Assembly (NCBI RefSeq): GCF_000235565.1
Contig: NC_017527.1
Coordinates: 186,001 to 250,000, forward strand
Direction: 5' to 3'
Source of the DNA: Methanothrix harundinacea 6Ac
Lineage (GTDB): Archaea; Halobacteriota; Methanosarcinia; Methanotrichales; Methanotrichaceae
DNA: 64,000 nucleotides
In this document: in pieces, positions 1-64,000 of the stretch
Position numbering within the stretch: the stretch's first letter is position 1
Layout of the letters: every line of letters begins with the position of its first letter
The notes under the pieces: generated by a model
The model's input: the letters and a program-made list of their open reading frames with translations, nothing else
What the model was told of the DNA's origin: nothing
The model's database searches: none
Made by a program: the position numbers and the translations under genes

Positions 1-775
1 GGGCCGCGATCCCCGCCGCCACCGACGGAGTGGTGACGCCGAAGAAGGGAGGGGCCGCCCTCCTGTACTCTCTCGCAATCCAATCGGGGGCGACGGCGTA
101 GCCCAGCCTCATCCCGGCGAGGCCGAAGGCCTTGGAGGTCGTCCTCCCCACCACCAGGTTATCGTAATCCTCCACCAGGGGGAGGAAGTTCTGGTCGCTG
201 AACTCGGCGTAGGCCTCGTCGAGGAAGACTATCCCCTCGGCGGCCTCGACGATCCCCCGGAGGTCCTCTTCGGGGATCGTATCGCCGGTGGGGTTGTTCG
301 GAGAGCAGATGAAGATCATCTTAATCCCGGAGGGCACCTCCGACGGCACCTCGAACTCGGGACCCCGGGGGAGGAAGAGCGGATCGGCCCCGGCAGTCAC
401 CGTCAGGATCTCGTAGTAGCTGAAGGTGGGGGGATAGATCACCGCTCTATCGCCGGGGTCGAGGAAGAGCCTCGTCAGGGTGTCCATCACCCCATCCATG
501 CCGGCGCCGATGACGACGTCCTCGGGAGGTGCTCCGGCGTAACCGGCCAGGGCCTCGACGAGCCGTCCGGGCTCGGGGTACCTCTCGGGCCTCGCGGAGG
601 CGATCGCCTCATAGACCTTCGGGCTGGGGCCGTAGGGGTTTTCGTTGGAGCCGAGCTTGACGATCCCGTCGGGCGGCAGGCCGTACTTCGCCGCGATCTC
701 CTGGATGCCCCGGCCGGCGACGTAGGGCTTCAGCCTCGCCAGGCAGGACCTAAGGTTCTCTTTGTATCTCGCCAA
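1..775 (-). CDS. hisC: histidinol-phosphate aminotransferase (3' end outside window)
   Basis: PLP-dependent class I/II aminotransferase that converts imidazole-acetol phosphate to histidinol phosphate in histidine synthesis. Translating the minus strand gives a continuous HisC-like protein: KLGSNENPYGPSP near the N-terminus, then GAGMDGVMD, CSPNNPTGDTIP, FLDEAYAEF and GRTTSKAFGLAGMRLGYA, where the Lys of SKAFGLAG is the expected PLP Schiff-base residue. The reading frame leaves the window at base 1, so the C-terminal third is missing. The start is inferred: a stop lies three codons upstream of a TTG at 775, which overlaps the end of argD by 26 bases, suggesting translational coupling with argD. 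Function is clear; the start codon is less certain. Confidence 0.88.
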   Translation of the reverse strand, partial: MARYKENLRSCLARLKPYVAGRGIQEIAAKYGLPPDGIVKLGSNENPYGPSPKVYEAIASARPERYPEPGRLVEALAGYAGAPPEDVVIGAGMDGVMDTLTRLFLDPGDRAVIYPPTFSYYEILTVTAGADPLFLPRGPEFEVPSEVPSGIKMIFICSPNNPTGDTIPEEDLRGIVEAAEGIVFLDEAYAEFSDQNFLPLVEDYDNLVVGRTTSKAFGLAGMRLGYAVAPDWIAREYRRAAPPFFGVTTPSVAAGIAA

Positions 776-1991
776 GGACCTTCACCACGCGGTCGATCTC
801 CCCCCTTCCGACGACCAGGGGCGGGACCATCCTGAGGACGTGATCGCTGGTGGCGTTGAGGAGGACGCCCCGCTCCCGGGCCCGGTTGACGATCTCGGGG
901 CAGTTCGCCGCAAGCTCCACGCCCACCATCAGGCCGAGGCCTCTTACGTCGATGGCGTCGATCTCCTCGGAAAGCCTCGACCGGAGGTATCTGCCCATCT
1001 CCTCAGACCGCTCCACCAGCCTTTCTTCCCTGATCGCCCCGATGGAGGCGAGGGCCGCCGCCGAGACCAGCGGGCCGCCGCCGAAGGTGGAGGCGTGGTC
1101 GCCTCTCTTGAAGACGTCGGAGACGGACTCTGCCGCCAGCATCGCCCCCATGGGGAGGCCGCCGGCGATCCCCTTGGCGAGGGTCATGGCGTCCGGCATA
1201 ACCCCGCTGTGCTCCTTTCCAAACCACTTGCCCGTACGGCCGAAGCCGGTCTGGACCTCGTCGAGGATGAAAAGCGCCCCGCAGTCGTCGCAGATCTCTC
1301 GGGCCGCCCTCAGGTAACGGGGCTTGGGGACGTGGACCCCCCCCTCCCCCTGGACCGGCTCCAGGATCACCGCCGAGGTCTCCGTTGATACCGCCGCGGC
1401 CAGGGCCTCGGGGTCGTCGAAGGGGACAAAGTCCGCCTCTTGGAGGGGGCGGAAGGGCTCCCTGTACATCGGCTTATAGGTCGCTCCCAGAGACCCCAAG
1501 GTCCTCCCGTGGAAGGAGTGGATGGCGGCGACTATCTTCGACCTGCCCGTCGCCTTCCGGGCGAGCTTCAGGGCCGCCTCGACGCTCTCGGCCCCGGAGT
1601 TGCAGAAGAAGGCTCTATCCATCCCCGTCAGGGCCTTCAGCTCCTCGGCCAAAAGGACCTGGTTCTCGGTGTAGTAGAGGTTCGAGGTGTGGATCAGCTC
1701 TTTCGCCTGCTGCCGGATCGCCTCGACGACCGAAGCGTGGCAGTGGCCGACGTTGTTGACGGCGACCCCGGCGACGAAGTCGATGTACTCGCGCCCCGAG
1801 GCGTCCCAGACCCGCGCCCCCGACCCCCGGACGAGGAGGATCGGCTGGCGGGTGTAGGTCTGGACCACCGACTTCCTCTCCACCTCTGCGATCCGGGCGG
1901 TCCTCTCGGCGCCCGAAGATTCCGCGTTCAAGTTCACCGTCGCCTTCTCCTCTCCCTTCTTCATACCCTCATCGGTGTTCATCATCCTCAA
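750..1991 (-). CDS. argD: acetylornithine / class III aminotransferase
   Basis: PLP-dependent aminotransferase of the ArgD family, expected to make N-acetylornithine from the semialdehyde in arginine synthesis; some archaeal members also act in lysine synthesis. The 413-residue protein shows CNSGAESVE (about 130-138), FHGRT, ILDEVQTGFGRTG (about 242-254) and AMTLAKGIAGG, with the PLP lysine at about 273. The first codon shown is TTG, with ATG two codons later (1985) equally plausible. About 40 residues precede the family's usual N-terminus. The 3' end overlaps the start of hisC, so the two amino-acid genes form an operon. Exact substrate cannot be told from sequence. Confidence 0.9.
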   Translation of the reverse strand: MRMMNTDEGMKKGEEKATVNLNAESSGAERTARIAEVERKSVVQTYTRQPILLVRGSGARVWDASGREYIDFVAGVAVNNVGHCHASVVEAIRQQAKELIHTSNLYYTENQVLLAEELKALTGMDRAFFCNSGAESVEAALKLARKATGRSKIVAAIHSFHGRTLGSLGATYKPMYREPFRPLQEADFVPFDDPEALAAAVSTETSAVILEPVQGEGGVHVPKPRYLRAAREICDDCGALFILDEVQTGFGRTGKWFGKEHSGVMPDAMTLAKGIAGGLPMGAMLAAESVSDVFKRGDHASTFGGGPLVSAAALASIGAIREERLVERSEEMGRYLRSRLSEEIDAIDVRGLGLMVGVELAANCPEIVNRARERGVLLNATSDHVLRMVPPLVVGRGEIDRVVKVLGEIQREP

Positions 1992-2022
1992 ATCGCCCTC
2001 TTTATATCGCCCTCTTTATCGA

Positions 2023-2664
2023 TCATAGAATGCTCCGAGCAAACCGGAGGCTCGCCTGGATCTGACGGCCGACGTCGCCGCTGACGACCTCCATGTGGCC
2101 GGGGTAGAGGACCTCGACGTCGAGGGCCGTCAGCCTCTCAATGGAGCGGATCAGGTCCGCGTCGCAGCCTGCGAAGAGGTCGGTCCTCCCGATGTTCCCC
2201 TGGGGGAAGACGGTGTCCCCGGAGAAGAGGACCTTCGCCTTCGGCTCGTAGAGGCAGATCCCCCCCGGCGAGTGGCCCGGGGTGTGGAGGACCGAAAGCT
2301 TCCACTCCCCGAGATCGAGGACGTCCCCCTCCTTCAGGGTCCCGTCCGCCTCGATCTCCTGGGCCGGGAGGCCGAAGAGGTAGGCGACCGTCGCCATGTC
2401 GTCGCCGAGGGAGCCCGCCTCCTCCTCGTGGATCAGGACCCTCGCCCCCGTAGCCTCTTTTAGCCGGGGCACCCCTGCCGAGTGGTCGTGATGGCAGTGG
2501 GTGAGGACGATCATCTCGATCTCCTGAGGGTCGATGTACTTTTTGATCTTTCGGAGCGTCGACTCCGGCTCCATCCCCGCGTCGACGAGGATCGGGACCT
2601 CATCGAGGATCAGGTAGACGTTCCCGTCGAAGGGCGAGCCTGAGACCTTGTGGACTTCCACCAT
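2023..2664 (-). CDS. MBL-fold metallo-hydrolase
   Basis: Metallo-beta-lactamase fold hydrolase of the glyoxalase II-like group. The zinc motif THCHHDHSAG is present, followed by TPGHSPGG, FSGDTVFPQGNIGRTD and YPGHME, which supply the remaining metal ligands. The start is the ATG at 2664 (MVEVHKV) and not an upstream in-frame codon, because the paralogue at 6951-7598 begins with the same residues. A GGTGTT-like ribosome site lies just upstream. The substrate is unknown; members act on thioesters, lactones or phosphodiesters. The paralogue sits on the other side of the accessory region, in the same orientation. Confidence 0.85.
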   Translation of the reverse strand: MVEVHKVSGSPFDGNVYLILDEVPILVDAGMEPESTLRKIKKYIDPQEIEMIVLTHCHHDHSAGVPRLKEATGARVLIHEEEAGSLGDDMATVAYLFGLPAQEIEADGTLKEGDVLDLGEWKLSVLHTPGHSPGGICLYEPKAKVLFSGDTVFPQGNIGRTDLFAGCDADLIRSIERLTALDVEVLYPGHMEVVSGDVGRQIQASLRFARSIL

Positions 2665-2821
2665 TCCAACACCTACTCCGGGGAGGGGCTCCACCGATAT
2701 ATCTGTTTGGCAGCGGTTTGAGGGCGGTTAGGGCATGTTTCGAGGAAAGCTCATCGATCGGCGCGATCAATAACCTTTTAAGAAAATAGATCTTCTCCAG
2801 ATCAGCTTTGAAGGTGCCGAT

Positions 2822-3109
2822 ATGTCCCAATATGAGATCAATATGAAGAGCGTCCCCGCCCTGCGGGTGGTCAGCCTCTGGGCCAAGGGCCTCCCCTTCG
2901 CCGTCACCGTACCCAAGGCCTAAGAGGAGCTGGCGGCCTGGATGGCGAAAAAGTCGATCCCCGCTCTATCGGGCTCGCCGATGGGCCTCGCCCACTACTA
3001 CGACGACCCCGCCTCCGTCGGCCCCGTGGAGGTGCGGTTCAAGGTGGCGGTGCCGGTTCCGACCGAGACGCCCGAGGTCGCCGAAGGCGGGGCCGCGATC
3101 TGCCTATGA
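2822..3109 (+). pseudogene. broken GyrI-like effector-binding domain gene
   Basis: A decayed copy of the intact gene at 3752-4237. Reading from the ATG at 2822 gives MSQYEINMKSVPALRVVSLW, nearly the same as the intact protein, but the codon matching Tyr32 has become TAA (2921-2923). The frame then continues in register through the conserved stretch AAWMAKKSIPALSGSP until similarity stops after GGAAI. A stop at 3107-3109 ends it about 65 residues short of the intact protein. It therefore carries both a nonsense mutation and a 3' truncation. It lies directly upstream of a toxin-antitoxin pair. Confidence 0.85.
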
Positions 3110-3178
3110 GGCGGTTGAAGAGGATTTTAAAAACATATATATCCTCAAGGATCGCTCTATAAATTCGAGGTATTTCTA

Positions 3179-3349
3179 ATGGCAAAAGCTGAGGTCCGCC
3201 CAATCAAGGCCGATTATGCAGATGAAGAAGAGGCCAGGGTGGCGGAGTTTGAAGAGGGCGTAAAGCGGGGAATCGAGCAGTTTGAGACCGGCCAGGTGAA
3301 GACCTTCGATGACAAAGGAGAATTCCTGAGCCACCTGCGCGCCCTTTGA
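3179..3349 (+). CDS. putative antitoxin of a RelE-type pair
   Basis: Small acidic 56-residue protein starting MAKAEVRPIKADYADEEEA and ending LSHLRAL. It sits 25 bases upstream of a RelE/ParE-like toxin gene on the same strand, the usual antitoxin-first order. The C-terminal part, with KTFDDKGEFLSHLRAL, resembles the toxin-wrapping tails of archaeal antitoxins in which an aromatic and a Leu-rich helix follow an acidic helix. No DNA-binding domain is obvious, so it may not autoregulate by itself. TATA-like AT-rich sequence (ttttaaaaacatatatatcc) lies about 40-55 bases upstream. The role is inferred from position and size. Confidence 0.65.
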   Translation: MAKAEVRPIKADYADEEEARVAEFEEGVKRGIEQFETGQVKTFDDKGEFLSHLRAL

Positions 3350-3374
3350 ACGTCGTCCTTCTTGAGAAGATGAT

Positions 3375-3686
3375 ATGTCCCGACCCCTCGATTCGGTGAG
3401 GCGCGAATATGCGAGCACCACCGAATTCGAGCGGCAATTCAAAAAGCTGACGAAGAAGGACAGGGCGCTAAGAGATCGCCTGCTGAGGAAGATCAACCAG
3501 ATATTATCAGATCCAGAAATCGGTGAGCCGAAGAGCCACGCCCTCAGGCACATTCGCGGCTCTCACGTCGACCCCTATGTCATCGTTTATGTGTTCAATG
3601 GAAATACAATCACATTTATATATGTAGATCATCACGATGCTACTTATAAAAAGGCACCATATATATTAGCGAAATATCGCCTTTAA
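3375..3686 (+). CDS. RelE/ParE-family toxin
   Basis: 103-residue protein with the RelE/ParE layout: basic N-terminal helices (FERQFKKLTKKDRALRDRLL), a mid-protein RHIRGSHVDPYVIVY strand and a C-terminal FIYVDHHDATYKK. RelE-type toxins cut mRNA on the ribosome; ParE-type poison gyrase. The HHDATY ending fits the archaeal RelE-like mRNA interferase branch with a catalytic-type His/Tyr, but this is a family inference. The gene follows the antitoxin candidate by 25 bases. The pair lies between a broken and an intact copy of the same GyrI-like gene, as if inserted beside or between duplicated copies. Confidence 0.78.
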   Translation: MSRPLDSVRREYASTTEFERQFKKLTKKDRALRDRLLRKINQILSDPEIGEPKSHALRHIRGSHVDPYVIVYVFNGNTITFIYVDHHDATYKKAPYILAKYRL

Positions 3687-3751
3687 CTCCACTGCGACAT
3701 CTTTTTAAGACATTAGGTGTATACTATGCCAGATTTTAGAGAGGTTTCGAC

Positions 3752-4237
3752 ATGCCAACATACGATATCGAGATCAAGAGCGTCCCCGCCCTGCGGGTGG
3801 CCAGCCTCTGGGGAAAGGGCCTCCCCTTCGCCGTAACAATCCCGAAGGCCTACGAGGAGCTGGCGGCCTGGATGGCGAAAAAGTCGATCCCCGCTCTATC
3901 GGGCTCGCCGATGGGCCTCGCCCTCTACTACGACGACCCCGCCTCCGTCGCCCCCGAGGAGGTGCGGTTCAAGGTGGCGATGCCGGTGGCGGCGGAGACG
4001 CCCGAGTTCGCCGAGGGCGGGGCGGCGGTGGAGGTGCTGCCAGAAGCGGAGGTGGCCTATCTCACCGTCCGTGGGCCCTACACCAACCTCGAAGACGCCT
4101 ACAGCCAGCTCTACGGCTGGGTCTTCTCAAACGGCTTTCAGCCTGCGGACGCCGCCCGGGAGGTCTACGTCCGGTGGAGCGAATCGATGCCGCCGGAGGA
4201 GTGGGTGACGGAGATCCAGGTGCCGGTGGGGAGGTAG
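3752..4237 (+). CDS. GyrI-like small-molecule-binding domain protein
   Basis: 161-residue stand-alone effector-binding domain of the GyrI/AraC-effector (SOUL-like) superfamily. Seen are the N-terminal strand VPALRVASLWGKG, the YEELAAWM helix, ALYYDDP, the VEVLPEAEVAYLTVRGPY strand, the LYGWVFSNGFQPAD helix and a closing VRWSESMPPEEWVTEIQVPV. The last segment matches the family's typical Y..P...P.E..TEI.vPV ending. Such domains bind planar hydrophobic ligands; some hydrolyse or sequester toxins. There is no DNA-binding domain attached. A decayed copy is at 2822-3109. Confidence 0.82.
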   Translation: MPTYDIEIKSVPALRVASLWGKGLPFAVTIPKAYEELAAWMAKKSIPALSGSPMGLALYYDDPASVAPEEVRFKVAMPVAAETPEFAEGGAAVEVLPEAEVAYLTVRGPYTNLEDAYSQLYGWVFSNGFQPADAAREVYVRWSESMPPEEWVTEIQVPVGR

Positions 4238-4369
4238 GGGAAGAGAAAGGGCGAAGCATCCGAGGGGCTCGGATACACGACCTCCGTTGAGGTAGAGAGG
4301 TCGAAAGATTTATCTTTGACCACGTCAACCGTGGTATTCGACATTTCAGTTCACCGCTAAATGTCGACA

Positions 4370-4543
4370 TCAGGCAGGGGGCTTCGCAGTCTCCCTGTCT
4401 TGATCCTCTTCTACTATCCTGATAGTGATCTCCACCAGGTCGCCGTCTTGAAGCCTCATGGCGTCGCGTATGGATTTTGGAATGGTCACTTTTCCACCAC
4501 TAAAAACACGTACTACGGTCGTGTATCCTCTCATGTGATCCAT
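4370..4543 (-). CDS. AbrB/MazE-like DNA-binding protein
   Basis: 57-residue protein read from the ATG at 4543; a second ATG three codons later (4534) is also possible. The sequence RVFSGGKVTIPKSIRDAMRL followed by QDGDLVEITI is a classic swapped-hairpin AbrB/SpoVT domain: the GKVTIPKSIRD strand-turn and the GDLVEI strand are diagnostic. Such proteins are DNA-binding antitoxins or transition-state regulators in archaea. No toxin gene follows it on the same strand within the 3' flank, so it may be an orphan antitoxin left from a former pair. Confidence 0.8.
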   Translation of the reverse strand: MDHMRGYTTVVRVFSGGKVTIPKSIRDAMRLQDGDLVEITIRIVEEDQDRETAKPPA

Positions 4544-4643
4544 CTAGGTTGTACAAGTTTTTATAGATTACTTGTTGTTCTTAGAAATTATTAGCGATAA
4601 TGTTATATAACCTGAATCTGATACACTATGTCGGTGGACTGAA

Positions 4644-4769
4644 ATGAGCATAGAAACAGCATTTAGTGGCGGGAGGAGACGCCGGTCTTGCGGCTCCGAC
4701 GCCGAGACTATTTTGAAGCCAGAAGGGTTGAAACGTCGTCCGAGCGGTGAGAGAAGGCTTTATTCGTGA
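4644..4769 (+). CDS. small ORF, Arg-rich, unknown
   Basis: Uncertain 41-residue reading frame starting MSIETAFSGGRRRRSC. It overlaps a second candidate beginning with GTG at 4747 and ending at 4944 (65 residues, C-terminal part very basic). Neither resembles a known family. They lie at the head of a run of better-supported tiny genes (5012-5971) and could be its first members. The rest of 4544-5011 holds no other recognisable feature. Confidence 0.25.
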   Translation: MSIETAFSGGRRRRSCGSDAETILKPEGLKRRPSGERRLYS

Positions 4770-5011
4770 CGATCCGTCGGGCTGCGACGACGTCCAGCGA
4801 CCAGCCCCGCCGCCGATAGCCTCTGAGGGGGCTTTTATCGTGGCCAGAACGCCTTCCCCGATTCGTGGAGGTCGGCAAAGATGGGGGCGGAAGAGGTCGC
4901 GGTATGATCGATCCTTCCCCTTCAGTTCTCGGACGGGTCTCTGAGATGAGGCGGATTCGATCCGACGGCTTCCCAGCCCAGGCTGATGATCAGAGCTGAG
5001 GAGGTGTGGAG

Positions 5012-5260
5012 ATGCGATCATCCGGGAGAGGAGAGGCTGATAGGCTGACCGTTCCTCACTGTGGCACCTCGCTCTGGACTTACCAGCCAGAGGCCGAAAC
5101 GATGGAACTCCCACCGCTGGAGAAACGGGCAGACGAGCTGTTTCTGGAGCTGAACCAAACCCAGGCCATGATCAGGGATCTGAGGGCTGATATCGTACTC
5201 TGGGGGCGTGCTAGAAAACTCCACGAGCTCCGAGGGGTTCGGAGGCGGAGACGAGAATAA
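5012..5260 (+). CDS. small protein of accessory gene chain
   Basis: 82-residue protein starting at the ATG at 5012, preceded by a good GAGGTG ribosome site. The second half (MELPPLEKRADELFLELNQ and on through MIRDLRADIVLWGRARKL) is predicted mostly helical and ends in a strongly basic RRRRRE tail. An internal ATG at 5102 could give a 52-residue form. No family is recognised. It is followed after 13 bases by another ribosome site and tiny gene, so it appears to be part of a polycistron of very small genes such as those found in archaeal proviruses and plasmids. Confidence 0.5.
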   Translation: MRSSGRGEADRLTVPHCGTSLWTYQPEAETMELPPLEKRADELFLELNQTQAMIRDLRADIVLWGRARKLHELRGVRRRRRE

Positions 5261-5273
5261 AAGAGGTGTGGAT

Positions 5274-5342
5274 ATGAAGAAAGCCGAAGGATATTGGAGA
5301 CCGACAAAATCGGACCCGGATACTTGGGTGGGGCGCGTATAA
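5274..5342 (+). CDS. 22-residue micro-ORF
   Basis: Very short frame MKKAEGYWRPTKSDPDTWVG RV, preceded by AGAGGTGTG at the right distance for a ribosome site. Its stop codon TAA (5340-5342) directly abuts the TTG start of the next gene at 5343. Size alone makes it doubtful, but spacing and the ribosome site fit the surrounding chain of tiny overlapping genes. Function unknown. Confidence 0.35.
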   Translation: MKKAEGYWRPTKSDPDTWVGRV

Positions 5343-5567
5343 TTGGCATCGGAGCTGAGCTTAGAAGAGACGAAATCCGAATTGATGGAGAAGGTGGCTG
5401 AGCAGATCGAGAACCTTCACTCTAAAAAGTTCGGAGAGGACCACAAGATCAACTGGTACTACTATGACGACGTCCTGGGGGAGGGCGACGGCAAATGCAC
5501 CGCCTGTGGAGGAAAGTTCACGATACGGTTGAAGCAGAGCTGCGCCCGAAGGGGTGACTGGCTATGA
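5343..5567 (+). CDS. small CxxC protein of accessory gene chain
   Basis: 74-residue protein with a TTG start right after the previous stop, and GGGTGGGG upstream as a possible ribosome site. Its first half is an amphipathic helix (LEETKSELMEKVAEQIENLH) and its second half carries CTACGGKFTIRLKQSC, which could form a small zinc-binding knuckle. The protein ends GDWL, and its TGA overlaps the next ATG in an ATGA arrangement (5564-5567), good evidence of translational coupling. No family recognised. Confidence 0.6.
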   Translation: MASELSLEETKSELMEKVAEQIENLHSKKFGEDHKINWYYYDDVLGEGDGKCTACGGKFTIRLKQSCARRGDWL

Positions 5568-5653
5568 ACTGCCCTGGTACGGTCCGCCGGGCAAGAGCAG
5601 CTGGAAAGGTATGGATCGATAAAACCAACATATGGAGGAAAGTATATGAATGA
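5564..5653 (+). CDS. 29-residue micro-ORF, coupled
   Basis: Frame MNCPGTVRRARAAGKVWIDK and nine more residues, starting in an ATGA overlap with the preceding gene and ending eight bases inside the next one (5646). Length is at the limit of credibility; the double overlap is the argument for translation. Basic, function unknown. Confidence 0.4.
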   Translation: MNCPGTVRRARAAGKVWIDKTNIWRKVYE

Positions 5654-5804
5654 AGTATTTCAGGAGCATCGACGTGATGTGGTTGAAAAAGATCTACAGA
5701 TGCCCGACGATATATTGGAAGTTATCGGCAGCATCTCGAAGAGCCAGGCAACGGTGCTGTTAGCCGATGAGGAGAAGCGGCGTAGGAAGAGGGCGAGGAG
5801 ATGA
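5646..5804 (+). CDS. small helical protein of accessory gene chain
   Basis: 52-residue protein MNEVFQEHRRDVVEKDLQMP, followed by a hydrophobic helix (DDILEVIGSISKSQATVLLA) and a very basic tail (EEKRRRKRARR). GGAGGAAAG lies just upstream as a ribosome site. Its stop overlaps the next start as ATGA (5801-5804). The basic tail suggests nucleic-acid contact, but this is a guess. It resembles small proviral or plasmid DNA-binding proteins in size only. Confidence 0.55.
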   Translation: MNEVFQEHRRDVVEKDLQMPDDILEVIGSISKSQATVLLADEEKRRRKRARR

Positions 5805-5971
5805 GCAGAAGGTATCTGATGGACTGCGAGGGCTACAGTTGCGGTATCTGCTACAAGCCGATCAAGATCGGTGAACTTTACGTAACCGACCATGGGGCCC
5901 TATACCACGCGACCTGTGCCGAAGAAGCCATGGCGGTTGATCCCGTCGCCAATTGGTGGGGGATGGCATGA
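5801..5971 (+). CDS. small treble-clef/zinc-knuckle protein
   Basis: 56-residue protein with an apparent zinc site: DCEGYSCGICYKPIKIGELY provides CGIC, and the later HATCAEEA provides His and Cys, giving a C-x2-C...H-x2-C layout like a LIM- or treble-clef-type knuckle. It starts in an ATGA overlap with the gene before and its own TGA (5969-5971) overlaps the ATG of the next frame at 5968. Part of the coupled chain from 5012. Function unknown; a DNA- or protein-binding role is inferred. Confidence 0.6.
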   Translation: MSRRYLMDCEGYSCGICYKPIKIGELYVTDHGALYHATCAEEAMAVDPVANWWGMA

Positions 5972-6528
5972 TGGTAGCCCGCCAATGCTTCGCCAAGGTA
6001 TATGGTCCTGGAGGTGGCTGTGACCTTGAAGGTCGGGGAGAGCCGATCCCTGCCGGGGGAGGAGAAGTCATGACCCCCGACGGAGAAGATCTAGCTGCCC
6101 TGTATGCAGAATTCGACAGGAGGTTTGCCGAGCTGGAACGGCTCATATGGCGCATAAGGATGCTGGAGGAGGAAGAGACGAACATTCCTCCTAAATCGCC
6201 CGATATATCGAAAAGGAGCCCGCCTGATAGGGTATGCTGTGAAGGAGATATCGAAAGATCAATCGGCCCGTATAGGCGCCAATCGGCTATCCCCTCCACC
6301 GCGGCACCACCCGCCCCGTCCGCTCCGAATACCGCCGATACTCCTCGCCGAATTGATCCAGCATCATCTCCTCCTCCCGGGGGATCCGGGCGGCGTATAA
6401 CGGGAGGGACGCCACCAGGAAGGCGGGGCCGGCGATCGCGTTCTGGAGGAGGAGGAGCTGAGCCGTCGCCCAGAGGAGGTGGGCGGCGTACATGGGGTGG
6501 CGGATCCGCTCGTAGACGCCGGTGGTGA
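5968..6528 (+). pseudogene. last gene of the chain, running into a gene on the other strand
   Basis: Starts at ATGATG (5968) overlapping the preceding stop; an internal ATG at 6070 (MTPDGEDLAALYAEFDRRFA) also has a GGAGGAGAAG ribosome site. From about 6070 to 6240 it encodes a credible coiled helix (AELERLIWRIRMLEEEE). After about 6287 the frame simply reads the antisense of the methyltransferase gene at 6287-6901 and gives a Pro/Gly/Arg-rich tail typical of antisense translation. The most likely reading is that the original 3' end was lost where the accessory segment joined the chromosome, leaving a run-on frame. Confidence 0.5.
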
Positions 6529-6901
6529 CGAGGAGGTGGCCCTTTCGGATCTGGAGCCCCGGCGAGAAGCTCTTCGCGAGGTCGGCGTGGGACCGCCACA
6601 GAAGGATGAGGGCCTGGAGGAAGAGGGCGGCGCCGAGGGAACCCGCCACGAGGCTCAATGTGGGCGGCAGGGTGTAGTCGGCGAAGTCGAGCCTCGTCGT
6701 GAAGAGGTAGAGGAAGGGGACGACGATCATCCCGGCGGCCGTGAGGAGCATGAGGGGCCGGTCCTGCCTCCTCTCCCGGTTTAAAGCCACCATCTCCCGC
6801 CTCCGCCACCAGTGATCGGTCCTCCGAAGCCAAAGGAGCCGGATGGCGGAGGCCGCCCCAAACCCGATGAGATAGACGAGGTCGAAGATGTCGTCGAGCA
6901 T
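6287..6901 (-). CDS. isoprenylcysteine methyltransferase-like membrane protein
   Basis: 204-residue membrane protein of the ICMT/phospholipid-methyltransferase superfamily. About five hydrophobic segments are visible: residues 5-23, about 52-70, 80-100 and a pair around 145-170. The C-terminal SAM-binding signature is present: VYERIRHPMYAAHLLW, then IPREEEMMLDQFGEEYRRYS and RVVPRW. Archaea lack prenylated CaaX proteins of the eukaryotic kind, so the true substrate (lipid, small thiol or other) is unknown. The gene is oriented toward the accessory tiny-gene chain, whose last frame overlaps its 3' half on the other strand. Confidence 0.8.
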   Translation of the reverse strand: MLDDIFDLVYLIGFGAASAIRLLWLRRTDHWWRRREMVALNRERRQDRPLMLLTAAGMIVVPFLYLFTTRLDFADYTLPPTLSLVAGSLGAALFLQALILLWRSHADLAKSFSPGLQIRKGHLLVTTGVYERIRHPMYAAHLLWATAQLLLLQNAIAGPAFLVASLPLYAARIPREEEMMLDQFGEEYRRYSERTGRVVPRWRG

Positions 6902-6950
6902 CGCCCCCCCTCGACGCCGATGATAAAAATAGGCGGCGGTCCGGGGGGGG

Positions 6951-7598
6951 TCAGTGGATCGACCGGGCGAACTCCAGGCTCGTTTTGATCTGCTCGCCGA
7001 CGACCTCGTCCGTCGGCTCCATGTGGCCGGGGTAGAGGACCCGGACCTCCAGGGACGCCAGCCTCTCTACAGACCTGACCAGCTCTCTGACCATCTCCCC
7101 CGACCGGCGGGTCCTCCCGATGTTTCCGTGGGGGAGGAGGGTGTCCCCGGAGAAGAGGACCTTCGCCCTCGGCTCGTATAAAGAGATGGAGCCGGGCGAG
7201 TGGCCCGGGGTTCTGATGACCGAGAGCGCCCACTCCCCGAGGTTGATCACGTCCCCCTCCTCCAGGGTCCCGTCGATTCCAAACTCCGCCGGGTCCTCTC
7301 CGTACTGGTATGAGCCGGTGGCGATGTCGTCGCCGAGGTCGCAGACCTCCCCCTCCCCGATCAGGACCTTCGCGCCGGTCGCCGCCTTGAGGGCCGGAAC
7401 CCCGGCGGTGTGGTCGTGGTGACAGTGGGTGAGGATGATGAACTCAATCTTTGCGGGATCGATGAGCTTCTCGACGTTCCTCATCGTCGCCTCGGCATCC
7501 ATCCCGGCGTCGATGAGGGCCACCACCTCGTCTATGATCAGGTATACGTTCCCCTCGTGGACCGGGCCGCCGCCGTTAACCTTATGCACTTCCACCAT
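6951..7598 (-). CDS. MBL-fold metallo-hydrolase (paralogue)
   Basis: 215-residue paralogue of the protein encoded at 2023-2664: both start MVEVHKV and share THCHHDH, TPGHSPG, LFSGDT, GNIGRT and YPGHME. Zinc ligands are intact. The start ATG at 7598 has GAGGTG-like sequence upstream. Glyoxalase II-like in overall pattern; substrate unknown. The two copies flank the accessory segment of 2.8-6.3 kb. The divergent neighbour is thiC. Confidence 0.86.
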   Translation of the reverse strand: MVEVHKVNGGGPVHEGNVYLIIDEVVALIDAGMDAEATMRNVEKLIDPAKIEFIILTHCHHDHTAGVPALKAATGAKVLIGEGEVCDLGDDIATGSYQYGEDPAEFGIDGTLEEGDVINLGEWALSVIRTPGHSPGSISLYEPRAKVLFSGDTLLPHGNIGRTRRSGEMVRELVRSVERLASLEVRVLYPGHMEPTDEVVGEQIKTSLEFARSIH

Positions 7599-7654
7599 TC
7601 AAAACACCTCATAAGATGGATGGGTTTCCTTAAATATATCGGTTAGTTGGTATC

Positions 7655-8956
7655 ATGACTCTCATCGAAGACGCTAAGAAGGGGAAGACCCCCCCCGAGG
7701 TCGAGGCCGTCGCCCGGAAGGAGGGGGTCGACCCCGCCGCCCTCACCCGCCTTGTAGCCCGGGGGAGGGTGGTGATCCCGAGGAACGCCCGGCGCGATAT
7801 CAGACCGACCGGGATCGGCGAGACCCTCACCACCAAGGTGAACCTCAATATCGGCTCGTCCCGGGGGGTCGCCGACCCCGCCGCCGAGGTGGAGAAGGCC
7901 GTCGTGGCGATGGAGGCGGGGGCCGACACCGTGATGGACCTCTCGACCGGCGGCGACCTGGACGAGATGAGGCGGAAAATCCTCAAGGCCGTCGAGATCC
8001 CCGTCGGGACCGTCCCCATATACCAGGCGGAGGTGGCGGGAGATCTGACGAGCCAGGGGCTCTTCGACGCCCTGGAGCGGCAGGCGAAGGACGGCGTCGA
8101 CTTCGTCACCGTCCACGTCGGGGTCAACTTGAACTCCTTCGAGCGGCTGAAGAGGAGCCACCGGATCATGGGCGTCGTCAGCCGCGGGGGATCCCTCACC
8201 CTCAAGTACATGAGCGAGACGGGGGAGGAGAACCCCTACTATGCCGAGTTCGACCACCTCCTGGAGATAGCCCGGGAGCACGAGCTGACTTTGAGTTTGG
8301 GCGACGGCCTCCGCCCTGGCTGCATCGAGGACGCCAGCGACCGGGCGAAGTACATGGAGTTCATCATGCTGGGCGAGCTCGTCGACCGGGCGAGGAGGGC
8401 GGGGGTCCAGGCGATGGTGGAGGGGCCGGGGCACGTCCCCGCCGACGAGATCGAGACGAGCGTAAAGGCGATGAAGTACGTCACCGACGGCGCCCCCCTC
8501 TACCTCCTCGGGCCGATCGTCACCGACGTAGCCCCCGGATACGACCACATCACCGCCGCCATCGGGGGGGTGATCGCCGGGATGAGCGGCGCCGACTTCC
8601 TCTGCGCGACGACCCCCAGCGAGCACCTGGACCTCCCCACCAAAGAGGACATCTTCGAGGGGACGATCGTCACCAGGATCGCCGCCCACGCTGCGGACCT
8701 GGCGAAGGCGGGGGTCAAAGATAGAGCCCGCCTCTGGGACCGGAAGATGGCCGCAGCCCGACGGGACCTGGACTGGCCCTCCCAGTTCGACCTCGCCATA
8801 AACCCCGCCATCGCTCGAGAGATCCGCCACCGAAGAGGCGTCGAGGTCGACACCTGCACCATGTGCAACGAGCTGTGCGCCATCAGGCTCGCCCGGGAGG
8901 CGATGGAGCGGGAAGCGGAGAAGGCGACGAGGAAGACGAAAGAGAGAGAGGGCTAG
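7655..8956 (+). CDS. thiC: phosphomethylpyrimidine synthase ThiC
   Basis: Radical SAM enzyme that rearranges aminoimidazole ribotide to hydroxymethylpyrimidine phosphate for thiamine synthesis. The 433-residue protein shows [57 protein letters not shown] and the C-terminal cluster site [13 protein letters not shown], with cysteines at about 401, 404 and 408. The spacing C-x2-C-x3-C is one residue shorter than the C-x2-C-x4-C of bacterial ThiC. The 56 bases upstream are too short for a TPP riboswitch. Divergent from the MBL gene. Confidence 0.96.
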
Positions 8957-8981
8957 AAGGCTCCTCCGAGATCTTGGGGCC

Positions 8982-9584
8982 TCAGGAGCAGCCCTCAAGA
9001 TCCCTCTCCACCACCGCGCCTCCGGGGGAGGCCTCGGCGAAGGCCTGCCCCTCGAAGAAGAGGACCTCCGTCTCCTCGTCGATCCAGGAGTCGGGGGGGA
9101 GGCCCGCCTTGATGCAGGTCTGGCATAGAAAGTCCGTCGCGTCGAAGCCCCACTCCGTCGCCACCTGGGGGAGGAGGAGCCCCGACCAGATCCCCCGCCG
9201 GACGATGATGCCGTGGCGCCCTACCTGGACCGCCCCTGGTAGATCTCTATTTCTTACGGAGTAGGGCCTCGGCGGCGATAGGACCGTCACCTCGATCTCG
9301 ATCCGCGAAAGCTCTTCTCGCCCGACCCGGGGAAACCTCGGGTCGTTCACCCCGGCGTTGATCGCCGAGTCGACTATGGCAACCCCCAGATCCATCACCG
9401 GCTCCGGGTAGCCGATGCAGCCCCGGAGCTCCCCGGCCTTGTGGAGGGTGACGAAGACCCCGGCCTTCTCGCTGAAGGCTGGAGGGAGATCCTCCGGAGC
9501 TATCCTCTCCCTCCGATCAACGTAAGCCGTCAGGGCCTCCCTCGCGAGATGGACGGCCCGCCTCCCCTCATCGATCGTCAGCAT
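8982..9584 (-). CDS. AMMECR1-domain protein
   Basis: 200-residue AMMECR1 family protein with the hallmark LRGCIGYPEP motif (about 53-62) and the downstream DPRFP, EIEVTVLSPP, GIIVRRG and GLLLPQVATEWGFD segments. Length is typical of archaeal members. The family is widely conserved and often sits near radical SAM or MEMO1 genes; its biochemical role is still not settled. Converges with thiC, with 25 bases between the two stops. Confidence 0.93.
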   Translation of the reverse strand: MLTIDEGRRAVHLAREALTAYVDRRERIAPEDLPPAFSEKAGVFVTLHKAGELRGCIGYPEPVMDLGVAIVDSAINAGVNDPRFPRVGREELSRIEIEVTVLSPPRPYSVRNRDLPGAVQVGRHGIIVRRGIWSGLLLPQVATEWGFDATDFLCQTCIKAGLPPDSWIDEETEVLFFEGQAFAEASPGGAVVERDLEGCS

Positions 9585-9710
9585 GATTGTAACTGGGGCT
9601 CACCCTGTAATAAAGAGTTTTGAGCTGACTGTCTTCAAAGGCGAGATTACAAACTTAATCGAAAACTTGATTATAGATAAAAATCAACTGTGTATGAGAG
9701 GTGAAAGGCG

Positions 9711-10430
9711 ATGGTGGCCTCAATATATAGAAAAAGCTTCGCGGCTCTGGTTTTGATCGTCCTTCTGGCTCTATCCGTCCACGGAGCCACGGATGACGAT
9801 ACCGCTGCCCCCCAAGAAGAAGCGACTGACCAAGGGAACGCCGTCAGCGGTCCAGGGGGCGATTTGACGGGAGAAGAAGGGATCGATGAGAATACAACGG
9901 CTGGCGACCCAGCTGTCGAAGGAGAAGAAATCCCGGATTGGAGTAAGCCGGGGAGTGGGACGCTGATATTCATAGTGATGGTCATAGCTCTCGTCCCCTT
10001 CTCAATAGTCTTCGTAAACGTCCTCGGAGCGTATCACTATTACGGAAAACGGCAGGATATTTTGGAAAAATTGTTGGCCAAGAATGGCAGCACTAGTCAA
10101 GATGAAACCCAAAGTCTGATCAAAGAGTTCATATCCATGGAGCCGATCGGCGTTGGAGGGGTGGCAAGGGCAGCCATGGCCATCGGCGTGATCGTGATCG
10201 TGGGAGTCGCCGTAGTCTTCCTCCTCGTCAACGCCTCGGAGGGGGACAAAGATATCGTCAAGGAAATTCTGCTGATCCTCTCGGGAGCCTTGTCCTCGGT
10301 CATAGGGTTCTATTTCGGCGGCAGAACCGGCCAAGAGGGCGCAGCCGCCCCCCCAGGATCCCAGACGACGGAAAAACCACCTGAGACTGGAGGAAGGCCA
10401 GGAACGGGAGGAACATCCGGGACGGTATGA
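9711..10430 (+). CDS. membrane protein with signal peptide, unknown
   Basis: 239-residue protein. Residues about 8-25 (SFAALVLIVLLALSVHGA) look like a signal peptide. An acidic, low-complexity region follows (about 27-80), then a membrane segment (about 85-107, LIFIVMVIALVPFSIVFVNV), a soluble stretch with LEKLLAKNGSTSQDETQSLI, a second membrane segment (about 150-175) and a third (about 186-204). The C-terminal tail is rich in Gly, Pro and Thr. No family recognised. The reading frame starts at ATG 9711 after GAGAGGTGAAAGG, a strong ribosome site. Extracytoplasmic sensing or scaffold role is possible but not shown. Confidence 0.7.
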   Translation: MVASIYRKSFAALVLIVLLALSVHGATDDDTAAPQEEATDQGNAVSGPGGDLTGEEGIDENTTAGDPAVEGEEIPDWSKPGSGTLIFIVMVIALVPFSIVFVNVLGAYHYYGKRQDILEKLLAKNGSTSQDETQSLIKEFISMEPIGVGGVARAAMAIGVIVIVGVAVVFLLVNASEGDKDIVKEILLILSGALSSVIGFYFGGRTGQEGAAAPPGSQTTEKPPETGGRPGTGGTSGTV

Positions 10431-10512
10431 CGGAAAGATTTAACCTGATAAGGAGCCTGGGGAGGGGACCTTCCAATCTCTTTTTATCAAATCAGCTCGA
10501 TAAACCTCCGAC

Positions 10513-11013
10513 ATGTCCGACTCAGAAGATGCCCTGAAGGAGGCCTTCGCCGGGGAGGCCCAGGCGAACCGCAAGTACCTCGCCTTCGCCGAGAAGGCGG
10601 ACCAGGAGGGCTACCCCCAGGCAGCCAGGCTCTTTCGCGCCGCCGCCGAGGCGGAGGCGGTCCATGCAATAAATCACCTCCGGGCGATGAACGCCGTCAA
10701 GACGACGAAGGAGAACCTGAGGGAGGCGATCGCGGGAGAGACCCACGAGTTCAAGGAGATGTACCCCGGGATGATCGGAGCCGCCCAGGCCGAAGGAGAC
10801 CGGGCCGCCGAGAGGGCGTTCCGATACGCCAACGACGTCGAGGAGATCCACGCGCGGCTCTACCACGAGATGATGGAGAGCCTCGAGCCCCGGAAGGGGG
10901 AGAGCTTCCCCTACTACGTCTGTCCCGTCTGCGGCATGACGGCGGAGCGGGAGCCTCCCGAGAGGTGTCCTGTCTGCGGCGTCAAGGGGGATAGGTTCAG
11001 GAGGATCGACTGA
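10513..11013 (+). CDS. rubrerythrin
   Basis: 166-residue diiron peroxidase that detoxifies hydrogen peroxide in anaerobes. The ferritin-like domain (about 1-125) carries the expected Glu/His ligands (GEAQANRKY, EAEAVHAINH, GETHEF, DVEEIHARLY). It is followed by a rubredoxin-like iron site with CPVC at 137-140 and CPVC at 152-155. Start ATG at 10513. A long TTTTTATCA-type promoter region precedes it. It is separate from the peroxiredoxin/SOD group at 33-35 kb but works in the same defence. Confidence 0.94.
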   Translation: MSDSEDALKEAFAGEAQANRKYLAFAEKADQEGYPQAARLFRAAAEAEAVHAINHLRAMNAVKTTKENLREAIAGETHEFKEMYPGMIGAAQAEGDRAAERAFRYANDVEEIHARLYHEMMESLEPRKGESFPYYVCPVCGMTAEREPPERCPVCGVKGDRFRRID

Positions 11014-11028
11014 GGCGGCCGGCGGTCT

Positions 11029-12006
11029 CTAAGCCTTATCCAGATGGAGCTGAAGCTTCTCCAGGAGCCGCCAGGAGAGGAGGAGCTGAGCCATCCCGGT
11101 GGAGGTGACCCGGTCGCCTCCGGCCCGGTCGCAGATCGGCGCCGTCGAGCCGGCGAGGCTCTTGAGCTTCGCCTCCACCCCCTCCACCATCGAGCGGTGG
11201 AGCTCGCCGTCGACGGTCAGGACGCTCACCCTCTTGCCGTAGTAGTCGTCCCTCTGGAAGGATATGGAGAACTCCCCATCAGGGAGGCTGAAGAGGGCGG
11301 AGAGGTCGATTTTCAGGTCCACCGCCGACGGCCCGGCCTCCAGAACCTCCTGGATCAGCCTGACGGAGTACCTCTCGCCGGGGTCCTCCAAGAAGGATGG
11401 CGCCCCAAGCCGCGTATCGTCGATCTTGACGACCGCCTCGGCGTAGACCTTCTGGACGTCGACGTAGAGCTTGTAGTCCGGCTCCCGGGCGAGGATCTCG
11501 GCCATCACCAGATCCCGCTGGTAGCCCCTATCGCCGCAGTCCCTCCGGATCTTCCACCGCCTCTTCACCGCCCGGCTCGGGTCGACGAAGATCCCAAAGT
11601 CGACCTCCCGCCGGAGCTTCTGGGTGTAAAGAGGGTGGAGCCCCTCGAGGATCAGGACTGGCCCCGACCGGAAGGGGACGGGTTCCCGAAATTCTCCCAC
11701 CGAGTGGTCGTAGACGGGCTTTGCGATAGTCTCGCCCAACCGCAAGGACCGGAGGTGCTCGGCGAGGAGGTCGAGGCGGTTCGCCTCCGGGTTCAGGGGG
11801 GTCATCCCCCGGACCCGCCGCTCCTCCCGGTCGAGGCTGTGGTAGTCGTCCATGCTGAAGGTGGAGACCGCCTCCTCGCCGAGGAGCCTCCGGATACCCC
11901 GGGATAGGGTGGTCTTTCCGGAGCCGCTGTCCCCCGCCACCGCTACCACGAAGACCCGGCCTGACCCCTTCAGCCTCTCAGCCAAACTGGACGCCACAAA
12001 AATCAC
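11029..12006 (-). CDS. prk: phosphoribulokinase / uridine kinase-like
   Basis: 325-residue P-loop kinase. The Walker A motif GDSGSGKT lies at about 25-32, followed by FSMDDYHSLDREERR, TPLNPEANRLDLL, PVYDHSVGEF and VLILEGLHPLYTQKLRR. This is the phosphoribulokinase pattern: the DDYH and the EGLHPLY region bind Ru5P. A C-terminal extension of about 120 residues fits archaeal PRK. Some methanogens use PRK with RuBisCO in a reductive hexulose-phosphate pathway, so this is the most interesting reading; a plain uridine kinase is less likely. The GTG at 12006 is the assumed start. Confidence 0.82.
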   Translation of the reverse strand: MIFVASSLAERLKGSGRVFVVAVAGDSGSGKTTLSRGIRRLLGEEAVSTFSMDDYHSLDREERRVRGMTPLNPEANRLDLLAEHLRSLRLGETIAKPVYDHSVGEFREPVPFRSGPVLILEGLHPLYTQKLRREVDFGIFVDPSRAVKRRWKIRRDCGDRGYQRDLVMAEILAREPDYKLYVDVQKVYAEAVVKIDDTRLGAPSFLEDPGERYSVRLIQEVLEAGPSAVDLKIDLSALFSLPDGEFSISFQRDDYYGKRVSVLTVDGELHRSMVEGVEAKLKSLAGSTAPICDRAGGDRVTSTGMAQLLLSWRLLEKLQLHLDKA

Positions 12007-12077
12007 CCATCATGAGATCCCATCCAACGGTGATCCCGGACCGGGGGTCCATGGGAGGATGGGGAGATAAGGAATAG

Positions 12078-13008
12078 TCATTTATCCTGCTTCTCCGACA
12101 TGAGGTCTGCAAACTCGCTCGTCTTGCCGATCCGCTCCAGCTCCCGGCTCTCGATCACCGCCGTCTCCTCCACCCGCTCCACCTTCGACTCGCCGTCGAC
12201 GATCACCGCCGAGAAGGTCTTGGTGACGATGGAGAGGCTGCTCATCAGCCGGGCCTTCTTCAGCATCGTCGACGAGAACTTGCCGACGCCGGTGAGGACG
12301 ACCAGATCCTCCTTCTGGGTGATGGCGTTGAAGGGGGACTGGGCGGTGGGGAAGACGTCGAAGCCGATATCGGCGAGGTGGCTGAGGACCTTGTCATCGA
12401 TCCGCCCCCCCTCTCTGGAGACGGGGGCGGCGGGCTCCAGGATCTCGACGGGCTTTATCAGCTCCTGGCCGAAGAGCTCCTCGAGCTTGATGGCGACATC
12501 GATGGTGGTGTCCATGCTCTCGATCTCGTACTTGCTGACCGTCCTCCGGGAGACGGATAGCTCCGAGGCGAGGGCCCCCAGGGATTTGCCGCTATCCAGC
12601 CTGAGCTTCCTCAGGAGGCGGCCGTCGATCTTGACGTAGAGCCCCCCGTGGGCGGCGTAGACGAGGGGGGGGGATATCCTCGACGATCCAGTCGGCGAGG
12701 GTGCTGAAGCTGACGGTGGGAACCCCGTACCTGAAGTAGACCACCCCCCCCTCCAGGCCGTGGTCCCTCGTCTTCTCCCCGACGAGGAGGGGGTTTCCCG
12801 AAAGGTATCTGGCGAGGCGGCGAATCTCCACCGCGGTCTTCTCGTTGAGGCCGTCGATGTTGGAGAGGATCTTGAGAATAAGGAGGACGCCCCCCCGTCT
12901 GGCAGCGAGGTCGAAGCTCCTGGGCCTGACGTAACACCGGTCGGAGACGGAGAATCCCGCCCTAAACAGAAGATTGCTGACTTGGTCGGTCAGAAACTCC
13001 TTATTCAT
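12078..13008 (-). pseudogene. archaeal HTH-type regulator, frameshifted at a G9 run
   Basis: Two frames on the minus strand together make one protein of about 310 residues. The first (13008 to about 12665) begins MNKEFLTDQVSNLLFRAGF and contains a nuclease-like fold region. The second resumes at LVYAAHGGLYVKIDGRLLRK and contains a Cro/C1-type helix-turn-helix (SLGALASELSVSRRTVSKYE), ending at 12078. The switch occurs in a run of nine G (12665-12673 on the plus strand), where losing one base or adding two would restore the frame. This matches the family of putative archaeal HTH regulators with an N-terminal extension. A sequencing error is as likely as a true mutation. Confidence 0.8.
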
Positions 13009-13052
13009 CGTCGTATATCTTTGGGCTCAGCCGTTATTTAAGGTTCACCATC

Positions 13053-14309
13053 ATGATCACCATAGGCGTAGACGATACCGATTCAGAATACGGCCTCTGC
13101 ACCACCTACCTCGCCGCCACGATGATGGCGAGGCTCGGGGAGATCGGTGAGGTCCGGGGGCCCCCCAGGCTCGTGAGGCTCAACCCTGCCGTCAAGTTCA
13201 AGACGAGGGGGAACGCCGCCGTCGCCTTCTCCCTGGAGACCGACCAGCCGGAGGAGGCGAAGGAGGTCGCCCTCCAGACCGTCCTGGAGCTCTCCGACTT
13301 CTCGGGCCCCAATACCAACCCCGGCCTGGTGGTGGCGGAGGAGGTGTCGGCGGATCTCTCCTCCTTCTACCGGAGGGCGCTCTTCGAGGTTCTGGAGGTC
13401 GGCGAGGCGGAAGAGATCATCGAGGCCTACGGCCTCTGGTCCCGGGCCTTCAAGAACCGCCGGGGGCTGATCGGGGCCCTCGCCGCCGTCGGGGCGGAGT
13501 TCTCCGACTGGACCTATGAGCTCCTCGCCTACAGGCGGCCCGAGCGGTGGGGCACCCCCCGGGAGATCGACGAGGCGTCGGTCTGGAGGGCCGACGAGCT
13601 GACCTACCCGCGGACCTGGGACACCGTCGACCACCACAACCAAAAGGTGGTATTCGCCCCCCACTCCGGGGACCCCGTCCTCTTCGGGATCCGGGGGGAG
13701 GGGCCGGAGCCCCTCAGGGAGGCCCTGGAGGCGATCGGATCGGAGGCATACGAGAGGGCGGTCATCTACAGGACAAACCAGGGTACCGACGCCCACATCC
13801 TACCTTGCAAGATCTCGGAGGCCGCCGAGGACGGGAGCTATCGCCTCCGGGGCGTGGTCGCCGGGGGTGCGAAGCCGATCGAGGGGGGGCACATCTTCTT
13901 CCCCCTGGAGGCCGAGGACGGCAATAGCGCCATCAACTGCGCCGCCTTCGAGCCGACGAAGAACTTCAGGGATCGAGTGAGGGCCCTCCTCCCCGGAGAT
14001 CTGATCGAGGTCTACGGCGCCGTCAAGAGGGGGACCCTGAACCTCGAGAAGATGGAGGTGGTGGCCCTCGCCGAGGTGAAGGCCCCGACGGCGCCCCTCT
14101 GCCCCTCCTGCAGACGGCGGATGAAGTCGGCAGGGCGGGGTCAAGGTTACCGGTGCAGGAGGTGCAGGACCAGGGCCGGGGGGAAGGTGGAGGCTCCGAT
14201 CCATAGAGAGATCGAACTCGGGTTCTACGAGGTTCCTCCTTCTGCCAGGAGGCACCTATCGAAGCCCCTGGTGAGGATGAGGGAGGCGCGGGTTCATCCG
14301 AGCAGATGA
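13053..14309 (+). CDS. tiaS: tRNA(Ile2) 2-agmatinylcytidine synthetase TiaS
   Basis: ATP- and agmatine-dependent enzyme that modifies C34 of the CAU-anticodon isoleucine tRNA so that it reads AUA. The 418-residue protein begins MITIGVDDTDSEYGLCTTYL, the conserved TiaS N-terminus (GVDDTDS). It continues with KFKTRGNAAV, a DTVDHHNQKV region, RTNQGTDAHI of the central domain, an OB-fold-like segment and a C-terminal zinc site with CPSCRRRMKS and YRCRRCRTR. Length is as expected. It is divergent from the frameshifted regulator. Confidence 0.95.
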   Translation: MITIGVDDTDSEYGLCTTYLAATMMARLGEIGEVRGPPRLVRLNPAVKFKTRGNAAVAFSLETDQPEEAKEVALQTVLELSDFSGPNTNPGLVVAEEVSADLSSFYRRALFEVLEVGEAEEIIEAYGLWSRAFKNRRGLIGALAAVGAEFSDWTYELLAYRRPERWGTPREIDEASVWRADELTYPRTWDTVDHHNQKVVFAPHSGDPVLFGIRGEGPEPLREALEAIGSEAYERAVIYRTNQGTDAHILPCKISEAAEDGSYRLRGVVAGGAKPIEGGHIFFPLEAEDGNSAINCAAFEPTKNFRDRVRALLPGDLIEVYGAVKRGTLNLEKMEVVALAEVKAPTAPLCPSCRRRMKSAGRGQGYRCRRCRTRAGGKVEAPIHREIELGFYEVPPSARRHLSKPLVRMREARVHPSR

Positions 14310-14336
14310 AAATATAAAAATGGCGGAAGCCTGCCC

Positions 14337-15275
14337 TCACTTGAAGGCCGCTTCCAGGGGCGGTATGACCTGCTTCTTCCTCGACAAGACCCCCTTCTTG
14401 TAGATGGCGTTGTTCTCCATCTTCCCTTCGAAGGCCTTCTCGAACTTATCGACGGGGGATCCGACGAAGAGGAGGTCGCTCGCCTCCTTCATCACATCGG
14501 TGAGCATGATCAGGACGAAGCTGAGCCCCTCGTCCTTCCTCACCTTCTCCATCGTCTCCAGGATCTCCTTCTTCCTGGGGACGAGGACCGAGAGGTCCAT
14601 CACCTCGATCTGGCCGACTCCGGCCTTCGTCCCGGCGAAGTCGAAGTGCTTGTAGTCGCCCTTCACGATCTCCATGGCGGTCTTGGAGGAGATGTCGCTC
14701 TTCGCGGTGAGCATCGCGATCCCATACTGCTGGAAGTCCTCGCCGGTGATCTTGGCGAGCTTCGCCACCTCATCCTTGTCCTTGGGGGTGCAGGTGGGGG
14801 ACTTGAAGAGGACGGTGTCGCTGAGGATGGCAGACATCATCACTCCCGCCATCTCCTTGGAGATGGGGACCTTGTACTGGTCGTACATCGCCGAGACTAT
14901 CGTCGCGGTGCTCCCGACGGGCTCGTTGTGGAAGAAGATGGGGTTAGGGGTCGTGATGTCGCCGATCTTGTGGTGGTCTATGACCTCGAAGATCGTCGCC
15001 TCCTTGATGTTCTCCACCGCCTGTCCGACCTCGTTGTGGTCTACCAGGACGATCTTCTTCCCCTTGCCGTCGGTGATCGTCTCCGGCACCGGGACGCTGA
15101 AGTGGTCGAGGACGAACTTCGTCTCGCTGTTGATCGTTCCCGCCGCCGCCGGCACGTATATCTCCGGAGTTCCGAGCTGGTTCTTCAGGTTCGCGTAGGA
15201 TATAGCCGCAGCTACAGAGTCAGTGTCTGGACTTTTGTGGCCAACCACGTAGACGTTATCAGCCAGATGAAACAC
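14337..15275 (-). CDS. ppaC: manganese-dependent inorganic pyrophosphatase
   Basis: Family II (DHH) pyrophosphatase, 312 residues. Metal-binding motifs are GHKSPDTDS (about 12-20), VDHNE (about 78-82) and the DHH of FEVIDHHKIGD (about 100-102). The C-terminal DHHA2 domain ends in LSRKKQVIPPL, where the RKKQ signature binds pyrophosphate. There are no CBS domains, so no nucleotide regulation is expected. It hydrolyses the pyrophosphate released by biosynthesis and, in acetate-using methanogens, by acetyl-CoA synthetase. Its base composition and codon use are less GC-rich than its neighbours, as often seen for highly expressed genes. Confidence 0.96.
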   Translation of the reverse strand: MFHLADNVYVVGHKSPDTDSVAAAISYANLKNQLGTPEIYVPAAAGTINSETKFVLDHFSVPVPETITDGKGKKIVLVDHNEVGQAVENIKEATIFEVIDHHKIGDITTPNPIFFHNEPVGSTATIVSAMYDQYKVPISKEMAGVMMSAILSDTVLFKSPTCTPKDKDEVAKLAKITGEDFQQYGIAMLTAKSDISSKTAMEIVKGDYKHFDFAGTKAGVGQIEVMDLSVLVPRKKEILETMEKVRKDEGLSFVLIMLTDVMKEASDLLFVGSPVDKFEKAFEGKMENNAIYKKGVLSRKKQVIPPLEAAFK

Positions 15276-15434
15276 CTCCGAAGATAATCAACGCGCGACT
15301 TCGACTTAAACCTTTGCCACGAGGCGTTTATCTCGAAATTATGTTACAACCCCGGGGGAGGGGGAGCCGGGATCGAGGGAGGCAGGCATCTTTATATAGT
15401 ACTTTGCTTATATATCGAGGGTTCCCCTCAGAGG

Positions 15435-15660
15435 ACTGGCAGGAGCTGAGGCATCCGCCGTCGCCGTGACTGCCGGCGCAAAGGGGGAGCGACACGAAAA
15501 GCCGCGTTGATAGGTCCTTGGGGGAGATACTGACTATCGTCTGACGATGACCTCAAGACAACCCAGATGCGGTACAGAAAGCCCGCTGCGAGGGTCACTG
15601 AGCCGACTTGCGGATCTTCCAAAGGATGAGGCCTCAGAGTTAGCAGGCATCGGGCGACAT
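15435..15660 (+). ncRNA. candidate structured RNA in a long gap
   Basis: The 507-base gap between ppaC and tmk has no credible gene. Two TATA-like elements (about 15391-15398 and 15408-15416) are followed by a GC-rich stretch with several self-complementary parts: TCGCCG/CGGCGC around 15470-15489, AGGTC/GACCT enclosing an ATCGT/ACGAT hairpin (15512-15552), and a GCGG/CCGC hairpin enclosing TACAGAAAG. The segment ACAGAAAGCCCGC loosely recalls conserved region V of RNase P RNA, and GAGGCATCCGCC faintly recalls region I, but the core pairing was not convincing. Ends are approximate and identity is open. Confidence 0.35.
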
Positions 15661-15782
15661 CTCCACATCCATGGGCGTAGAGTCGCCTTCTGGCGTAATT
15701 CTTCGATTTTTCTTACGAGGGACTTATCCCGGGATCTTCCCCATCCTTAAATATCAGCACCCCTTGATGGAAGACGCTGATT

Positions 15783-16469
15783 ATGAGGGGAATTCTGATC
15801 ACCTTCGAGGGGATAGACGGAAGCGGCAAGTCGACGGCCCTCGCCGGCGTCGCCCGCATGGCATCAGAAGGGGAGCTGGCCGTGGAAGGGAGGCGATTTC
15901 TCTTCACCGCCGAGCCGACTTATGGAGATGAGGGGCGGCTTCTGCGAGAGAGGCTGAGGGGTCCAGCGGCCGAGGGCGGCGGGGCGGCGGCGATGAGGGC
16001 GGGGCAGATGGAGGAGCTCTTCCTCTTCATGGCCGACCACGCCCGCCACCTGGCGGAGACGGTGATCCCCGCCTTGGAGGGGGGGATGGTCGTGGTATCC
16101 GACCGGTACTCCGACTCCCGGGCTGCCTACCAGGGCGCCACCCTCCGGGAGGTCTTCTCTGACCCTATGGAGCGGGTGCGAGAGCTCCACCGCCCCTGGA
16201 GCGTCGTCCCCGATAGGACGATCCTCTTCTCCATCGACCCCGCCCTGGCGGTGGAGAGGTGCCTCTCCCGGGGGGAGGCCGACCCCTCGGCGCCGAAGGG
16301 GCCCGAGAAGTTCGAGCGGGAGGAGTTCCTCCGGCTAGTGGCAGAGAACTTCAAGACCCTGGCCCGGCTGGAGCCCCGGAGGTTCGTCGTCATCGACGCC
16401 TCCCGCCCCATCGCCGAGGTCCTCGCCGAGACGGTTGAGGCCCTCGCCGAGGTCCTCGCCGAAGGCTGA
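15783..16469 (+). CDS. tmk: thymidylate kinase
   Basis: 228-residue P-loop kinase that phosphorylates dTMP. The N-terminus ILITFEGIDGSGKST carries the P-loop at about 9-18, followed by FTAEPTYG, VVVSDRYSDSRAAYQG (the DRY/SR motif that contacts dTMP) and a lid region with APKGPEKFEREEF. Length is normal for archaeal Tmk. It is convergent with mptE, with a 116-base gap. The thymidylate synthase gene lies far away at 36.7 kb. Confidence 0.94.
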   Translation: MRGILITFEGIDGSGKSTALAGVARMASEGELAVEGRRFLFTAEPTYGDEGRLLRERLRGPAAEGGGAAAMRAGQMEELFLFMADHARHLAETVIPALEGGMVVVSDRYSDSRAAYQGATLREVFSDPMERVRELHRPWSVVPDRTILFSIDPALAVERCLSRGEADPSAPKGPEKFEREEFLRLVAENFKTLARLEPRRFVVIDASRPIAEVLAETVEALAEVLAEG

Positions 16470-16585
16470 GGGCCGGAAGGCCAATAAGATCGGGGGGGAC
16501 TCCGATAAGCCTTCCAGGAGCCGGCGACGGCCCACAAAGACGGGGGAAGGCCCAAGGTGCCGGAGAGAAATGGGGCTCTCGCCAC

Positions 16586-17272
16586 CTAATCGGCGGGATC
16601 CGGCCTGCCCTCCAGGGCCATCGCCACCAGCCGCCTCGCCCAAGCCAGCTTCTTCTTCTTCTTCGCCGTAACGGTGGGGTCGTCGAAGTCGAATCCCACG
16701 AGATGGATCTCCCCGGCCCCGAACCGTCGGGCGAGGAAGACCGCCCGATCCCCGTCGGTGAAGCCGCCGAAGTTGTATACCCCCTCCAGGGGGCGCGACT
16801 GGGTGGTGGCGAGGACTCTGGTGAGCCTCGGGACATACTCTTTCAGGGCCGCCAGGTTGTCCCCGTGGGCATGGACCACCGCCGCCGAGCCCCGGCGGTT
16901 TGAGGCGAGGATGTCGGGGAGAAAGCCGTCGAGGTCGGTGACGATGACGTCCGGGAGGGCCCCGGCCGCGAGGATAGGGGTCGTCGCCCCGTCGGCGGCT
17001 ATGATGACGAGATCGCTCCGCTTCAACGGCTCCGGCGACCCTTCTCCTCCTCCCAGGGCCTCCGCCAGCCCTCGGGGGAGGCTCGGCCCGTTCCCGCAGA
17101 CCAGGACCTTCCTCCCGCGGATCATCGAGGCGAGCTCCTTTATGGAGAGGTCGCCCTCGCGGCCCAGAAGGAGGCTCTGGAGGAGCAGGGCCGCCCCCTC
17201 GTCCTCCTCCCTGGTGAAGCCGAAATCCGCCAGGATCTCCGCGTAGATCGGCACCCACTCCGAGAACTGCAT
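16586..17272 (-). CDS. mptE: 6-hydroxymethyl-7,8-dihydropterin pyrophosphokinase MptE-like
   Basis: 228-residue DUF115-type protein. MptE activates 6-hydroxymethyl-dihydropterin with ATP in methanopterin synthesis. The N-terminal domain is followed by VLVCGNGPSLPRGL (about 65-78), LVIIAADGATTPIL, PDVIVTDLDGFLPDI, VVHAHGDN, QSRPLEGVYNFGGFTDGDR and LVGFDFD, the conserved stretch of the archaeal family. Length and pattern fit. Some family members are misnamed Rossmann-fold proteins; context here is neutral. Start ATG at 17272. Confidence 0.88.
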   Translation of the reverse strand: MQFSEWVPIYAEILADFGFTREEDEGAALLLQSLLLGREGDLSIKELASMIRGRKVLVCGNGPSLPRGLAEALGGGEGSPEPLKRSDLVIIAADGATTPILAAGALPDVIVTDLDGFLPDILASNRRGSAAVVHAHGDNLAALKEYVPRLTRVLATTQSRPLEGVYNFGGFTDGDRAVFLARRFGAGEIHLVGFDFDDPTVTAKKKKKLAWARRLVAMALEGRPDPAD

Positions 17273-17392
17273 GGTAACGCCATCCTCCGGGGACGGTTAA
17301 GCCTTTTCGGCCGGGGCGATAGAATCGGCAATTGAGACGAATGACCCGACCTGATCAAAAAGAAGAAAAGAGGGGGGGAAGGATCTTCCCCT

Positions 17393-18436
17393 TCAGTTGC
17401 CGCAGCATCCACCGCTGGTGGTGGGGGTGTACGCAGAGGCAAAGACCGACCCGGCCGACGTCTTGTTGGCGGCGGGGGTCATATCCATGCACTCCTCGCA
17501 GGGGTTATAGGGGGTTCCCACTTCGCACGGATCGGGGCATCCACCTATGCAGCAGCTGAGCCAGTCCTTCGGCGTTCTTTCATGCTTATAGGGGACGTCG
17601 ATGGACATGTTCTTCTCGATGTGGAAGGTTCCGACGTAGTGCTCATCGATCTCGATCATCGGCTTGACCCACTTGGAGGTAGCTGGATACCAGTAGCCGG
17701 GATGCTCCATCGAGGCCGGCTCGCCCTGGAGGACGCCGATGTCCACCATACCGTCGGTGACATCCTCGTTGATCCTCATGGTGGTGTAGCCGACGCCCTG
17801 GTAGACCGGATCTTCGTAGACGTACTGCTTGTCCTTGACGATGATGTCGATCTCCTTGTCGATCGCCTTAGCGTACTCGACCTGGTGGTGCATCATGGTG
17901 GCGGGCCTGTAGTTCTTTATGACCGTCTTCTCCTTCAGGAGGGAGTCGTACCGGATCGGGTTTTTGGCGTAGTAGCCGTTCCCGTAGGACATGGTCATCG
18001 GGGAGTAGACCATGGAGTTGTCCTCCCTCGCCGAGATGCAGGAGTAGGCCTCCCACTCCCTATAGCAGCCGACTGGCCTGGTGTATTCGATCTCCTCTGC
18101 ACAGATGGTGATCTCGTTGTCTATGGTGCCGCTCCCGTGGGCGTAGTCCTTGTACATCGGTCCCTTCTGGCCGGCGTTCGGACCCCAATCCGTCCCCGGG
18201 GAGTCGAGCTGGATGTACCTGTAGGTCATGAAGTAGCCGCTGCCCTGGACGCTCTGATCGAAGTCGAAGGTGACATTGCGGGATGTGGTGCCCTTGCCGC
18301 ACATTGCTGGATCCAGTGAGCATTTATCATCCGGATATCCGCATGCGGGACCACAATACCCCGACTCACACGGTCCTGCAGACGCCATCCCCATCAGCAG
18401 CGATAGGGCGAGTATAGCGAATGTAACTTTTTTCAG
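17393..18436 (-). CDS. secreted Cys-rich protein, unknown; probable CTG start
   Basis: Secreted protein of about 347 residues. The best N-terminus is a CTG at 18436: it lies seven bases after a perfect GGAGGG ribosome site and gives (M)KKVTFAILALSLLMGMASAG, an ideal signal peptide. The alternative GTG at 18496 adds 20 residues with no clear ribosome site and spoils the signal sequence. The mature part begins with a Cys-rich stretch (CESGYCGPACGYPDDKC) and ends with another (WLSCCIGGCPDPC, NPCEECMDM, GGCCGN). In between is a beta-rich region without a known motif. It may be a disulfide-stabilised surface or sheath protein. Confidence 0.72.
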   Translation of the reverse strand: MKKVTFAILALSLLMGMASAGPCESGYCGPACGYPDDKCSLDPAMCGKGTTSRNVTFDFDQSVQGSGYFMTYRYIQLDSPGTDWGPNAGQKGPMYKDYAHGSGTIDNEITICAEEIEYTRPVGCYREWEAYSCISAREDNSMVYSPMTMSYGNGYYAKNPIRYDSLLKEKTVIKNYRPATMMHHQVEYAKAIDKEIDIIVKDKQYVYEDPVYQGVGYTTMRINEDVTDGMVDIGVLQGEPASMEHPGYWYPATSKWVKPMIEIDEHYVGTFHIEKNMSIDVPYKHERTPKDWLSCCIGGCPDPCEVGTPYNPCEECMDMTPAANKTSAGSVFASAYTPTTSGGCCGN

Positions 18437-18682
18437 ATCACTCCCTCCGTCTAAATTAAGCTCGGTAGAGACTTGCAAGAAACTAATGCCACCCACCTAT
18501 TTTAATCTGTTGATTGCATTATACCCTGGGAAGGGGCTGCGGCAGGATTTCTTCGGCGTTCGGAACCTGATGGATCGAAAGAGAATGTCAGAGGTATCCG
18601 GCTAAGAGGGGGAAATTTCAGACCTCAGGTTTACGAATAGAGATCCGAAGGGGACGAGGGCCTGAGGGAGGCGGGAGTCTCC

Positions 18683-19561
18683 TCATCGGCCCTGATCGGC
18701 ATCGGCGGAGGCTACCCGCCGCCGAAACTCCTCAAACCCGATCGTCTTGATGAACTCACGAAGCCTCATTCCGGGCTTGGCGCCAGCCCCGTAGACCTCC
18801 AGGATCCGCCCTATGAGGGGGAGGATCTCCTCCCTGCCGACGAAGTCGCGGAGGATCCAACCCTCGAAGGGGGGCCAGCTTCCGCGACCCCCGACGAAGA
18901 GCATGTAGCCGTCCTCGGCGGAGTACCGGGCCCCCCCGGGACAGTTCACTACGCATCGGCCGCACATGATGCACTTGTCGTAATCTATGACCGCCTTGCC
19001 GTCGACGACGGAGGCAGCTCCCACCTTGCAGACCGCAACGCACCTCTCACACCCGGTGCACTTCTCGGTGTCCATCTCCGGCCGCACCCGACCCATGATC
19101 CCTATCTCGTTGAACTGGGGCCTGGTGCAGGGGAAGGGACACCCTCCGATCCCGACCTTCAGAGGGCCGGGGGTCTTCTCCCCGGTAAAAGCCTCCGCGA
19201 CCTCCTTCGCCAGGGAGGTCGTCTCAGCCGCGGCCTTGAAGCAGTAGTCGGACCCAAGGCAGGAGACGACGTTCCTGAAGGTCATCCCCGCCGATCCCGG
19301 GGCGAGCCCCGCCTCCGCGAGATCCTGGAGGGCGAGGTCGAGCCGCTCCTCGGGGACCCCCAGGATGGAGAGCTCCTGCCGCACGGTTATGTGAACCTCG
19401 CCGCCGTACTTCTCGGCGACCTCTCCGATCCGCCTCACCTGCCCGGGGGAGAGCATCCCCCCGGTCACCAGGATCTTTATCTCGAACTTCCCGTCCTTCC
19501 TCTTGAATACCGCAGGCATCCCTTTGTAAATCTCCGGCTTCAAAGCGACTCCTCCATTCAT
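18683..19561 (-). CDS. sulfite reductase-like siroheme/4Fe-4S protein
   Basis: Small nitrite/sulfite-reductase-like protein of about 292 residues, starting at ATG 19561 (MNGGVALKPEIYKG) or four codons earlier at 19573. It has one ferrodoxin-like half-repeat, then the siroheme-[4Fe-4S] ligand set CLGSDYC (C-x5-C) and GGCPFPC (C-x3-C), followed by two ferredoxin 4Fe-4S sites: CTGCERCVAVC and CIMCGRCVVNC. This matches the small single-gene Dsr-like proteins common in methanogens, distinct from the F420-dependent Fsr, which has an extra N-terminal flavin domain. The physiological reaction is unknown. Confidence 0.85.
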   Translation of the reverse strand: MNGGVALKPEIYKGMPAVFKRKDGKFEIKILVTGGMLSPGQVRRIGEVAEKYGGEVHITVRQELSILGVPEERLDLALQDLAEAGLAPGSAGMTFRNVVSCLGSDYCFKAAAETTSLAKEVAEAFTGEKTPGPLKVGIGGCPFPCTRPQFNEIGIMGRVRPEMDTEKCTGCERCVAVCKVGAASVVDGKAVIDYDKCIMCGRCVVNCPGGARYSAEDGYMLFVGGRGSWPPFEGWILRDFVGREEILPLIGRILEVYGAGAKPGMRLREFIKTIGFEEFRRRVASADADQGR

Positions 19562-19764
19562 ATCTCGAACCATCGATCCCGGTGGACTTGTAAATTGTGG
19601 TCGGGAAAAAGGCGACATAGGTATGATCGTCTCTCCCCCGAGAGGAAGCCCACCACCTTGCGGACGGGGTAGCGGCCGCGGTGGGGGGAAGAGGCTCCAC
19701 CGCCCGAGGGAGGCGGTTCGGACCAAAAGGTTAATACGTAAGGGGTAAATTAGAAAATTGCCAC

Positions 19765-19875
19765 ATGCCCATCGACGTCGATCTTGGGAACAAGCTATAT
19801 TTTGGTTCCATGGAGCTCGAAGGTGGCGGCATTTTGACCTCCGCCCAGAGCCCGGCTGAGATGATGATAAGATAA
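19765..19875 (+). CDS. possible 36-residue protein
   Basis: Short frame starting MPIDVDLGNKLYFGSMELEG and ending AEMMIR, in the 460-base gap between the sulfite reductase-like gene and the coiled-coil gene. No good ribosome site is visible; a TATA-like ttaatacgtaag and taaattag lie upstream, so a leaderless transcript is possible. No family recognised. The remainder of the gap (19562-20021) shows nothing else of note except GGAGG ahead of the next gene. Confidence 0.25.
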   Translation: MPIDVDLGNKLYFGSMELEGGGILTSAQSPAEMMIR

Positions 19876-20021
19876 AAGCGAAAGTCGATATTTTATTCGG
19901 ATCTCCACCAGGAGAGGTCGATCGAGGGAGCATGTAAAGTTTATGGTGCCCCGCGCTGGAGAGTGCCGTAGGGAAAGGCGTAATACCAGCCCATGAGCTG
20001 GAAAAGGAGGATAAAAGGGGG

Positions 20022-20882
20022 ATGCTGGCAGAACTGGAAGAAAAGAAGGCCCGGCTGAAGCAACAGGCCGTCGATTATAAGGAAAGTCGCAGCCAATTGA
20101 ACGCTGAGGCGAGCAAGTGGGCCGCGGAGCGGAACGAACTGAACAAGAAGACCAAAGAGCTCATAGACCAAGCCCAAGAGCTCAAGACGCTCCGTGACGA
20201 GTACAACAAGAACGTGGCTGAGGCCAAACTGAAGCGGGACGAGTACAACGAGAAGACCAACGACTTTTACGCTCAGATAGACGAGATCAGGAAGAAGCAC
20301 AACCTCACCGGCGATCGATCGATCCGGGGTCTGCGCCGAGAGATAGACCACATGGAGTTCAAACAGCAGACCGAGGTTCTCAGCCCCGACAAGGAAAAGC
20401 AGCTGGTCGAGAAGATCTCCGCCCTCCGAGCCGAGTTCAAGACGAGGAAGGAGCAGATGGAGAAGAACGAGGTCTTGAGAGACCTCTTGGACGAGGCCCA
20501 GAAGCTGAGGGACCAGGCCTCCGAGTACCACGATCTCGTCACCAAGTCCGCGGAGCTCGCCCAGGAATATCACGACAAGATGATCGCCACCTTCAAAGAG
20601 GCCGACCAGGTGAGGGCCGCCGCCGACGCAGCCCACCGGGAGTTCGTCAAGGCCCAGGAGGCGGCCGACAAGCAGCACCGAGAGTTCATCAGGACTCAGA
20701 GAGAGATACGTGATTTCGACAAGATCATCACGGGTCTCCGAAAGAAGAACCGGGAGAAGAGGGAGGACAAGGTGAAGGCCGAGGTCAGGAAGGAGGCCGA
20801 GGAGATCCTCACCCAGTTCCGGCAGGGAGAGAAGCTGGACACCGCCGACCTCCTGAGACTCCAGCGTTCAGGTCTGGTTTAA
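20022..20882 (+). CDS. archaeal coiled-coil protein
   Basis: 286-residue, highly charged protein that is predicted to be coiled coil over nearly its whole length (LEEKKARLKQQAVDYKESRS and on). The central segment HNLTGDRSIRGLRREIDHME followed by TEVLSPDKEKQLVEKI is the conserved core of an archaeal family sometimes misannotated as phosphoserine phosphatase. No membrane segment or catalytic motif is seen. The start ATG at 20022 follows GGAGG at about 20006. Probably a structural or scaffold protein; the role is unknown. Confidence 0.8.
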   Translation: MLAELEEKKARLKQQAVDYKESRSQLNAEASKWAAERNELNKKTKELIDQAQELKTLRDEYNKNVAEAKLKRDEYNEKTNDFYAQIDEIRKKHNLTGDRSIRGLRREIDHMEFKQQTEVLSPDKEKQLVEKISALRAEFKTRKEQMEKNEVLRDLLDEAQKLRDQASEYHDLVTKSAELAQEYHDKMIATFKEADQVRAAADAAHREFVKAQEAADKQHREFIRTQREIRDFDKIITGLRKKNREKREDKVKAEVRKEAEEILTQFRQGEKLDTADLLRLQRSGLV

Positions 20883-20992
20883 TCCAGCATAAGAGGGCAG
20901 CATTGCGGGGGGGGCCCAGGCCCCCCAAAAACCCTGCATATTTCCGTGTCGCCCTTCGGCGATCGGGCGACGACGGCCCCAGGTGGACGGAG

Positions 20993-21673
20993 ATGAAGAT
21001 AACCTGGCTTTCTCATTCTTGCTTTGAACTCGTCGAGACGATGAGGGTCCTCATCGACCCCTACCTCCGGGGAAACCCCGCCGCTCCGGCGTCCCCCGAG
21101 GAGCTCGACCCGGACGCAATCGCCGTCACCCACGGCCACGCCGATCACCTAGGGGACGCCGAGGAGATCGCCCGCCGGACCGGCTCCCCGGTCCTGGCCG
21201 TCTCCGAGGTGGCGAGGTTTTTGGACCGCCGGGGGGTTCGATCGGAGGGGATGAACATCGGGGGGACCCTCCGGATCGCCGACGTCTCCTTCACCATGAC
21301 GAGGGCGGTCCACTCCTCCGGGATCACCGTCACCGACCCGCCTGCTTGCGGCGGCGAGGCGGCAGGGTTTGTGATCGACGACGGGGTCCGGGTCTACCAC
21401 GCCGGGGATACCGCCCTCTTCGGCGACATGAGGCTCATCGGAGACCTCCTCCGCCCCGAGGTGGCGCTCCTGCCGATCGGGGGGAGGTACACCATGGGGC
21501 CGAGGGAGGCGGCGATCGCCGCGAGCTGGATAAGGCCCCACCTGGTCATCCCGATGCACTACAACACCTGGCCCCGGATAAGCCAGGACCCTGCCGAGTT
21601 CCGAGATCTGGTGGAGACTCTATGCGATTCCGAGGTCGTGATCGTCGAGGCTGGCGACTGCGTAGAGTGCTGA
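20993..21673 (+). CDS. UPF0173 metal-dependent hydrolase
   Basis: 226-residue metallo-beta-lactamase-fold protein of the UPF0173 type. It starts MKITWLSHSCFEL at ATG 20993 with GGACGGAG upstream; an in-frame extension to 20903 is not conserved in pattern. Metal ligands are in THGHADHLGD, RAVHSSG, VYHAGDTALFGDM and PMHYNTWPRI, the last two being hallmark motifs of this family. The exact substrate is not known. It stands alone between the coiled-coil gene and cgi121. Confidence 0.9.
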   Translation: MKITWLSHSCFELVETMRVLIDPYLRGNPAAPASPEELDPDAIAVTHGHADHLGDAEEIARRTGSPVLAVSEVARFLDRRGVRSEGMNIGGTLRIADVSFTMTRAVHSSGITVTDPPACGGEAAGFVIDDGVRVYHAGDTALFGDMRLIGDLLRPEVALLPIGGRYTMGPREAAIAASWIRPHLVIPMHYNTWPRISQDPAEFRDLVETLCDSEVVIVEAGDCVEC

Positions 21674-21825
21674 AGCCCCGGGGGGGCTGGAGGCGGGAGT
21701 TCGTTTTTATATTAATATATTTTTATATTTCCGCTTCCTTCTCCTGGCCCTCCCTGCCATCCTGCCGATCCTGCCCCCCCGGGGCGACCGCAAACTTTTA
21801 AACTCCGTCGCCGAACCAACCGTCG

Positions 21826-22311
21826 ATGAGCGATCTGCGCCTGCTCTTTGGAAGGCCTAAGATGAAGGGGACGGGGAAGTTTCTTGCGGCGTTGAGGGAG
21901 GCTGGGGAGGGCCGAGGCTGCATCATCCAGGCGATGGACGCCTCCCTCGTGGTCGGCGAACGCCACGCCGCCTTCGCCGCCGAGAAGGCGGTGCGGGCCT
22001 TCACCGAGAGGAGGAACGTGGCCAAAGACCTGGGGCTGGAGATCCTCCGCTACGCATCGGGCCAGAGACAGATCGAGCGGGCGCTCTCCATGGGGGTATC
22101 GGAGGCGACGGAGCGCGTCGCCCTGATAGTCATGGGCACCCCTCCGGATATCTCCGATATCCTGGAGCTCGACGGCGAAGGGCCCCGCTGGAGCGAGGCG
22201 GCCGTCAGGGAGGCCTTCGATATCGGGGACCTGGAGATCGAGGCCGCGGGGGAGGAGAGGATCCCCGACCTCGTCCTGGAACGGGTGGCCCTAATAGACG
22301 CTTACCGATGA
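21826..22311 (+). CDS. cgi121: KEOPS complex subunit Cgi121
   Basis: 161-residue Cgi121 family protein. In archaea, Cgi121 binds the tRNA and the Bud32 kinase in the KEOPS complex, which makes t6A37 in tRNAs that read ANN codons. Visible family features are the central AFAAEKAVRAFTERRNVAKD segment followed by LEILRYASGQRQIERALSMG, and the LVLERVALIDAYR ending. The gene follows a long AT-rich promoter region and precedes the DUF2150 gene by nine bases, suggesting co-transcription. Confidence 0.88.
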   Translation: MSDLRLLFGRPKMKGTGKFLAALREAGEGRGCIIQAMDASLVVGERHAAFAAEKAVRAFTERRNVAKDLGLEILRYASGQRQIERALSMGVSEATERVALIVMGTPPDISDILELDGEGPRWSEAAVREAFDIGDLEIEAAGEERIPDLVLERVALIDAYR

Positions 22312-22320
22312 GAGGATCTT

Positions 22321-22926
22321 ATGAAAGAAGAGTTCTACACCCGAGGCCGATGGCAGAACTGGATCAACAAGATAAAGGAGAGCGGGTTCACCCTCCAGGA
22401 GTCGGAGGAGGACCCGTCGGCGGCGGTCTTCGTCTACGCCATGGACGATGTGGTCCTGGCCTGCCTCAAGGTCATCGCGCGATGCGAACACGGCACCATA
22501 ACTAAAGAGGAGGCGATCTCCACCATCGACGAGATCAGGGAGATCGTCTCCGAGAGGGACGACTCCCTGGGGGAGGACGCGACCCTGATGCTGGAGTCCT
22601 TGAACGCCTCCCTCTCGGCGGTCTTCCTGGCGAGCCAGAGGTACATCGATGGCGGCTACGACCAGAAGACCCCCCTGGCGGATATGGTGAGGAAGGCAGC
22701 CACCGCCGAGGAGGCGGGGAGGATGGAGGAGGCCCTGGGGATCCTGAGCGACATCGGGGCGAGGGTGATCGGAGGGGAGGCGGTCCCCGAGGAGGCCTTC
22801 GCAGAGCTTCCCTACTGCATGACGGCGGAGCTCCTGGACGGCATCGACGCCATCTCCGCCGCCCAGGTCGGGGACGACAGCTACAAGGAGGACGACGGCT
22901 CCGAGGACGACGGCGAGGACGCCTGA
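22321..22926 (+). CDS. DUF2150 protein
   Basis: 201-residue acidic protein of the methanogen-specific DUF2150 family: RGRWQNWINKIKESGF at the start, VYAMDDVVLACLKVI and LADMVRKAATAEEAGRMEEA in the middle, and a very acidic tail (KEDDGSEDDGEDA). All-helical prediction, no catalytic motif. It is 9 bases from cgi121 and convergent with map. Function is not known for the family. Confidence 0.82.
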   Translation: MKEEFYTRGRWQNWINKIKESGFTLQESEEDPSAAVFVYAMDDVVLACLKVIARCEHGTITKEEAISTIDEIREIVSERDDSLGEDATLMLESLNASLSAVFLASQRYIDGGYDQKTPLADMVRKAATAEEAGRMEEALGILSDIGARVIGGEAVPEEAFAELPYCMTAELLDGIDAISAAQVGDDSYKEDDGSEDDGEDA

Positions 22927-22934
22927 CCGGACCT

Positions 22935-23816
22935 TCACCCCGGCCTCGTCGTCACCTGGCGGCCGCTATCCAGGACGATCACCGTCTCCTCGGCCTGGGA
23001 GACGAGGGCGCCCTCCGCCTCCCAGAGGAGGGGGTACCGGTGGAGGACCCCCGCCCTGAGGAGCTGATGGAGGGAGTAATCGATCCTCTCCCCCGATAGC
23101 CAACGCCGGGCGAAGGGGAGGGAGGAGTAACTATCCAGGACCTCTTTTAAGAGAGCCCTCGCCGGCGGGGACCTGATCGGCCTCTTCCCGATGAGGGAGT
23201 ATATCTCGACCTGGGGCGCCTCCGATATCCGGCCGATGCCGTCGGTGGCAAAGGGCTCGATGGCGATTACGTCCCCCGGAGATAGCTCCACCCCCTTCTC
23301 GACGGCCCGGTTGGGGATCGAGGGCTCCCCGTGAGCCCGGTAGCGTCCGAGGCCGTGGCCCGTCAGGTTCGCGACGGAGCTGTAGCCGTACCCCCGGATC
23401 GCCTCCTCGATGGCCGCCCCCAGGTCGGCGGTGGACGCTCCGGGCTCCACCAGCTCGATCGCCGCGGCAAGGCCGGCCTTCGAGGCCTCGACGAGGTCGG
23501 GATGGCCCCCGAGGTCCACCGTCACGGCGGCGTCGGCGATGTAGCCGTCGACGTGGACCCCGATGTCCAGCTTCACCATCTCCTCGCCGAAGACCGCCCC
23601 GTCCGCCGGCCGGGGGGTGTCGTGGGCCGCAACCCTGTCCCTGGAGATGTTGCAGGGGAAGGCGGGCTCGCCGCCGAGGGCTCGCGTCTTCCCCTCTACG
23701 AACTCCGCCACCTCCAGGATGGAGACTCCGACGTCGATCATCGAGGCCGCCTCCTCCCGAACCCGGGCCAGGATCTCTCCCGCCGTCCTGTACTTTTCCA
23801 GCACTTCAGCGTCCAT
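22935..23816 (-). CDS. map: methionine aminopeptidase, type II
   Basis: 293-residue M24 metallopeptidase that removes the initiator methionine. Metal-binding and active-site residues are seen in AHDTPRPADG (the His), KLDIGVHVDGYIADAAVTVD (two Asp), GHGLGRYRAHGEPSIPN (His) and VIAIEPFATDG (Glu), with the final VSQAEETVIV supplying the last Glu. The helical insert near residues 195-255 marks the type II (archaeal/eukaryotic) form. Start ATG at 23816. It sits next to a second M24 enzyme, a probable operon. Confidence 0.94.
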   Translation of the reverse strand: MDAEVLEKYRTAGEILARVREEAASMIDVGVSILEVAEFVEGKTRALGGEPAFPCNISRDRVAAHDTPRPADGAVFGEEMVKLDIGVHVDGYIADAAVTVDLGGHPDLVEASKAGLAAAIELVEPGASTADLGAAIEEAIRGYGYSSVANLTGHGLGRYRAHGEPSIPNRAVEKGVELSPGDVIAIEPFATDGIGRISEAPQVEIYSLIGKRPIRSPPARALLKEVLDSYSSLPFARRWLSGERIDYSLHQLLRAGVLHRYPLLWEAEGALVSQAEETVIVLDSGRQVTTRPG

Positions 23817-23848
23817 ATAACCATACTCCTATCGTCAAAACGCCCTCG

Positions 23849-25003
23849 TCAGAGGATCAGCCGCTTTTCGAAGTTGGTGAGGTTCTCGGACCCTCCCCCC
23901 CTCACCACCAGCAGATCCTCGAGCCGAACTCCCCCGAGCTCCGGGTAGTAGAGGCCTGGCTCCACGGTGACGACGCTCTCCGCCCGGAGGGCCTTCCCCA
24001 CCTCGGAGAGGGAGGGCCTCTCGTGGACCGCAAGCCCCACCCCGTGGCCCGAAGAGTGGATGAAGCCCCGACCCTCCCGCTCCGGGTAGCCCCGCTCCTC
24101 GAAGGCCTCGCAGACCTTCGAATGGACCATCCTTCCGCTCGCCCCCGCCCTGACGGCCGCGATCCCCGCCACCTGAGCCGCCAGCACCACCTCGTAGATC
24201 TCGAGGACCTCGGGTTCTGCCTCGCCCCGGAGGACGGTCCGGGTCATGTCAGCGAAGTATCGCGTCCGTTTGGAGCGGGGGAAGATGTCGATGACGATGG
24301 GGGCGTCCCTCGGCAGGGGGCCAGAGCCGACGAGGTGGGGGTCGGCCGCCTCCGGCCCTCCGGCCACGATCGTACCTTCCGCCTCGCACCCCCACTCCAG
24401 GAGAGAGACCTCGATGGCGGACCTGACCCTCTCGGAGGTGAGGGGCCCCCCCTCCAAAAAGAGGAACTCTCCGGCGGGCCGGGAGCGGCGGATCATCTCG
24501 ATGGCGACCTTCATCGCCTCCTCGCAGGCCCTCTGAGAATATCTGATCGCCTCGATCTCCTCGGCGGCCTTCACCTCTCGCATCTCCAAGACGGGGCTCT
24601 CCAGGACGGATATCTCGAACTCCCCGGCGAGGTCCAGATAGATCCTCGCGGGAAAGTCTCCGAAGACCCCGAGCCTCTTGACGGACCGGTCCCGGAGAAA
24701 CTCCTTCAGGACCGCGACGTAGGCATCCTCAGGCCGTTCGAACCTGGCCATCTTCTCCAAGATCCCGTAATCGGAGGTGCTGACCACCTCGTCGGCGACC
24801 GACTCCTTCCTGGCCCGGCCCGCCTCCATCCCCGAGACGAGGATGGATAGCGACGGCCTGGCCAGCAGGGCGAACCTGTCGGGGGCTGAAAAGCGGGATA
24901 GGTAGTAGATGTCCAGGTGGCAGCGGCCGTCTCCCAGGAGGAGAAAGCCGTCCAGCTCGTGATCGGAGAGAAACTTCCCCGTCTGAGGAGACGAAGGGGG
25001 CAT
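23849..25003 (-). CDS. M24 family Xaa-Pro aminopeptidase-like
   Basis: 384-residue protein with a creatinase-like N-terminal domain (1-160) and a C-terminal M24 peptidase domain. The metal ligands are seen in VIDIFPRSKRTRYFADMTRT, HSSGHGVGLAVHERPSLS, VVTVEPGLYYPELGGVRLED, with the His, Glu and Asp in place. Probably removes an N-terminal residue before proline; some archaeal members act on other dipeptides. It lies 32 bases upstream of map on the same strand, consistent with an operon for N-terminal trimming. Start ATG at 25003. Confidence 0.86.
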   Translation of the reverse strand: MPPSSPQTGKFLSDHELDGFLLLGDGRCHLDIYYLSRFSAPDRFALLARPSLSILVSGMEAGRARKESVADEVVSTSDYGILEKMARFERPEDAYVAVLKEFLRDRSVKRLGVFGDFPARIYLDLAGEFEISVLESPVLEMREVKAAEEIEAIRYSQRACEEAMKVAIEMIRRSRPAGEFLFLEGGPLTSERVRSAIEVSLLEWGCEAEGTIVAGGPEAADPHLVGSGPLPRDAPIVIDIFPRSKRTRYFADMTRTVLRGEAEPEVLEIYEVVLAAQVAGIAAVRAGASGRMVHSKVCEAFEERGYPEREGRGFIHSSGHGVGLAVHERPSLSEVGKALRAESVVTVEPGLYYPELGGVRLEDLLVVRGGGSENLTNFEKRLIL

Positions 25004-25074
25004 GGGAGGGGATCAGGAGAGATAGTATAAAAGGATAGCCATAAAAGGGAGGCCCGCGGCCTGAAGCGAGCTGA

Positions 25075-25827
25075 TCAGAGGCCCTTCATCGCCGAAGTGA
25101 TCTCGCGGACGAAGGCCTCGACGTCCTCGGACCTCTCGACCCCGGTCCCGGTGACGATGATCTCGGCCCCCGCCTCCACCAGGCGGCGGGCCGCATCCCC
25201 GGACCGGATCCCTCCGCCGACGATGAGGAGGGCGTCGCCGATGGCCCTCTTCGTCGCCGCCACCATCTTCGGGGGCACCGGATCCCCGGCCCCGGACCCC
25301 GCCTCCAGATAGACCATCCTCATGCCGAAGTACTTCCCGGCGAGGGCGTACGCCGCGGCCAGCTCGGGCTTATCTCTCGGGATCAACTTCGCGTCCCCGA
25401 CCCAGCCCACCGTCCCCCCCGGCTCGACGATGATGTAGGCCATGGGGATCGGCTCGAGGCCGTACTTATAGACCAACGGGGCCCCGAGGGCCTGGTTCTC
25501 AATCAGGTAGCTCGCGCTCCTGGAGTTGAGGAGGCTCATGAAGAAGACGGCGTCGGCGTTGGAACAGAGCCCCGAGACGCCGCTAGGGAAGAGGATCACC
25601 GGCAGGCCGGACTCCGCCCTGATCGACCTCACAGTATCCTCGAGGGCGCGGCCTGCCGCGCCGACAGACCCCCCGACCATGATGGCGTCGGTGCCCCCCT
25701 TTGCCGCCGCCTTGGCCATCCTGCCGGCGGCCTCGGGGCCCTGGGAGTCGGGGTCGATGAGGGTGAGGTGGGCAGCCCCTGCCGTCTCCACGGCCGTCGC
25801 CAGCATCCCCTCTACGGGACCGATCAT
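25075..25827 (-). CDS. geranylgeranylglyceryl phosphate synthase
   Basis: 250-residue TIM-barrel prenyltransferase that makes the first ether bond of archaeal lipids from sn-glycerol-1-phosphate and GGPP. Family motifs: LTLIDPDSQGP near the start, TDAIMVGGS, VILFPSGVSGLCSNADAVFF, AYIIVEPGGTVGWVGDAK, YLEAGSGAGDPVP, LIVGGGIRSG and IIVTGTGVE. The start is ATG 25827 (MIGPVEGML), with GAGGTC just upstream; the longer frame would run into the L40e gene. Group and size are typical of methanogens. It lies 23 bases after L40e in the same direction. Confidence 0.94.
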   Translation of the reverse strand: MIGPVEGMLATAVETAGAAHLTLIDPDSQGPEAAGRMAKAAAKGGTDAIMVGGSVGAAGRALEDTVRSIRAESGLPVILFPSGVSGLCSNADAVFFMSLLNSRSASYLIENQALGAPLVYKYGLEPIPMAYIIVEPGGTVGWVGDAKLIPRDKPELAAAYALAGKYFGMRMVYLEAGSGAGDPVPPKMVAATKRAIGDALLIVGGGIRSGDAARRLVEAGAEIIVTGTGVERSEDVEAFVREITSAMKGL

Positions 25828-25850
25828 GAGGACCTCAGCCCCCGGCCCGG

Positions 25851-25997
25851 CTACCCTTTGCTCTCCTTGGACTTGACGCGAAGCCCCTTGTAGCCGCACT
25901 TGCGGCATCGGGTTGAACGGGCGGCGTTTCGCGCGTTGCAGCGCATGCAGATCTTCATGTTCAGAAGTCGGTTTTCAGCCTCTGGAAATCGAGCCAT
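25851..25997 (-). CDS. rpl40e: 50S ribosomal protein L40e
   Basis: 48-residue zinc ribbon ribosomal protein, starting [20 protein letters not shown]. Cysteines in CMRCNARN and [10 protein letters not shown] form the C-x2-C...C-x2-C zinc site, and the basic ending KSKESKG fits L40e. It is followed 23 bases later by the GGGPS gene. Too short to be found by length-limited gene finding. Confidence 0.95.
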
Positions 25998-26095
25998 GGA
26001 AGTATCCTCTCTGATCTTTATAGCGGTTCGTCATCCCTGACGACGGATATCGCCAGACGGACCGCGGCGATATGAACCTTTTGGAGGGTTTCAGG

Positions 26096-26245
26096 CGCCG
26101 GGGTTGGGATTTTCCTGGGAGGGCTTTCCCGCCCCCCCATTTTGAACCCAAGCGTCCCAGAAGGGACAACAGGTCTCGAGCCTGCCGCGTTTGGACTCTT
26201 CAGACCCCTTGGAGACAGAAGATTAGTCCGCTCTGCCACCCCGGC
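26096..26245 (-). tRNA. tRNA-Ser(CGA) with two non-canonical introns
   Basis: Class II tRNA on the minus strand: acceptor GCCGGGG (26245 down) pairs with CCCCGGC, discriminator G at 26096, no encoded CCA. The anticodon arm GCAGG-CTCGAGA-CCTGT gives anticodon CGA, and the long variable arm GTCCC-TTCT-GGGAC marks a serine tRNA. Two insertions break the standard form. One is in the D-loop between GGACTAA and ACGCGG (about 31 bases), where GGACT/AGTCC and CTTC/GAAG pair with 3-base bulges AAT and AAA: a good bulge-helix-bulge. The other is in the T-loop between TTCAAA and TCCCAA (about 29 bases), containing a 9-bp hairpin. Removing both leaves a normal T-arm; the D-stem keeps one A-C mismatch. 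Confidence 0.85.
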
Positions 26246-26350
26246 TCCGGAGCTTCTTCTTCAAGCTTCTGGTTTATATCTGTTGGCCCGGCCCCCTCCA
26301 GCAGGATAGGCTTATGTGGGCGGGGCGCTAATTCCCGGCGGGAGATTTGG

Positions 26351-27574
26351 ATGGCCCTTCGAGATGATGCGCTGGAGTTCCACCGGAAATCAAGGGGTAA
26401 GATAGCCATAAAGAGCAAGGTGCCCTGCAGCACCCGCGAGGACCTGAGCCTCGCCTACACCCCCGGCGTCGCCGAGCCCTGCCGCGAGATCGAAAACGAT
26501 CCGGATAGGATCTACGACTACACCGCCAAGGGGAACCTGGTGGCCGTCGTCACCGACGGGACCGCGGTTTTAGGCCTCGGCGACATCGGCCCTGCGGCGG
26601 CGATGCCGGTGATGGAGGGCAAAGCGATCCTCTTCAAGGAGTTCGCCGACGTCGACGCCTTCCCCATCTGCATAGACTCAAAGGACCCCTCGGTGGTGGT
26701 GGAGGTGACCAAGAGGATATCCACCGTCTTCGGCGGGATCAACCTGGAGGATATAAGCGCCCCCCGCTGCTTCGAGATCGAGGACCGGCTGAAGCGGGAA
26801 CTGGATATCCCCATATTCCACGACGACCAGCACGGAACCGCGGTGGTGACGGCCGCCGCCCTCATCAACGCCCTCACGATCGTCGGAAAGGGGTTCGACG
26901 AGGTCCGGGTCGTCACCAGCGGGGCGGGGGCGGCCGGGGTCGCCGTCTCCAACTTCCTCATGAGCTTCGGCGTCGAAGACCTCATCCTCTGCGACAGAAA
27001 GGGGGTCGTCCACGAGGGCCGCGGCGACCTGAACCCCTCCAAGATGGAGATGGCGAAGATCACAAACCCCACTGGGGTGACCGGGTCCTTAGCCTGCGCC
27101 CTGGAGGGGGCCGACGTCTTCGTCGGGGTCTCGGCCCCGGGGATCGTATCCGAGGAGATGGTGAGGTCCATGGCCAAAGACTCCATCGTCTTCGCCATGG
27201 CCAACCCCGTCCCCGAGATCATGCCGGACCTGGCCAAAAAGGCCGGGGCGAGGGTCATCGCCACCGGCAGGTCCGACTTCCCCAACCAGGTGAACAACGT
27301 CCTGGGCTTTCCCGGGATCTTCCGGGGAGCTCTGGACGTCCGGGCGAGGGACATAAACGAGGAGATGAAGATGGCGGCGGCGAGGGCGATCGCAACGCTC
27401 GCGGAGCCGATCTCCGAGGACCGGATAATCCCCTCCCCCTTCGACCGGCGGGTGGTTCCGAAGGTGGCGGAGGCGGTGGCGAGGGCGGCGATCGAGTCGG
27501 GGGTCGCGAGGCTAGAGGTTGATCCTGCGGAGGTGGGCCGGAGGGCGGCGGAGAGGATCGGGCTATCGGGGTAG
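26351..27574 (+). CDS. NAD(P)-dependent malic enzyme
   Basis: 407-residue malic enzyme (malate to pyruvate and CO2, with NAD(P)). It starts MALRDDALEFHRKSRGKIAI after a GGAGATTTGG ribosome site at ATG 26351; the in-frame extension back to 26072 would run antisense through the tRNA-Ser gene. Motifs: CSTREDLSLAYTPGVAEPCR (with the catalytic Tyr), VTDGTAVLGLGDIGP, GKAILFKEFADVDAFPICID, PIFHDDQHGTAVVTAAAL and the Rossmann site TSGAGAAGVAVSNF. The last third is duplicated in a decayed form at 28618-29187. Confidence 0.93.
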   Translation: MALRDDALEFHRKSRGKIAIKSKVPCSTREDLSLAYTPGVAEPCREIENDPDRIYDYTAKGNLVAVVTDGTAVLGLGDIGPAAAMPVMEGKAILFKEFADVDAFPICIDSKDPSVVVEVTKRISTVFGGINLEDISAPRCFEIEDRLKRELDIPIFHDDQHGTAVVTAAALINALTIVGKGFDEVRVVTSGAGAAGVAVSNFLMSFGVEDLILCDRKGVVHEGRGDLNPSKMEMAKITNPTGVTGSLACALEGADVFVGVSAPGIVSEEMVRSMAKDSIVFAMANPVPEIMPDLAKKAGARVIATGRSDFPNQVNNVLGFPGIFRGALDVRARDINEEMKMAAARAIATLAEPISEDRIIPSPFDRRVVPKVAEAVARAAIESGVARLEVDPAEVGRRAAERIGLSG

Positions 27575-27710
27575 ACGGCGGCGAGGGAGGGGGAGGCAAA
27601 AAAAATGAAAGTAGGAACGCTGAGGCCTCCCGGATTTGCGTCGTTTTGTGATTCTTCATTATCTTTATATGGGATAGTGTAACACAACTAAGTGTGCGAG
27701 GTGAAGGTCA

Positions 27711-27869
27711 ATGGCCAAGCCCGTGGAGCTAGGATTAACTCTAGAAGGCAAAGAAGCGGATGAGTTCTTAAAGAACGAGTCCAACGCCGAGTTCACGTCT
27801 AGCCAGGTCGATCTATTCCGGGAAGCGAAGCGGATTTATAGATCGCATCGCACCCAATTTAAATTCTGA
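27711..27869 (+). CDS. putative antitoxin partner of a GNAT toxin
   Basis: 52-residue protein beginning MAKPVELGLTLEGKEADEFL. Its stop overlaps the start of the downstream GNAT acetyltransferase as TGATG (27867-27871), typical of a toxin-antitoxin operon. The C-terminal half, LFREAKRIYRSHRTQFKF, is basic and helical. The N-terminal LGLTLEGKEADEFLK could be a short ribbon-helix-helix. GAGGTGAAGG lies just upstream as the ribosome site. The role is inferred from position and size. Confidence 0.65.
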   Translation: MAKPVELGLTLEGKEADEFLKNESNAEFTSSQVDLFREAKRIYRSHRTQFKF

Positions 27870-28417
27870 TGGATCCGATCAGCGAAGATGAGCTCGGCAT
27901 TGAGCTTTTGAATGCCAGGTACAATCTATCGCTTTTTAATTCAGGAGACGCAGAATTGGATGATTTTCTTAAGAATGATGCCTTAAAAGAACAACAAGAA
28001 CTCCTGAGCAAGACCCATCTATGTTTCTACAAAAACCATGTCGCGGGTTTTTTCACAATAACGGCAGACTCAATACGAGTAAAAAAGGACAGACTGGATG
28101 AAAGCCAGATTGTCGAGGACTCCGAATATCCCGCCTATCCCTGCATTCTAATTGCTCGATTGGCCATAGACAAAAGAGTACATAAACGGGGTATCGGAAA
28201 ATTTTTGCTGTTGCTCATAATAGGTTTTGCCCTTGAGGGACCATTAGGATGTCGATATCTATCAGTTGATCCCAAAACCGACGCGTTAGAATATTATAAA
28301 AAATTCGGGTTTAACTTCTGGACCAGCAGCAAGCGAAGGATGTACTTGAATATTAGAGATGTTGCGCGGGAACTGAGACCTGATGAATCATTGGATCCTT
28401 GGATAACGAACGAATAG
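27869..28417 (+). CDS. GNAT-family acetyltransferase, probable toxin
   Basis: 182-residue GNAT protein. Acetyl-CoA-binding region: LIARLAIDKRVHKRGIGKFL (strand then the R-x-x-G-x-G/A loop), followed by LSVDPKTDALEYYKKFGFNF. The N-terminal ELDDFLKNDALKEQQELLSK and the AGFFTITADSI strand are characteristic of TacT/AtaT-type toxins that acetylate aminoacyl-tRNA. It is coupled to a small partner gene by a TGATG overlap. It is noticeably lower in GC than its neighbours, a sign of recent transfer. The catalytic outcome is a family inference. Confidence 0.8.
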   Translation: MDPISEDELGIELLNARYNLSLFNSGDAELDDFLKNDALKEQQELLSKTHLCFYKNHVAGFFTITADSIRVKKDRLDESQIVEDSEYPAYPCILIARLAIDKRVHKRGIGKFLLLLIIGFALEGPLGCRYLSVDPKTDALEYYKKFGFNFWTSSKRRMYLNIRDVARELRPDESLDPWITNE

Positions 28418-28455
28418 TCCATGATAAAGAAGGCCTCGAAAAAGAGAGGGTGAGG

Positions 28456-28623
28456 TCAGAGGACGTCCTTCTGGACCTCGCTCCTGATGTCCTCGAAGTC
28501 GACGAAGTGCATCCCCGAAACCTCCCGGAGCTCCCGGGCGATGAACCGCTTCGTGGACATGACCATGAACCTCTTAACCCTCGCCTGGAAGGGCTTGAGG
28601 GGCTGCTCGAAGTCGCCGTCTCC
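28456..28623 (-). pseudogene. 3' fragment of an NYN-domain gene
   Basis: On the minus strand, about 56 residues closely match the end of the intact protein encoded at 32139-32648: GDGDFEQPL...ARVKRFMVMSTKRFIARELRE and on to VQKDVL. There is no start region. The fragment is joined head-on to a malic enzyme fragment at 28612-28620. It keeps high similarity near its 3' end and is more diverged toward the joint. Not expected to be functional. Confidence 0.85.
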
Positions 28624-29187
28624 AGGTTCCTGATGAGCTTCGGAGTCCGCGACATCGTCCTCTGCGATAGCTTGGGCGTCATTCACCCCGGCCGCTCCGA
28701 CCTCAACTCCTCCAAGATGGAGATGGCAAGGATCACCAACCGCAAAGACAAGACCGGCTCCATCGCCGAAGCCATGGATGGCGCGGACGTCTTCGTCGGG
28801 GTCTCGGCCCCGGGGATCGTATCCGAGGAGATGGTGAGGTCCATGGCCAAAGACTCCATCCTCTTCGCCATGGCCAACCCCGTACCCGAGATCATGCCGG
28901 ACCTGGCCAAAAAGGCCGGGGCGAGGGTCATCGCCACAGGCAGGTCCGACTTCCTCAACCAGGTGAACAACGTCCTCGGCTTCCCCGGGATCTTCCGGGG
29001 GGCCCTGGACGTCCGGGCGCGGGAGATCAACGAGGATATGAAGATGGCGGCAGCCAGGGCGATCGCAAGACTCGCAGAGCCGATCTCCGAGGAGTGCATA
29101 ATCCCCTCGCCCCTGGACCGGCGGGTGGTGCCGAGGGTGGACGAGGCGGTGGCGAGGGCGGCCGAGAGGATCGGGCTATTGGGCTAG
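28618..29187 (+). pseudogene. C-terminal fragment of malic enzyme
   Basis: About 190 residues matching the last 45% of the intact malic enzyme (26351-27574): SRFLMSFGVRDIVLCDSLGV, GADVFVGVSAPGIVSEEMVR, AMANPVPEIMPDLAKKAG, VIATGRSDFLNQVNNVLGFP and so on to RIGLLG. The N-terminal catalytic half is missing. The frame stays open and could be read from antisense NYN sequence upstream, but that fusion is an accident. Blocks of near-identity with the parent (for example around 28795-28860) next to diverged blocks suggest gene conversion between the copies. Confidence 0.88.
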
Positions 29188-29263
29188 ACGGCGGGCGAAG
29201 GAGAGGGGGGCAGCCAGGCTGGAGGGCGAGGCCGAGGATCTGTAGAACGCGGCGCGGGTGGAG

Positions 29264-29431
29264 GTGTTGACGGTCTACCTCGGCCCGGTAGAGAAGATCA
29301 CCGCGAAGGGGCCGAAGACCTACGAGTACTATTTCACATTCTGGAAGATGGGGGTCAAGGTCGTCAACAAGTACATCGGCTCTCCTCGAAAGATGACCCG
29401 AGAAGCGGCCCCGCGAAGGCCCGGAAACTGA
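29264..29431 (+). pseudogene. fragment of a YIGSPRKM-type repeat protein (copy 1)
   Basis: A 55-codon frame with GTG start giving YEYYFTFWKMGVKVVNKYIG followed by SPRKMTREA. The same sequence recurs at 30100-30315 (YHFASWKMGDKVVKYIGSPR). Both resemble the short YYYLyW..GKkv.kYIGkp core found in small proteins linked to mobile elements. This copy has lost a base near its end, compared with the other (AAPRRPGN against AVTAKARKFKAK). Both copies flank the secreted protein gene at 29595. Confidence 0.5.
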
Positions 29432-29594
29432 AGGCGGAGGCTCTAGGGCTCTGATCCCCCTTTTAGTTATGTGACCCTACCAATCACCCCAGGTGAGATC
29501 AAGACATGAGACTGACGCAATCTATGTTCTTTTATCCAGAACTTCACCAAAAGACTTTTAGTTGGTCAATGTTATTTTATAGCGGGTAAAGGCT

Positions 29595-30041
29595 ATGAAA
29601 ACGAAACTACCGACGATCTCGGCAATACTATTAGTGCTAGGGCTATGCGTAATAACGCAGGCGGCACTAAGTACATCAGACAGTGATCAAGAGTGGGTAA
29701 ACATTGTAATAGTATCAGCAGCATTCTTGTCGCAGGACATGCAAGATATGTCTGTAGCAGCAGATGCATTGGACACCGATGCGCTTGCGGATGCGAGTTC
29801 CTCATTATATGGTCACTCAATAGCAGCCAAGCAGCTGAGCGTAAACTGCACAGTATCCTCTGACTATAGTACCTCTAAGCGCGAATTTGAACTCGCGCTG
29901 GACGATTTTGCGAATGCTGGGTTATATGGGTACATTGGTGCAACAGAAATGGATGCAGATTCTTTAGAGCTAGCAAGTGACTATATGACACGCGGCTCCA
30001 ACCACCTAACCGCTGCTACGGACGCACTTCCAGATGAGTGA
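29595..30041 (+). CDS. small secreted protein, unknown
   Basis: 148-residue protein with a signal peptide (MKTKLPTISAILLVLGLCVI then TQA). The mature part is acidic, rich in Ala, Ser and Asp, and mostly helical: SAAFLSQDMQDMSVAADALD, then LADASSSLYGHSIAAKQL and a closing SDYMTRGSNHLTAATDAL. The pattern looks like a helical-hairpin substrate-binding or extracellular protein. The gene has clearly lower GC than the surroundings and is followed by a strong terminator. No family recognised. Confidence 0.7.
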   Translation: MKTKLPTISAILLVLGLCVITQAALSTSDSDQEWVNIVIVSAAFLSQDMQDMSVAADALDTDALADASSSLYGHSIAAKQLSVNCTVSSDYSTSKREFELALDDFANAGLYGYIGATEMDADSLELASDYMTRGSNHLTAATDALPDE

Positions 30042-30065
30042 CAGTATCAAACACAACAAGCAGGA

Positions 30066-30088
30066 AGGAGCCCTCAAGGGCTCCTTTT
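30066..30088 (+). terminator. hairpin terminator
   Basis: Perfect 8-bp stem AGGAGCCC/GGGCTCCT with loop TCAA, followed directly by TTTT, 25 bases after the stop of the secreted protein gene at 29595-30041. Confidence 0.8.
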
Positions 30089-30099
30089 ATGATTGATAT

Positions 30100-30315
30100 A
30101 TGCTTACCGGCTCTCGCTACCATTTCGCATCCTGGAAAATGGGGGATAAGGTCGTCAAGTACATCGGATCTCCTCGGAAGATGACCCGAGAAGCGGTCAC
30201 GGCGAAGGCCCGGAAATTTAAGGCGAAACTCTGGAGCTCAGATTCCTTTTTTTGGTTATGTGGCTCACAGTCAATAAATGATCTATCGAGTCACATAACA
30301 AACCGCCATGACTGA
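30100..30315 (+). pseudogene. fragment of a YIGSPRKM-type repeat protein (copy 2)
   Basis: 71-codon frame that starts MLTGSRYHFASWKMGDKVVK and contains YIGSPRKMTREAVTAKARKF; after about residue 45 the sequence no longer looks coding. It shares about 80 bases with the copy at 29264-29431 in the same orientation. The protein core resembles the end of a small accessory protein, so both are probably relics of one mobile or duplicated gene. The GNAT pair, secreted gene and these relics make up a patchwork island. Confidence 0.45.
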
Positions 30316-30429
30316 TGTATCTGGAGCGTGAGGCCCGGATATACGAGTGGAACCGCCATAGGAAAGAGGAGAGGACGAGAGCGAGAGAAAGCTGCGCTCA
30401 CAAGCCTAAAAAGAAAGGTATGAAGAGGC

Positions 30430-31131
30430 TCACATCTTGAACATCAGTGTATCAAAGAAATGCAACACAGGCTCTTCAAACTTCCCTCTACTTACACTAT
30501 CACCTGGAGCAAGTACACCCAAGCTTAAAATCTCTAGTGTTTGCCCGGCCATTATCTCTTGCGTCCCAAACCGAACGGACAGCATCGTAATATTTGAGGT
30601 ATCTTGGTCCGCGAAAAAGTACATTATGCCATCGCCATATGGAGTTGTATCATTTATCCAACCACGTGGGTGCTCAACGCTAAAATAAACACTGTCGTAA
30701 GGCACGTAGGTTATATTATCCGAAACGTTCGCCACATCGGTGCCGCTGTTTTTAAAGGTAAGAGTATCTAAGAAATGTTGCGTGGGCTCATCGAGATATC
30801 CACTTTCTACGGTATTCAATGTTGATACAATCGCCAACACGATAATATCTGCACCTATAATGAGGTTAATCTGATGCAATATTACATCGTTGACATCTGG
30901 GTCAGAAGGATCCACACTATCAAAATCAACATTTATAAATTCGTACTCCCATCCACCTAATTCGGTCGCTAACGACCTTTCGGCATCCCAGTTGGACGGA
31001 TATTCTACACTAAAAGATGCCGTATCGTATACGGAATAGGCAGTGGTATCAGCATCATTTGCTGAAACGGCACTCACACCACAAAGGCAGAATATCATCA
31101 ATATACTGAATGCTAATTTAAGTTGCGTCAT
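30430..31131 (-). CDS. secreted protein with two PsbP-like repeats
   Basis: 233-residue protein with a signal peptide (LAFSILMIFCLCGVSAVSA). The mature part holds two related halves of about 100 residues. Each starts with a Y-D-x-x-x-F-S-V-E-Y/H-P-x-x-W element (ASFSVEYPSNWDAERS; VYFSVEHPRGWINDTT) and ends with HFLDTLTFK or HFFDTLMFK. This is the PsbP/DUF1795-like pattern of extracellular proteins. A paralogue lies 7 bases further upstream of its start, in the same direction. AT-rich codon use sets both apart from the genome average. Confidence 0.72.
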   Translation of the reverse strand: MTQLKLAFSILMIFCLCGVSAVSANDADTTAYSVYDTASFSVEYPSNWDAERSLATELGGWEYEFINVDFDSVDPSDPDVNDVILHQINLIIGADIIVLAIVSTLNTVESGYLDEPTQHFLDTLTFKNSGTDVANVSDNITYVPYDSVYFSVEHPRGWINDTTPYGDGIMYFFADQDTSNITMLSVRFGTQEIMAGQTLEILSLGVLAPGDSVSRGKFEEPVLHFFDTLMFKM

Positions 31132-31138
31132 TCATTTA

Positions 31139-31813
31139 TCACACCTTAAAACATAATGTCCTCATGAAATGCTGTACTGGCTCATCAAACTTACCGTTTA
31201 CCACACTGCTTCTTGAAACTCGCATTAGCATCGATACAGTATCTAAATTTAGTTTATCTGCTGTTCCAAAAGCAAAGGTCAGTGTCGTTGTGCTGTCCCC
31301 AAATAAGTACACATTACCAAGTGTTTTATCTTGCTTCCTATCAGTCATCCAGCCTTGCGGATACTCTGCACTTAAATAGATACCATCATACAACAAATAG
31401 GTTATATTTTGGTCATCATGTGACGTATTATCATTACTACTGTTAAAAACTAGCGTGTCTAAGAAATGTTGTGTGGGCTCATCAAAAGAACCGTTCTCGA
31501 TAGCATCGAGCGTCAATTTCATAAATAAGTCAATTCTATCTGCAGAGATCGTAAGGCAGATCTCATGGGCTGATGCATTCTCGAAAGGAGCAACTGGATT
31601 AACTTCACCAAGGTCAAGACCACGAAACGTGTACTCCAATCCTTCTTCTTCAACAGCCAAAGACCTTTTAACATCCCAGTTGGATGGGTATTCCACACTA
31701 AAATATTCACAATCATACGTATTATATACCATTCCAACAGCAACCGATACTACAATTGCGCCAAGAAGGCAAAACACGACCAACGCATCTATTCCCTTCT
31801 TTATGATGTACAT
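31139..31813 (-). CDS. secreted protein with two PsbP-like repeats (paralogue)
   Basis: 224-residue paralogue of the gene at 30430-31131. Signal peptide or anchor: ALVVFCLLGAIVVSVAVG. Two halves again open with CEYFSVEYPSNWDVKRSLA and IYLSAEYPQGWMTDRKQD and close with HFLDTLVFN and HFMRTLCFK. The two genes form a tandem pair 7 bases apart. The best interpretation is an older gene duplication following an internal duplication. Function unknown; surface location inferred. Confidence 0.72.
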   Translation of the reverse strand: MYIIKKGIDALVVFCLLGAIVVSVAVGMVYNTYDCEYFSVEYPSNWDVKRSLAVEEEGLEYTFRGLDLGEVNPVAPFENASAHEICLTISADRIDLFMKLTLDAIENGSFDEPTQHFLDTLVFNSSNDNTSHDDQNITYLLYDGIYLSAEYPQGWMTDRKQDKTLGNVYLFGDSTTTLTFAFGTADKLNLDTVSMLMRVSRSSVVNGKFDEPVQHFMRTLCFKV

Positions 31814-32138
31814 TTTTTGATCTCCATGAGTTTAGCTACATAATAGCTTAAATAAATTATCCATGGATCAATCGGTTAAGGAGGTTAAGCTACACAATCT
31901 CTCTATTTTTCACACTGTAGGCTTAGGTCAATTTTATACAGGACATTTTTAGAGAGCTTGAAGCCTGGGATGCGTATAGGATCACGGGCAATTAAAGCAG
32001 GAGACGTAGAGGCGTTGAGTTAACCGAGTTTTCATGAAGGCCTGAAGCTGGTCACCGGACGAGGTCCTGTAGCCCCCATCGGTCAGAGGTGGATTTGTAG
32101 AAAGATAAAAACAAAGGACAAAAAAGAGAAAAGAGGTC
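31814..32138. other. intergenic stretch without recognisable gene
   Basis: AT-rich upstream of the PsbP-like pair (with a promoter-like aataaattat around 31850), then GC-rich toward the NYN gene's 3' end. I see no open frame, RNA or repeat that can be supported here. Confidence 0.5.
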
Positions 32139-32648
32139 TCAGGTCTCCTTCTGGACCTCGCCCCTTATGTCCTCGAAGTCGACGAAGTGCATCCCCGAAA
32201 CCTCCCGGAGCTCCCGGGCGATGAACCGCTTCGTGGACATGACCATGAACCTCTTCCCCCGGGCCCGCAGGAGCCGGAGGGGCCGCTCGAAGTCGCCGTC
32301 GCCGCTGACCAGGATCGCCATGTCGTAGTTCTCGATGGTGTTGAACATGTCCAGGACGATCTCGATGTCCAGGTTCGCCTTCCTGATCTCCCGGCCGTCG
32401 TCGAGGACTATGATCTTCAGCTCCTTGGTGATGATGGAGTAGCCGATGTCCGCGAGGGCGGTCAAAAACCCCTGCTGCCTGGTGTCTGGCGGGTTCTCCT
32501 CCCCCACGTAGTAGTAGGCGTCGATGATCTCCCCGCCGGTCCTGTTCTCGATCCACCGGAGGAGCTTCTCGAAGTTGATCCACCACTTAAGCTCATCTTT
32601 CTGCATGTAAAAGACGTTCGCCCCATCTACGAATACCGATATTTTCAA
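32139..32648 (-). CDS. NYN-domain (LabA/DUF88-like) protein
   Basis: 169-residue PIN-like NYN domain protein, probably an RNase. Acidic active-site residues are seen in MKISVFVDGANVFYMQ (Asp and Asn near the N-terminus), NLDIEIVLDMFNTIENYDM and ILVSGDGDFERPLRLLRARG, matching the D-x-N ... D ... SGDGDF pattern of this fold. The closing segment RFIARELREVSGMHFVDFED is also found in a decayed copy at 28456-28623. RNA target and pathway are unknown. It stands alone, with an AT-rich promoter region upstream. Confidence 0.85.
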   Translation of the reverse strand: MKISVFVDGANVFYMQKDELKWWINFEKLLRWIENRTGGEIIDAYYYVGEENPPDTRQQGFLTALADIGYSIITKELKIIVLDDGREIRKANLDIEIVLDMFNTIENYDMAILVSGDGDFERPLRLLRARGKRFMVMSTKRFIARELREVSGMHFVDFEDIRGEVQKET

Positions 32649-32801
32649 TTATATTTCCCCTTTATTTTAAATGTAGTAACCATGGCGGCCGCCGTCGGCC
32701 GCCCATCGCCCTTCCGCGAGGAAGAATATCTGAGAATACATATAGTTTCCTGAAGTCCCATGAAGGGCCCAGACCTCCATAGCCCGCCTCTGGACGGTAT
32801 A

Positions 32802-33272
32802 TCAGTCGTTGGCTGCCGCCCGGGGGGGCGGGCTCCCCTCCTTTTGGCCGCAGCCGTCGCAGATCCCCTTCAGGTCCAGGCTGGATCCGATGACGGTGAA
32901 GTTCGCCTCGGCAGATACCTTGGAGATCAGCTCTCCCATGATGGGGTCGGACCAATCGATGAGGCATCCGCACCGGATGCACAGCAGGTGAGCGTGAGCC
33001 TCGGTATTCGGATCGTATCTCGTCTCGCCCTGGGAGAGGTTCAGCTCCATGACCAGCCCCATATCCTTCAATATTCTGATTGTGCTGTAGACCGTAGCGA
33101 GGCTCACCGTTGGGTGGGTCTTCTTGACCTCGAGATGAGCCTTCTGCGCCGTTGGATGTTCGTGATTGCTCAGGATATACCTGCTGATGGCGATCCTCTG
33201 GGGCGTAGCCTTGTACCCCCTGTTCCGGAACGCCTTTATTATCGATGCCTCAGGATCGCCGTAATTGATCAT
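32802..33272 (-). CDS. Fur/PerR-family metal- or peroxide-responsive regulator
   Basis: 156-residue regulator starting MINYGDPEASIIKAFRNRGY at ATG 33272. The winged helix covers about 15-80 (YKATPQRIAISRYI, HPTAQKAHLEV, VSLATVYSTIRIL). The C-terminal metal-binding part has AHAHLLCIRCGCLIDW and a second Cys pair ICDGCG, the structural zinc site. Beyond the start codon lies a 20-base palindrome that is a good self-operator. It is divergent from peroxiredoxin, with SOD further on, so a PerR-like role in oxidative stress is the favoured reading. An iron-uptake (Fur) role cannot be excluded. Confidence 0.86.
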   Translation of the reverse strand: MINYGDPEASIIKAFRNRGYKATPQRIAISRYILSNHEHPTAQKAHLEVKKTHPTVSLATVYSTIRILKDMGLVMELNLSQGETRYDPNTEAHAHLLCIRCGCLIDWSDPIMGELISKVSAEANFTVIGSSLDLKGICDGCGQKEGSPPPRAAAND

Positions 33273-33274
33273 GG

Positions 33275-33294
33275 TGATTACTACGTAATAATCA
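33275..33294. promoter_or_regulatory. palindromic operator candidate (Fur/PerR box)
   Basis: TGATTACTACGTAATAATCA is a 20-base palindrome with a single mismatched pair, resembling Fur/PerR boxes built from TGATTAT half-sites. It lies immediately 5' of the regulator's ATG, between this gene and the divergent peroxiredoxin gene, and a TTATTTAAG TATA-like element sits beside it on the minus strand. Confidence 0.6.
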
Positions 33295-33409
33295 ATCTTA
33301 AATAAGCCTATGCTCAATAAAGATTTTGGGGGCAATCAACTCAAATTTTGGGCGTCCACGTTGATCGAGCCCTCGAGATTGATGGAAGATAAAGAGAGGA
33401 GATGCTAAA

Positions 33410-34093
33410 ATGACCCACCATGCAGAAGACCATTTCGGATGCTGTGAAGGGAGCGGTTTCCCGTTGATCGGAGACAAGTTCCCCATGATGAAGGTGAAGA
33501 CCACCCACGGTATGATCAACCTCCCGGGGGATTATAAGGGAAAGTGGATCGTCCTCTTCAGCCATCCTGCGGACTTCACCCCCGTCTGCACCACCGAGTT
33601 TGTGGCCTTTGAGAAGAGGCGGGAGGAGTTCGATAAGCTGAACTGTGAGCTGATCGGCCTCTCCATCGACCAGGTCTTCTCCCACATGAAGTGGACCGAG
33701 TGGATCCGGGAGAATATCAAGGTGGAGATCAAGTTCCCCATCATCGCCGACGATCAGGGGAGGATAGCGGAGATGCTGGGGATGATCCATCCCGGCAAGG
33801 GCTCCAACACCGTCCGGGCAGTCTTCATCATCGACCCCGAGGCGACGATCCGCTTGATCCTCTTCTACCCCCAGGAGGTGGGGAGGAACATGGACGAGAT
33901 CGTCCGGGTTCTGAAGGCCCTCCAGGTCGTCGACGAGAAGAAGGTGGCAGCTCCCGCCAACTGGCCGAACAACGAGCTGATCGGAGACCACGTCATCATC
34001 CCGCCGCCGGGGGACGAGAAGACGGCAGCCACCCGAAAGACCGGCGGCGGCATAGTCTGCGAGGACTGGTGGTTCTGCCACAAGAAGATCTGA
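33410..34093 (+). CDS. peroxiredoxin (Prx6-like, archaeal 2-Cys type)
   Basis: 227-residue thiol peroxidase. The peroxidatic cysteine is C60 in [13 protein letters not shown], followed by the large C-terminal extension of the Prx6 group ([40 protein letters not shown]). The final [11 protein letters not shown] carries C217 and C223, the same arrangement as in archaeal thioredoxin-dependent peroxiredoxins. A His-rich N-terminus ([14 protein letters not shown]) is unusual and may bind metal. It is divergent from the Fur/PerR-like gene and followed by a small stress protein and superoxide dismutase. Confidence 0.94.
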
Positions 34094-34150
34094 GATGGCG
34101 GGAAAAGTAGTTAAGAGGGAGAACCATCTATAACGGTTAAAGGTGATGGT

Positions 34151-34450
34151 ATGGCGAAGATCGGTGTTGTGAGACATCGGGTGGAGGACTTCCCCGCCTG
34201 GAGGAAGAAGTTCGACGATCGGATGGAGATCCGGAAGAGCAACGGATGGTCGGGCCACGAGCTGTATTATGACGAAGGGAAGAAAGAGGCCTACGTCGTC
34301 CACACCGTCCACGACGATAAGCTGGCGATGGCGAAGGAGCATATGGAGAAGTTCAAGGCCATGGGGAAGCGGACGGAGATGAAGCCCTCCGGAAACCCCG
34401 ACCATTCGATCGTGCCGAGGGGCGAGAAGATCGAGGCAGTAAATTACTGA
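34151..34450 (+). CDS. small conserved protein, ABM/dimeric alpha-beta-barrel-like
   Basis: 99-residue protein starting MAKIGVVRHRVEDFPAWRKK after GGTGATGGT. The pattern V-x-H-x-V-x-D-F-x-x-W-R-x-x-F-D, then YYDEGKKEAYVVHTVHDDKL and MEKFKAMGKRTEMKPSG, is that of a ferredoxin-like dimeric alpha-beta barrel, as in antibiotic-biosynthesis-monooxygenase or cyclase-like proteins. It lies 57 bases after peroxiredoxin, 261 bases before SOD, and is likely co-regulated with them. Ligand unknown. The gap to SOD is GC-rich with no gene that can be supported. Confidence 0.68.
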   Translation: MAKIGVVRHRVEDFPAWRKKFDDRMEIRKSNGWSGHELYYDEGKKEAYVVHTVHDDKLAMAKEHMEKFKAMGKRTEMKPSGNPDHSIVPRGEKIEAVNY

Positions 34451-34711
34451 TCCGGCGACGGGGGTGGCAGGACGAGCCCTCCTCCGGGCCCTGGGGTCGC
34501 CCTCGCCGCCCAGAAGGAGCCTTCTGGGGGGGGGCCGGGCAGCTTCCTCATCCTCCGGGGTCCGACCACCCCGCCCTGCGGCCCCGGGCAGATCCCACAG
34601 ATCGGGGTCGGAGGTCCGGCCGGCAGCCCCCCGGCCTCCGGGGTCCCTCCGCTCCGCAAGAAGTTTAAGGAAATCCGACGAAGGTTTTAGAAAAACTATG
34701 GAGATATTCGC

Positions 34712-35326
34712 ATGGTCCAAAAGAAATTCTACTCCCTCCCCGAGCTGCCCTACGCCTACAATGCCCTGGAGCCTCAGATCTCCGAGGCCCAGCTCCGGCT
34801 CCACCACGACAAGCACCATGCCGCCTACGTCAACGGCGCGAACGCCATCCTGGAGAGGCTCGACAAGGCCCGGGAGGCGGGAGCCGACCTGGATATGAAG
34901 GCGACCCTCAAGGAGCTCTCCTTCCAGGCGGGAGGCCACCTCCTCCACAGCCTCTTCTGGAGGAACCTCGCCCCGGCGGCGAAGGCGGCCGAGGAGCCGA
35001 AAGGCGCCCTAGCCGACGCCCTGAAGGAGGAGTTCGGCTCCTTCGCCAGGTTCAAGAAGGAGTTCTCCGCCGCCGCCGCGACCGCCGAAGGCTCCGGCTG
35101 GGCAGCCCTCGCCTGGTGCGGCATGACGAACCGGCCCGTCATCATGCAGATCGAGAAGCATAACGTCAACGTCTACCCGATGTTTAGGATCCTCATGGTC
35201 CTGGACGTCTGGGAGCACGCCTACTACCTCGACTACAAGAACGAGCGGCCGAAGTTCGTCGAGGCATTCTGGAAGATCGTCGACTGGGACGAGGTGAGCC
35301 GGAGGCTAGAGGCGGCCATTAAATAA
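34712..35326 (+). CDS. sod: superoxide dismutase (Fe/Mn family)
   Basis: 204-residue SOD. Metal ligands are H31 ([13 protein letters not shown]), H79 ([10 protein letters not shown]), D165 and H169 ([12 protein letters not shown]). The conserved SGWAALAW segment precedes the second metal-binding motif. Residues near the metal fit an iron- or cambialistic archaeal SOD; metal preference cannot be fixed here. It starts at ATG 34712 after a TTTAAG promoter-like element. Together with peroxiredoxin, the small ABM-like protein and the Fur/PerR gene it makes up an oxygen-defence group in a strict anaerobe. Confidence 0.95.
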
Positions 35327-35369
35327 GGCCGGTCGACTGCCGAAACTATTTTTGGGGGGACTTGAAAGC

Positions 35370-36158
35370 GTGAAGATCCTTTTTCTGATCCTGACGACGG
35401 TGGCCTTCGTCGTCACCGCCGGCTGCGTCGATCGGGCCGAGGAGAGGGGCGGATCCGCCCCACCACTCCCGGTGGAGAGCTCCACCGCGACGATCGAGAG
35501 CGGAGATCTCACCTATCCCGCCTACGTAGCTTCCCCCGCTCCAAGGCAGGACGGAGGCGACGATCCGACCTATCCCGGGATCGTGATGATCCACTCCTTC
35601 AACGGCCTGGAGCCCGGCTACCGGGATCTGGCAGATCGGCTAGCAGCCTCCGGGCACGTGGTGATCGCGCCCGAATGGCAGACCTTCAATAGGACGCCCC
35701 GGGACGAGGTCGTCGAGGAGCTCGTCAGGACCTCCGCCGCCTACCTCGTGGATAGGGAGGATGTGGACGGCGACAGCCTCGGCCTCACCGGCTTCTGCGC
35801 CGGGGGAAGGTACACCATGCTATTTCTCCCCGGAATGGAGGAGTTTCGCTCCGGCGTAGCCTGGTACGGATTTCCCTACTCCGGCGGCTTCAACGACGAG
35901 GCCCGCCCCGCCGACCTGATCGACGGCCTCGCCGCGCCGATCCTGATCATCCACGGGACCCGGGACGTCCCGAGCCCCATCTCGGGGATATACGATTACT
36001 CCGCCGCCCTCGACGCCGCAGGCAAGTACTTCGAGCTGAAGGTCTACCAGGGGGAGGGCCACGGCTTCATGATCGCCAGCGGCGAGAGAGAGGTGAGCTT
36101 CGCCGCCCGAGACGCCGAAGGAGAGATGGCGAGGTTCTTCGAGAGGACCTTGAAGTGA
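35370..36158 (+). CDS. dienelactone hydrolase-like lipoprotein
   Basis: 262-residue alpha/beta hydrolase with a lipoprotein signal: GTG start at 35370 gives (M)KILFLILTTVAFVVTAGC, where the Cys after VTAG can be lipidated. The hydrolase domain shows IVMIHSFNGLEPGYRDLADR, the nucleophile elbow GFCAGGRY (Cys, as in dienelactone hydrolases), ILIIHGTRDVPSPIS (Asp) and GEGHGFMI (His). Outward-facing enzyme, substrate unknown; esterase or cell-wall/lipid hydrolysis are possible. Close to sod (27-base gap to the first in-frame TTG), perhaps co-transcribed. Confidence 0.85.
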   Translation: MKILFLILTTVAFVVTAGCVDRAEERGGSAPPLPVESSTATIESGDLTYPAYVASPAPRQDGGDDPTYPGIVMIHSFNGLEPGYRDLADRLAASGHVVIAPEWQTFNRTPRDEVVEELVRTSAAYLVDREDVDGDSLGLTGFCAGGRYTMLFLPGMEEFRSGVAWYGFPYSGGFNDEARPADLIDGLAAPILIIHGTRDVPSPISGIYDYSAALDAAGKYFELKVYQGEGHGFMIASGEREVSFAARDAEGEMARFFERTLK

Positions 36159-36248
36159 GGGCGACTCTGCCTTACCCCCTCACCCTTCTTTTTGAATCGG
36201 AGATGGGCAAAGAAAAGTTTATTGCTGCTTAAATTTTATTGTGATTAT

Positions 36249-36626
36249 ATGAGGCGAAATCTGTGGATCGGTGCGGCTGCGGTTCTGATGCTGTTGTCTT
36301 TGCCCGCGGCCTTTGCCCAGAGCTGCGACTGGACGGGAACGTGGGAGACGAACTGGGGAGAGATGGAGCTGCAACAGCATGGCAACAACACGGTGACCGG
36401 AACTTATACTCACGACAACGGACGGATCAGCGGAACGATACTCGGAGACGTGCTCATCGGCACCTGGTCGGAGGACGCCCAAGAAGATCCCTATATGCCG
36501 CCCTATAACGCGGGAGAGGTCGAGTTCACCATCTCGGATGATTGTAGCTCCTTCGATGGTAGATGGCGGTATGGCTCCTCTGGAGAATGGGGAAGCTGGT
36601 CAGGCACGCGGATTATGGAGAGATGA
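36249..36626 (+). CDS. small secreted beta-rich protein
   Basis: 125-residue protein with a signal peptide (MRRNLWIGAAAVLMLLSLPA, cleavage near AFA-QS). The mature part has regular W-G/T-x-G-T-W spacing: CDWTGTWETNWGEMELQQHG, VTGTYTHDNGRISGTILGDV, LIGTWSE and DGRWRYGSSGEWGSWSGTR. This looks like a small lipocalin-like or beta-sandwich fold, as found in many uncharacterised secreted proteins. Start at ATG 36249, 24 bases after a TTTATT-type promoter. No family name can be given. Confidence 0.65.
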   Translation: MRRNLWIGAAAVLMLLSLPAAFAQSCDWTGTWETNWGEMELQQHGNNTVTGTYTHDNGRISGTILGDVLIGTWSEDAQEDPYMPPYNAGEVEFTISDDCSSFDGRWRYGSSGEWGSWSGTRIMER

Positions 36627-36683
36627 GAGCAGGATCAGGCCTCTCGAAGACGTTCCGGCCTTGCGCCCACCACCTCCTTCGGA

Positions 36684-37412
36684 TCAGATCTCCTCCTCCG
36701 ACCGGCCCGTGACCATCTCGGCCACCCAGTCCCAGTCGTGGTCGTAGATGTGGGCCGAGCAGCTCACCGTCGCGATGGAGCCGGGCTCCGCCCCTGCCCT
36801 CTCCGCCACGTATTCGAGGAGCCTGGTGAGGCCGTATAAGTTCGCCGGGTAGGCGCCCGCGAAGTCGTGGCTCCGAAATAGGGCCGTGAGGTGGAGCCTC
36901 CCCTGCCTAATTTTGAAGTCGTCGACCATCATGCAGGGGACCTCCTCCTTCTCCGTATCGACGGGCGGGATCCAGGTCACCGCCGAGGCCCTCCGCGAGT
37001 TCGGATTGGACCGGAGGCGGCGGACGACGTACTCGATCTGGTCGACGGCCCCTCCCGCGCCTTCACCATCGATACCCTTCTCGCCGCCCCGATCGTCGCG
37101 GACCCCTCTCTCCTTCCCAGGGCAGGGGAGAGACCAGGAACGGAGCCGCTCGCCGTAGGTGTACTCAAAGCCGGGGTTGTTGCCGCTGATGAGCTGACTT
37201 GCGTAATCCTCCAGGCGGGGCTGGTTCCAGGAGTACTCCTCGGGGATCATCTCCTTTCTCGGGTCCTCCACCACCACCTCCAGGGCCAGGATCTCCCGGG
37301 TCCTGGTGCCCCGCTCGTCGGTGATCTCCTCGCCCCCCCGCCATATCAGCCCCAGCCCCCGCCGCCACGCCTCGGGGATCGTCTCCGCCCTGATGAGCCT
37401 TCCGACCCTCAC
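36684..37412 (-). CDS. thyA: thymidylate synthase, methanogen type
   Basis: 242-residue methanogen-type thymidylate synthase, which methylates dUMP using a pterin C1 donor. It starts MRVGRLIRAETIPEAWRRGL; family segments are EMIPEEYSWNQPRLEDYASQ, SRRASAVTWIPPVD, then EEVPCMMVDDFKIR with the nucleophilic Cys, and LTALFRSHDFAGAYPANLYG. Residues about 92-123 (PCPGKERGVRDDRGGEKGID region) form a low-complexity insertion. Methanogen members are distantly related to standard ThyA, and the true C1 donor is probably methylene-tetrahydromethanopterin. Convergent with a small secreted protein gene. Confidence 0.88.
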   Translation of the reverse strand: MRVGRLIRAETIPEAWRRGLGLIWRGGEEITDERGTRTREILALEVVVEDPRKEMIPEEYSWNQPRLEDYASQLISGNNPGFEYTYGERLRSWSLPCPGKERGVRDDRGGEKGIDGEGAGGAVDQIEYVVRRLRSNPNSRRASAVTWIPPVDTEKEEVPCMMVDDFKIRQGRLHLTALFRSHDFAGAYPANLYGLTRLLEYVAERAGAEPGSIATVSCSAHIYDHDWDWVAEMVTGRSEEEI

Positions 37413-37510
37413 AAGAACACCCTCCGCCGTTTTGGCCCAAGGGCTGAAATAGTTGGCTCTTGAAGTTGAAAGGGAGAGCTGAACTCGGCAGAGCTCTGGA
37501 GATCCAAGAG

Positions 37511-38005
37511 ATGCCCGACTTCGAGTGGGAGCTGGTGGCGGCCATAAACCGCTTCTTCGAGGCGTCCGGGATGAGGGGATTGGCCTACCGGCTGAAGCAG
37601 AGCAGGTACACCCCCCAGGTCGTCGACCTCCTCGTCGACTCCCCCGATCCCGCCTACTACCTGGCCATCGAGTGCAAGAGCATCGACGCCCGGAAGGCGA
37701 AGACCCTCTACTTCACCCAGCACTTCTCCGCCGCCGGGGGCGTCCACCAGATGGAGAGGATCGACCAGTTCATCGATAGGACCGGCCGGCGGGGCTTTCT
37801 GGCGGTGGAGCTCCGGCGCGGGGCCGGGAGGGCGAAGACCGCCCACCTCCTCCCCTGGTATGCCGCGATGGAGGCCTTCAGGTCCGAGAGCCCCGGAATC
37901 CCGGTGGAGAGGATCGAGGCGATAGCCCCCCTCGGAAGGAGGGACGGCGGCTACCTCATCGAGGCAGGAGATCTTGATCAGGAAATTCAGGGCCAATCAA
38001 TTTAA
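37511..38005 (+). CDS. PD-(D/E)XK nuclease-like protein
   Basis: 164-residue protein with start ATG 37511 preceded by GGAG. The segment YTPQVVDLLVDSPDPAYYLA followed by IECKS is the D...E-x-K core of a Holliday-junction-resolvase/PD-(D/E)XK fold (Asp of VVDLLV, Glu and Lys of ECK). Further helices HQMERIDQFIDRTGRRGFLA and the VELRRGAGRAKTAHLLPW strand fit archaeal Hjc-like or restriction-like nucleases. The frame extends to a TTG at 37460, but that adds unconserved residues. DNA target unknown. It ends 57 bases before the cobalamin cluster. Confidence 0.72.
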   Translation: MPDFEWELVAAINRFFEASGMRGLAYRLKQSRYTPQVVDLLVDSPDPAYYLAIECKSIDARKAKTLYFTQHFSAAGGVHQMERIDQFIDRTGRRGFLAVELRRGAGRAKTAHLLPWYAAMEAFRSESPGIPVERIEAIAPLGRRDGGYLIEAGDLDQEIQGQSI

Positions 38006-38062
38006 CTTCGCGCAAAAGAATTTGGATTAAGCTTATATCCCCTTCCGCCGCTCCAAAACCCC

Positions 38063-38593
38063 ATGAAGCTTCCCGGTACAGCGACCCAGCCGGAGAACGT
38101 CCAGATCGCCATAGGAAAGCTCGACATCAGGCCCGGCATGACCTTCCTCGACATGGGGTGCGGCTCGGGGGCCGTATCCCTCGCTGCCAGCAGGTTCACC
38201 GATCAGATATTCGGCATAGACCGGAGGCCTGAGGCGGTGGAGATCTCCAGGGCGAGGGTCCCGGCGGGGACCTTCCTCTGCGGCGAGGCGGCGGGGATCA
38301 TCCCCGGCCTTCCCAAGATCGACCGGTGTTTCATCGGCGGGACGGCAGGGGTCGAGGATTTCTTCCCGATGCTGATGGAGAGGCTCTCTCCGGGAGCCGC
38401 CGTCGTCGCCGACCTCGCCAGGATCGGGGTCGCCGCGAAGGTCGCAGGGCTGATGAGGGGGGCGGGGATCTTCGAGGAGCTCCTCCAGATCGGGATAGCC
38501 CGGGGCTACGACCTCGCCGGGGACATCGCCCTCCGGCCGGAGAACCCCATCTTCATGGTGGTGGGGAGGCTTCCGGGAGGTCGGAGCCGATGA
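38063..38593 (+). CDS. cbiT: cobalt-precorrin-6B C15-methyltransferase (decarboxylating)
   Basis: 176-residue class I SAM methyltransferase of cobalamin synthesis; it methylates C15 and decarboxylates the C12 acetate. The SAM-binding motif is MTFLDMGCGSGAVSLAASRF (about 25-44), with IFGIDRRPEAVEISRA after it and the post-motif segments DRCFIGGTAGVEDF and NPIFMVVGRL. It opens a run of eight corrin genes on one strand with short gaps or overlaps. Partner CbiE is encoded at 44425-45009; the two steps are fused as CobL in other organisms. Confidence 0.92.
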   Translation: MKLPGTATQPENVQIAIGKLDIRPGMTFLDMGCGSGAVSLAASRFTDQIFGIDRRPEAVEISRARVPAGTFLCGEAAGIIPGLPKIDRCFIGGTAGVEDFFPMLMERLSPGAAVVADLARIGVAAKVAGLMRGAGIFEELLQIGIARGYDLAGDIALRPENPIFMVVGRLPGGRSR

Positions 38594-38666
38594 GGGGAGG
38601 AGGATCGAGGATGAGGGGCCATGGGAGGGGACGGCAGATCTCAGGAGAGGAGATGGAGGTGGCGGC

Positions 38667-39275
38667 GTGCTGATAGGGGTGAGCCTCGGCCCCGGGGACC
38701 CGGAGCTGATCACCCGGAAGGCGGAGAGGGCCCTGGCGGCCGCGGATAAGGTCTTCGTCCCCGGGGAGATGGCCGCCGACCTGGTCCGGAGGTACGCCGA
38801 GCCGGAGCTCCTCGACTTTCCCATGATCTCGGATAAAAGGAGGCTCCTTGAGATCTGGGCCGAGAACGCGGACCGGGTCGCCTCCTGGGCCGCCGGCGGA
38901 GCTGCCGCCTTCGCCTGCATCGGGGACGTCAACACCTTCTCCACCTTCTCCCACCTCAAGAGGCTGGTAATCGAGCGCCACCCGGAGGTGGAGATCGAGA
39001 CGATCCCCGGGGTCGGGACGGTCCCCGCCCTGGCGGCGAGGCTCGGGGTCGACCTCTCGGAGTCGTTTCTGGTCTCCGACGGCTCCCCGGTGAATACGGT
39101 GATCAGGATGAAGGCGGTCCGCCCCGCCGAGATGGCTAAAGAGCTCGCAGCCGAGGGTTTCGACGAGTTCCTCCTGGGGGTCCGGCTCTACGCCCCCGAT
39201 GAGGTGGTCGTCAGAGGCGAGATGCCGGAGAAAAGCGACTACTTCAGCGTCCTCTGCGCCAGGAGGAGGAGATGA
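38667..39275 (+). CDS. cbiL: cobalt-factor II C20-methyltransferase
   Basis: 202-residue tetrapyrrole methylase that adds the C20 methyl group. It begins MLIGVSLGPGDPELITRKAE (the GxGPGDP SAM-binding loop) and shows VFVPGEMA, FACIGDVNTFSTFSHL (with the GDP-like second loop) and ETIPGVGTVPALAARLGVDL, all typical of CbiL/CobI. At 202 residues it is somewhat short for the family. Its stop overlaps the start of cbiF by four bases (39272-39275). Confidence 0.92.
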   Translation: MLIGVSLGPGDPELITRKAERALAAADKVFVPGEMAADLVRRYAEPELLDFPMISDKRRLLEIWAENADRVASWAAGGAAAFACIGDVNTFSTFSHLKRLVIERHPEVEIETIPGVGTVPALAARLGVDLSESFLVSDGSPVNTVIRMKAVRPAEMAKELAAEGFDEFLLGVRLYAPDEVVVRGEMPEKSDYFSVLCARRRR

Positions 39276-39982
39276 AGGTCCACTTCGTCGGCGCGGGGCC
39301 GGGGGACCCCGACCTGATAACCGTCAGGGGCGCCCGGCTCCTGGCAGAGGCGGACCTGGTCGTCTACGCCGGATCCCTGGTGAACCCCGCGCTGCTGGAG
39401 GGGCTCTCGGCCGAGCTCGTCGACAGCAACAAGATCAACCTCGAGGAGATCAACGGCCTCATGCTCTCCGCCCTCCGGAGGGGCGAGAGGGTGGTGAGGC
39501 TCCACAGCGGCGACCCCTCCCTCTACGGCGCCATCCTCGAGCAGATGAGGCCCCTGGAGGAGGCGGGGGTGGAGGTGGAGGTCGTCCCCGGAGTCTCGTC
39601 ATTGTTCGCCGTCGCCGCCGCCCTCAAGACCCAGCTGACCCTGAAGGGGGTCTCCGAGTCGCTGATCGTGACGAGGCCGGCGGGGACGACCCTCGCGAGG
39701 GACTCGATCCGGGAGCTCTCCAGGTTCGGGACGACGATGGCGATATTCCTCGGGGCGGACAAGATCAGGGAGACGACCGAGCGGCTAGAAGTCCCGAAAC
39801 AGACGCCGGCGGCCGTCGTCTACCACGCCTCCTGGCCCGATGAGCAGGTCATCGTCGGGACCGTCGAGGATATCGCCGACCGGGCTGAAGAGGCGGGGAT
39901 CACCAAAAGCGCCCTCATCCTCGTCGGGGACGTCATATCGAGGAGCGGGTTTGGGAGGTCTCACCTATACCGAAGTCGGTAG
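39272..39982 (+). CDS. cbiF: cobalt-precorrin-4 C11-methyltransferase
   Basis: 236-residue tetrapyrrole methylase, CbiF/CobM type. Visible are MKVHFVGAGPGDPDLITVRG, DLVVYAGSLVNPALL, RLHSGDPSLYGAILEQM, EVVPGVSSLFAVAAALKTQL and TLKGVSESLIVTRPAGTT, the last being a signature of the C11-methylase. ATGA overlap with cbiL. Its 3' end (39967-39982) overlaps the start of cbiG. Confidence 0.94.
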   Translation: MKVHFVGAGPGDPDLITVRGARLLAEADLVVYAGSLVNPALLEGLSAELVDSNKINLEEINGLMLSALRRGERVVRLHSGDPSLYGAILEQMRPLEEAGVEVEVVPGVSSLFAVAAALKTQLTLKGVSESLIVTRPAGTTLARDSIRELSRFGTTMAIFLGADKIRETTERLEVPKQTPAAVVYHASWPDEQVIVGTVEDIADRAEEAGITKSALILVGDVISRSGFGRSHLYRSR

Positions 39983-40860
39983 CCGTCCTCGTCTTCCCTC
40001 GGAACCTCGCCGAGGGGGAGAGGATCGCTCGCGCCATCGGAGACCGGTACGACCCAGAGGTCGTCGTCTACCGCCGGGAGGGACCCGAGGCGACCTTGGA
40101 GGCCGTCGGAAGGTTCGACCTGGTGGTGGCGGTGATGGCCGTCGGGATCGTGGTGAGGATCCTCTGCCCGGCCCTCAGGGAGAAGTGGACCGACGCCCCC
40201 GTCGTCGCCGTCGACTCCTCCCTCCGCTCCGCCGTCCCGGTGGTGGGGGGCCACCACGGAGGAAACGACCTGGCATATCATCTATACGAGAAGCTGGGGG
40301 CGTACCCCGCCGTCACCACCGCCACCGACGCGGCCGGACGGCCATCCCTGGAGGGGACGGCGGATCGGCTGGGGGCTTCCGTCGTCAACAGGTCCTCCTC
40401 GAAGGAGGTCAACCTCGCCTTCCTGCGAGAGGACGTCCCCGTCCTCCGGATCGTGGGGCCCAAAGTCGTCCTGGTCGACGAGGGGGTGGCGGTCCTGAGG
40501 AGGAGGGGCGGGATCGTCGTCGGCCTCGGCGCAAGGCGGGGGGTCGACGCCTCGGAGGTGCTGGAGGCGGTCGGGTCCGCCCTGGTATCGGTGGGGAGGT
40601 CCTTCGAGGAGATCCGGGCGATCGCCACCGCCGAGATTAAGAGGGACGAGCCCGGCATCTCCGAGGCGGCAGAGAGGCTGGGGCGGCCGGTCGTCTACCT
40701 CGACGAGGAGGTCCTCAACGCCCAATCCCCGACGACGGAGTCCCGGGCGAGAGACCTCGGCCTCGTCGGGGTGGCGGAGCCGGCGGCCCTCGCCCTCTCC
40801 GAGAGGCTGATCATGCCGAAGAAGGCCTACGGGAGGGTGACCGTTGCCCTCGGAGAGTAG
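39967..40860 (+). CDS. cbiG: cobalt-precorrin-5A hydrolase CbiG; probable ATA start
   Basis: Opens the delta-lactone of cobalt-precorrin-5A, releasing acetaldehyde. The frame encodes VAVLVFPRNLAEGERIARAI, DLVVAVMAVGIVVRILCPAL, VVGGHHGGNDLAY, TATDAAGRPSLEGTADRLGA and a C-terminal domain starting IVVGLGARRGVDASEVLEAV, all typical of CbiG. No ATG, GTG or TTG occurs in frame between the overlap with cbiF and residue 43. The only codon with a proper ribosome site (GGGAGGT, 7 bases upstream) is ATA at 39967, giving (M)PKSVAVLVFPRN. A sequencing error or a different mechanism remains possible. It overlaps cbiH by 17 bases. Confidence 0.86.
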   Translation: MPKSVAVLVFPRNLAEGERIARAIGDRYDPEVVVYRREGPEATLEAVGRFDLVVAVMAVGIVVRILCPALREKWTDAPVVAVDSSLRSAVPVVGGHHGGNDLAYHLYEKLGAYPAVTTATDAAGRPSLEGTADRLGASVVNRSSSKEVNLAFLREDVPVLRIVGPKVVLVDEGVAVLRRRGGIVVGLGARRGVDASEVLEAVGSALVSVGRSFEEIRAIATAEIKRDEPGISEAAERLGRPVVYLDEEVLNAQSPTTESRARDLGLVGVAEPAALALSERLIMPKKAYGRVTVALGE

Positions 40861-42385
40861 GCTTTACATCGTCGGGATCGGCCCCGGCGGCCGCGGCCTT
40901 CTCACCAGGAGGGCGGAGGAGGCGCTCTTGGAGGCGAGAAGCGTCGTCGGCTACGGCCCCTACCTCAACCTTGTAAAAGACCTCCTTCCGGGAAAGGTCG
41001 TCCGCTCCACCGGGATGGGGCGGGAGGTGGAGAGGGCGAGGGAAGCGGTCGACCTCCTCGCCGAGGGGGATGTGGCCCTCATCAGCAGCGGTGACCCTAA
41101 CGTCTACGGGATGGCCGGGCTCGGCCTGGAGGTCGCCTCCGGGAGGGTGGAGCTCGAACGGGTGGAGGTCGTCCCCGGGATCACCTCCTTCTCGGCGGCG
41201 GCCTCCAGGGCTGGGATCACCTTCCGGGAGGCGGTGGCCGTCATCAGCCTCAGCGACCTTCTCACCCCCTGGGAGAGGATCGAGGATAGAGCGCGGGCGG
41301 CATCGGAGCTGGGGATGCCGATGGCGATCTATAACCCCCGGTCCAGGAGGAGGACCTGGCAGCTGGAGCGGCTCCTGGATATCGTCACCGGTGGCGGCGA
41401 GGGGGAGCGGCACCTTCTGGTGGCAAAGAACGTCTCCCGCCCCGGGGAGGCCCTCTGGTGGACGACGGCGGGAGAGGTTCTGGAGAGGGAGGATCTCCGG
41501 GAAGAGATCGACATGTTCACCCTCCTCATCATCGGAGGGGAGGGGATGGCGGAAGGATGGCGGTGGGATGGGAGGAATGAAAAGGGAGACGGAAGGGGTG
41601 GTGAGGGGATGGGAAAGGCGGAAGGAGGGAGAGGGGTTGAGGGGATCGCCGCGGGAGGGCCCATCGCCGAGGCGAAGATCCGCCTGGTGGGGGTCGGCCC
41701 CGGAGACCCCCGCCACCTAACCCTGGAGGCGGAGGGGCTGATCCGGGGGTCTGACCTCCTCCTGGGGGCCGAAAGGCACCTCGCCTCCGTCGGAGCCCTC
41801 CCCGGGGGCCTGGGGGCCAGATCCCTTTCGATCTCCCCCACGGGGAGGTTCGAGGAGAGGGTCGGGGCGAGGCTAGCGGCGGCGGAGGAGGCGGCCGGCC
41901 GTGGGGAGACCGCATCGATCCTCTTCGGGGGGGACCCCGGCACCTTCAGCTCCGCCTGGAGGGGCCTCTCCCGCCCGGGGATCCGGGTATCTCCGGGGGT
42001 CGGGGCCTTCGCGGCGGCGGCGGCGAGGGTCGGAGCCCCCCTGGTGAACGACTTCGCCCTCCTCTCGGGGCTGGACGGAGAGGCTCCAGAGAAGGCCCGG
42101 CGGCTTCTGGAGGCCGGCTTCGCCGTCGTCTTCTACAACCAGAGCTCCGGAGGGCTGGAGGCCATCGCCGACGCCGCCTCCTCCCTCGACCCGGAGAGGC
42201 CCTTCGCCCTCGTCCAGGACGCCACCCGCCCCGACGAGAGGATCGCCATCGGCAGGGCCTCGGATCTGGCAAGGCCGAAGTTCGATGGCAGAAGGTGCAC
42301 CCTCATCCTTCCGGGGCCGGAGGCCCATCTGCGAGAGGGGAGGATCATAGCCCGGAGAGGGTACGAGAGGAAGTACGATTACTGA
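40844..42385 (+). CDS. cbiH: CbiH C17-methyltransferase with a second degenerate methylase domain
   Basis: 513-residue double protein. The first domain (about 1-230) is a normal CbiH/CobJ: LYIVGIGPGGRGLLTRRAEE, VVGYGPYLNLVKDLL, SSGDPNVYGMAGL, VVPGITSFSAAASRAGI, ISLSDLLTPW, AIYNPRSRRRTWQLER. A Gly/Glu/Arg-rich linker (about 232-275) follows. The second domain (about 276-513) repeats the fold: IRLVGVGPGDPRHLTLEAEG, FGGDPGTFSSAW, VSPGVGAFAAAAARVGAPLV, VFYNQSSGGL, and ends QDATRPDERIAIGRASDL. It lacks the SLSDLLTPW-type element (FALLSGLDG instead), so its activity is uncertain. TTG start at 40844 in the end of cbiG. Confidence 0.88.
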   Translation: MPSESRLYIVGIGPGGRGLLTRRAEEALLEARSVVGYGPYLNLVKDLLPGKVVRSTGMGREVERAREAVDLLAEGDVALISSGDPNVYGMAGLGLEVASGRVELERVEVVPGITSFSAAASRAGITFREAVAVISLSDLLTPWERIEDRARAASELGMPMAIYNPRSRRRTWQLERLLDIVTGGGEGERHLLVAKNVSRPGEALWWTTAGEVLEREDLREEIDMFTLLIIGGEGMAEGWRWDGRNEKGDGRGGEGMGKAEGGRGVEGIAAGGPIAEAKIRLVGVGPGDPRHLTLEAEGLIRGSDLLLGAERHLASVGALPGGLGARSLSISPTGRFEERVGARLAAAEEAAGRGETASILFGGDPGTFSSAWRGLSRPGIRVSPGVGAFAAAAARVGAPLVNDFALLSGLDGEAPEKARRLLEAGFAVVFYNQSSGGLEAIADAASSLDPERPFALVQDATRPDERIAIGRASDLARPKFDGRRCTLILPGPEAHLREGRIIARRGYERKYDY

Positions 42386-42410
42386 TGGATCAGAGCCGGG
42401 GGCGTTCAAG

Positions 42411-43049
42411 ATGGCAGATAAGAAGTACGAGGACCTGGGGGCGGTGACCCCCGAGGCGATGGAGATCTACAACAGGAGCAGGAGCCTCATCGCCGGGATC
42501 GTGGGGGATAGGACCCCCGAGGACAGGATTAAGCAGCGGTGCGTCATCGCCACCGGAGACCTCTCCGTCGCGGAGATCCTCAGGTTCCAGGGCGACCCCG
42601 CCGCCGCCGGCCTCGCCGCCCTGGAGGCGGCCGCCGCGATATTCGTCGACATCAGGATGGTGGAGGCGGGGGTGCTGAAGCGGGGGCACAATAGCCCCAT
42701 CATCACCGCCATCGGCAGGGGCGATCGGTTGGCTGAGAAGGAGGGGATCACCAGGACCTCGGCGGGGTTTGTCGAGCTGGCGGGGGAGCTATCCGGGAGC
42801 ATCGTCGTCATAGGAAACGCCCCCTCCGCCCTCCTGACGGTCTGCGACCTTATGGAGAGGGGGGAGGCAGAGCCCGCCCTCGTCATCGGCGTCCCCGTGG
42901 GCTTCGTCAACGCCGCCGAGAGCAAGGAGAGGCTCCGCAAGATCGCCGTCCCCTCGATATCGACGGTAGGCACCCGGGGCGGAACCCCCATCGCCGTCGC
43001 CGCGATAAACGAGATCATAAACATGCGGCAGGAGAAGAGGGGGACCTGA
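42411..43049 (+). CDS. cbiC: cobalt-precorrin-8 methylmutase
   Basis: 212-residue CbiC/CobH, which moves the C11 methyl to C12. Family pattern: TPEAMEIYNRSRSLIAGIVG, EDRIKQRCVIATGDLSVAEI, AAIFVDIRMVEAGVLKRGHN, TRTSAGFVELAGELSGSIVV, IGNAPSALLTVCDLMERG and GVPVGFVNAAESKERL. The conserved His that would protonate the ring corresponds to that in KRGHN. It lies 25 bases after cbiH, 69 bases before cbiD. Length is normal. Confidence 0.94.
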   Translation: MADKKYEDLGAVTPEAMEIYNRSRSLIAGIVGDRTPEDRIKQRCVIATGDLSVAEILRFQGDPAAAGLAALEAAAAIFVDIRMVEAGVLKRGHNSPIITAIGRGDRLAEKEGITRTSAGFVELAGELSGSIVVIGNAPSALLTVCDLMERGEAEPALVIGVPVGFVNAAESKERLRKIAVPSISTVGTRGGTPIAVAAINEIINMRQEKRGT

Positions 43050-43118
43050 GCCCTCCGGAGAGGGGGGGGCGGGGCCCCAAAGAGGGCCACCAAAGACGGC
43101 AGAGGAAGGGTTTCAGGG

Positions 43119-44348
43119 ATGGGTGAGGAGGAGCGGGAAGAGGAAGGGCCGAAAGAGGCGGGGCAGAAGGAGAAGATGCCGGAGGAGAGGGGGAGAGAGG
43201 GAGGGGTGAGAGATCCCGTCGCCGGCCTATCCATCCCCCGGGACTGGATCGAGAGGGCCACCGACCCCCGGGTCCTGGAGAAGGTCAGAAGCGGCCTCTG
43301 GGCCCTCCTCTCCGACGGGACCCTCCTCCGCCGGGGGCTCACCACGGGGACGACGGCCGCCGCCGCCGCCAAAGGGGCGGTCATCTCCCTCGGAGGGCCG
43401 GTCTTCACAGTCTCGATCCTCACCCCGGCGGGGATCAGGGTCTCCGTCCCCGTGGAGGGGCGCAGAGGAACCTGCACCGCCGTCAAGATCGGAGGCGACC
43501 ACGCCTCCGACGTCACCGCCGGGGCGGCGTTGATGGCGAGGGCGGAGGCGATCGGGGCCGAGGCGGGATATGAGGCGGCCGCCGGAGAGGATCCCGGGCC
43601 TTTGGGATCCGACGATACCAGGCACGCCGAGGGGACCGGGCCCGGAGGGGAGGGGCCGGGAAAGAGGATCGAGCTCGTCGCGGGGGCGGGGATCGGGCGG
43701 ATCGGGGCTGCGGGGCTCACCGTCCCCCTGGGAAAGCCAGCCATCAGCCCCTCGGCGAGGGGAGAGATAGAAACGGCCATCGAGGAGGGGATGGAAGAGG
43801 CCGGCCTGGAGGCGGTCCGGGTGGAGCTTGAGGTCATAAACGGCGAGGCGATCGCAAGAGAGACCCTGAACCCCAAGGTCGGGGTCCTGGGCGGGATCTC
43901 GATCCTCGGCTCGACGGGGTTCGTCGAGCCCTGGAACGAGCACCTCGCCGAGAGCCGCGAGGCGGAGGTCCTGGAGGCGGATCGGGTGGTCGTCACCACC
44001 GGGAGGGTCGGCCTCAGGTACAGCCGGTTCCTCTTCCCGAAATTCAGGGTCGTCCTCCTGGGAAACCAGCTCGATCGGCTCCGGTTCAGGGAGGGGCAGG
44101 ACTCCGTCCTCTGCGGCCTTCCAGCCCTGATCCTGAAGTGGGGGATGCCCGAGCTCCTGGAGGGGACGGGGTATCGGACCGTCGCGGAGATGGTCGAGGA
44201 AGAGCCGGGCCACCCCCGGATCGACGAGGCGCTCCAGATGGTCGGGGAGAGGCTCCCCGGGACGAGGATCGTCCTCATCAACAGGGACGGCTCGATACTC
44301 CGGGAGCTCCCACCCCCTCATCCCCCATCAGTCCCGCCGGGCTCCTGA
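43119..44348 (+). CDS. cbiD: cobalt-precorrin-5B C1-methyltransferase CbiD
   Basis: 409-residue CbiD, which methylates C1 of the corrin ring. Core motifs are LRRGLTTGTTAAAAAKGAVI, VSILTPAGIRVSVPVE, VKIGGDHASDVTAGAAL, NPKVGVLGGISILGSTGFVE and LGNQLDRLRFREGQDSVLCG. It is about 40 residues longer than usual: a charged N-terminal extension (EEEREEEGPKEAGQKEKMPE) and an internal insertion (about 165-187, rich in Gly, Pro and Asp). Both are GC-driven low-complexity additions. A later start (for example within RDPVAGLSIPRDW) cannot be excluded. Confidence 0.93.
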   Translation: MGEEEREEEGPKEAGQKEKMPEERGREGGVRDPVAGLSIPRDWIERATDPRVLEKVRSGLWALLSDGTLLRRGLTTGTTAAAAAKGAVISLGGPVFTVSILTPAGIRVSVPVEGRRGTCTAVKIGGDHASDVTAGAALMARAEAIGAEAGYEAAAGEDPGPLGSDDTRHAEGTGPGGEGPGKRIELVAGAGIGRIGAAGLTVPLGKPAISPSARGEIETAIEEGMEEAGLEAVRVELEVINGEAIARETLNPKVGVLGGISILGSTGFVEPWNEHLAESREAEVLEADRVVVTTGRVGLRYSRFLFPKFRVVLLGNQLDRLRFREGQDSVLCGLPALILKWGMPELLEGTGYRTVAEMVEEEPGHPRIDEALQMVGERLPGTRIVLINRDGSILRELPPPHPPSVPPGS

Positions 44349-44424
44349 GGGCATGCTCCGCCGGTCAAGAAGTCGGGGGAAGAGAGGATAAACTGAGGTG
44401 AGTTCAGATGAGGAGGTCTCTGAG

Positions 44425-45009
44425 ATGAAGATCGTCGGCGTAGGAGCAGGCCCGGGGATGCTGACCTTCGAGGCGGCAGAAGCGGTTAAAGAGGCCCGGC
44501 TGATCCGGGGTTCGAGGAGGGCGATCGAGCTGGTCCGGGAGGTGATCGACCCCGGCTGCGACGTCGCGGAGATCGAGGACTACAGGGCCCTCCGGGAGCT
44601 CCCCCCGGAGGCGGTCGTCCTCTCCACCGGTGACCCCATGCTCAGCGGCCTCGGCTACCTCGAGGGGGAGGTGATCCCCGGGATATCCAGCATGCAAGTC
44701 GCCTGCTCCAGGCTGAAGGTCAGCCTCCTCAAGGTCGTCCCCATCACCGTCCACGGGAGGAGGATGGACCCCGAGCCGATCGTCGAGGAGGTGGCCCGGG
44801 GGAGGGCCGTCTTCCTCCTCGTCGACGAAGCCACCGACCTTCCGGGGCTATGCCGCCTCCTGGAGGAGAGGGGGCTATCGAGGGATGTCGCCGTCCTCAC
44901 CGACCTCGGCTACCCGAAGGAGGAGATCCGGCGGGGAAGCACCAGAAGGCCGCCCCCCTCGAGGGGGCTCGCCTCGGTGATGATAGGAGATCTCGGCTTT
45001 TCCCGGTGA
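44425..45009 (+). CDS. cbiE: cobalt-precorrin-7 C5-methyltransferase
   Basis: 194-residue tetrapyrrole methylase, CbiE type, starting MKIVGVGAGPGMLTFEAAEA at ATG 44425 with GAGGAGGT nine bases upstream; a GTG further upstream (44398) is less likely. The VVLSTGDPMLSGLGYL loop and the VIPGISSMQVACSRLKVSLL segment fit CbiE. It closes the corrin operon. CbiA, CbiJ, the cobalt chelatase and the lower-ligand genes are not in this window. Confidence 0.92.
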   Translation: MKIVGVGAGPGMLTFEAAEAVKEARLIRGSRRAIELVREVIDPGCDVAEIEDYRALRELPPEAVVLSTGDPMLSGLGYLEGEVIPGISSMQVACSRLKVSLLKVVPITVHGRRMDPEPIVEEVARGRAVFLLVDEATDLPGLCRLLEERGLSRDVAVLTDLGYPKEEIRRGSTRRPPPSRGLASVMIGDLGFSR

Positions 45010-45183
45010 GGTCCGCAATCCGCTGCTCGGGCCATGGGGACGGATGGCGGCCTTCCGCCGCGGAGGAGGTGGAGGCTCCGACCGGCCTGAGGGTTAAGGG
45101 CCTCCTCCGATATCGAGGGGTGGATCAGGGGTTGGAGGGCTGGATGTGGGTCGGGAGGGGCCAGGATTATCAGGTTCAGGACG

Positions 45184-45203
45184 ACCCCATCATTTCCACT
45201 GGA
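45184..45203 (-). promoter_or_regulatory. ORB-like element 1
   Basis: CCCCATCATTTCCACTGGAG, read on the minus strand as CTCCAGTGGAAATGATGGGG: the archaeal origin recognition box pattern of a TCCAGTGGAAA core followed by a G-string. Distant from the main origin and between cbiE and a membrane protein gene. Confidence 0.6.
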
Positions 45204-45250
45204 GATGCCGAGATCAGGTCTGATAAAGGTTGGAAATATAAAAAAAGTTC

Positions 45251-46303
45251 CTAACCTGGATTGCAGACCTTGCAGGGGGAATAGCCGGCCTCCCGGGCCT
45301 CCCAGACATCGGAGAAGGTTATCCTGTTCTCTGGCTTTATCTTCTTCGCCGACTTGCAGTCCGGCCGATGATACTTGTCGGAGGTCTTGCTCCCGACGTA
45401 CTCGTATCCGAGATCATCTGCCGGACCTGTCACGGTCTCCTCCTCCTCGTCGATGGCAGTAACCGAATCCTGAGATCTTTCGTCCCCTTTGAGCTCCTCG
45501 GAGGAGGCTGCGAAGCCCCGAGATCCTTCAGTGGATCTAGACGAGAAGGACTGGATCCCCGTTGCTGATCCGTATCTTGAAAGGGGCTCGACTGAGGGCC
45601 TCTCGGAGGGCGCCTCCCGGATGGGTTCCTCGGACCCGCCCCAGATCACCCTCTGGGGATCCTCCTCCGCCACCAGGCAATCCCGACGCTCCGCTATTGC
45701 CACCCCCTCCATCGATAGGAGGCCCTCCGGCTCCTCCACCTCCAGAAGACAAGAATAACCCACCTCGGGACGGAGACGGCAGATCTTTCTGATGTCGAAA
45801 TCCCGCCCCGTTCCCGGCTCCAGATCCATCATCATATACCTGGACCCCTCGACGAGCTGATCCCCGTCCCAGAGGGTGGCGTTCAGGATAAGGTACGGGA
45901 TCGTCGATCCGGTCCGGACGGCCACCGAGCCCCAGGCCCGGAAGAGGGTGCTGCTGACGGAGGAGTCGAAGTCCAGGACCTCCAGGGCCTCCGTCGAGGA
46001 AGAGGCGGCCGCCCCAGTGGCGAGACTTCCTGAACCCGGATCACCCTCCTCCAGCCCTGGATCTTCTGCGGCCCTCAGGGGGGGCCCGCGATACGCCTCG
46101 CTCCTCCCATGGGGGGAAGATCGAAGCTCCTTGATCCAACCCCCCCAGTCCTCCTGCACCGATGATAGGGCCCCCGCCACCGGAGAGGGGACAACGAACC
46201 CACCTCCGAAGTGAAGGTACGCCCCGGAGGCGAGGACGGCGCCCAGGAGGAGGGTTAAGATAACAGCCCTTTTCCGGGATGAAAGCCTTTTTGTCAGTTG
46301 CAT
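45251..46303 (-). CDS. membrane-anchored protein with C-terminal Ada-like zinc-binding motif
   Basis: 350-residue protein. Basic N-terminus and a hydrophobic helix (AVILTLLLGAVLASGAYLHF) act as an anchor. A long low-complexity, acidic and Ser-rich region follows, with a beta-sandwich-like part around residues 105-210 (VRTGSTIPYLILNATLWDGD; IRKICRLRPEVGYSCLLEVE). The C-terminal 50 residues (YVGSKTSDKYHRPDCKSAKK, then AREAGYSPCKVCNPG) match the small Ada-type metal-binding domain found at the ends of secreted bacterial nucleases. The outside location and exact role are inferred. Its promoter region contains an ORB. Confidence 0.68.
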   Translation of the reverse strand: MQLTKRLSSRKRAVILTLLLGAVLASGAYLHFGGGFVVPSPVAGALSSVQEDWGGWIKELRSSPHGRSEAYRGPPLRAAEDPGLEEGDPGSGSLATGAAASSSTEALEVLDFDSSVSSTLFRAWGSVAVRTGSTIPYLILNATLWDGDQLVEGSRYMMMDLEPGTGRDFDIRKICRLRPEVGYSCLLEVEEPEGLLSMEGVAIAERRDCLVAEEDPQRVIWGGSEEPIREAPSERPSVEPLSRYGSATGIQSFSSRSTEGSRGFAASSEELKGDERSQDSVTAIDEEEETVTGPADDLGYEYVGSKTSDKYHRPDCKSAKKIKPENRITFSDVWEAREAGYSPCKVCNPG

Positions 46304-46304
46304 A

Positions 46305-46325
46305 CCCCCTTATTTCCACTGGAGA
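46305..46325 (-). promoter_or_regulatory. ORB-like element 2
   Basis: CCCCCTTATTTCCACTGGAG-a; minus-strand reading TCTCCAGTGGAAATAAGGGGG matches the ORB consensus closely, including the full G-string. It lies at the 5' end of the gene at 45251-46303. Confidence 0.72.
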
Positions 46326-46381
46326 TCGAAGGGATGAACGCCTGCAGGAGAGCGGCAGGGAGAAACCCAGGTCAACCAGTC

Positions 46382-46939
46382 CTATCCGAGCCGGTCGGAC
46401 CCGAAGGCCGAGCCGAGACCCCTCAGCCGCTCCAGTACCTCCAGCGCCTCCTTCAGGCATTCCAGCTGACCCTTCAGCCTGCTCATATCCTGCTCTTCCC
46501 CGATCTTATCGGAGATCTCCCGGATCTTATCGAGGATCGCCGCCTCTAACCCTCCAAGGGCCGGATCCATCGGGGATTCTGCCCTCATACCTCGGGATAA
46601 CCCCTCGCGACGGCCAGACTCCCCTTCATCTTCGGCTTTACGAGGCCTCTCCTCCCGGATCCGCCCCCCTTCCTCAGAATCTCCCCCAAAGATCCCCTCC
46701 GTATCTCCACGCCGCCTCCCGGCCGGCCCTGCTGCGCCCTTCGGGGGGGATCCGGCCGGAGATCCCTCTCCCTGATGGGGGATCTCCGCCGCCCCCTCCT
46801 CTTCAAACGAGCAGACGGGGCATACCACCTCCCCCTTATAACGGAAGAGCGGCGCCCCGCATTCGTGATGGGTGGCCAGCATCGTCCCTCCCATCTCCAA
46901 AAGCCGCGTCATCCTCTTGATCGCCTCTTCTTCATCCAT
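46382..46939 (-). CDS. UPF0148 / Sjogren-scleroderma autoantigen 1 family protein
   Basis: 185-residue protein. The N-terminal part MDEEEAIKRMTRLLEMGGTM then HHECGAPLFRYKGEVVCPVC is the conserved archaeal UPF0148 zinc ribbon (Cys at about 27, 40 and 43, with a His nearby). A long low-complexity Gly/Glu/Arg linker (about 50-130) separates it from a C-terminal helix pair (LEAAILDKIREISDKIGEEQ). Family function is unknown; eukaryotic relatives are centromere-linked autoantigens. It lies between two ORBs, near the origin. Confidence 0.85.
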   Translation of the reverse strand: MDEEEAIKRMTRLLEMGGTMLATHHECGAPLFRYKGEVVCPVCSFEEEGAAEIPHQGEGSPAGSPPKGAAGPAGRRRGDTEGIFGGDSEEGGRIREERPRKAEDEGESGRREGLSRGMRAESPMDPALGGLEAAILDKIREISDKIGEEQDMSRLKGQLECLKEALEVLERLRGLGSAFGSDRLG

Positions 46940-47082
46940 ACAGAACCACCTCGATCCCTCTCTTCTCCGGCCCTCTTCATCGCCCGCCTCTCCAGCTGAC
47001 CCTCCAGATCATCCCGATCTAGAGCTTTCGCCTCGAATGTCGACCTCCCGCGCCCCAGGCCAGGGGGGAGATGCGCCGCCCC

Positions 47083-47288
47083 TCAAAGACGGCTGCCCTC
47101 CAGCGGCGCCAGGTCTTTCCAGCCCGCCGAGCCCCATCTAAGCCCTCTGAAACCCTCCCGGAACTCGGGTTCCCTCCGGCATGCCGCCACCGACTCCCCC
47201 GGATCGCCTGGGGCTTTGGGGCGGTTCAAAAACCCCATCCACGGAAGAATCGCCTTCCTATCGCCGATAAACCAGGTCGTGACCACCA
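47083..47288 (-). CDS. possible small protein of unknown function
   Basis: 68-residue frame starting MVVTTWFIGDRKAILPWMGF, ending at 47083. A TATA-like tatttaaacg lies about 10-20 bases upstream, so a near-leaderless message is possible, but no ribosome site is visible. Composition is Arg/Gly/Trp-rich and not convincing. The rest of 46940-47375 shows no other gene. It could be noise in a GC-rich spacer. Confidence 0.3.
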
Positions 47289-47375
47289 TACGTTTAAATA
47301 TGACTACCATGTCATAGCTTCATGGGACGGATTTATCCTATAACCTTTTTGCCGTCTTGAAAGTGTGGTGATTCC

Positions 47376-47636
47376 ATGACAGCTGAAAACGTGATTAAGC
47401 AATGCGTCGAAGTTTTAGAGCGCATCATGAGCGACGATACCGTTCCCAGAAATATAAGGCGTTCTGCGGATAGCGTCAAGGCGACCCTTCTCAACGTCCA
47501 GGAATCAGAAGCCATAAGGGCAGCATCTGCCATATCTATTCTGGACGAGATCAGCAACGATCCAAATATACCCCTCCACACCAGAACCCTGATCTGGAAC
47601 GTCGCGAGCCAGCTCGAGACGGTCCCCGTCGGATGA
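47376..47636 (+). CDS. UPF0147 family protein
   Basis: 86-residue all-helical protein: [56 protein letters not shown], and a closing [19 protein letters not shown]. This is the UPF0147 pattern, found in nearly all archaea. AGTGTGGTGATTCC precedes the ATG at 47376. Function unknown. It stands at the left edge of the presumed origin. Confidence 0.9.
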
Positions 47637-47987
47637 GGCCAGATAGCTCCCGTATCAACCGACGCGATGGGCGGGGATGAGGGGAACGGTGGTGACAAAT
47701 AGGCCGCCTCCGAGGTAAGTCCCACCATCAGCCTTGCATTCTTCTCATCCACCTCGAAGAGGAGGATCCGGGCATCCAGAGATCGAACAGCTCAGGCCTC
47801 TCCGGGGCTTATGTGAATTTATGAATGCTATGCATTTTGATCTCCTTTGAGCCTATTAAGCTCATTAAGCCCATATAGCCCCACAATCAACCCCGGCCGA
47901 AGGCTGGCGCCGAAGAAGAAGGCTCAAAGGTGGCAGGATAAGGGAGATCCGACCAATCAGCCCTCCTCGCCCCATCGATCCCGATGA

Positions 47988-48006
47988 CCCCCTGGCTTCC
48001 ACTGGA
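47988..48006 (-). promoter_or_regulatory. ORB-like element 3
   Basis: CCCCCTGGCTTCCACTGGA; minus-strand reading TCCAGTGGAAGCCAGGGGG keeps the dyad core and the G-string. Confidence 0.72.
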
Positions 48007-48015
48007 GCCCCCCGA

Positions 48016-48036
48016 CCCCTTGGTTTCCGCTGGAAC
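48016..48036 (-). promoter_or_regulatory. ORB-like element 4
   Basis: Minus-strand reading GTTCCAGCGGAAACCAAGGG plus one more G; apart from one base in the dyad (C for T) it matches the archaeal ORB consensus, including the GTTCCAG...GGAAAC dyad. Confidence 0.8.
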
Positions 48037-48075
48037 CGAGGGGAGGTGATATCGAGAGGTGAATCGAAAGCCTGG

Positions 48076-48112
48076 AAAAAAAATATTAATATTTTTTCTC
48101 TATTAGAGATTT
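48076..48112. other. AT-rich DNA-unwinding element candidate
   Basis: A tract of A- and T-runs with the near-palindrome aaaatattaatatttt, lying between the ORB pairs 48016 and 48130 in an otherwise GC-rich region. Position and composition suit the site of first strand opening. Confidence 0.65.
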
Positions 48113-48129
48113 ATACCCTCCAGCTCCGA

Positions 48130-48150
48130 CCCTGATATTTCTACTGGAAC
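48130..48150 (-). promoter_or_regulatory. ORB-like element 5
   Basis: Minus-strand reading GTTCCAGTAGAAATATCAGG plus G; the core has one mismatch (TAGAA for TGGAA) and the G-string is short. Confidence 0.62.
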
Positions 48151-48156
48151 CCCCGG

Positions 48157-48177
48157 CCCCCTTTATTTCGACTGGAG
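48157..48177 (-). promoter_or_regulatory. ORB-like element 6
   Basis: Minus-strand reading CTCCAGTCGAAATAAAGGGG plus G; one core mismatch (TCGAA), full G-string. Only six bases from element 5. Confidence 0.68.
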
Positions 48178-48484
48178 ATCAACGGCCATGATCCTATCAT
48201 CTCGGCTCCGGATAATTCGCCATAAATGGTGATGCAAAATCGTGAAGATCTGGTTTAAAAAATCGATCGGATCGGCAGCGCCCCAGAGGGCGAAACCCTC
48301 CAGAGAGAAATCGCCGGGGCCTATCCAGATCGAAAGGCGCAGCCGAACCCGAATCCCTCTTCTCATCTTTTATCCCGGATCATCTCTAGAGGGAAGGATC
48401 AGCATCTTTAAGTAGGATAAGAAAGCTAGTTACAGCAGGATATATTGACGGCTTTTCTCTCTTCTCTTCCTGGATATATTCCCC

Positions 48485-48505
48485 ATTCCAGTGGAAACAA
48501 TGGGG
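48485..48505 (+). promoter_or_regulatory. ORB-like element 7 (opposite orientation)
   Basis: ATTCCAGTGGAAACAATGGG plus G on the plus strand. It is the only element in this orientation and lies 94 bases before orc1/cdc6, so the set as a whole is inverted around the AT-rich tract. It may also serve initiator autoregulation. Confidence 0.8.
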
Positions 48506-48599
48506 TGAGGGGGTTGGAGTCGAAACGGGGGTTTCGCACCGCAACTCTTAATAACAGATAGAATGTATTTGCTTTTTTGTTCGGGGGGATTGCTCTTTC

Positions 48600-49820
48600 A
48601 TGTCAGGCGGATTATTTGCGGACCTATTGAAGAAGGGGGAGATATTCGAGTCCAGAGAAGTACTGCGTTCCAGCTATACGCCCTCAGCCCTCCCCCATCG
48701 CGAGGATCAGATCAACGGCATGGCCTCGATTCTGGTCCCAGCCCTTCGGGGCGAGACCGCCTCTAACGTCCTGATTTATGGCAAGACGGGGACGGGGAAG
48801 ACCGCCGTCGCCAAGTACGTCGGCTCGGAGCTGGAAGCCGCCGGGGCCAAGAGCGCCTCAAACTGCTCTTTCATATACATCAACTGCGAGGTGATCGATA
48901 CCCAGTACCGGGTCTTGGCCCACCTGGCCCGCTGCTTTGGTAGGGAGGTTCCCATGACCGGATGGCCCACAGATCAGGTCTACGAGGAGGTGAGAAAATC
49001 CCTCGACGAGGACCGGCGGATGGTGGTGATGGTCCTGGACGAGGTCGACAAGCTGACGAGGAAGGGGGACGATATCCTCTACAACCTGACCCGGATCAAC
49101 TCGGACCTGGACCAGGCCGGCGTCAGCCTCATCGGCATCTCCAACGACCTGAAGTTCACCGACTTCCTCGACCCGAGGGTGAAGAGCTCCCTGGGGGAGG
49201 ACGAGATCATCTTCCCCCCCTACAACGCGGAGCAGATCAAGGACATCCTCGAACAGAGGGCTACGATGGCCTTCAAGCCGGGAGTTCTTGCCGAGGACGT
49301 CATCCCCCTCTGCTCGGCCCTGGCGGCTCAGGAGCACGGCGACGCCCGGCGGGCCCTCGACCTGCTGAGGGTCTCGGGGGAGCTGGCGGAGAGGACGGGG
49401 TCGAACAGGGTGACGGAGGATCAGGTGAGGGCCGCCCGGGCCAAGATCGAGAGGGATCGGGTTAGGGAGGTGGTGATGACCCTTCCGACCCAGTCGAAGC
49501 TCGTCCTCTACAGCGTCCTCCTCCTGGAGGAGCAGGGGATAAAGAACGTCACCACTGGAGCGGTATACGGGATGTACAAGCAGCTCTGCCCCCTGGTGGA
49601 CCTCGATTTTCTCACCCATCGGAGGATCGCAGATCTGATCGCGGAGCTCGACATGCTGGGGATCATCCACACCGTGGTGGTGAGCAAGGGGCGCTACGGC
49701 AGGACCAAGGAGATCTCCCTCTCCATACCCCTGGCAAAGCTGAAGGCGATGATCCTCGACGACTACCGGCTCAAGGACCTCATCGGGGGGGCGGCCTCCC
49801 TCCAGAGCAGATGGTTCTAG
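48600..49820 (+). CDS. cdc6: Orc1/Cdc6 replication initiator
   Basis: 406-residue AAA+ ATPase with C-terminal winged helix, which binds ORBs and loads MCM. Walker A GKTGTGKT at 61-68, Walker B VVMVLDEVDKL with DEVD at 147-150, sensor-1 segment LIGISNDLKFTDFLDPRVKS and sensor-2 HGDARRALDLLRVSGELAER. The winged helix lies at about 280-400 (VYGMYKQLCPLV; FLTHRRIADLIAELDMLGII; VSKGRYGRTKEISLSIPL). It follows the ORB-rich stretch directly. Full length for the family. A hairpin terminator follows. Confidence 0.96.
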   Translation: MSGGLFADLLKKGEIFESREVLRSSYTPSALPHREDQINGMASILVPALRGETASNVLIYGKTGTGKTAVAKYVGSELEAAGAKSASNCSFIYINCEVIDTQYRVLAHLARCFGREVPMTGWPTDQVYEEVRKSLDEDRRMVVMVLDEVDKLTRKGDDILYNLTRINSDLDQAGVSLIGISNDLKFTDFLDPRVKSSLGEDEIIFPPYNAEQIKDILEQRATMAFKPGVLAEDVIPLCSALAAQEHGDARRALDLLRVSGELAERTGSNRVTEDQVRAARAKIERDRVREVVMTLPTQSKLVLYSVLLLEEQGIKNVTTGAVYGMYKQLCPLVDLDFLTHRRIADLIAELDMLGIIHTVVVSKGRYGRTKEISLSIPLAKLKAMILDDYRLKDLIGGAASLQSRWF

Positions 49821-49844
49821 CCGATGGCTCTGAAGTAAGCGAAC

Positions 49845-49869
49845 GGAGGTAGGGCTTCGGCCCTCCTTT
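49845..49869 (+). terminator. UUCG-hairpin terminator of orc1/cdc6
   Basis: GGAGG-T-AGGGC-TTCG-GCCCT-CC-TTT: a stem capped by a stable TTCG loop with a T-run, 25 bases after the cdc6 stop. It stands between that gene and the convergent tRNA-Gly. Confidence 0.7.
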
Positions 49870-49904
49870 CTGGCCTCGAAGATCTGAGAAATAGATGCGA
49901 AGAG

Positions 49905-49976
49905 TGCGCCGACCGGGATTCGAACCCGGGTTTAGGCGTTGGCAACGCCTAGTGATGACCACTACACTATCGGCGC
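49905..49976 (-). tRNA. tRNA-Gly(GCC)
   Basis: 72-base cloverleaf on the minus strand: acceptor GCGCCGA/TCGGCGC, D-arm with GTAGTGGTCATCAC, anticodon arm AGGCG-TTGCCAA-CGCCT (anticodon GCC), T-arm CCCGG-GTTCGAAT-CCCGG and discriminator A. No intron and no encoded CCA. Confidence 0.97.
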
Positions 49977-50158
49977 TCTGGTCTTAGCCGCCACACACCC
50001 CATAACGTTCCAGCGTAAAAACATTGCGGGCAGACCGGCCCCCTTCCCTTGATATATCAGCTATCTCCCTCCTTTAGCCATCGGCTATCCTCCCCTTTAT
50101 CTGCACATCTTTTATCTATCATCAACTCGAACCGATATGGAGTTGGTGGTGTCCTCTC

Positions 50159-51058
50159 TTGTACGACGTCATAATCATCGGGGCGGGACCGGCCGGGCTC
50201 ACCGCCGGGATGTACTGTGCTCGGGGCGGGAAGAAGATCCTCATCCTGGGAAACGTCTACGGCTCTCAGCAGTCTATGGGCGGGCTCTACGAGAACTATC
50301 CGGGGTTCCCAGAGGGGATCCAGGGGATCGAGCTCTCGGAGCGGATGGTGGCCCAGGCCAAGAAGTACGGCGCGGAGCTCCACGAGGAGGTGGTGGCCAA
50401 GGTCGTCTCCCTCAACGGCGTCTTCAGGGTTAAGACCGAGAGCTGGGAGTACCAGGCGAGGGCCCTGATCCTGGCCATGGGGGCGAGACACCGGACCCTA
50501 TCCATCCCCGGGGAGGTGGAGTACGCGACGCGGGGCGTCTCCTACTGCGCCTACTGCGACGGCGCCCTATTTAGAAACAAGACGGTGGCGGTGATCGGCT
50601 ACGGGAATGGGGCGGCCCGCGCGGTTCTATATCTCGCGGGGCTCTGCGCCAGGGTTCACCTCCTCAACGTCCGGGAGGATCTGGTGGCGGAGGCGATCTA
50701 TCTCGATAGGATCAAGAGCCTCACCAACTTCGTCGCCACCCCCGGGGTCGAGCCGATCAGCATCCTCGGAGACGGCTTCGTCACCGGCGTCGAGTTCAGG
50801 GCAAGGGGCAAAGTCAGGACCTTGAAGGTGGACGGGGTCTTCGTCGAGATGGGGGTCTCTCCCAACGTCGAGCTGGCCGCCGACCTCGGGGTAGAGCTGA
50901 CAAAGGGCGGGTTTGTAAAGGTCAACCGGCTGACCCAGGAGACGAACATCCCCGGGGTCTTCGCGGCGGGGGACGTCACCGGTGGGAGGATGCAGGTGAC
51001 GACGGCCGTCGGAGCGGGGACCTCCGCCGCCATCAGCGCCATGAGGCACATCCAGTAA
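50159..51058 (+). CDS. thioredoxin reductase-like flavoprotein
   Basis: 299-residue two-domain FAD protein with redox pair CAYC (C130, C133). FAD-binding GAGPAGLTAGMYCARGG at the N-terminus and GVFAAGDVTGGRMQVTTAVG near the C-terminus. In the second nucleotide-binding domain the GxGxxA-type loop (VIGYGNGAARAVL) is present, but the usual HRRxxxRA motif for NADPH phosphate is replaced by NVREDLVAEA. A different electron donor, such as reduced F420 known for methanogen relatives, is therefore possible. TTG start at 50159 after GGTGGTGT. Confidence 0.86.
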   Translation: MYDVIIIGAGPAGLTAGMYCARGGKKILILGNVYGSQQSMGGLYENYPGFPEGIQGIELSERMVAQAKKYGAELHEEVVAKVVSLNGVFRVKTESWEYQARALILAMGARHRTLSIPGEVEYATRGVSYCAYCDGALFRNKTVAVIGYGNGAARAVLYLAGLCARVHLLNVREDLVAEAIYLDRIKSLTNFVATPGVEPISILGDGFVTGVEFRARGKVRTLKVDGVFVEMGVSPNVELAADLGVELTKGGFVKVNRLTQETNIPGVFAAGDVTGGRMQVTTAVGAGTSAAISAMRHIQ

Positions 51059-51116
51059 TCCGGGTGGTGTTACCATCAAAAGAGAGAGACGAAAGGAGCC
51101 CGACCTTGGAAGGCCG

Positions 51117-52058
51117 GTGGCGGTCTGGCGGTCGAAGGATCTCCTGGACGGGGAGGCGGCGGGGTCTCTTACGATCATCCTCAGGACCCGGGGGTGCCGA
51201 TGGCGCCGATGCACCGTCTGCGGCTACGCCTCCGAGGGCGCTCCCGCCACCGGGGACGACCTGCTGGTCCAGTTTCGGGCCGCCACAAAGGACCTCTCCC
51301 CCGAGGATCGGGTCGTCAAGATCTACACCAGCGGGAGCTTCTTCGACCCCCTGGAGGTCCCCCCTCCGGCGAGGGTCAGGATCCTCGACGGCCTCGCCGC
51401 CGCCGGGGTGGAGAAGCTGATAATCGAGTCTCGGCCCGAGTACGTCACCGGGGAGGCGGTGGAGGAGTCGGTGGCGAGGATCAGGACGGAGGTGGCCGTG
51501 GGGCTTGAGACCTCCAACGACCTGGTGAGGGATCGATCCATCTCCAAGGGCTTCTCCTTCGAGGAGTTCGCGGCGGCGGCGAAGGTCGTCCACGCCGCCG
51601 GCGGGTCGGTGAAGACCTACCTCCTCCTCAAGCCCCCCTTCCTCTCCGAGGGGGTGGCGATATCCGACGCCCTCCGGTCCGCCCGGGACGCCCTCCCCTC
51701 CTCCGACGTCATCTCCCTGAACCTCTGCAACATCCAGAAGGGGACCCCCCTGGAGAGGATCTGGATGCTGGGTGAGTACAGGCCCCCCTGGCTCTGGAGC
51801 GCCGTAACGGTGCTGAAGGGGGTCAAGGGGGTGCCCATCCTCTGCGATCCCGTAGCAGCGGGGACGAGGCGGGGTCCCCACAACTGCGGCCTTTGCGACG
51901 AGGCCGTCGCGAAGGCGATAAGGGAGCACGCCCTCACCCAGGACGCAGGCGTCTTCGAGGATCTCGACTGCCGGTGCAGAACCGCCTGGGAGGAGGTGTT
52001 GGCGCTGGAGGACCTCGCCTTCGGCTCGCCTCTGGGTTCGGATTCGAGGAGGCTGTAA
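51117..52058 (+). CDS. archaeosine biosynthesis radical SAM protein RaSEA
   Basis: 313-residue radical SAM enzyme that helps convert preQ0-containing tRNA base 15 to archaeosine, working with ArcS. Cluster motif CRWRRCTVCGYASEG (C-x4-C-x2-C) near residue 30, then VKIYTSGSFFDPLEVP, LIIESRPEYV, VAVGLETSNDLVRDRSISKG and YLLLKPPFLSEGVAI. A C-terminal Cys set (CGLCDE, DCRCRTAW) may bind zinc. GTG start at 51117 with GGAAGG before it. A decayed copy of the 3' end occurs at about 53490. Confidence 0.88.
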   Translation: MAVWRSKDLLDGEAAGSLTIILRTRGCRWRRCTVCGYASEGAPATGDDLLVQFRAATKDLSPEDRVVKIYTSGSFFDPLEVPPPARVRILDGLAAAGVEKLIIESRPEYVTGEAVEESVARIRTEVAVGLETSNDLVRDRSISKGFSFEEFAAAAKVVHAAGGSVKTYLLLKPPFLSEGVAISDALRSARDALPSSDVISLNLCNIQKGTPLERIWMLGEYRPPWLWSAVTVLKGVKGVPILCDPVAAGTRRGPHNCGLCDEAVAKAIREHALTQDAGVFEDLDCRCRTAWEEVLALEDLAFGSPLGSDSRRL

Positions 52059-52529
52059 AGGCCTTCCATTCGTCATCGGGTAACTCAAAAATCGTAATGA
52101 ATTGCCCGACGTTAGAGGTTCTTTGAGACAAACAGTCAAAATTTATATGACGAATTTACTCTACTTAACGTTTGGATACCACACAAAGTGCATTTATCAC
52201 ATCGTTTTTCACAGCATAAAATATTTGAAATATATTTCTATAATGAAAAGAATAACCCTTTACATCGAAACCTATCGAAATAGCCTTAATAGATGAGCAA
52301 TGAAAGTCCATCATGAGTTCAGGATCCGAGAACCGGCGTTCGCATTCCCGAGCCGGTTCTCGTGCAGCTATCCGCGGGTATATTCGATGATATATCTCGG
52401 AAAAATATCTTTTTATGGTCGTAAGATTGAAATACGACGGATGGGATATCAATTATAGAAGGTTGCTATGCAGAGTTCTCGGCATATGGGCCGAGCAACA
52501 CCAGAAAATTGGAGGGAGGTACGGTTAGG
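52059..52529. other. AT-rich intergenic stretch
   Basis: No credible gene. It contains an inverted repeat (52327-52362, separate entry) and TATA-like elements (gatatatctcgg around 52388 and aatatctttttat around 52404) upstream of the USP gene that starts at 52530. Confidence 0.5.
52327..52362 (+). repeat. 11-bp inverted repeat
   Basis: CGAGAACCGGC (52327-52337) pairs perfectly with GCCGGTTCTCG (52352-52362) across a 14-base loop. It is GC-rich in an AT-rich gap and has no T-run after it, so it is more likely a regulator site or RNA structure than a terminator. Confidence 0.6.
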
Positions 52530-53393
52530 ATGTTCGAAACGGTTTTGGTCCCCACGGACTTCTCCAAGTATTCAGATAAGGTCCTCGAGTGCGTCGGCGG
52601 ATTGCCCGGGGTGAAGAAGGTCGTCCTCCTGAACGTCATCGGTCCAGTGGACCCTTTGGCCACGATCTGGAACCCTGGAGCCAGGCTGAAGGTGGCCAAG
52701 AAGAAGCTGTTAGATCAAGCGAAGCTTCTGGAGGCCCAGGGGCTCGAGGTAGAGCAGAGGGCAGAGCCGATGCTCGAGGGAGAAATATTCAGGAACATCC
52801 AGGAGGTATCCGAAGAGGAGGGGGTCAATCTGGTGGTGATGGGAGCCCGGGGAAAGGGCTTCCTCCAAAACATATTTCTCGGGAACGTCGCCAAGAACGT
52901 ATTGAGGTACGGCGACAGGCACCTCCTTCTCATGCGCTATAAGATGCTGGAGGGCGGCATCGATCTGGAAGAGTACTGCGCCATGATAACCACCAAGGTC
53001 CTCTGTCCCACGGACTTCTCTGAACCTTCAGAGGAGGCGATCCGCTTCGTCAAGGGGATGATTGGGGTCCGCGAGGTCGTACTCTTAAACGTCGTCTTCA
53101 GCGGCGAGAGCCAAGCGCACGTCGATGCCAAGATGAAGGAGGCGAGAGAGAAGCTCAATGCCATTAAGGAGGGGTTCGAGAGAGACGGCATCAAGGCCTC
53201 CGTCCTGATCAGCATGGGGGACCCTGCCGAAGAGATCATCGCAGTCGCCGAAGATGAAAATGTCTCTTTGGTAGCCATGAGTTCCCACGGCAAGGGGTGG
53301 ATGAAACAGCACATAGTCGGAAGCGTCGTCTACGAGGTATCCAAGAACGGCACAAAGCCCGTCCTGGTATTGAGGGCAAGCAAAGCTTCCTAG
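52530..53393 (+). CDS. two-domain universal stress protein
   Basis: 287-residue protein made of two UspA domains. Domain 1: MFETVLVPTDFSKYSDKVLE to LLLMRYKM (about 1-140). Domain 2: KVLCPTDFSEPSEEAIRFVK to GTKPVLVLRASKAS. ATP-type loops are seen: VVMGARGKGFLQNIFLGNVA in domain 1 and VAMSSHGKGWMKQHIVGSVV in domain 2, close to the G-2x-G-9x-G(S/T) motif. It starts at ATG 52530 after GGTTAGGA. It is a diverged relative of the three amplified USPs downstream (55505, 57778, 60051). Confidence 0.92.
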   Translation: MFETVLVPTDFSKYSDKVLECVGGLPGVKKVVLLNVIGPVDPLATIWNPGARLKVAKKKLLDQAKLLEAQGLEVEQRAEPMLEGEIFRNIQEVSEEEGVNLVVMGARGKGFLQNIFLGNVAKNVLRYGDRHLLLMRYKMLEGGIDLEEYCAMITTKVLCPTDFSEPSEEAIRFVKGMIGVREVVLLNVVFSGESQAHVDAKMKEAREKLNAIKEGFERDGIKASVLISMGDPAEEIIAVAEDENVSLVAMSSHGKGWMKQHIVGSVVYEVSKNGTKPVLVLRASKAS

Positions 53394-53489
53394 AGCCTCC
53401 ACCATCATGACAGGGATGGCGCCCAGTATACCGTATTAACTCTCTTGATTCAGCCGTGGAACGGCGCGGCCAGGGCCCCGCAACCGGGG

Positions 53490-53558
53490 CGGGAGCGACG
53501 AGGCGGCCGCGAAGGCGATAAGAGAGGATGCCCTCATCCTGGACGCGGAGTATATTTG
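53490..53558 (+). pseudogene. short relic of the RaSEA 3' end
   Basis: The stretch GACGAGGCGGCCGCGAAGGC and what follows (to about 53555) matches bases around 51898-51960 of the RaSEA gene, in the same orientation and with a similar offset to the next USP. No frame is preserved. It indicates that a block holding the end of RaSEA was once duplicated together with a USP gene. Confidence 0.7.
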
Positions 53559-53905
53559 ATTTTCGACACCAGATGCTCTCTCTCCACCGTAAGAAGGTGC
53601 CAGATCCGGGATCTACAGCTTTCGGGCGCTGCATTTCTAAGGACCCAAATTTATCCTCCCGAAGATTCATTCTCACGAATTTCACCGCGCCGACCCGCCA
53701 GAGATCATGTTATTATCTATTTTTATTTTAATACTATATTTCTGCAAAACTTATTTTTATTCGAGACTCTGAAACGACGTGGATGAGAATATCCGGCAAT
53801 TTTTGATTCTATTATGAGTTTCTTTCTTTTGACTCCGCTTTTCAGACCATAATATTGTTCACGACTTTGACCGGAGGTCTGTATCATGATAAATCATCTC
53901 CATAT

Positions 53906-54083
53906 CGCTTTTGTCATTTAAAATCATCAATGTTTTCCCTTGGCCATAAAAAATTTAAAATTGCTCTTTATATCATTATTAATCGTTATGCATACGCTTT
54001 TGTCATTATAAATCATTATAATAGCTTTTTCGTACTTATAAACAATTAAGACGGGTTTTTTGTCATTATTAATCATTATAATC
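53906..54083. repeat. iteron-like AT-rich direct repeats
   Basis: Repeats of TTTTGTCATTATAAATCATT-ATAAT type begin at 53908 (degenerate), 53997 and 54057, with a further related block (atcattattaatcgttat) near 53970. The last two copies differ at one base over 25. Each contains an inverted ATTAT...ATAAT element. They end 66 bases before the small gene at 54149, upstream of the transporter/USP array, and look like operator sites or a cis element for copy amplification. Confidence 0.65.
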
Positions 54084-54148
54084 GTTTATTGGCCCAAAAG
54101 GACTTAATATCAGGAGTTTAAGAGGGCGCGCTTAGTTGGAGGATTTAT

Positions 54149-54349
54149 ATGTCTGCCATGAAAAAATCACGATCCCCAGGGAAATGGCTTCTGTATCTAT
54201 TATGCGCCTCGGTTGTGTTTCGCACAAAGTGGCTTGGAGGCTGCACTTCGTGGACCAGATGGATCTCGGGTGCCATCCCAGACAAACCGACCACTGAAAA
54301 GAGGAGATCTCCATCAACCAAAAACGTAAGGGAGTCGCAAAAGGTGTAG
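54149..54349 (+). CDS. small protein with VFRT..WL motif
   Basis: 66-residue protein, ATG at 54149 after GGAGGATTTAT. It has a short hydrophobic helix (KWLLYLLCASVVF) followed by RTKWLGGCTSWTRWISGAIP and a basic tail. The segment (hydrophobic)-VFRTxWLxG-x5-RW-x3-AxPxK also occurs at the N-terminus of the protein at 61057-61530, and decayed versions lie ahead of each transporter copy (56443 and 58716). No known family. It might be a membrane peptide that partners the transporter. Confidence 0.5.
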   Translation: MSAMKKSRSPGKWLLYLLCASVVFRTKWLGGCTSWTRWISGAIPDKPTTEKRRSPSTKNVRESQKV

Positions 54350-54409
54350 AGCTGGCAAGAGCTGCGAAATCTCGTATTAATTAGATATTGGTATGGAGGA
54401 ATGGATTTT

Positions 54410-55459
54410 ATGGTGAGTACAGTCGATATGGGTTTGTTCGGCATATTCTTGCTGGTGCTTCTTTGCCCATTTTTCATAAAGAAAGTTGAGGAGCAGCTGG
54501 AGGCCTTCCTGTTTGTTATGGGCGTGTCCGCGGTTACCATAGCCAACGCCTGGCATATGGAGCTGGTGATAGAAGCCATCGAAGAGCCGATCATGAAGGG
54601 GATAGTCCCGGCGGTTCTGGTAGCGGGTCTTCTATTCTATTACGGAAGATCTCACGCGCAGAGGATAATGAACGTCCTCTTGGATAAGGTCCCTCTTAAG
54701 ATACTGGTCTTTCTGATAGTGGTTATCCTGGGCTTATCCGCAAGCCTGATCACAGCCATAATCGCGGCCCTGGTTCTGGTTGAGGTGGTAAGCCTCATGC
54801 CCCTAGATCGCAACACCAAAATCAAGCTCACGGTGGTGGCCTGTTTCTCCATAGGTCTTGGAGCAGCTCTGACCCCGGTGGGCGAGCCCCTCTCTACCAT
54901 AGCCATAACCAAGCTGCAGGGTCCGCCATATCATGCAGGTTTCACCTTCCTGCTGGATACCATAGGCGTGTACATAATTCCAGGGATGCTGGCCTTCGGC
55001 TTATTGAGCACGATCATCGTCGGGAAAAAGACGGTCGCAAAGGAGACGGATACCTTTGCGAAAGGCGGTGATACTCTCCGGGACGTGGGGATCAGGGGAG
55101 CGAAGGTATACCTCTTTGTTATGGCCCTCCTGCTCTTGGGCAGCGGCTTCAAGATCATCATAGATACTTACCTGATCCACATACCCGCGATGATCCTCTA
55201 CTGGGTAAATATGTCCTCTGCGGTCCTGGACAACGCCACTCTGACGGCAGCGGAGATCGGCCCTTCCATGGATATCTTCCAGATCAAGGCCATCCTGATG
55301 GGGCTTCTCGTCGCTGGAGGGATGCTCATCCCCGGTAATATCCCAAACATAATATCTGCAAACAAGTTGGGCATAACCAGCAAAGAGTGGGCCCGCACCG
55401 GCGTCCCCATCGGCCTTGTGACGATGCTGGTCTACTTCGGATGGATATTCTACATTTAG
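54410..55459 (+). CDS. DUF1646-family membrane transporter, copy 1
   Basis: 349-residue integral membrane protein with about ten hydrophobic segments (for example LFGIFLLVLLCPFFIKKVEE, IVPAVLVAGLLFYYG, ILVFLIVVILGLSASLITAI, LLIP-type GGMLIPGNIPNIISANKLGI). The repeated polar loops TPVGEPLSTIA and PGNIPNIISANKLG resemble the ion-transporter-superfamily signature of DUF1646 proteins, thought to be cation/proton or carboxylate carriers. Start chosen at ATG 54410, by identity with the other copies. This copy differs from copies 2 and 3 at scattered residues (H/Y, LDTIGVYIIPGM, TFAKG). Confidence 0.86.
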   Translation: MVSTVDMGLFGIFLLVLLCPFFIKKVEEQLEAFLFVMGVSAVTIANAWHMELVIEAIEEPIMKGIVPAVLVAGLLFYYGRSHAQRIMNVLLDKVPLKILVFLIVVILGLSASLITAIIAALVLVEVVSLMPLDRNTKIKLTVVACFSIGLGAALTPVGEPLSTIAITKLQGPPYHAGFTFLLDTIGVYIIPGMLAFGLLSTIIVGKKTVAKETDTFAKGGDTLRDVGIRGAKVYLFVMALLLLGSGFKIIIDTYLIHIPAMILYWVNMSSAVLDNATLTAAEIGPSMDIFQIKAILMGLLVAGGMLIPGNIPNIISANKLGITSKEWARTGVPIGLVTMLVYFGWIFYI

Positions 55460-55504
55460 ATTACGGGGGCTGATGTCCGAGGATAAACTGATGCGAGGAG
55501 GGTT

Positions 55505-56380
55505 ATGATGTACGAGAAGGTGTTAGTTCCAACAGACTTTTCAAAGTATGCGCAAAAAGTCATAGAATGCATAGGGGACGTTCCGGGATTGAAGGAGATA
55601 GTGCTCCTCCACGTGGTGGATGCCACCCATCCCTCAAAACGGGGATGGACCCGGGGACCCAAAGTCGAAGATGCCAAGATCGATCTCGCCGACATAAAAG
55701 AGCGGCTCGAGAATCTCGGCTTTAAGGTCACCCCCCGGCTCGAGGTGATCACTGAGGCGGACGTCTCCAGGACCATTCAGAGGGTTGCAGACGAGGAGAA
55801 TGTCTCTCTGATAGTGATGGGCGCTTTGGGAAAGGGCCGCGTCTCTGGCATCCTTCTGGGGAGCGCTTCAACGGGAGTTGTCCGTTTCAGCAACAAAGAT
55901 ACCCTCATCATGCGCTACAAGATGCTGGAGGGGCTTGAAGGGGCAACCTACGAGAAGTTCTGCCCCATGATATTCTCCAAGGTCCTCTGCACCACAGACT
56001 TCTCGGAGGCTTCACAGTCATCGATCTCGATGATCAAGGGTCTGAAGGACGTAGTCGGAGAGGTCATTTTGGAGTACGTCGTCTCCAAGGGAGAGACCCA
56101 GGAGGAGATCGAAGGCTACGTCGCAGAGGCGAAGGAGAAGCTCGGAGAGATCAAGGAGGATCTCGCCAGCGCGGGCCTCAAAGTGAGAACCCACGTAGAC
56201 GTGGGCAACCCCCGGGAGCAGATCACGTCCCTGGCCACGACGGAGGATGTATCTCTGATCGTGATAAGTTCCCAAGGCAAGGGCTGGATAAAACAGATGA
56301 TGGTGGGAAGCACCACCTTTGATGTCGTGAGGACCGCAGAGAGGCCGGTACTGATCGTGAGATCTAAGAAAGGCACTTAG
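55505..56380 (+). CDS. two-domain universal stress protein, copy 1
   Basis: 291-residue protein of two UspA domains: MMYEKVLVPTDFSKYAQKVI to LIMRYKMLEG, and FSKVLCTTDFSEASQSSISM to ERPVLIVRSKKGT. The loop VMGALGKGRVSGILLGSAST of domain 1 and VISSQGKGWIKQMMVGSTTF of domain 2 fit the nucleotide-binding type. It starts 45 bases after the transporter stop, on the same strand, with GAGGAGGGTT before it. The transporter-USP pairing suggests that the stress protein senses nucleotide or stress and modulates the transporter. Confidence 0.92.
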   Translation: MMYEKVLVPTDFSKYAQKVIECIGDVPGLKEIVLLHVVDATHPSKRGWTRGPKVEDAKIDLADIKERLENLGFKVTPRLEVITEADVSRTIQRVADEENVSLIVMGALGKGRVSGILLGSASTGVVRFSNKDTLIMRYKMLEGLEGATYEKFCPMIFSKVLCTTDFSEASQSSISMIKGLKDVVGEVILEYVVSKGETQEEIEGYVAEAKEKLGEIKEDLASAGLKVRTHVDVGNPREQITSLATTEDVSLIVISSQGKGWIKQMMVGSTTFDVVRTAERPVLIVRSKKGT

Positions 56381-56442
56381 ATCTCAAAACCGTTCTTTTT
56401 ATCATTCAAGGGGTGCTTCGCTACGGACTCGGCATCGGGGCC

Positions 56443-56624
56443 ATCAAAATCCCAGGGGAAACGGCTTCAGCATCTATTACGCGCTGCGATATTATTTCCC
56501 ATAAAGCGGCCTGAAGGCCGGAGTTCGTGGACCAGATCGATCTCGTATCTTCTCCAAGACGAATCGACCATTGGAAAAAGGATATCTACAACTCCTAAAA
56601 ACATAAGAGAGTTTCAAGGGTGTG
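56443..56624 (+). pseudogene. relic of the VFRT..WL small gene (unit 2)
   Basis: Between USP copy 1 and transporter copy 2, sequence starting AATCCCAGGGGAAACGGCTT matches the small gene at 54149-54349 along most of its length, including TTCGTGGACCAGAT-GATCTCG. There is no start codon and the VFRTKW region is changed. The remaining 120 bases of the gap hold the next ribosome site (AAGGAG). Confidence 0.72.
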
Positions 56625-56682
56625 ATGTTAGTAGGAGCTGCAAAATCTCACAGTAATCGGATATATTGAGCAAGGAGTCATT

Positions 56683-57732
56683 ATGGTAAGTACAGTCGAC
56701 ATGGGTTTGTTCGGCATATTCTTGCTGGTATTGCTATGCCCATTTTTCATAAAGAAGGTTGAAGAGCAGCTTGAAGCCTTCCTGTTTGTTATGGGCGTGT
56801 CCGCGGTTACCATAGCCAACGCCTGGCATATGGAGCTGGTGATAGAAGCCATCGAAGAGCCGATCATGAAGGGGATAGTCCCGGCGGTTCTGGTAGCGGG
56901 TCTTCTATTCTATTACGGAAGATCTCACGCGCAGAGGATAATGAACGTCCTCTTGGATAAGGTCCCTCTTAAGATACTGGTCTTTCTGATAGTGGTTATC
57001 CTGGGCTTATCCGCAAGCCTGATCACAGCCATAATCGCGGCCCTGGTTCTGGTTGAGGTGGTAAGCCTCATGCCCCTAGATCGCAATACCAAAATCAAGC
57101 TCACGGTGGTGGCCTGTTTCTCCATAGGTCTTGGAGCAGCTCTGACCCCGGTGGGCGAGCCCCTCTCCACCATAGCCATAACCAAGCTGCAGGGTCCGCC
57201 ATATTATGCAGGTTTCACCTTCCTGCTGGAGACGATAGGCATGTATGTAATCCCGGGGATACTGGCCTTCGGCTTATTGAGCACGATCATCGTCGGGAAA
57301 AAGACGGTCGCAAAGGAGACGGATATCTTAGCGAGAGGCGGTGATACTCTCCGGGACGTGGGGATCAGGGGAGCGAAGGTATACCTCTTTGTTATGGCCC
57401 TCCTGCTCTTGGGCAGCGGCTTCAAGATCATCATAGATACTTACCTGATCCACATACCCGCGATGATCCTCTACTGGGTAAATATGTCCTCTGCGGTCCT
57501 GGACAACGCCACTCTGACGGCAGCGGAGATCGGCCCTTCCATGGATATCTTCCAGATCAAGGCCATCCTGATGGGGCTTCTCGTCGCTGGAGGGATGCTC
57601 ATCCCCGGTAATATCCCAAACATAATATCTGCAAACAAGTTGGGCATAACCAGCAAAGAGTGGGCCCGCACCGGCGTCCCCATCGGCCTTGTGACGATGC
57701 TGGTCTACTTCGGATGGATATTCTACATTTAG
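56683..57732 (+). CDS. DUF1646-family membrane transporter, copy 2
   Basis: 349 residues, starting MVSTVDMGLFGIFLLVLLCP at ATG 56683 with AAGGAG upstream. Same membrane topology as copy 1; it differs from copy 1 in a block near residues 178-225 (YAGFTFLLETIGMYVIPGIL; ILARGGDT) and is the same as copy 3 at the protein level. It is followed after 45 bases by USP copy 2. Confidence 0.88.
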   Translation: MVSTVDMGLFGIFLLVLLCPFFIKKVEEQLEAFLFVMGVSAVTIANAWHMELVIEAIEEPIMKGIVPAVLVAGLLFYYGRSHAQRIMNVLLDKVPLKILVFLIVVILGLSASLITAIIAALVLVEVVSLMPLDRNTKIKLTVVACFSIGLGAALTPVGEPLSTIAITKLQGPPYYAGFTFLLETIGMYVIPGILAFGLLSTIIVGKKTVAKETDILARGGDTLRDVGIRGAKVYLFVMALLLLGSGFKIIIDTYLIHIPAMILYWVNMSSAVLDNATLTAAEIGPSMDIFQIKAILMGLLVAGGMLIPGNIPNIISANKLGITSKEWARTGVPIGLVTMLVYFGWIFYI

Positions 57733-57777
57733 ATTACGGGGGCTGATGTCCGAGGATAAACTGATGCGAGGAGGGTT

Positions 57778-58653
57778 ATGATGTACGAGAAGGTGTTAGT
57801 TCCAACAGACTTTTCAAAGTATGCGCAAAAAGTCATAGAATGCATAGGGGACGTTCCGGGATTGAAGGAGATAGTGCTCCTCCACGTGGTGGATGCCACC
57901 CATCCCTCAAAACGGGGATGGACCCGGGGACCCAAAGTCGAAGATGCCAAGATCGATCTCGCCGACATAAAAGAGCGGCTCGAGAATCTCGGCTTTAAGG
58001 TCACCCCCCGGCTCGAGGTGATCACTGAGGCGGACGTCTCCAGGACCATTCAGAGGGTTGCAGACGAGGAGAATGTCTCTCTGATAGTGATGGGCGCTTT
58101 GGGAAAGGGCCGCGTCTCTGGCATCCTTCTGGGGAGCGCTTCAACGGGAGTTGTCCGTTTCAGCAACAAAGATACCCTCATCATGCGCTACAAGATGCTG
58201 GAGGGGCTTGAAGGGGCAACCTACGAGAAGTTCTGCCCCATGATATTCTCCAAGGTCCTCTGCACCACAGACTTCTCGGAGGCTTCACAGTCATCGATCT
58301 CGATGATCAAGGGTCTGAAGGACGTAGTCGGAGAGGTCATTTTGGAGTACGTCGTCTCCAAGGGAGAGACCCAGGAGGAGATCGAAGGCTACGTCGCAGA
58401 GGCGAAGGAGAAGCTCGGAGAGATCAAGGAGGATCTCGCCAGCGCGGGCCTCAAAGTGAGAACCCACGTAGACGTGGGCAACCCCCGGGAGCAGATCACG
58501 TCCCTGGCCACGACGGAGGATGTATCTCTGATCGTGATAAGTTCCCAAGGCAAGGGCTGGATAAAACAGATGATGGTGGGAAGCACCACCTTTGATGTCG
58601 TGAGGACCGCAGAGAGGCCGGTACTGATCGTGAGATCTAAGAAAGGCACTTAG
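57778..58653 (+). CDS. two-domain universal stress protein, copy 2
   Basis: 291 residues, identical in protein sequence to copies 1 and 3. Second member of the tandem transporter-USP units. Because the amplification includes the 45-base gap and the ribosome sites, all copies should be equally expressible. Confidence 0.92.
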   Translation: MMYEKVLVPTDFSKYAQKVIECIGDVPGLKEIVLLHVVDATHPSKRGWTRGPKVEDAKIDLADIKERLENLGFKVTPRLEVITEADVSRTIQRVADEENVSLIVMGALGKGRVSGILLGSASTGVVRFSNKDTLIMRYKMLEGLEGATYEKFCPMIFSKVLCTTDFSEASQSSISMIKGLKDVVGEVILEYVVSKGETQEEIEGYVAEAKEKLGEIKEDLASAGLKVRTHVDVGNPREQITSLATTEDVSLIVISSQGKGWIKQMMVGSTTFDVVRTAERPVLIVRSKKGT

Positions 58654-58715
58654 ATCTCAAAACCGTTCTTTTTATCATTCAAGGGGTGCTTCGCTACGGA
58701 CTCGGCATCGGGGCC

Positions 58716-58897
58716 ATCAAAATCCCAGGGGAAACGGCTTCAGCATCTATTACGCGCTGCGATATTATTTCCCATAAAGCGGCCTGAAGGCCGGAGTTCG
58801 TGGACCAGATCGATCTCGTATCTTCTCCAAGACGAATCGACCATTGGAAAAAGGATATCTACAACTCCTAAAAACATAAGAGAGTTTCAAGGGTGTG
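58716..58897 (+). pseudogene. relic of the VFRT..WL small gene (unit 3)
   Basis: Same decayed copy as at 56443-56624, moved by exactly 2273 bases, so it was already decayed when the unit was duplicated. Confidence 0.7.
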
Positions 58898-58955
58898 ATG
58901 TTAGTAGGAGCTGCAAAATCTCACAGTAATCGGATATATTGAGCAAGGAGTCATT

Positions 58956-60005
58956 ATGGTAAGTACAGTCGACATGGGTTTGTTCGGCATATTCTTGCTG
59001 GTATTGCTATGCCCATTTTTCATAAAGAAGGTTGAAGAGCAGCTTGAAGCCTTCCTGTTTGTTATGGGCGTGTCCGCGGTTACCATAGCCAACGCCTGGC
59101 ATATGGAGCTGGTGATAGAAGCCATCGAAGAGCCGATCATGAAGGGGATAGTCCCGGCGGTTCTGGTAGCGGGTCTTCTATTCTATTACGGAAGATCTCA
59201 CGCGCAGAGGATAATGAACGTCCTCTTGGATAAGGTCCCTCTTAAGATACTGGTCTTTCTGATAGTGGTTATCCTGGGCTTATCCGCAAGCCTGATCACA
59301 GCCATAATCGCGGCCCTGGTTCTGGTTGAGGTGGTAAGCCTCATGCCCCTAGATCGCAATACCAAAATCAAGCTCACGGTGGTGGCCTGTTTCTCCATAG
59401 GTCTTGGAGCAGCTCTGACCCCGGTGGGCGAGCCCCTCTCCACCATAGCCATAACCAAGCTGCAGGGTCCGCCATATTATGCAGGTTTCACCTTCCTGCT
59501 GGAGACGATAGGCATGTATGTAATCCCGGGGATACTGGCCTTCGGCTTATTGAGCACGATCATCGTCGGGAAAAAGACGGTCGCAAAGGAGACGGATATC
59601 TTAGCGAGAGGCGGTGATACTCTCCGGGACGTGGGGATCAGGGGAGCGAAGGTATACCTCTTTGTTATGGCCCTCCTGCTCTTGGGCAGCGGCTTCAAGA
59701 TCATCATAGATACTTACCTGATCCACATACCCGCGATGATCCTCTACTGGGTAAATATGTCCTCTGCGGTCCTGGACAACGCCACTCTGACGGCAGCGGA
59801 GATCGGCCCTTCCATGGATATCTTCCAGATCAAGGCCATCCTGATGGGGCTTCTCGTCGCTGGAGGGATGCTCATCCCCGGTAATATCCCAAACATAATA
59901 TCTGCAAACAAGTTGGGCATAACCAGCAAAGAGTGGGCCCGCACCGGCGTCCCCATCGGCCTTGTGACGATGCTGGTCTACTTCGGATGGATATTCTACA
60001 TTTAG
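58956..60005 (+). CDS. DUF1646-family membrane transporter, copy 3
   Basis: 349 residues, same protein sequence as copy 2. Third transporter of the array; USP copy 3 follows 45 bases on. No inactivating change seen. Confidence 0.88.
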   Translation: MVSTVDMGLFGIFLLVLLCPFFIKKVEEQLEAFLFVMGVSAVTIANAWHMELVIEAIEEPIMKGIVPAVLVAGLLFYYGRSHAQRIMNVLLDKVPLKILVFLIVVILGLSASLITAIIAALVLVEVVSLMPLDRNTKIKLTVVACFSIGLGAALTPVGEPLSTIAITKLQGPPYYAGFTFLLETIGMYVIPGILAFGLLSTIIVGKKTVAKETDILARGGDTLRDVGIRGAKVYLFVMALLLLGSGFKIIIDTYLIHIPAMILYWVNMSSAVLDNATLTAAEIGPSMDIFQIKAILMGLLVAGGMLIPGNIPNIISANKLGITSKEWARTGVPIGLVTMLVYFGWIFYI

Positions 60006-60050
60006 ATTACGGGGGCTGATGTCCGAGGATAAACTGATGCGAGGAGGGTT

Positions 60051-60926
60051 ATGATGTACGAGAAGGTGTTAGTTCCAACAGACTTTTCAAAGTATGCGCA
60101 AAAAGTCATAGAATGCATAGGGGACGTTCCGGGATTGAAGGAGATAGTGCTCCTCCACGTGGTGGATGCCACCCATCCCTCAAAACGGGGATGGACCCGG
60201 GGACCCAAAGTCGAAGATGCCAAGATCGATCTCGCCGACATAAAAGAGCGGCTCGAGAATCTCGGCTTTAAGGTCACCCCCCGGCTCGAGGTGATCACTG
60301 AGGCGGACGTCTCCAGGACCATTCAGAGGGTTGCAGACGAGGAGAATGTCTCTCTGATAGTGATGGGCGCTTTGGGAAAGGGCCGCGTCTCTGGCATCCT
60401 TCTGGGGAGCGCTTCAACGGGAGTTGTCCGTTTCAGCAACAAAGATACCCTCATCATGCGCTACAAGATGCTGGAGGGGCTTGAAGGGGCAACCTACGAG
60501 AAGTTCTGCCCCATGATATTCTCCAAGGTCCTCTGCACCACAGACTTCTCGGAGGCTTCACAGTCATCGATCTCGATGATCAAGGGTCTGAAGGACGTAG
60601 TCGGAGAGGTCATTTTGGAGTACGTCGTCTCCAAGGGAGAGACCCAGGAGGAGATCGAAGGCTACGTCGCAGAGGCGAAGGAGAAGCTCGGAGAGATCAA
60701 GGAGGATCTCGCCAGCGCGGGCCTCAAAGTAAGAACCCACGTAGACGTGGGCAACCCCCGGGAGCAGATCACGTCCCTGGCCACGACGGAGGATGTATCT
60801 CTGATCGTGATAAGTTCCCAAGGCAAGGGCTGGATAAAACAGATGATGGTGGGAAGCACCACCTTTGATGTCGTGAGGACCGCAGAGAGGCCGGTACTGA
60901 TCGTGAGATCTAAGAAAGGCACTTAG
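60051..60926 (+). CDS. two-domain universal stress protein, copy 3
   Basis: 291 residues, identical protein to copies 1 and 2, with one silent base change (GTA for GTG at 60729-60731). Right end of the array: directly after the stop the sequence departs from that of the other units. Confidence 0.92.
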   Translation: MMYEKVLVPTDFSKYAQKVIECIGDVPGLKEIVLLHVVDATHPSKRGWTRGPKVEDAKIDLADIKERLENLGFKVTPRLEVITEADVSRTIQRVADEENVSLIVMGALGKGRVSGILLGSASTGVVRFSNKDTLIMRYKMLEGLEGATYEKFCPMIFSKVLCTTDFSEASQSSISMIKGLKDVVGEVILEYVVSKGETQEEIEGYVAEAKEKLGEIKEDLASAGLKVRTHVDVGNPREQITSLATTEDVSLIVISSQGKGWIKQMMVGSTTFDVVRTAERPVLIVRSKKGT

Positions 60927-61056
60927 ATCTCACCTTTTTTGATGCAATTTATTGTATTATATTGTAATTACATTTAAATTCGGCGGGATAAGGCGCAAAT
61001 CTTAACTATTAAGAATGATAGAATAAGCTTCAATTAGGTGAGGTAGGTGGAAAGAT

Positions 61057-61530
61057 ATGCTAGGCACAAAAAATTCTGAATCCAACAAGAAATTCCTGCA
61101 TACTAGACTCTCCAAGTGCTTCCTATTTGTACTTTTAAGTGGGATCGTATTTCGTACAACGTGGCTTGAAGGCTACTCAACGCGCCCCAGGTGGCTTCCG
61201 TCGGCGGTGCCTAATAAAACGGTTGTCGAAATGAAGAGAGACCTCAGAATATGGGGCTCAGTGATTGTGGCCATAGGCATCTCTGGCATCATGCTCTCCG
61301 GATTTATGGACCCCGTCTGGGGAATAGTTCTGGTGATATTCGGGGCATCAGCGCTGGGCATTCAAGAACGGAGCATGTTCGTTCCCCTTGGAATGGCCTT
61401 GATCTTTGCAGGACTAATAAACGTAAGCTTTGGTGGGTTTGGGATCGAATCGATATTCGGACTCCTGCTGATCGTCTTGGGTGCACAGGAGATCAGAACT
61501 ATCAGGACTTATGGCTCAAAGGCAGCTTGA
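61057..61530 (+). CDS. membrane protein with N-terminal VFRT..WL motif
   Basis: 157-residue protein. The first 58 residues repeat the small protein at 54149 (LSKCFLFVLLSGIVFRTTWL, then EGYSTRPRWLPSAVPNKT). They are followed by a domain with about four hydrophobic segments (VIVAIGISGIMLSGF, WGIVLVIFGASALGI, MFVPLGMALIFAGLINVSFG, GLLLIVLGAQEI). GAGGTAGGTGG lies before the ATG at 61057, supporting the long form; an internal start at 61231 (MKRDLRIWG) would give only the membrane domain. It lies right after the array and ends before a strong terminator. Confidence 0.65.
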   Translation: MLGTKNSESNKKFLHTRLSKCFLFVLLSGIVFRTTWLEGYSTRPRWLPSAVPNKTVVEMKRDLRIWGSVIVAIGISGIMLSGFMDPVWGIVLVIFGASALGIQERSMFVPLGMALIFAGLINVSFGGFGIESIFGLLLIVLGAQEIRTIRTYGSKAA

Positions 61531-61590
61531 CACAAAGTCCTGATCCCAGGTGAGAAGTAGTTTTGACCTGTCGATCAATCTCGGCCTCCT

Positions 61591-61625
61591 AATTGCGGGG
61601 TTGAGTTCAACCCCGCAATTTTTGG
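61591..61625 (+). terminator. strong hairpin terminator
   Basis: Stem AATTGCGGGGTTGA against TCAACCCCGCAATT (12-14 bp) followed by TTTTT, 61 bases after the stop at 61530. Confidence 0.85.
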
Positions 61626-61766
61626 CGCCATGATATCTTCGGTAATTTGTGATGAGGTGCCGGCTCCAGATGGTTTGCATACCGGTTGCTCATCTCAAAT
61701 AACCCAGGTTGCGGCCTTTACCGGAAAGCAGCACTGGGATTGAGGTTCACGCAAGAGACCAAAGCT

Positions 61767-63047
61767 CTACCCTCCCTTCACTTTTATCAGCAGGAGGTCT
61801 CTGCTTCCATCACCATGAGACTCCATCGCCCCGGTGATTATGTAGCTCCCATCGGTCGTTTCGTCGACTGCGTTGGCCCATCCATTGCCTCTTCCGCCGA
61901 AGGTCCTATCCCACTCCTTCTCTCCTTTCGAGTCGGTTTTGATCAGCCATACGTGACTTTTGTCCGCCGTATTTATCAGCCAGGAGTGCAACGCGCCATC
62001 ATCGTGTTCCGTTGTATATCCTGCGATGATATAGCCGTCATCCCCCGTCTCCTTGACAGCTATCCCCTCATCAAAACCAGGGCCGCCAAAAGTCTTGTCC
62101 CATTCTTTGGTCCCGTTTGAGTCCGTCTTGATCAGCCAGACGTCTTTGCTGCCGTTCCCGAAAGATTCTGTGCTGCCTGTGACGATGTAGCCGAGATCCT
62201 TCGCCTCGCGGACAGAAAAGCCAACGTCTTCCCGGGGTCCGCCGAAGGTTCTCTCCCAGAGCCCGCGACCTCTCGGATCCGTTTTTACTAGCCAGATGTC
62301 GCTACCGCCTGCACCGCTGGAGGTTGTATATCCTGTGACGATGTAGCCCCCGTCATCTGTCTCCTGGACGGATGAGCCTTCATCAAAGCCGGATCCCCCG
62401 AAGGTTCTGTCCCAGGCTATATTCCCCTCCGAATCGGTTTTGATGAGCCAGAGGTTCGTATTTCGGGGGGTCTTTACCAAAAATGCGTTATTAAATCCGG
62501 CGCCATAAGATTCTGTGCCGCCTGCAATGATGTAGCCCCCATCGGCGGTTTGCTGGATCGCGTTGGGCCAGTCATTGCCCCGTCCACCAAAGGTCTTATC
62601 CCATTCTGGGTTTCCTTCCGAATCGGTCTTGATCAGCCAGATATCATAATCTCCGATCACATGCGGTTTTGTAGCACCCGCGATGATGTAGCCTCCGTCT
62701 TTCGTTTCCTGCACCATGAAACCAATATCTTTGCCCATCCCGCCAAATGTCCTCTCCCAAAGGGTATTCCCTTCTGAATCCGTCTTGATCAGCCAGATTT
62801 CGCCTATTCGGGAAGCCTTTATCATCCATGAATAAGCGATGTTTTTCTTGTGAGATGTTGTGCTGCCCGTTACTATATACCCACCATCCTTCGTCTCTTG
62901 GACCGATGTTCCCACGTCTTCCCCGGCGCCGCCGAAGGTTCTCACCCAGCCGTCCTCCGGAGCGATGCTCTCACTATTTGCCAACACCGCAGAGATTATC
63001 AGCAAATAGGTTACTCCTGTAGCCAGCCCCCTCTTAATGATAGCCAC
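61767..63047 (-). CDS. secreted repeat protein, beta-propeller-like
   Basis: 426-residue secreted protein. Start set at GTG 63047 ((M)AIIKRGLATGVTYLLIISA), six bases after AGGTGGTG; a longer form from 63059 is possible. After the signal peptide come about seven repeats of some 50-60 residues, each with W-x-R/K-TFGGxGxDxG, a VQET-x-DGGYIVTGxT element and DIWLIKTDSEGN. This is the pattern of large families of archaeal and bacterial surface proteins expected to fold into a beta-propeller. Function is probably adhesion or binding. It converges on the terminator at 61591. Confidence 0.82.
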   Translation of the reverse strand: MAIIKRGLATGVTYLLIISAVLANSESIAPEDGWVRTFGGAGEDVGTSVQETKDGGYIVTGSTTSHKKNIAYSWMIKASRIGEIWLIKTDSEGNTLWERTFGGMGKDIGFMVQETKDGGYIIAGATKPHVIGDYDIWLIKTDSEGNPEWDKTFGGRGNDWPNAIQQTADGGYIIAGGTESYGAGFNNAFLVKTPRNTNLWLIKTDSEGNIAWDRTFGGSGFDEGSSVQETDDGGYIVTGYTTSSGAGGSDIWLVKTDPRGRGLWERTFGGPREDVGFSVREAKDLGYIVTGSTESFGNGSKDVWLIKTDSNGTKEWDKTFGGPGFDEGIAVKETGDDGYIIAGYTTEHDDGALHSWLINTADKSHVWLIKTDSKGEKEWDRTFGGRGNGWANAVDETTDGSYIITGAMESHGDGSRDLLLIKVKGG

Positions 63048-63059
63048 AATTAGCACCAC

Positions 63060-63711
63060 CTGGATATCAATTCTTCATTATCAATAATGATCATTATTAA
63101 TAGTGATAGTATAAGTGGTTTTTGCCCATTCAGCGTGCATCAAGGAACTGATATTAAATAAATTAAAAAAAATTATTCTTATTTCATGATATATATGAGA
63201 ATTTTTCAGCCCTTAGTTCCGCTATACTCTCTCAAATCAACTACCTACGATTTTTCTCTTTCTATCTCTGGAATGGGATGAAAAATCGCTTTCTTGATAG
63301 GATATATCCTTGAATCAGCCTTAACAGATTACTAAATAAATTGCTATTCAATGCGACTATGATATTAGTTCATGAATACTATTAATTCTCACCAACTAAT
63401 ACAGCTTCGGCATTAATAAAATCCATATACACCTACTTATGCCGATATTATCCGGATTTGTTGGAAATATTTACCAAACTATTATTGCAGAAATTCTCTG
63501 CCGACTTATGCCCATTCAAAGCGATTTTACAGATCAAAATGTCCACAACTATCACGATTAATAATTATAATTGTTAATCGTGATCTCCATTTTATAATCC
63601 GGTGGGTATTTCTTAACCAAAAAGGTTTAATATGTGATTTAACACCTATAATCGTGATGGATCATAAATTTAGTGCCAGATTTGTTGTGGTCCGTCGTTA
63701 GGGGGACTGCA
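63060..63711. other. AT-rich intergenic region before the ATP synthase operon
   Basis: 650 bases without a gene. It includes several AT-rich dyads (around 63070-63105, with cattatcaataatgatcatt, and the palindrome at 63551) and a promoter-like TTTAATATG near 63627. It probably holds the control region of the ATP synthase operon and the promoter of the repeat-protein gene. Confidence 0.6.
63551..63584. repeat. 34-base near-perfect palindrome
   Basis: Outer arms ATCACGATTA and TAATCGTGAT with an AT-rich centre ATAATTATAATTGT; only one base pair (63562/63573) does not match. It lies about 130 bases before the ATP synthase gene. It could be an operator for a dimeric regulator or form a cruciform or RNA hairpin. 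Confidence 0.75.
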
Positions 63712-64000
63712 ATGGTCTTTGAGACGCTGAAAATGGTGAAAGGGGCGGAGAGGGAATCTCTTTCCAAGCTCGAACGCGCCAATAAGGACGCCGAAGAACT
63801 GGTAATCAAGGCCAATAAAGCAGCAGAGGAGCAGGTAAACAAGGTGATTGAAGAAGCTGATGCGGAGGTTGAGGCTCTTATTGAAGATAAGATTTCACAG
63901 GCAAAGAGGTCCGCCAACGAGATTATCACGGAAGGTGAGCGCGAGGCACGACAGCTTTCAGAGCGGGCTCAGTCGAAGATCTCGGACGCGGGAGCATTTG
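63712..64000 (+). CDS. ahaH: A-type ATP synthase subunit H (3' end outside window)
   Basis: First 96 residues of a long helical, charged protein: MVFETLKMVKGAERESLSKL, then NKDAEELVIKANKAAEEQVN and EAEALIEDKISQAKRSANEI-type repeats. This is the coiled-coil peripheral-stalk subunit H (AhaH), the usual first gene of the archaeal ATP synthase operon. AGGGGGA lies before ATG 63712. The frame is open to the window edge. The rest of the operon should follow outside. Confidence 0.85.
   Translation, partial: MVFETLKMVKGAERESLSKLERANKDAEELVIKANKAAEEQVNKVIEEADAEVEALIEDKISQAKRSANEIITEGEREARQLSERAQSKISDAGAF

Follow-up and report, generated by a model that had tools for sequence, protein, structure and literature searches.

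The window analyzed here is a stretch of 64,000 nt from the genome of Methanothrix harundinacea 6Ac (2,571,034 bp in two contigs, 99.9% complete). Positions 26096 to 26245 contain, on the minus strand, a tRNA-Ser(CGA) gene that runs from 26245 to 26096 with exact ends and holds an insertion in the D-loop and another one in the T-loop. The whole precursor gene is 150 nt long, includes the discriminator G73 and does not encode CCA. Its parts, all on the minus strand, are as follows. Exon 1 extends from the 5' strand of the acceptor to A21 (GCCGGGGTGGCAGAGCGGACTA; 26224 to 26245), with the junction fixed by intronless orthologues, and is followed by the putative D-loop intron of 33 nt (26191 to 26223), located between A21 and A22 (site 21/22). 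Exon 2 (26141 to 26190) spans A22 to A59 and comprises the anticodon arm, the variable arm and the 5' strand of the T-stem; the CGA anticodon, positions 34-36 of the tRNA, is at 26176 to 26178 as assigned by ARAGORN on the spliced sequence. The putative T-loop intron of 31 nt (26110 to 26140) lies between A59 and U60 (site 59/60), and exon 3 (26096 to 26109) consists of U60, the 3' strands of the T-stem and the acceptor, and G73.

The native locus is recognized neither by ARAGORN nor by the Rfam model RF00005; an Rfam scan near the locus yielded no tRNA match, and the element that it did report, an unrelated HCV element, is below the threshold. With the 33 nt and the 31 nt taken out, the sequence is 86 nt long (GCCGGGGTGGCAGAGCGGACTAACGCGGCAGGCTCGAGACCTGTTGTCCCTTCTGGGACGCTTGGGTTCAAATCCCAACCCCGGCG) and ARAGORN names it tRNA-Ser(cga); the program fails when neither insertion or just one is removed. 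A covariance model of the mature tRNA-Ser(CGA) of relatives (17 rows, the spliced window sequence among them) matches the locus over the full length (86.6 bits, E 1.1e-16), the sole insertions being those in the D-loop and the T-loop. Both ARAGORN and the covariance model recover, once the insertions are removed, a cloverleaf with a long variable arm, the CGA anticodon and G73. These results, together with 22 loci from the same family described below, bear out the claim of an earlier note on this DNA that a tRNA-Ser(CGA) gene is broken in both loops.

A TATA box identified by conservation, GATATAAA, is located at 26273 to 26280 on the minus strand, corresponding to -35 to -28 relative to the 5' end of the tRNA, within the block AACAGATATAAA; it is kept upstream of the gene in nearly all relatives from the family Methanothrix/Methanotrichaceae (hereafter f1), with diverged flanking bases. 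Downstream, on the same strand, are genes for an L40e-like ribosomal protein (under the Pfam cut-off) and a PcrB-family protein similar to geranylgeranylglyceryl phosphate synthase, and a divergent malic enzyme gene (26351 to 27574) is also a neighbor. Near this intact gene, a second malic enzyme-like frame, apparently truncated and dissimilar to the enzyme in its N-terminal part, occupies positions 28399 to 29187.

The sequence of the locus matches its own genome once. RF00005 detects 43 other tRNAs, with a serine set of GCT, GGA and TGA (assigned with ARAGORN and by eye) and no tRNA-Ser(CGA) among them. A second intact gene of this kind had been set beforehand as grounds for refutation, and none was found in this 99.9% complete genome. 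The GGA and TGA serine tRNA genes carry introns in the anticodon loop, and ARAGORN mislabels loci L105 and L100. The intron of tRNA-Ser(GGA) (L098, G000:C2:469417-469512), judged against intronless relatives, is just 12 nt long (TTCTCTACTGAA). Also absent among the 43 RF00005 matches are tRNA-Tyr and tRNA-Trp, and introns may mask both genes from this model.

Register and conservation of the two insertions

The D-loop insertion can adopt a bulge-helix-bulge (BHB) structure in which a central helix of 4 bp, formed by GGAC of the exon and GUCC of the intron, is flanked by the bulges UA^A and AA^A, and UCUUC pairs with GAAGA in the inner helix. As outer helix there is just the D-stem, 2 bp long and set off by an internal loop; the motif is closer to the relaxed HBh' form than to the strict hBHBh' form. 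In all 76 distinct gene sequences with this intron, GGAC is invariant and the intron strand (GUCC, GUUC or GUCU) pairs with it, giving 4 bp with 3+3 nt bulges in each case; the 5' bulge reads UAA, AAU, AAA, AAG, CAA or UAU and the 3' bulge AAA, AUA, UAA or ACA. Thus, the BHB proposed in the earlier note stands, with its register changed from a 5-bp helix GGACU/AGUCC with bulges AAU and AAA to the 4-bp helix GGAC/GUCC with bulges UAA and AAA; the 5-bp central helix was rejected from the comparison of relatives. The predicted D-spliced product, GGACUAACGC, is identical, letter for letter, to the D-arm of intronless orthologues, which read GGACTAACGC, the exact predicted splice product.

It is highly improbable that the gene contains two introns with other D-sites, either those of the earlier note (GGACUAA^U..., with the 5-bp helix) or exons joined as GGACUAAU followed by GC, which would restore an A12-U23 pair. 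Taken by itself, the window does allow the U preceding or following AA to pair with the same A, and joining ...AAU to GC gives A12-U23, a pair that exists in some relatives. However, the GGACAAU, GGACAAA and GGACAAG of relatives fit only the 4-bp register with three-base bulges, and it is this register that leaves the bulge bases staying in the exon, A21 and A22, invariant throughout, with the bases leaving with the intron free to vary. Moreover, intronless orthologues from the same class have A12-C23, and EndA is known to cut symmetrically, behind the second base of each bulge. The A12-C23 mismatch previously noted in the spliced D-stem is real; because it is found also in intronless orthologues, it is ancestral and inherited, and the base editing at position 23 suggested along with it is unnecessary, given that intronless orthologues carry C23 or U23.

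In the T-loop insertion, the T-stem serves as the outer helix, the central helix UUCA/GGAA consists of 3 bp and an A.G apposition, the bulges are AA^A and AA^U, and the inner helix has 9 bp; the 9-bp hairpin described before is this inner helix, and splicing would yield UUCAAAU, the loop (TTCAAAT in DNA) that removal of the hairpin had been said to restore. Among 39 T-introns, GAA on the intron side always complements UUC (39/39), and the fourth position is A.G in 30 (GGAA), G.G in 1, and paired in 8, where UGAA gives the full 4 bp. The bulges are of 3+3 nt, AAA, AAU or AAG on the 5' side and always AAU on the 3' side, with UUCAAAU as the predicted product.

Across the 39 distinct f1 gene sequences, the exons are near-invariant, and the introns differ in both size and sequence, showing compensatory changes. 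The inner helix of the D-intron in f1 is 89.4% paired, compared to 77.8 +/- 2.0% with partners swapped, and that of the T-intron is 81.7% paired, compared to 73.6 +/- 1.2%; none of 2000 shuffles reaches the observed pairing of either helix, in a control that retains shared ancestry, and in slid alignments the pairing drops much lower. Folding is less telling: the D-BHB is the minimum free energy structure when folded locally and is not in the full-length precursor, where its pair probability is about 0.34, that is, approximately one third of the ensemble, and where the T central helix is weak, with a pair probability of about 0.01. The evidence for the putative introns is comparative and does not come from folding energy. 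A box C/D guide or another RNA gene within the introns appears unlikely, the introns being mostly 30-47 nt long with unconserved loops.

The failure of standard finders on the native locus and the presence of a tRNA-Ser(UGA) gene (L105) could be taken to indicate that this is a decayed or silent gene interrupted by insertions, with tRNA-Ser(UGA) reading UCG by wobble. We consider this even less probable than shifted D-sites: near-invariant exons, introns that vary with compensation and a conserved promoter argue that the gene is not dead. Least probable of all is a functional 150-nt tRNA that retains both insertions in expanded D- and T-loops, as could be imagined from the very stable hairpin of the T-loop insertion and the thermodynamically weak central helix, given that the elbow nucleotides G18-G19 and U54-U55-C56 are pulled apart or buried by the insertions, that both insertions show BHB features with constraint on the bulges split between exon and intron, and that intronless orthologues correspond to the spliced form.

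Distribution among relatives

A BLAST search with the locus against 40 relatives found the gene in 22 of the 25 f1 genomes, M. harundinacea included, with both insertions in all 22; the remaining three, one of which is an incomplete draft, gave no BLAST match. Thus, all recovered f1 relatives have two introns outside position 37/38 (at sites 21/22 and 59/60), and comparative genomics supports the earlier proposal of two non-canonical introns in one tRNA of a methanogen. A scan of named records, which partly overlap with the assemblies of the BLAST set, yielded 36 records with both introns, labeled Methanothrix, Methanosaeta, Methanotrichaceae or unspecifically, and 35 with the D-intron only, labeled Methanolobus, Methanococcoides, Methanohalophilus, Methanohalobium, Methanosalsum, ANME-3, GoM-Arc1, Methanosarcinaceae or unspecifically. 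The Methanothrix thermophila record (G023, L049) has both introns, and the relatives with the D-intron only have a plain TTCRAAT T-loop.

The D-intron is present, with A12-U23, in another family of the same class (f4, L186) and also in a genus from another class of the phylum (f8). In f8 (L128, L130, L153, L181, L216-L220), it is minimal, about 16-17 nt, and is inserted at the same site; the variable arm of this tRNA-Ser(CGA) is lengthened to about 46 nt and its fold resembles a second BHB intron, so this may be a further tRNA with two introns, the second of them at another site. The D-intron of the GoM-Arc1 group (L064, L170, L174) is 17 nt long, with a 3-bp inner helix and a 4-nt loop, and is near the lower size limit for a BHB intron. 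In families f5 and f7, tRNA-Ser(CGA) is intronless, and in f2 (L190) the D-arm lacks the intron and the anticodon loop holds a 17-nt insertion. Three large, Methanosarcina-like genomes (L195, L196 and L197, from genera g31, g19 and g18, respectively) encode a different, intronless type of tRNA-Ser(CGA) (GCCCAGGTAGTCTAGCGG... in L196 and L197), which suggests that a non-orthologous gene replaced the intron-bearing one in this group. Being common to species across the class, the D-intron would be the older of the two, and the T-intron was probably gained in the ancestor of Methanotrichaceae.

Splicing enzymes and the predicted maturation pathway

The genome contains a single EndA gene, an ORF of 352 aa with two PF01974 (tRNA_int_endo) repeats, which are the sole matches of this kind in the genome, and one gene for the RtcB ligase. 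With both repeats in one polypeptide and no separate gene for a beta subunit, the enzyme belongs to the alpha'2 class, and its best PDB matches are to the A. fulgidus EndA (1r0v/2gjw, alpha'2). Two PF01974 matches were found in each of the 40 relatives. The crenarchaea-specific loop (CSL), an additional loop close to the active site that gives EndA broad specificity, is absent from the EndA sequence, which aligns to native AFU without the insertion of 3p1y, a structure that we take to be a CSL chimera.

Considering what can be read from the sequences, namely the gene, the positions of its parts, the conservation, the covariation and a D-junction identical to that of intronless genes, we assign a probability of about 0.93 to the reading that this is a working, single-copy tRNA-Ser(CGA) gene whose 150-nt precursor has two BHB introns removed by EndA, with RtcB joining the exons. 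The precursor would be transcribed from its own TATA promoter, and EndA would cut each three-base bulge behind its second base, that is, at GGACUA^A...AA^ACGC in the D-arm (site 21/22) and at UUCAAA^A...AA^U in the T-arm (site 59/60); ligation by RtcB would then produce an 86-nt tRNA-Ser that reads UCG. Counting against this reading, the central helices are poorly represented when the full precursor is folded, as given above, and an alpha'2 EndA without the CSL would have to act on a D-motif that appears to lack a continuous outer helix and on a T-motif that usually contains an A.G in its central helix.

On the exon side, both central helices draw on elbow nucleotides: G18, G19, A20 and C20a on the D side and U54, U55, C56 and A57 on the T side. 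In tRNA, the elbow is held by the contacts G18-Psi55 and G19-C56. The BHB form of the introns and the D-loop/T-loop elbow would therefore be mutually exclusive, with the elbow forming only after splicing, and splicing should precede all elbow-dependent steps. With both halves of the elbow sequestered by introns, it can be tentatively proposed, at somewhat less than even odds, that an entire family with a plain alpha'2 EndA relies on a pair of non-canonical introns within one single-copy tRNA and that splicing serves as an obligatory folding checkpoint ahead of elbow-dependent maturation. If true, such reliance would break the published rule that equates alpha'2 EndA with a single canonical intron.

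Relation to known tRNA introns

Under that rule, an alpha4 or alpha2 EndA in Euryarchaeota goes with a single tRNA intron, in the canonical position (PMC4090602), and the idea that the architecture of the enzyme determines intron diversity builds on it (PMC4090602, PMC4033280). The euryarchaeal multi-intron tRNAs listed are, besides those of ARMAN-1 and -2, only from Methanopyrus and Methanothermobacter (PMC4033280). PMC3218864 mentions, without names, three thermophilic euryarchaeal methanogens with non-canonical introns, possibly including Methanothrix thermophila. The alpha'2 class is said to handle relaxed motifs poorly (PMC6379350, PMC4033280), with efficient cutting of such motifs limited to other EndA classes (PMC6379350), and homodimeric EndA is credited with cutting BHL-like motifs (PMC8707768). 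Our literature search found no paper that connects tRNA introns to Methanothrix or Methanosaeta harundinacea and none describing this gene. By default, tRNAscan-SE 2.0 looks for such introns in archaeal genomes (PMC8450103), so tRNA databases may already list it.

It is well supported by the sequence comparisons that these would be introns of a known type in an unexpected lineage. Methanotrichaceae, which are among the most important acetate-using methanogens, would then represent a family-wide, inherited exception to the one-canonical-intron rule, with the D-intron extending the exception to much of the class. The different, intronless tRNA-Ser(CGA) of the model genus Methanosarcina would mask these introns from work on that genus. 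The rule itself becomes testable with an alpha'2 enzyme, natural substrates whose central helices have 4 bp or contain A.G, introns as small as 17 nt and, for controls, orthologues that lack introns. The locus is also a warning that common tRNA finders overlook a gene that looks essential.

Introns in the anticodon arm of tRNA-Pro constitute the multi-intron case of Methanothermobacter. Methanopyrus kandleri and Methanothermobacter thermautotrophicus resemble M. harundinacea in being euryarchaeal methanogens listed with multi-intron tRNAs (PMC4033280) but belong to other lineages, and the EndA of M. kandleri is (alpha beta)2 (PMC6379350). In Thermoproteales (Pyrobaculum, Thermofilum), tRNA genes similarly hold two or three BHB introns each, many of them at non-canonical sites (PMC4033280, PMC3218864); however, those introns are many, spread across many tRNAs and served by an (alpha beta)2 EndA, whereas here a single isoacceptor is involved, with vertical inheritance and a two-repeat alpha'2 enzyme. 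The closest parallels within the genome itself are the canonical 37/38 introns of tRNA-Thr(CGT), tRNA-Lys(TTT), tRNA-Gly(TCC) and tRNA-Cys, which are small, similar in size and presumably processed by the same EndA but, unlike the two introns of tRNA-Ser(CGA), occur singly and adjoin the anticodon.
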